Shown one piece after another: positions 1 to 13,244 of a stretch of 13,244 nucleotides of DNA (position 1 is its first letter; each line of letters starts with the position of its first letter). The DNA lies in contig JAGLYE010000020.1 of assembly GCA_023132505.1 (NCBI GenBank), forward strand, positions 1-13,244, in the 5' to 3' direction. The notes below the pieces were generated by a model. That model worked only from the letters and a program-made list of their open reading frames with translations, searched no databases and had not been told where the DNA came from. Position numbers and translations under genes: made by a program. Origin of the DNA: Bacteroidales bacterium. GTDB taxonomy: Bacteria > Bacteroidota > Bacteroidia > Bacteroidales > B18-G4.

Positions 1-497
1 TCGCCGGTGAGGCCCGCCAGGCTGGCAAAATCCTCTTTACCCCATTTTCCCCCATCTGCTTTTACATCAAAGCGCCTTGTAATATAGGCCGGCGTACCGT
101 CCTTAAAGAATATCATGGCATTATCAGCTGTATTGATATTGTATACCTGTCCGGCGATCTGCATACTGAGGTGTTCATTGGCCGGTACATGGTCAACTTT
201 CTTCACATCCCTGGGGATAGGCTTTAATATATAATTACCCTGTTCACTTTCTCTGGTTAGCCGCAACTGATTTTTAATAAGAATAAAACTCAATTTCTCC
301 TGCACACCGGAAATTGAAATGCGCTTGCGGTTTTCCATAAACTGCTCTGCTACCTCTTCGCTATGCTGGGGTGCATCATAGGGGAGTATATGACTGAGCT
401 TTCTGCCCCTGAATACATTTTTCAGGCAGATTGGGCTATAAGTTTTGAAGCCTTTAGCCAGGGTTCCGGGACAAATATATATTTCATTCAGTTTCAT
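1..497 (-). CDS. hipT: HipT-like serine/threonine kinase toxin (HipA C-terminal type), partial
   Basis: Reading the minus strand from ATG at 497 gives 165 complete codons before the left edge cuts the gene; the C-terminal half of the kinase is missing. HipA-family kinases phosphorylate aminoacyl-tRNA synthetases and stall growth (GltX for HipA, TrpS for E. coli HipT). Visible landmarks are the glycine-rich loop SISGVQEK at about residues 61-68, the YILKP segment with the expected ATP-binding lysine at about 92, the TRRFD motif near 140-144 and the DFASLAG motif near 156-162. The N-terminal subdomain of full-length HipA is absent; the gene just upstream supplies it. The start overlaps the stop of that gene by 4 bases (ATGA), so translation is probably coupled. 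S61 and S63 fit the autophosphorylation positions described for HipT loops. The family call is firm. The HipT rather than HipA label rests on the split architecture, and the target is unknown. Confidence 0.9.
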   Translation of the reverse strand, partial: MKLNEIYICPGTLAKGFKTYSPICLKNVFRGRKLSHILPYDAPQHSEEVAEQFMENRKRISISGVQEKLSFILIKNQLRLTRESEQGNYILKPIPRDVKKVDHVPANEHLSMQIAGQVYNINTADNAMIFFKDGTPAYITRRFDVKADGGKWGKEDFASLAGLTG

Positions 498-823
498 GTT
501 GATTCAATTGGCTTAACGGTGATGGGACCGATGGTATCGAATTGTGCCGTGGCCATTAACAGGCCAAAGCTATCTGCCTCATCAATCTTCAGTTGTTTAT
601 TTTGCAGTCGTTTGTTGACACCTTCACTGAGCATGTTATAGAAAAAAGGGAATAGATATTCGCTTTTATACTCCTGTTGCTTTTTCGGCAGGTTTAGGCT
701 GATGGCTGCTTTACCGGCATCATGATAATACGCATCATCATAACGGAACACATAGCTTGTCCTGCCTTCTTCCGTGAGGATTCCGGCTAGTTCTCCATTC
801 CGGTATATTTGCATTGATCTCAT
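494..823 (-). CDS. hipS: HipS-like protein: stand-alone HipA N-terminal subdomain
   Basis: A 109-residue protein matching only the small N-terminal subdomain of HipA. It opens with the typical YRNGELAGIL strand-turn-strand pattern (about residues 7-16) and later has an LPFF-like segment, here YLFPFFYNMLSEG (about 56-68), and the FGLLMATA segment (about 86-93). In full-length HipA this part is fused to the kinase. In the E. coli HipBST system it is a separate protein, HipS, that acts as the antitoxin by binding the kinase HipT; by analogy this is the likely role here. The start ATG at 823 overlaps the hipB stop by 4 bases, and the stop overlaps the hipT start by 4 bases. An in-frame ATG at 814 is an alternative start. 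The antitoxin role is inferred from gene order and family, not shown by the sequence. Confidence 0.85.
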   Translation of the reverse strand: MRSMQIYRNGELAGILTEEGRTSYVFRYDDAYYHDAGKAAISLNLPKKQQEYKSEYLFPFFYNMLSEGVNKRLQNKQLKIDEADSFGLLMATAQFDTIGPITVKPIEST

Positions 824-1035
824 TTATCCGGATTGCTTTTCACTTCCAGTTTCAGCTCCATGCCCAATACCTCAAGAATCTTGTTGAGTACCCCCAGGGA
901 CGGATTAATCTGTCCCCTTTCCAGCTTATACAAAGTATTAGGGCTTACCCCGGCCAACTCTGCCAGGTGCGACTGGGTAATTCCCAGTTCCTTTCTGCGG
1001 CTTTTAATGGTCTGTCCGAGATCGTGTATTAACAT
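820..1035 (-). CDS. hipB: HipB-like XRE-family helix-turn-helix repressor
   Basis: A 71-residue DNA-binding protein that is almost entirely one XRE/Cro-type helix-turn-helix domain. The pattern IKSRRKELGITQSHLAELAG, then VSPNTLYKLERGQINPS (about residues 10-46), is classical for HipB-type antitoxins, and the short C-terminal helix runs to the end. It probably binds as a dimer to palindromic operators and represses its own operon, and it may help neutralise the kinase. I chose the ATG at 1035 because the helix-turn-helix starts shortly after it. The in-frame ATG at 1068 would add 11 residues that look unlike the family. This is the first gene of the three-gene operon, and its TGA overlaps the next ATG. 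One of the three candidate operators covers its start codon. Confidence 0.88.
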   Translation of the reverse strand: MLIHDLGQTIKSRRKELGITQSHLAELAGVSPNTLYKLERGQINPSLGVLNKILEVLGMELKLEVKSNPDK

Positions 1036-1166
1036 TATACTGTGATTTTTGAGTAAAATTAAGCTCATTTTACATAAAATGCAAGAAAAAACACATTATT
1101 ATGTGAATTTAGTACTTTTTTGTATTATTTTGACATAGGAATATATAAAAACCACAGTATATTGTG
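1031..1166. promoter_or_regulatory. Three candidate HipB operators at exact 61-bp spacing
   Basis: Three 14-bp near-palindromes lie upstream of and over the hipB start. Site 1 at 1031-1044 is AACATTATACTGTG, site 2 at 1092-1105 is CACATTATTATGTG, and site 3 at 1153-1166 is CACAGTATATTGTG (plus strand). Each is followed by A, giving TGTGA, and the half-site is CACA(G/T)TA. First bases are 1031, 1092 and 1153, so both intervals are 61 bp, close to six helical turns. HipB proteins bind several palindromic operators in their own promoter, so these are the natural candidates. Site 1 contains the hipB start codon. Binding is inferred; the repeats and spacing are seen directly. Confidence 0.65.
1054..1084 (-). 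promoter_or_regulatory. Candidate hip operon promoter
   Basis: On the minus strand a TTG at 1084-1082 is followed, 20 bases on, by TAATTTTA at 1061-1054, close to the Bacteroidota -33/-7 pattern TTG plus TAnnTTTG with the last base off. The spacer contains a palindrome, CATTTTACATAAAATG (plus strand 1066-1081, 7-bp arms). Initiation would fall near 1048, between operators 1 and 2, leaving a leader of only about 12 bases before the hipB ATG. AT-rich sequence makes chance matches easy, so this is a weak call. Confidence 0.3.
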
Positions 1167-1190
1167 ATTATGTAGTAAATTTATATCAGT

Positions 1191-1307
1191 TTTCATTCCC
1201 CTTTCGACATTTCCCCCTCTCTCCTTTTCTCTCCCTCTCCCCCTCTCCAAGTCTCCAAGTCTCTCTCTCCCCTGTCCCCTGAACCCTGCCCCCTGAACCC
1301 TCCCCCA
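1191..1307. repeat. C/T-rich intergenic tract with short tandem repeats
   Basis: The plus strand is almost all C and T here, with fewer than one purine in five bases, in sharp contrast to the AT-rich flanks. Inside it are two perfect tandem copies of TCTCCAAG (1244-1251 and 1252-1259) running into a TC dinucleotide stretch. There are also two copies of a 14-bp unit starting CCCCTGAACCCT (from 1276 and from 1290). The word CCCTGAACCC recurs on the opposite strand at the right edge of the window. No gene is seen. Function is unknown; such phrase-like spacers may be expanded by replication slippage. Confidence 0.7.
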
Positions 1308-1408
1308 AACATTCCCTGTACTTTTTGTAACAAAATCCCCCCAAACTAAGTAAAAACCCTTAGATAATATGGAAACTATTACTTAATAAGTAAACATATA
1401 TAATAGTA

Positions 1409-1416
1409 TAAATTTG
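1409..1416 (+). promoter_or_regulatory. Candidate -7 element for the S8 protease gene
   Basis: TAAATTTG at 1409-1416 matches the Bacteroidota housekeeping -7 consensus TAnnTTTG exactly. No clear TTTG lies about 20 bases upstream, so the -33 box is weak or absent. Initiation would fall near 1420-1423, giving an untranslated leader of about 140 bases before the ATG at 1563. It is the only strong match I see between the C/T-rich tract and the gene. Confidence 0.45.
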
Positions 1417-1562
1417 AGGCTCGGTATATAAGGCGACCAAACTTAAGAGCAAAAAGCAAATACCTCCCATCTTAATTATTATCAAAATGCTTTTGATGCG
1501 ACCAACGGATAAAGCATAAACAGTGTAAACAAAACTTAATTAACACCAATCTTGAATTAATC
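1417..1562 (+). other. Long 5' leader of the S8 protease gene, with a small hairpin
   Basis: This stretch holds no open frame of note. It contains a perfect 7-bp inverted repeat with a 3-base loop, ATCAAAATGCTTTTGAT, at 1481-1497. It also contains two copies of GCGACCAA (1433-1440 and 1498-1505), the second directly after the hairpin. I recognise no riboswitch. The bases before the ATG are AT-rich with no Shine-Dalgarno match, as is usual in Bacteroidota. Confidence 0.4.
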
Positions 1563-4500
1563 ATGAGAAAGCTAAGTACTATGTTGTGCTGCATCTTGTT
1601 TGCGGCAACACAGGTTTTTGGACAAACAACGACCAATAAATCTGCTTTGAATGAATTCTCACAAAGAAAAGCAGCAGAATTCCAGGTCAGGAAGGCTGAG
1701 GCTTTGAACTATGCAAACCAGAATAATCTGCCCTTTATTATAGACAACGATGAGGTTCTGATGGAGATGATGTACATTGATGAATTCGGTCAGCCACAAT
1801 ACTATATTACCAATAATATCAATGCTTCTGCTACCATTTCTACCAACAAAGTAAATTCCGGTGGCGGTTATGGCTACAGCCTTGATGGCTCAGGCATGAC
1901 CGTGCACGAATGGGACGGTGGTGCTGTGCTTACTTCCCACCAGGAATACAGTGGCCGGGTTGTGATGGGCGATGGTGTTACCACCACACATTACCATTCC
2001 ACACACGTGGCAGGTACGATGATCGCTTCAGGTGTGGTTGCCAACGCAAAGGGCATGGCATCTGCTGCCGATCTAAGGGCATTTGATTGGAACAGCGATG
2101 AATCGGAGATGGCAAGCGAAGCTGCCAACAACAATGCTTTGGTCTCCAACCACTCCTACGGATACGGCAGGGGCTGGGTATGGACCGGTACAGCATGGCA
2201 ATGGTACGGAAATACTACCATTAGCATACAGGAAGATTATTTGTTTGGCTTCTATGACAGCCAGGCACAATCCTGGGACCAGATCGCCTATAATGCACCC
2301 TATTATCTGATTTGTAAATCAGCCGGTAACGACAGGGGTGATGGCCCCTCTAACCCTCCATATCCGCTCGACGGACCATACGACTGTGTTTCACATGCCG
2401 GGATTGCCAAAAATGTATTGACGGTTGGTGCTGTAGAAGATATCTCCGGTGGATATACAACGCCTTCCAGCGTGGTCATGAGCTATTTCAGCTCCTGGGG
2501 CCCTGCAGATGACGGACGTATCAAACCGGATGTTGTTGCCAATGGTGTGAGCCTTTATTCAACTGACAATGGCAATAACACGGATTATACCACCCTGAGC
2601 GGAACATCAATGTCGACACCTTCGGCTGCAGGTTCTGCCATCCTTCTGCAGGAGCATTATGAAAACCTGAACGGAACCGGGAATTTTATGCGTGCATCTA
2701 CACTGAAAGCACTCATTATCCATACTGCTGATGAAGCTGGCAGTAATGATGGTCCTGATTACGAGTTCGGCTGGGGACTGATAAATTCTCTTGCTGCCGC
2801 AGATGTGATATCGGACGATGCATCACTGAATACCATTGAAGAAATTACCCTGAATGATGGCGGAAGCTACCAACGTACAGTTACCGCTGACGGCGTACAG
2901 TCATTACAGATCACCATTGTCTGGACAGATGTTCCGGGTACACCGGCAGCTGCTTCACTAGACCCGATAACCCCCATGATCGTGAATGAACTCGATCTCA
3001 GGATCACCCAGGCATCAAATACCTACTATCCATGGAAACTTGACCGTAACAATCCTTCCAATGCTGCTACACGCAATAGTGAAAACAATGCAGACAACGT
3101 GGAAGTTGTTATTATTGACAACCCAACTGCCGGTACGGACTATACCATCGTGGTTGACCATGACGGATCCCTTTCCGGTGGATCACAGGTGTTTTCATTG
3201 ATAGTAACAGGAATAGGCACCGGTACAGCCCTGCCACCTGTTGCAGATTTCTCCGCCGATGATACCAGCCCATTGACGGGATCAACAATTACATTTACCG
3301 ACCTGTCAACCAATGGACCGACAACTTGGTCATGGTCATTCGATCCGGCTACATTCACTTACATGAATGGTACCAATGCCGGCTCACAATATCCTGAAGT
3401 TACTTTTGATGTGGCAGGGAGCTATGATGTGACCCTTATAGCCACAAATGCAGAAGGCTCAGATTCTGAAGTAAAAACTGCTTATATTAATGCTACCGAC
3501 CCACTGCCTTTTTCGCTGCCATGGACAGAAGATTTTGAGGATGTAATTACGACTACATATATTACAAGTACTGCATCAATCAATGGATTACCGGAATGGA
3601 GCTATGATAAGACTGCTAATGGGCGTTTGCGGTTTACTGCCGGAAGCGCGTATTATCACTCCGGCAGCCATGCAGCAACTGTTGATGCAAATCCTTCAGG
3701 GGCTTATTCTGTGAACTACCTGATCAGCACTCTCGACATGTCAGCTTATCAGGCATCTGCCATCCTGGAATTATCATTCTATTTTATGCACCATGGTGAG
3801 GAATCGCATGAAACTGACCGCGTTTGGATCAGGGGAAGTGATAGCGACAGCTGGATCGAGGCATACGACCTGTACTCTAATCGCGGAACTGCCGGCGCCT
3901 GGAACGAAGTGAATAATATTGATATTGATGCCCTGCTGGGCGCGAACGGGCAGGTAGCTTCCACTACTTTCCAGATCCGTTTCGGACAGGAAGATAACTA
4001 TCCTGCTACCAGCACTACGGCCAGCGATGGCTTTACTTTTGATGATATAATTATCCAGGAGGTCGACCCGAGTACTTATATCATTAGCAGCTTTCCATAC
4101 ATGCAAAGCTGGGAATCAGGACTCGGATTATGGAGCCAGGGAACCAATGATGATTTCGACTGGACCAGGAACAGCGGTGGTACACCGTCCAGTTCTACCG
4201 GCCCGACAGGGGCTCATGACGGAACATATTACATGTTTACCGAATCTTCCAGTCCAAGGGTAAATGGTGATGAAGCACACCTGGAAGCCATATTTAACTT
4301 CAGTGCACTTCAAAACCCGGAACTTTCATTTTACTACCATATGTTTGGCATGTCCATTGCGTCCTTGCATATAGATGTTTATGACGGTAGCTGGAATAAT
4401 AGCGTGTGGTCAGCCATCGGGCCCCAGCAAAATGCCCAGACTGATCCATATGAACAGGCCATTATTGACCTCACTGCATGGAGCGGACAAAACAATATCA

Positions 4501-6152
4501 TCATCCGCTTTAGGGGGATCGTGGGAAGTGGTGCCGGATCAACATATTACAGTGATATTGCCATTGACCTCATCGAAGTGGATGGCGGCACGTCACCTGA
4601 ACCTCCGGTAGCCGATTTCACTGCAAACAATACGATAATAGGTACGGGAAACACTGTGCAGTTTAACGACCTTTCTACAAACAATCCGACTGAATGGGCC
4701 TGGACCTTTGAAGGTGGTACACCATCAAGCAGTACTTCACAGAATCCAATGGCGACTTATACTACTGCAGGAACTTATACAGTTACGCTTATTGCCACGA
4801 ACAGCATTGGCTCAGATACCGAAATCAAAACCGGATATATCACGGTAATAAATCCTCCGGTAGCTGAGTTTTCGGCCGAAAACACTGTTATTGATGAAGG
4901 CGGAAGCGTTCAGTTCACTGATCTTTCAACCGGCAATCCTACAAGCTGGTCATGGAGCTTTGAAGGCGGTACACCTGCAAACAGTACTGCTCAGAATCCA
5001 CTTATTGTATACAATATAGCAGGAACTTATTCTGTAACACTGATCGCAACCAATGTTTATGGTTCTGATGCCGAAAACAAGATCGGATATATTACTGTGA
5101 ACTATATTCCTACTCCGCCTGTGGCAGATTTCATTGCCAGTACTACCGAGGTGCTTATAGGCGAACTTGTGAGTTTTACGGATCTGTCGACAAACAATCC
5201 AACTTCATGGTCATGGACCTTTGATGGAGGCACTCCTGCCGGCAGCAGTGTTCAGCATCCGGATGTAAGCTATGATGCGCCTGGAATATTTACGGTTGAA
5301 CTGACGGCGACAAATGCCGATGGATCTGATACCGAAATCAAAGTAGGATATATTAAAGTATTTTCTGCTCCGATACAAACAGAGATCAGCTTTTCTGATT
5401 TTGAAGATGGCTGGGGTATTTGGACTCGCGGGGGTAACGACTGTATCCTCTATACCGAAGGCACCTATGCCTGGTCAGGTAGCAATGCAAGTGACATACA
5501 GGACAACTCAGGAATGAGATCATCATTTTATATGACAAATGGTGTAGATGTCCTTTCTCCGGGCTATATCCAGATAGATATTGAGTTTTACTTCATTGCC
5601 ATCAGCATGGACAATAGCAGCGAGGATTTCTGGGTGCAATATTATGATGGTTCAATATGGCATACAGTAGCTGCATTTGCAAAGGATATTGATTTTGATA
5701 ACAATGTATTTTATGTTGCCACTGTCAGTATCCTTGAATCATCCTATAATTTTCCCGCAGACATGAAAATCAGGTTTATGTGTGATGCCAGCGACAATAA
5801 AGATGATGTTTATATTGATGACATCAAGATCACTGCCTCAACACAGCTTATGCAAAGCAAACGCCTGATATACCTGAGAGAACTTCAGGCACCGCTTGTT
5901 GCATCTGTAGAGATGGAAGAACTTGAATTAAAAATATATCCGAACCCTGTGCAAGATCAGTTGAATATTGAAGTTTTCGGTGCTGAGGATATGCAGGTAT
6001 ATATTTATAATACTACCGGACAGTTGCTGTATTATGGCGAAGAGCTTGACAATAGTGAAAGCATAGATGTCAGTAATTTCGAGAAAGGCTTATATATTGT
6101 GAAAGTGATCAGCGATGGTGAAATACATACCACCAAGCTCATTAAACAATAA
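1563..6152 (+). CDS. Secreted S8 (subtilisin-like) serine protease with PKD and MAM-like modules and T9SS sorting tail
   Basis: A 1529-residue extracellular protease. A signal peptide covers about residues 1-20 (cleavage near VFG-Q). The catalytic domain spans about 100-415, with Asp118 (HEWDGG), His148 (HSTHVAGT), oxyanion Asn256 (SAGND) and Ser349 (GTSMSTP), so the active site looks intact. Residues about 420-550 form a beta-barrel of the kind that follows the catalytic domain in KP-43-type subtilisins (VWTDVPGTP, ELDLRI, YPWKLD, DNVE, FSLIVTG). After it come one PKD domain (about 558-644), two MAM or choice-of-anchor-like beta-sandwich modules (about 645-833 and 838-1008), three consecutive PKD domains (about 1015-1096, 1098-1179 and 1186-1267) and another MAM-like module (about 1272-1425). 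The last 70 or so residues (from IYPNPVQDQ at 1458) are a type A T9SS sorting domain, implying outer-membrane export and tail removal. Substrate is unknown; the PKD and MAM-like modules probably bind polymer or protein surfaces. The gene is monocistronic between its own promoter and terminator. Confidence 0.95.
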   Translation: MRKLSTMLCCILFAATQVFGQTTTNKSALNEFSQRKAAEFQVRKAEALNYANQNNLPFIIDNDEVLMEMMYIDEFGQPQYYITNNINASATISTNKVNSGGGYGYSLDGSGMTVHEWDGGAVLTSHQEYSGRVVMGDGVTTTHYHSTHVAGTMIASGVVANAKGMASAADLRAFDWNSDESEMASEAANNNALVSNHSYGYGRGWVWTGTAWQWYGNTTISIQEDYLFGFYDSQAQSWDQIAYNAPYYLICKSAGNDRGDGPSNPPYPLDGPYDCVSHAGIAKNVLTVGAVEDISGGYTTPSSVVMSYFSSWGPADDGRIKPDVVANGVSLYSTDNGNNTDYTTLSGTSMSTPSAAGSAILLQEHYENLNGTGNFMRASTLKALIIHTADEAGSNDGPDYEFGWGLINSLAAADVISDDASLNTIEEITLNDGGSYQRTVTADGVQSLQITIVWTDVPGTPAAASLDPITPMIVNELDLRITQASNTYYPWKLDRNNPSNAATRNSENNADNVEVVIIDNPTAGTDYTIVVDHDGSLSGGSQVFSLIVTGIGTGTALPPVADFSADDTSPLTGSTITFTDLSTNGPTTWSWSFDPATFTYMNGTNAGSQYPEVTFDVAGSYDVTLIATNAEGSDSEVKTAYINATDPLPFSLPWTEDFEDVITTTYITSTASINGLPEWSYDKTANGRLRFTAGSAYYHSGSHAATVDANPSGAYSVNYLISTLDMSAYQASAILELSFYFMHHGEESHETDRVWIRGSDSDSWIEAYDLYSNRGTAGAWNEVNNIDIDALLGANGQVASTTFQIRFGQEDNYPATSTTASDGFTFDDIIIQEVDPSTYIISSFPYMQSWESGLGLWSQGTNDDFDWTRNSGGTPSSSTGPTGAHDGTYYMFTESSSPRVNGDEAHLEAIFNFSALQNPELSFYYHMFGMSIASLHIDVYDGSWNNSVWSAIGPQQNAQTDPYEQAIIDLTAWSGQNNIIIRFRGIVGSGAGSTYYSDIAIDLIEVDGGTSPEPPVADFTANNTIIGTGNTVQFNDLSTNNPTEWAWTFEGGTPSSSTSQNPMATYTTAGTYTVTLIATNSIGSDTEIKTGYITVINPPVAEFSAENTVIDEGGSVQFTDLSTGNPTSWSWSFEGGTPANSTAQNPLIVYNIAGTYSVTLIATNVYGSDAENKIGYITVNYIPTPPVADFIASTTEVLIGELVSFTDLSTNNPTSWSWTFDGGTPAGSSVQHPDVSYDAPGIFTVELTATNADGSDTEIKVGYIKVFSAPIQTEISFSDFEDGWGIWTRGGNDCILYTEGTYAWSGSNASDIQDNSGMRSSFYMTNGVDVLSPGYIQIDIEFYFIAISMDNSSEDFWVQYYDGSIWHTVAAFAKDIDFDNNVFYVATVSILESSYNFPADMKIRFMCDASDNKDDVYIDDIKITASTQLMQSKRLIYLRELQAPLVASVEMEELELKIYPNPVQDQLNIEVFGAEDMQVYIYNTTGQLLYYGEELDNSESIDVSNFEKGLYIVKVISDGEIHTTKLIKQ

Positions 6153-6170
6153 CTATTTGATAATGCGAAA

Positions 6171-6200
6171 GCCCTCCGCTATTTAGCGGGGGGTTTTTTT
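6171..6200 (+). terminator. Rho-independent terminator of the protease gene
   Basis: CCCTCCGCT (6172-6180) pairs with AGCGGGGGG (6185-6193), a 9-bp stem with one G-T pair around a 4-base loop, followed by seven T residues (6194-6200). It lies 20 bases after the protease stop. The T-run overlaps the stop codon of the convergent GH3 gene (TAA on the minus strand at 6201-6199). Read from the minus strand the hairpin is followed only by a three-T run, so it is a poorer terminator in that direction. Confidence 0.9.
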
Positions 6201-8352
6201 ATGGAATTTTTGCAGATAATTCAATCCTGATATCTTCGGAGGAGGCTCCAACCAGGAAATCATAATTGCCCGGGGTAAGCACATATTCCTGTTTTCTAAT
6301 ATCCCAGCGTTTCATGAAATCAATGGAAATTGGGATGCTCACACTGATCGTTTCACCGGATGGGACAGTTATGCGTTTGAATCCAACCAGGGTCTTTATG
6401 GGATCCCGGGTTCCTGATACCGGATACCGGGTATAGATTTGGACTACTTCATCTCCAGATAACTGACTGGCATTCTTTATCTGCAGGTTCAGCACCAAAT
6501 GCTCTTTACCATCAATGGACTGATCTTCAAATCTTACATCAAGATATTCAAAGGTGCTGTACGACAAGCCATGCCCAAAGGGAAACTGCACCTCTCCTTC
6601 GAAAAAGCGGTATGTTCTTCCTTCCATGCTGTAATTATCGAAAGGAGGGAGGTCATCTGTGCTTTTGTAGAAGGTAAGCGGAAGACGTCCGGAAGGATTT
6701 ACATCGCCGAAAATAATGTCAGCCACAGCATTTCCTCCTTCCTCCCCGGGGTACCAGGCAAAGAGCAGCGCATCGGCTATCTCAGCCACTTCAGGCATGG
6801 CAATGGCGCTCCCTCCGGTAAGCACTACTACAAGCTTTTTATCACCGATCCTTTCTTTTAGCTTTCGGATATATTCTAGCTGGTTGGCCGGCAATTCAAT
6901 GCTGGTCCGGTCCCCGCCTTTGAGGTTCAGCATGGCATCGCCTTCTTCACCTTCAAGCAGCCTGTTTATGCCAACTACGGCAATTACGACATCCGCAAAA
7001 CCTGTATGCCAGAAGCCATAAAAAATGCTGTCGTTATTCAGCAACACGCCTTTAGTATGATCCACTGCAATAGCCGGGCCGGCATGACCAACGATACCCT
7101 CAAGTATGGTCACCATCTCCCCTGAATAGCCATTATAATTCCCTGCCAATGCAGAAAGATCCGCAGCCATGGGGCCTGTAACAAAGATGCCGTTGATGCT
7201 ATCCCTGTTCAATGGGAGGACACCATTGTTTTTGAGGAGAACGACGGATTTGACCGCAGCCTGCCTGGATAGTTCGCGGTGCCTGCTGCAATTCACAACG
7301 TCAGGCGGGATGGCTGCATAGGGATTGAGACTGTCAGGATCGAATAATCCAAGTTTAAAACGGGTTTTGAGCAGGGGTCTGAGTATTTGGTCAACATCTT
7401 CCTCATTGATCATGCCCAACAAAACCGCATCAGGAAGATATTTGTAAATGTAACCGCAATTCAGGTTCACGCCTGCCTTTGCAGCCATAGCCGCGGCCTG
7501 TGGACGTGTTTCAACCACTTTGTGACGTGCCCAGATGTCGTCGAGGGCCCAGCAATCAGAAACGATATGTCCGTCAAATCCATATTCATTTCGCAAGATA
7601 TCCTGCAACAGGAATGGGCTCCCGCAACAGGGTTCATCATAGGTCCGGTTATAGGCACACATCACAGCCTCAACATCAGCTTCCACAAGTTCCCTGAAAG
7701 CAGGGAGATAAGTCTCCCGGAAATCGATCTCGTCAGGGATGGCATTAAAGTGGTGACGCAAAGCTTCCGGACCACTATGGACCACATAATGCTTGGCACA
7801 GGCTGCCACTTTCAGGTAATTGGGGTCATCACCCTGAAGTCCTTTGACAAAAGCCTGACCTATCATAGTGGTCAGATAGGGGTCTTCGCCATAGGTTTCC
7901 TGTCCCCGGCCCCAGCGCGGGTCACGAAAAATATTGATGTTTGGAGACCAGAATGAAAGTCCCATGTTCTGTGCCCTATGCCCTTTTCTGACAGCAGCAT
8001 GGTGCTTGGCCCGGGCTTCATCGGAAATAGCTTCTGCTACCTGATTAATCAACTCAGGATCAAAAGTTGCCGCCAGACCGATGGCCTGTGGGAATACTGT
8101 AGCCTCACCGGCCCTGCCTACACCATGCAGGCATTCGCTCCACCAATTATACTCCGGTATGCCAAGCCTTTCTATGGCTGGGCTGTTGTAAAGCATCAGG
8201 GACGCTTTTTCTTCCAGACTGAGCTTTAAGATAAGGTCTTCTACCCTTAATTCCACTGCTACGGATGGATCCTGGTAGGGATAAGTATAGTTTTGAGAAT
8301 GGGATACGGTAAACAAAACCAGGAAACAGAAAAAAGCAAGAAATTGTTTCAT
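6199..8352 (-). CDS. Glycoside hydrolase family 3, beta-xylosidase-like
   Basis: An exported family 3 glycoside hydrolase of 717 residues, numbered from ATG at 8352; a TTG two codons earlier is a less likely start. A signal peptide spans about residues 1-19 with no lipobox, so the product is probably periplasmic. The TIM-barrel domain carries NWWSECLHGVGR (69-80), RWGRGQETYGEDP (146-158), KH (187-188) and VSDCWAL with the predicted nucleophile Asp266. The second alpha/beta domain carries LLEGEEGD (465-472), followed by KGGDRTSIELP, where the acid/base glutamate is expected (Glu467, 469 or 470). A fibronectin III-like domain ends the protein (about 590-710). The NWWSE, CCGSP and GGDRT motifs are those of GH3 xylosidase/arabinosidase-type enzymes, which remove single sugars from the non-reducing ends of oligosaccharides. 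It starts 11 bases after the upstream lipoprotein gene, so the two are almost certainly one operon. The exact sugar cannot be fixed from sequence. Confidence 0.92.
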   Translation of the reverse strand: MKQFLAFFCFLVLFTVSHSQNYTYPYQDPSVAVELRVEDLILKLSLEEKASLMLYNSPAIERLGIPEYNWWSECLHGVGRAGEATVFPQAIGLAATFDPELINQVAEAISDEARAKHHAAVRKGHRAQNMGLSFWSPNINIFRDPRWGRGQETYGEDPYLTTMIGQAFVKGLQGDDPNYLKVAACAKHYVVHSGPEALRHHFNAIPDEIDFRETYLPAFRELVEADVEAVMCAYNRTYDEPCCGSPFLLQDILRNEYGFDGHIVSDCWALDDIWARHKVVETRPQAAAMAAKAGVNLNCGYIYKYLPDAVLLGMINEEDVDQILRPLLKTRFKLGLFDPDSLNPYAAIPPDVVNCSRHRELSRQAAVKSVVLLKNNGVLPLNRDSINGIFVTGPMAADLSALAGNYNGYSGEMVTILEGIVGHAGPAIAVDHTKGVLLNNDSIFYGFWHTGFADVVIAVVGINRLLEGEEGDAMLNLKGGDRTSIELPANQLEYIRKLKERIGDKKLVVVLTGGSAIAMPEVAEIADALLFAWYPGEEGGNAVADIIFGDVNPSGRLPLTFYKSTDDLPPFDNYSMEGRTYRFFEGEVQFPFGHGLSYSTFEYLDVRFEDQSIDGKEHLVLNLQIKNASQLSGDEVVQIYTRYPVSGTRDPIKTLVGFKRITVPSGETISVSIPISIDFMKRWDIRKQEYVLTPGNYDFLVGASSEDIRIELSAKIP

Positions 8353-8363
8353 AAACAAGATTA

Positions 8364-10796
8364 TTATTGGTTATTTATTATTTCTGTTCCCCCCTTCAGT
8401 CTAAGCTCAAGCATCATCATCCCTTCATTCCCTATAAACTTGCACGAAATCTCTATATTATGGTCACCCGCAGGCACTTTTAATATGTTATTACCGAGGC
8501 TGATAGATTTGAGTAACTGCCATTCTGCGGAATAAACACTGGCAAAGGCACCATCATATTTAAGGTGTTCCCCTTCATTTAGCTTCACAGGGATGGTGAT
8601 CATCCTGTTGCCGCCAATTTCCAATTGGGGATTGATAATTATACCTTCTTTGGCAGTGATGATGAACTGTATAATTTGCTCACTTCCGGGATTATTAAAA
8701 TCCAGTGATGTTGTAAGTGGTTCACCGGGCTGTCTATGCTTGTTTTTGTGTTTTAAGCGAAAGGTATAAATCCTGCTGAGGTGTAACATTCCGTCGCCAT
8801 CCTCTTCCAGGTGAAATTCATTATTCACATCCTCCATTATAGCTTTCTGCTCCGCAGTAAACATCCCCTTCATACGGGCTTCTTCCCATAATGATATTGC
8901 AGCAAGGATATCATTAGTTAAGCCATTCTTTTCCAGGGCTTCATATGATGTCACGAAAGCATACCCTGCATTAAAAGCTGCTGAACGGGCAAGGAGCCAT
9001 TCAATATCTTCAATGCTGGTTTCGGGTTTCATCAAAAACCATCCAAGCATATTCGGGATATAATTACGGTCGAAATATTTCTGATTTTTCAGGCGGTATT
9101 CGGTCTGGCTTTCCCTGAAGCCGGCATACCAGGGTTCTCCCCAGTTCATGCGGGTAAAAATATGCCAAAAGTAGTGGGATGAGCGGCTCGCATCGGCAAT
9201 ATAATGTGACCTGATATTATCATCCAGCTTGTTGAACCATGTGGAGGTAAACAGGATCTCACCATAATTGCCCAGGCCGGTTGAGCGGCATCCCTCCAGC
9301 CCGTCGAAAGAGATCTGCCTTACACCGGTTTCATTGTAAAGATTTGCAATGTTCTCCGCTATTTCAGATGTTAATTCCGGGTTGGATAAGAAAACCTTAT
9401 AGACATGGTCGGCCAGTTTGAATATGGTGTCTTCTTCATGATGAGCAGATGCCCGGGTCTTAAAAGCGCCGCGCTGACAGTCAAGCAGGACCCATGGGGC
9501 CGTTTCACTCACAGCAGCATAACGGATTATCTCCTCACCAATGCGCACGGCCTTCAGATAATTGTTGCGGAACTGATTGAATCTGGAAGGATCTTCTATT
9601 ATGATCTCCTTATCGGCGGGGCCAATGGGGTTTTCGATAAAGGAATAACCTACTTCAGCCAGTCGTGGGTCAGGTATGGGTGTTACATAGGCATCATTGG
9701 TGGTAATGAAATTGGAAAGTGTATGCAGGCCAAGCGAGATACCTTTGGCGTCGGCTTGTTCTACGCAGTTTTTGAGGCTTTTTCTTCCCTCCGGGAAAAA
9801 TGCCTTTTTCAATTCGAAATGTCCCCAGGTTTCAAAAGGGCCAGAATGATACAGGTATTTGAGTCCGGCCTGCTCTGTATATGCCAGTGCCTTCTCAAAA
9901 TCTTTTTCCCCAAAACCCATGATCATATATGCCGATGATGCTTCCGGTGCTGTTTTGCTCCATTGCCCGTGTAATTCAGGGTGGGGCAGGCCTTCATTAA
10001 TTTCAATTTCTGCAATGCCCATGAGCACCTTGTCGGGTGGGCAGCCAAAAATGGCAATAGAAGATCCGATCAGCCCATTGTCATCATAAGCCCTGATAAT
10101 GTAATTGTCATAACCCCAGTTAGTCACAGAACGGTCTTCGTAGCGGTTGCGGCAATAGGCATGCAGTGCACTGCCTCCCTCAACAGGGCGGGCAGCTTCA
10201 ATGCGGTATAATGTGTTGGCAATACCACCTTTTTTAAGATCAGAATAATCCTGCTGGTCGAAATAATCTATCTCGGGCATCACATCATTTTCCAGCCAGG
10301 GAAAACCCCCCAGGGTTTTGGGGTTGAGGGACTGAATGCCAATGGCAAATTCACTGTTTCTGACAACCCCAACCGTTTCCCCAATGGTTTCGACAATATT
10401 TGTATATATCGGCCCCCAGATGATCAGGTCAGGTTTTGTTTCTGAGTAAATGTTATTCAATTCAAAGGAAAGGTATTTCTTATGTTGGATTACCTTAACC
10501 TTAACTTCTATATCTTCGGGGAAATAGAAATATAGCATATTCTCTTCATGGCGGTAATCCATTGACTGTGGCCGGAGAACCTTCCCGCCGAAACGCATTT
10601 GAATGAGGTATGTAGCTGAGTCGGCAAGCAGGTAATCACCTCCCTTATCAAGGTCGTACAGCTGGGTGATCATAGCGGTTTTATCCATGTTGATACCAAG
10701 ATCGCCGGCAATGAATTCATAGTCGTCATCGAAAATGGTACAAGCGTTCAGAAACAATAAAAAGAAAAATAAGGAGGGAAATAATGATTTTTTCAT
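8364..10796 (-). CDS. Surface-type lipoprotein, probable TIM-barrel glycosidase of unrecognised family
   Basis: An 810-residue lipoprotein. The signal sequence ends in a lipobox LNAC with Cys19, followed by TIFDDD; acidic residues just after the cysteine are typical of Bacteroidota lipoproteins sent to the cell surface. Residues about 25-290 look beta-rich, like a sugar-binding sandwich. About 290-640 alternate strands and helices like a TIM barrel, with GLKYLYHSGPFETWG (311-325), GISLGLHTLSNF (352-363), LLDCQRGAFKTRASAHH (437-453) and ISFDGLEGCRSTG (495-507). About 670-800 are beta-rich again. Asp498 in SFDGLEG sits where strand-end catalytic acids lie in clan D-like alpha-glycosidases, so it is my first guess for the active site, along with Glu501 and Asp439. 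I cannot name a CAZy family. As first gene of an operon with a GH3 enzyme, it probably makes the first cut on a shared polysaccharide. It could instead be a non-catalytic binding protein. Confidence 0.75.
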   Translation of the reverse strand: MKKSLFPSLFFFLLFLNACTIFDDDYEFIAGDLGINMDKTAMITQLYDLDKGGDYLLADSATYLIQMRFGGKVLRPQSMDYRHEENMLYFYFPEDIEVKVKVIQHKKYLSFELNNIYSETKPDLIIWGPIYTNIVETIGETVGVVRNSEFAIGIQSLNPKTLGGFPWLENDVMPEIDYFDQQDYSDLKKGGIANTLYRIEAARPVEGGSALHAYCRNRYEDRSVTNWGYDNYIIRAYDDNGLIGSSIAIFGCPPDKVLMGIAEIEINEGLPHPELHGQWSKTAPEASSAYMIMGFGEKDFEKALAYTEQAGLKYLYHSGPFETWGHFELKKAFFPEGRKSLKNCVEQADAKGISLGLHTLSNFITTNDAYVTPIPDPRLAEVGYSFIENPIGPADKEIIIEDPSRFNQFRNNYLKAVRIGEEIIRYAAVSETAPWVLLDCQRGAFKTRASAHHEEDTIFKLADHVYKVFLSNPELTSEIAENIANLYNETGVRQISFDGLEGCRSTGLGNYGEILFTSTWFNKLDDNIRSHYIADASRSSHYFWHIFTRMNWGEPWYAGFRESQTEYRLKNQKYFDRNYIPNMLGWFLMKPETSIEDIEWLLARSAAFNAGYAFVTSYEALEKNGLTNDILAAISLWEEARMKGMFTAEQKAIMEDVNNEFHLEEDGDGMLHLSRIYTFRLKHKNKHRQPGEPLTTSLDFNNPGSEQIIQFIITAKEGIIINPQLEIGGNRMITIPVKLNEGEHLKYDGAFASVYSAEWQLLKSISLGNNILKVPAGDHNIEISCKFIGNEGMMMLELRLKGGTEIINNQ

Positions 10797-10840
10797 ATTG
10801 AATGGTTTTGAAAGGTAAATGTAAGAATTACATGTAAATT

Positions 10841-10848
10841 CAAAAATA
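10841..10848 (-). promoter_or_regulatory. Candidate -7 element for the lipoprotein-GH3 operon
   Basis: On the minus strand this reads TATTTTTG, an exact match to TAnnTTTG, 45 bases before the ATG at 10796. Initiation would fall near 10835, leaving a leader of about 40 bases. No convincing TTTG lies about 20 bases further upstream. The position is right for the operon's promoter, but the matched word is short. Confidence 0.45.
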
Positions 10849-10977
10849 ATGGGAAAGAACGGCAGGGTTAAGACCCATGTTATGGATAGAAATATGATCA
10901 GAAAGTTTCCCTATGACTTCGGACAAGAGTTTTTTTACCGGGAATCGGTAAAGTGTATGCCGGGTTATGAGGATTAA

Positions 10978-12498
10978 TTATTCTTTTATTCTTGTACTGA
11001 TAATTGATGCGATCTCTTCAATTATTATCCTATCCTGTTTCATGCTGTCGCGTTCGCGGATTGTAACAGTATTGTCTTCCAGGGTTTGGTGATCAACCGT
11101 AATGCAATATGGGGTTCCAATGGCATCCTGACGGCGGTACCGGCGGCCAATGGCATCCTTTTCATCATACTGACACATGAAATCTGTTTTCAGGCTGTCA
11201 AATATCTCACGGGCCTTATTTGGCATCCCGTCTTTTTTTACAAGAGGCAGAACGGCTACTTTGATCGGTGCAAGAACAGGAAGAAGTTTCATAACAATAC
11301 GTTCAGAGCCATCATCAAGCTTTTCTTCTGTAAAAGCATTGCTGAGTATGGCCAGGAAAGTCCTGTCAAGGCCAAGGGATGTTTCCACTACATAAGGTAC
11401 GTAGCTTTGATCCAGCTCAGGGTCAAAGTATTGTAGTTTTTTCCCGGAGTATTCCTGGTGTGCGTTCAAATCGAAATCTGTACGGGAATGTATCCCTTCC
11501 AGTTCTTTAAATCCAATTGGGAAATCAAACTCTATATCCGTAGCGGCATTGGCATAATGTGCTAACTTATCGTGGTCATGAAAACGATATTTCTCTGCCG
11601 GGATTCCCATGGAGAGATGCCATTTCATGCGTTCTTCCTTCCAGTATTCAAACCATTTGAGCTCTTCTCCCGGGCGTACAAAAAACTGCATTTCCATTTG
11701 CTCGAATTCACGCATGCGGAAGATAAATTGACGTGCTACGATCTCATTTCTGAAAGCCTTGCCGATCTGAGCAATTCCGAAAGGTACCTTCATCCTGCCT
11801 GATTTCATTACGTTCAGGAAGTTCACGAATATACCTTGAGCCGTTTCAGGACGGAGATATATTTCGCTTGCTCCTTCTGAAAGAGAGCCCATCTGAGTGG
11901 CAAACATAAGGTTGAACTGGCGTACATCTGTCCAATCCCGGGAGCCCGAAACCGGGCAGGCAATTTCCAGATCCTCGATCAAGGTTTTTATCCCGGCCAG
12001 GTCGTTGTTATCCATGGCGGTATAAAGGCGCTTTTTGATATCTTCGATTTTTTCCTTATAACCTGCAACCCTCGGGTTGGTTGTGATGAACTGCTGTTCA
12101 TCGAAGCTCTCGCCAAAACGTTTGGCTGCTTTGGTCACCTCTTTGGCGATCTTTCCCTCGATCTTGCTTATTTGGTCCTCGACAAGCATATCAGCGCGGT
12201 AACGCTTCTTAGAACCTTTGTTGTCGATCATAGGATCATTAAAAGCATCCACATGACCTGAAGCTTTCCAGACTGTCGGATGCATAAAAATGGCTGTATC
12301 CACACCAAGGATGTTTTCATGATGCTGCACCATGGCCTTCCACCAATATGCCTTGATATTGTTTTTCAACTCCACACCATATTGACCGTAATCATAAACG
12401 GCACTCAATCCGTCATAGATCTCACTCGATGGAAAAACAAACCCATACTCTTTAGCATGGGAAATCACTTTTTTGAAAATATCTTCGTTGTTTGCCAT
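10978..12498 (-). CDS. glyS: Glycyl-tRNA synthetase (single-chain, class II)
   Basis: GlyRS charges tRNA-Gly with glycine in the cytoplasm. At 506 residues this is the homodimeric type shared with eukaryotes and archaea, not the alpha2beta2 type of E. coli. The start ATG at 12498 begins MANNEDIFKKVISHAKEYGF, the usual N-terminus. An upstream GTG at 12564 would add 22 atypical residues. Seen in order: GFVFPSSEIYDG (19-30), an insertion domain about 80-180, LRPETAQGIFVNF (215-227), class II motif 2 with FRNEI (249-253) and REFEQME (263-269), motif 3 with GLDRTF (376-381), and the C-terminal anticodon-binding domain (about 410-500, with IGRRYRRQDAIGTPYCITVD). All landmarks are intact. It lies 74 bases downstream of pth and may be co-transcribed with it. 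No terminator with a T-run is visible after its stop. Confidence 0.97.
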   Translation of the reverse strand: MANNEDIFKKVISHAKEYGFVFPSSEIYDGLSAVYDYGQYGVELKNNIKAYWWKAMVQHHENILGVDTAIFMHPTVWKASGHVDAFNDPMIDNKGSKKRYRADMLVEDQISKIEGKIAKEVTKAAKRFGESFDEQQFITTNPRVAGYKEKIEDIKKRLYTAMDNNDLAGIKTLIEDLEIACPVSGSRDWTDVRQFNLMFATQMGSLSEGASEIYLRPETAQGIFVNFLNVMKSGRMKVPFGIAQIGKAFRNEIVARQFIFRMREFEQMEMQFFVRPGEELKWFEYWKEERMKWHLSMGIPAEKYRFHDHDKLAHYANAATDIEFDFPIGFKELEGIHSRTDFDLNAHQEYSGKKLQYFDPELDQSYVPYVVETSLGLDRTFLAILSNAFTEEKLDDGSERIVMKLLPVLAPIKVAVLPLVKKDGMPNKAREIFDSLKTDFMCQYDEKDAIGRRYRRQDAIGTPYCITVDHQTLEDNTVTIRERDSMKQDRIIIEEIASIISTRIKE

Positions 12499-12557
12499 GC
12501 TGTAAAAATAATAATTTATGTGTTGGGTGTCCTGCCAAAGCTTTGCTCTGCATACTG

Positions 12558-12571
12558 TCAGCACTCAGCAC
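12558..12571. repeat. Tandem 7-bp repeat in the pth-glyS gap
   Basis: Two perfect adjacent copies of TCAGCAC (12558-12564 and 12565-12571) lie just after the pth stop codon. This is another short phrase-like intergenic repeat, of different sequence from those at 1244-1302. A perfect 10-bp palindrome CAAAGCTTTG sits nearby at 12536-12545. No function is apparent. Confidence 0.5.
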
Positions 12572-12572
12572 C

Positions 12573-13136
12573 CTACTTGTTATTAAAGTCTGTCATTGTC
12601 ATATCAATTCCCCGTACAACAAAACTCTTTACCATCTCTATTGCGGTTTTCATTTTTGGGATCATGATCTTTTCCTCTTCGGTGGTCCATTTGCTAAGAA
12701 CATAATCAGATTGGTATCCCTTCGAAAATTCATTTCCAATACCAATCCTCAGACGGGGAAAGGCTTCCGTTCCGAGGGTCATAATGATGTTTTCGAGACC
12801 GTTATGACCACCGTCACCACCTTTTTTGCGCATGCGCAGACTGCCTGCCGCAAGGGCAATATCATCAGTGATAATCAGGATTCGTTCAGCAGGGATGTTT
12901 TCTTTTTCCATCCAGTATCTGACTGCCTTCCCGCTTAGGTTCATAAAGGTAGCGGGCTTGATAACCACAAGGATCTTGCCCCTGTACCTTATTTTGGTAA
13001 CAGAAGCATAGCGTTCAGACTTAAACTCGGCCTCTGCTTCCTGTGCCAGGGCATCCGCAGCAATAAAACCGATATTATGCCTGGTATTGGCATATTCATC
13101 TCCGATGTTTCCCAGTCCTGTGATCAGGTACTTCAT
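12573..13136 (-). CDS. pth: Peptidyl-tRNA hydrolase
   Basis: Pth frees tRNA from peptidyl-tRNA that has dropped off the ribosome. The protein has 187 residues, a normal length for the bacterial enzyme. The start MKYLITGLGNIGDEYANTRH is canonical. The catalytic His20 lies in NTRHNIGF, at the same number as in E. coli. The other active-site residues are also visible: Asn10, Asn66 (FMNLSG), Asp91 or Asp92 (ITDDIAL) and Asn112 in GGHNGL. The C-terminal helix that closes the active site follows. The gene is upstream of glyS on the same strand, pairing two translation genes. Upstream, 13137-13244 carries only the inverted repeat described separately, so a clear promoter cannot be placed. Confidence 0.97.
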   Translation of the reverse strand: MKYLITGLGNIGDEYANTRHNIGFIAADALAQEAEAEFKSERYASVTKIRYRGKILVVIKPATFMNLSGKAVRYWMEKENIPAERILIITDDIALAAGSLRMRKKGGDGGHNGLENIIMTLGTEAFPRLRIGIGNEFSKGYQSDYVLSKWTTEEEKIMIPKMKTAIEMVKSFVVRGIDMTMTDFNNK

Positions 13137-13163
13137 ATGACAAAGGTAATAATATAGGGTAAA

Positions 13164-13228
13164 GGGTTCAGGGTGCAGGGTTCAGGGGGAAATAATATCC
13201 TTGTACCCTGACCCCTGCACCCTGAACC
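13164..13228. repeat. Long GC-rich inverted repeat made of the GGGTTCAGGG word
   Basis: The left arm 13165-13187 and the right arm 13206-13228 are reverse complements over 23 bases with one mismatch (13181 against 13212), around an 18-base AT-rich loop. The left arm is itself two copies of a 14-bp unit starting GGGTTCAGGG (13164 and 13178). That is the reverse complement of the CCCTGAACCC word found twice, also at 14-bp period, at 1276-1302. As RNA it would form a very stable hairpin. It is not followed by a clean T-run on either strand, so it is not a standard terminator. It sits upstream of pth and may continue beyond the window edge. Confidence 0.75.
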
Positions 13229-13244
13229 TGCAAAAAATGCACCC

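Follow-up and report, generated by a model that had tools for sequence, protein, structure and literature searches.

Evenly spaced putative HipB operators before a Bacteroidota hipBST operon: a constant step with changing letters

Three palindromic sites, putatively operators of HipB, precede a Bacteroidota hipBST operon at exact 61-bp steps, and within the clade to which this operon belongs the step is constant while the letters of the operators turn over. The model that we regard as probable proposes that HipB represses its own operon through this promoter-flanking array, in which contacts from one HipB(ST) complex to the next would set the step. The stretch of DNA analysed, called the window here, is a whole contig (C113) of 13,244 nucleotides, belonging to a genome of 1.90 Mb that is 76% complete.

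The hipBST locus

The first gene of the operon, hipB (820–1035, minus strand), encodes a Cro/C1-type helix-turn-helix (HTH) protein of 71 aa that starts at the ATG at 1035 and matches the profiles PF01381 (3.3e-16) and TIGR03070 (3.9e-20; 71.6 bits, just below its cut-off of 71.65). A longer hipB reading frame from 1068 was rejected, as relatives align from the ATG at 1035. The second gene, hipS (494–823, minus strand), encodes a stand-alone Couple_hipA domain of 109 aa (PF13657, 7.7e-19; TIGR03071, 9.8e-25), which among the sequences of solved structures matches HipS(Lp) at 2.8e-10, plus three others. The third, hipT (1–497, minus strand), is truncated by the contig end and carries a HipA_C kinase domain, recognised at 1.2e-12 across the 165 aa present, with the remainder lying beyond the contig; in seven relatives of the window's clade the HipA_C frames measure 325–336 aa. 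With an HTH-type hipB as the first gene of the operon and a separate gene, hipS, for N-subdomain 1 of HipA, hipB-hipS-hipT is identified from its sequence as a HipBST toxin–antitoxin operon. As read from its open reading frames, the remainder of the window (1563–13136) would encode a 1529-aa subtilisin-like protein with PKD-like repeats and a C-terminal sorting-like domain, a GH3-like enzyme, a lipoprotein-like protein, and glycyl-tRNA synthetase-like and peptidyl-tRNA hydrolase-like proteins.

The operator triplet in the window

The repeat search returned a single family, comprising three 18-nt copies at 1032, 1093 and 1154 with steps of 61 and 61 bp. When positions 1000–1200 were tested without a motif, the triple-similarity score was 28 at an offset of 61 bp, a value reached by none of 1,000 dinucleotide shuffles (maximum 26), which confirms the three near-palindromes at exact 61-bp steps described in the first-pass annotation. 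Set on their dyads, the three putative operators all lie on the minus strand. O1 (1029–1046), a palindrome of 18 bp, has its centre 2 bp ahead of the A in the hipB ATG, and its right half-site includes this ATG and codon 2; these coordinates, compared with the ATG at 1035, bear out the earlier statement that the first site covers the hipB start codon. O2 (1090–1107) lies 61 bp upstream of O1 and adjoins the putative −33 element, and O3 (1151–1168) lies 61 bp upstream of O2. The stretch between O3 and the next gene (1200–1320) is strongly C/T-rich, with CTCC runs and a repeated CCCCTGAAC.

The 61-bp interval had been described as close to six turns of the helix, which would place all sites on nearly the same face and might allow a repressor to link distant dimers or to wrap the promoter. 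At 10.5 bp per turn it corresponds to 5.8 turns, so that on straight, relaxed DNA the sites would be rotated successively by about 70 degrees; the common face therefore holds as an approximation, off by about −2 bp per step.

Conservation of the step

HipS is present in 51 of 149 related genomes, and an alignment of 13 HipS proteins (A1) served as the query for a wider search. The genome collection gave the best 80 of 412 confirmed named loci, two more loci came from viral contigs, and 30 were taken from an order-level search with matches in 128 of 393 genomes. A HipB match stands immediately before hipS in all 136 loci examined. Removal of identical promoter regions left 122 loci, and exclusion of regions shorter than 200 bp or with more than 30% shared 12-mers left 115, which comprise 107 of the window's clade (HipS 46–100% identical to that of the window) and 8 of a sister clade (36–41%), a division that was made after the promoters had been inspected. 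By record most loci come from Bacteroidota and a few from MAGs of Ignavibacteria, Neomarinimicrobiota, Delongbacteria and Blastocatellia, as assigned by the recorded binning; the nearest named relative among the matches listed is a Bacteroidales MAG (L048).

Over whole promoter regions and without any motif, the best repeat offset is 60–62 or 121–123 bp in 100 of the 107 clade loci; mononucleotide shuffles give these offsets in 24 of 535 cases, from which about 5 of 107 would be expected. When all 115 loci are anchored at the start codon, also motif-free, 60–62 bp is the best offset in 71.2 and 121–123 bp in 26.5 (ties shared), and mononucleotide shuffles give about 1 per offset. The operators were also located with two consensus classes, class 1 (ATCACANTATANTGTGAT) and class 2 (AGTGCAATATATTGCACT); as these consensuses and their thresholds were picked by eye after inspection of the promoters, it is the motif-free counts that carry the weight. 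O2 and O3 were sought only at 58–64 and 117–127 bp from O1, and the unrestricted site list contains few third sites outside these ranges. O1 and O2 occur together in 69 of 75 class-1 and 26 of 31 class-2 loci (one and two of these loci, respectively, coming from the sister clade), with a step of 60, 61 or 62 bp in 9, 62 and 24 of the 95. The O2–O3 step is 59, 60, 61 or 62 bp in 1, 7, 53 and 4 of 65 loci, and O3 is absent or below the threshold in 22 of 69 class-1 and 9 of 27 class-2 loci that have O1. Loci with a first step of 62 bp usually keep 61 bp in the second, which suggests that each step is held separately.

Seven of the 107 clade loci lack the step as their top motif-free offset, and the consensus scan finds O1 and O2 at 61–62 bp in six of them. 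The exception, L027, alone among the 107 lacks a second operator; its single TGCAATATATTGCA site lies 89 bp before hipB. The alignment of orthologous upstream regions had been set beforehand as the test by which the array could be refuted; sites and steps were kept, and this conservation makes the original observation stronger than a single sequence could tell.

Operator letters and the HipB recognition helix

The same step is found with letters of neither class. Steps of 60–62 bp occur with CGAA..TTCG (L104), CCAGAA..CTCTGG (L107), AGTATC..GATAC (L127 and L148) and GTACCA.. (L039). At least 14 changes of operator class are required by the HipS tree and 9 by the HipB tree, the latter having been built without residues 1–3 and 28–42 (recognition helix); changes between classes 1 and 2 alone number 9 and 4, respectively, against about 25 for shuffled labels. 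On a HipS tree that includes the sister clade (135 loci) the class changes 17 times and the step once, the step labels being set by the analyst as 61 for the 106 clade loci with a visible 60–62-bp step, none for L027, and 40 for all 28 sister-clade loci, including L160 and L167, which have a pair at 50 bp. The HipS tree relies on about 105 columns, so that some of the class changes counted may be tree error.

It could be proposed that the array is a recent, functionless tandem duplication of a 61-bp unit, as its steps are exactly equal and, in the window, 24 of 30 letters around O1 and O3 are identical. Such an origin would not account for several unrelated sets of operator letters with one and the same step across the clade, and the identity of the spacers between units is 0.325 against 0.317 after shuffling (65 loci). 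As no trace of a duplication is left above the shuffled level, this explanation was rejected and its probability is considered negligible.

The HipB residues that separate class 1 from class 2 most strongly (22, 32, 33, 36, 37, 40 and 42) lie within or close to the recognition helix of the HTH. At position 33, class-1 loci have Asn in 100% and class-2 loci Arg in 96% of cases, and at position 36 the former have Tyr in 94% and the latter Lys in 93%. Residue 2, which is encoded by the operator itself, also separates the classes, and residues 15 and 49 do so from outside the recognition helix, so that part of the covariation may be due to shared descent. The covariation of the letters with the recognition helix is most simply explained if they are read by HipB.

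The TGTGA/TCACA half-sites are reminiscent of CRP sites, and the sequences might accordingly belong to another regulator, for instance of the CRP/FNR type. Their order in the window, TCACA..TGTGA, is the reverse of that in CRP sites, and the letters change with the recognition helix of HipB, following HipB more tightly than HipS. Moreover, a scan of the window's genome with CACAKTATWWTGTG, allowing at most one mismatch, found six places, namely O1–O3 and three single sites, with no second cluster of operator-like sites in these 1.90 Mb (76% complete). A foreign regulator is thus very improbable. From the covariation, together with published work on Legionella, we infer that HipB binds these sequences; O1–O3 are very probably HipB operators, in agreement with the proposal of the first-pass annotation that they serve the hipBST operon.

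Promoter and start codon

A candidate promoter had been placed between the first two sites. The interval contains a putative −33 element, TTG (1082–1084, minus strand), and a putative −7 element, TAATTTT (1055–1061, minus strand), which fits TAnnTTTG; transcription would then start some 15 nt upstream of the hipB ATG. These boxes agree with the Bacteroidota promoter consensus of TAnnTTTG at −7 and TTTG near −33 (PMC7366714). The placement gains support from the relatives, as 70 of 95 O1–O2 intervals contain TTG and TAnnTTT spaced as in a promoter, against 3.8 expected from shuffles, and TAnnTTT lies 25 or 24 bp before the centre of O1 in 78 of 95. No conserved promoter was found in the O2–O3 intervals, of which 3 of 65 contain both boxes at such spacing, against 1.7 expected.

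This distribution bears on whether the promoter alone could fix the step, with O1 and O2 flanking the −33/−7 core and O3 being an independent extra or an old duplicate. A conserved promoter does occupy the O1–O2 interval, and O3 is missing, at the threshold used, from 31 of the 96 loci with O1. On the other hand, O2 and O3 are 61 bp apart in 53 of 65 loci though no promoter is conserved there, so that this second step is left unexplained by a promoter, and the spacers retain no residual similarity. The promoter-only explanation is therefore unlikely, although it deserves more credit than the other alternatives. As the step is kept between O2 and O3 without a promoter, and is also kept through the change of letters, it would most likely be set by contacts between complexes.

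The position of O1 also affects the coding sequence. In 64 class-1 and 20 class-2 loci, its centre lies 2 bp upstream of the A with which the start codon begins. At the position that corresponds to codon 2, class-1 operators read TGA in 60 of 69 O2 and 39 of 47 O3 sites, against none of 64 O1 sites (TTA in 47, TCA in 7, TTG in 5 and others in 5); a perfect class-1 half-site appears to be avoided in O1 because TGA would stop hipB at its second codon. Codon 2 of class-2 loci is CAC (His) in 19 of 20, identical to the half-site, and residue 2 of HipB thus appears to be imposed by the operator.

Comparison with other hip operons

Evenly spaced triple HipB operators are already known from the HipBST system of Legionella, with three 18-nt sites separated by 53-bp gaps (PMC10653801), and homologues of this system occur across the FCB superphylum (PMC10653801). 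If these gaps are counted edge to edge, the Legionella step would be 71 bp from centre to centre. The window shares with Legionella the tripartite operon and three evenly spaced sites, here predicted ones, upstream of hipB. Binding by EMSA belongs to Legionella, where HipB binds 50-bp fragments with each of the three operators, HipT produces a secondary shift, and the symmetry of O1 is dispensable for binding (PMC10653801). The likeness concerns the number and spacing of the sites. The Legionella half-sites are six nucleotides long and its O2 and O3 are asymmetric, and in Legionella 24 nt separate O1 from the start codon downstream (PMC10653801), whereas O1 of the window lies over the start codon.

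The hipBA promoter region of E. coli K-12 also holds several HipB operators, in this case four, which start at −134, −106, −67 and −39, with unequal steps of 28, 39 and 28 bp. Its letters, TATCCN8GGATA, are unrelated and its HipA is unsplit, and the array of the window, which differs in both letters and steps, falls outside this family.

The sister Bacteroidota HipBST clade (L040–L047, L154–L173) likewise has palindromic arrays of fixed step before hipB, but with a step of 40–41 bp (80–82 in two loci) instead of 61 bp, and with the letters TATACCC..GGGTATA or TATATN..GCATATA. The best offset is 40, 41 or 80 bp in 25 of its 26 non-redundant loci, and 50 bp in one. In a survey of fused and split loci, 30 of 47 non-redundant fused hipBA loci of the phylum have no operator pair at a strict threshold. 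The best steps of the other 17 are 27 (two loci), 40 (three), 41 (four), 43, 50, 54 (two), 61, 81 and 89 bp (two), 40–41 bp being the commonest (7 of 17). Of the 19 split loci in the survey 15 gave a pair, one of which was excluded as an artefact of masked bases, and the 14 usable ones have steps of 40–41 or 81–82 bp; mononucleotide shuffles gave pairs in 0 of 660. Among 22 long-frame HipA_C loci of a previous set, seven had an HTH frame by the analyst's filter, and a 41-bp pair is among the top five offsets in five of these seven and the top one in four.

Two loci combine the steps of both clades. Upstream of a fused hipA, L257 has steps of 41, 61 and 41 bp in one array with similar letters. 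L145 carries a class-2 array of 61 bp and, further upstream within 250 bp, a TATACCC-type pair at 41 bp like that of the sister clade, which possibly marks a second hip promoter next door.

A model for the array

The proposed mechanism is that HipB dimers, probably as HipB–HipS–HipT complexes, bind the three palindromic operators. With O2 beside the −33 element and O1 over the early transcribed region and the hipB start codon, bound HipB would exclude RNA polymerase, and occupation of both would close the promoter between them; O3 would act as a third site at the same step. The equal steps suggest that neighbouring complexes touch along bent DNA. A step of 61 bp spans about 200 Å on straight DNA, and the E. 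coli HipBST complex measures 135 Å in the crystal (PMC10627512), so that contact requires the DNA to bend. E. coli HipA–HipB bends its operator by 70 degrees, and operator binding by E. coli HipB has been reported to be cooperative (PMC3376134). In E. coli O127, HipB is required and sufficient to repress its own hipBST promoter, and the presence of HipT or HipST lowers the amount of HipB that this takes (PMC10627512). The open-licence literature searched yielded no binding or expression data on a Bacteroidota HipBST. The structure of the E. coli HipBA promoter complex reportedly features bridging between toxins (HipA).

A wider reading, held tentatively and with somewhat less than even confidence as a whole, assigns the letters to HipB and the step to the kinase complex, with steps that change by about whole turns between clades and an O1 placed in codons 1–2. 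HipB(ST/A) complexes on bent DNA would have to contact their neighbours and so form a defined, promoter-silencing nucleoprotein array, and O1 would be built into the first two hipB codons, where a perfect class-1 half-site would be forbidden as a TGA stop. The steps of 28, 39–41, 50, 61 and about 71 bp fall short of whole turns of 10.5 bp by 1 to 3.5 bp. Those of 27 (−4.5 bp from three turns), 43, 55 (the second pair of L258) and 89 bp fit poorly and count against this reading, and the whole-turn relation is suggestive only.

The first-pass annotation had regarded such regular spacing as unfamiliar for Bacteroidota hip operons. This stands in so far as the open-licence literature searched, with the hip papers covered in part (PMC10653801, PMC8262856, PMC6581861, PMC10627512 and PMC3376134), describes no Bacteroidota array, 61-bp or 40-bp steps, turnover of letters or embedding in the start codon; regular spacing as such had been published for Legionella (PMC10653801). 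Relative to that system, the deep conservation, the turnover of letters, the clade-specific steps and the start-codon embedding were not seen in the literature searched.

The interaction of HipB complexes on separate operators and a possible storage of toxin on DNA bear on the control of persistence. A fixed step with changing letters separates sequence recognition, the part of HipB, from geometry, the part of neighbour contact, and the array makes such contact directly testable through changes in spacing. The step is also a simple marker for sorting hip clades and for locating promoters in unannotated genomes.
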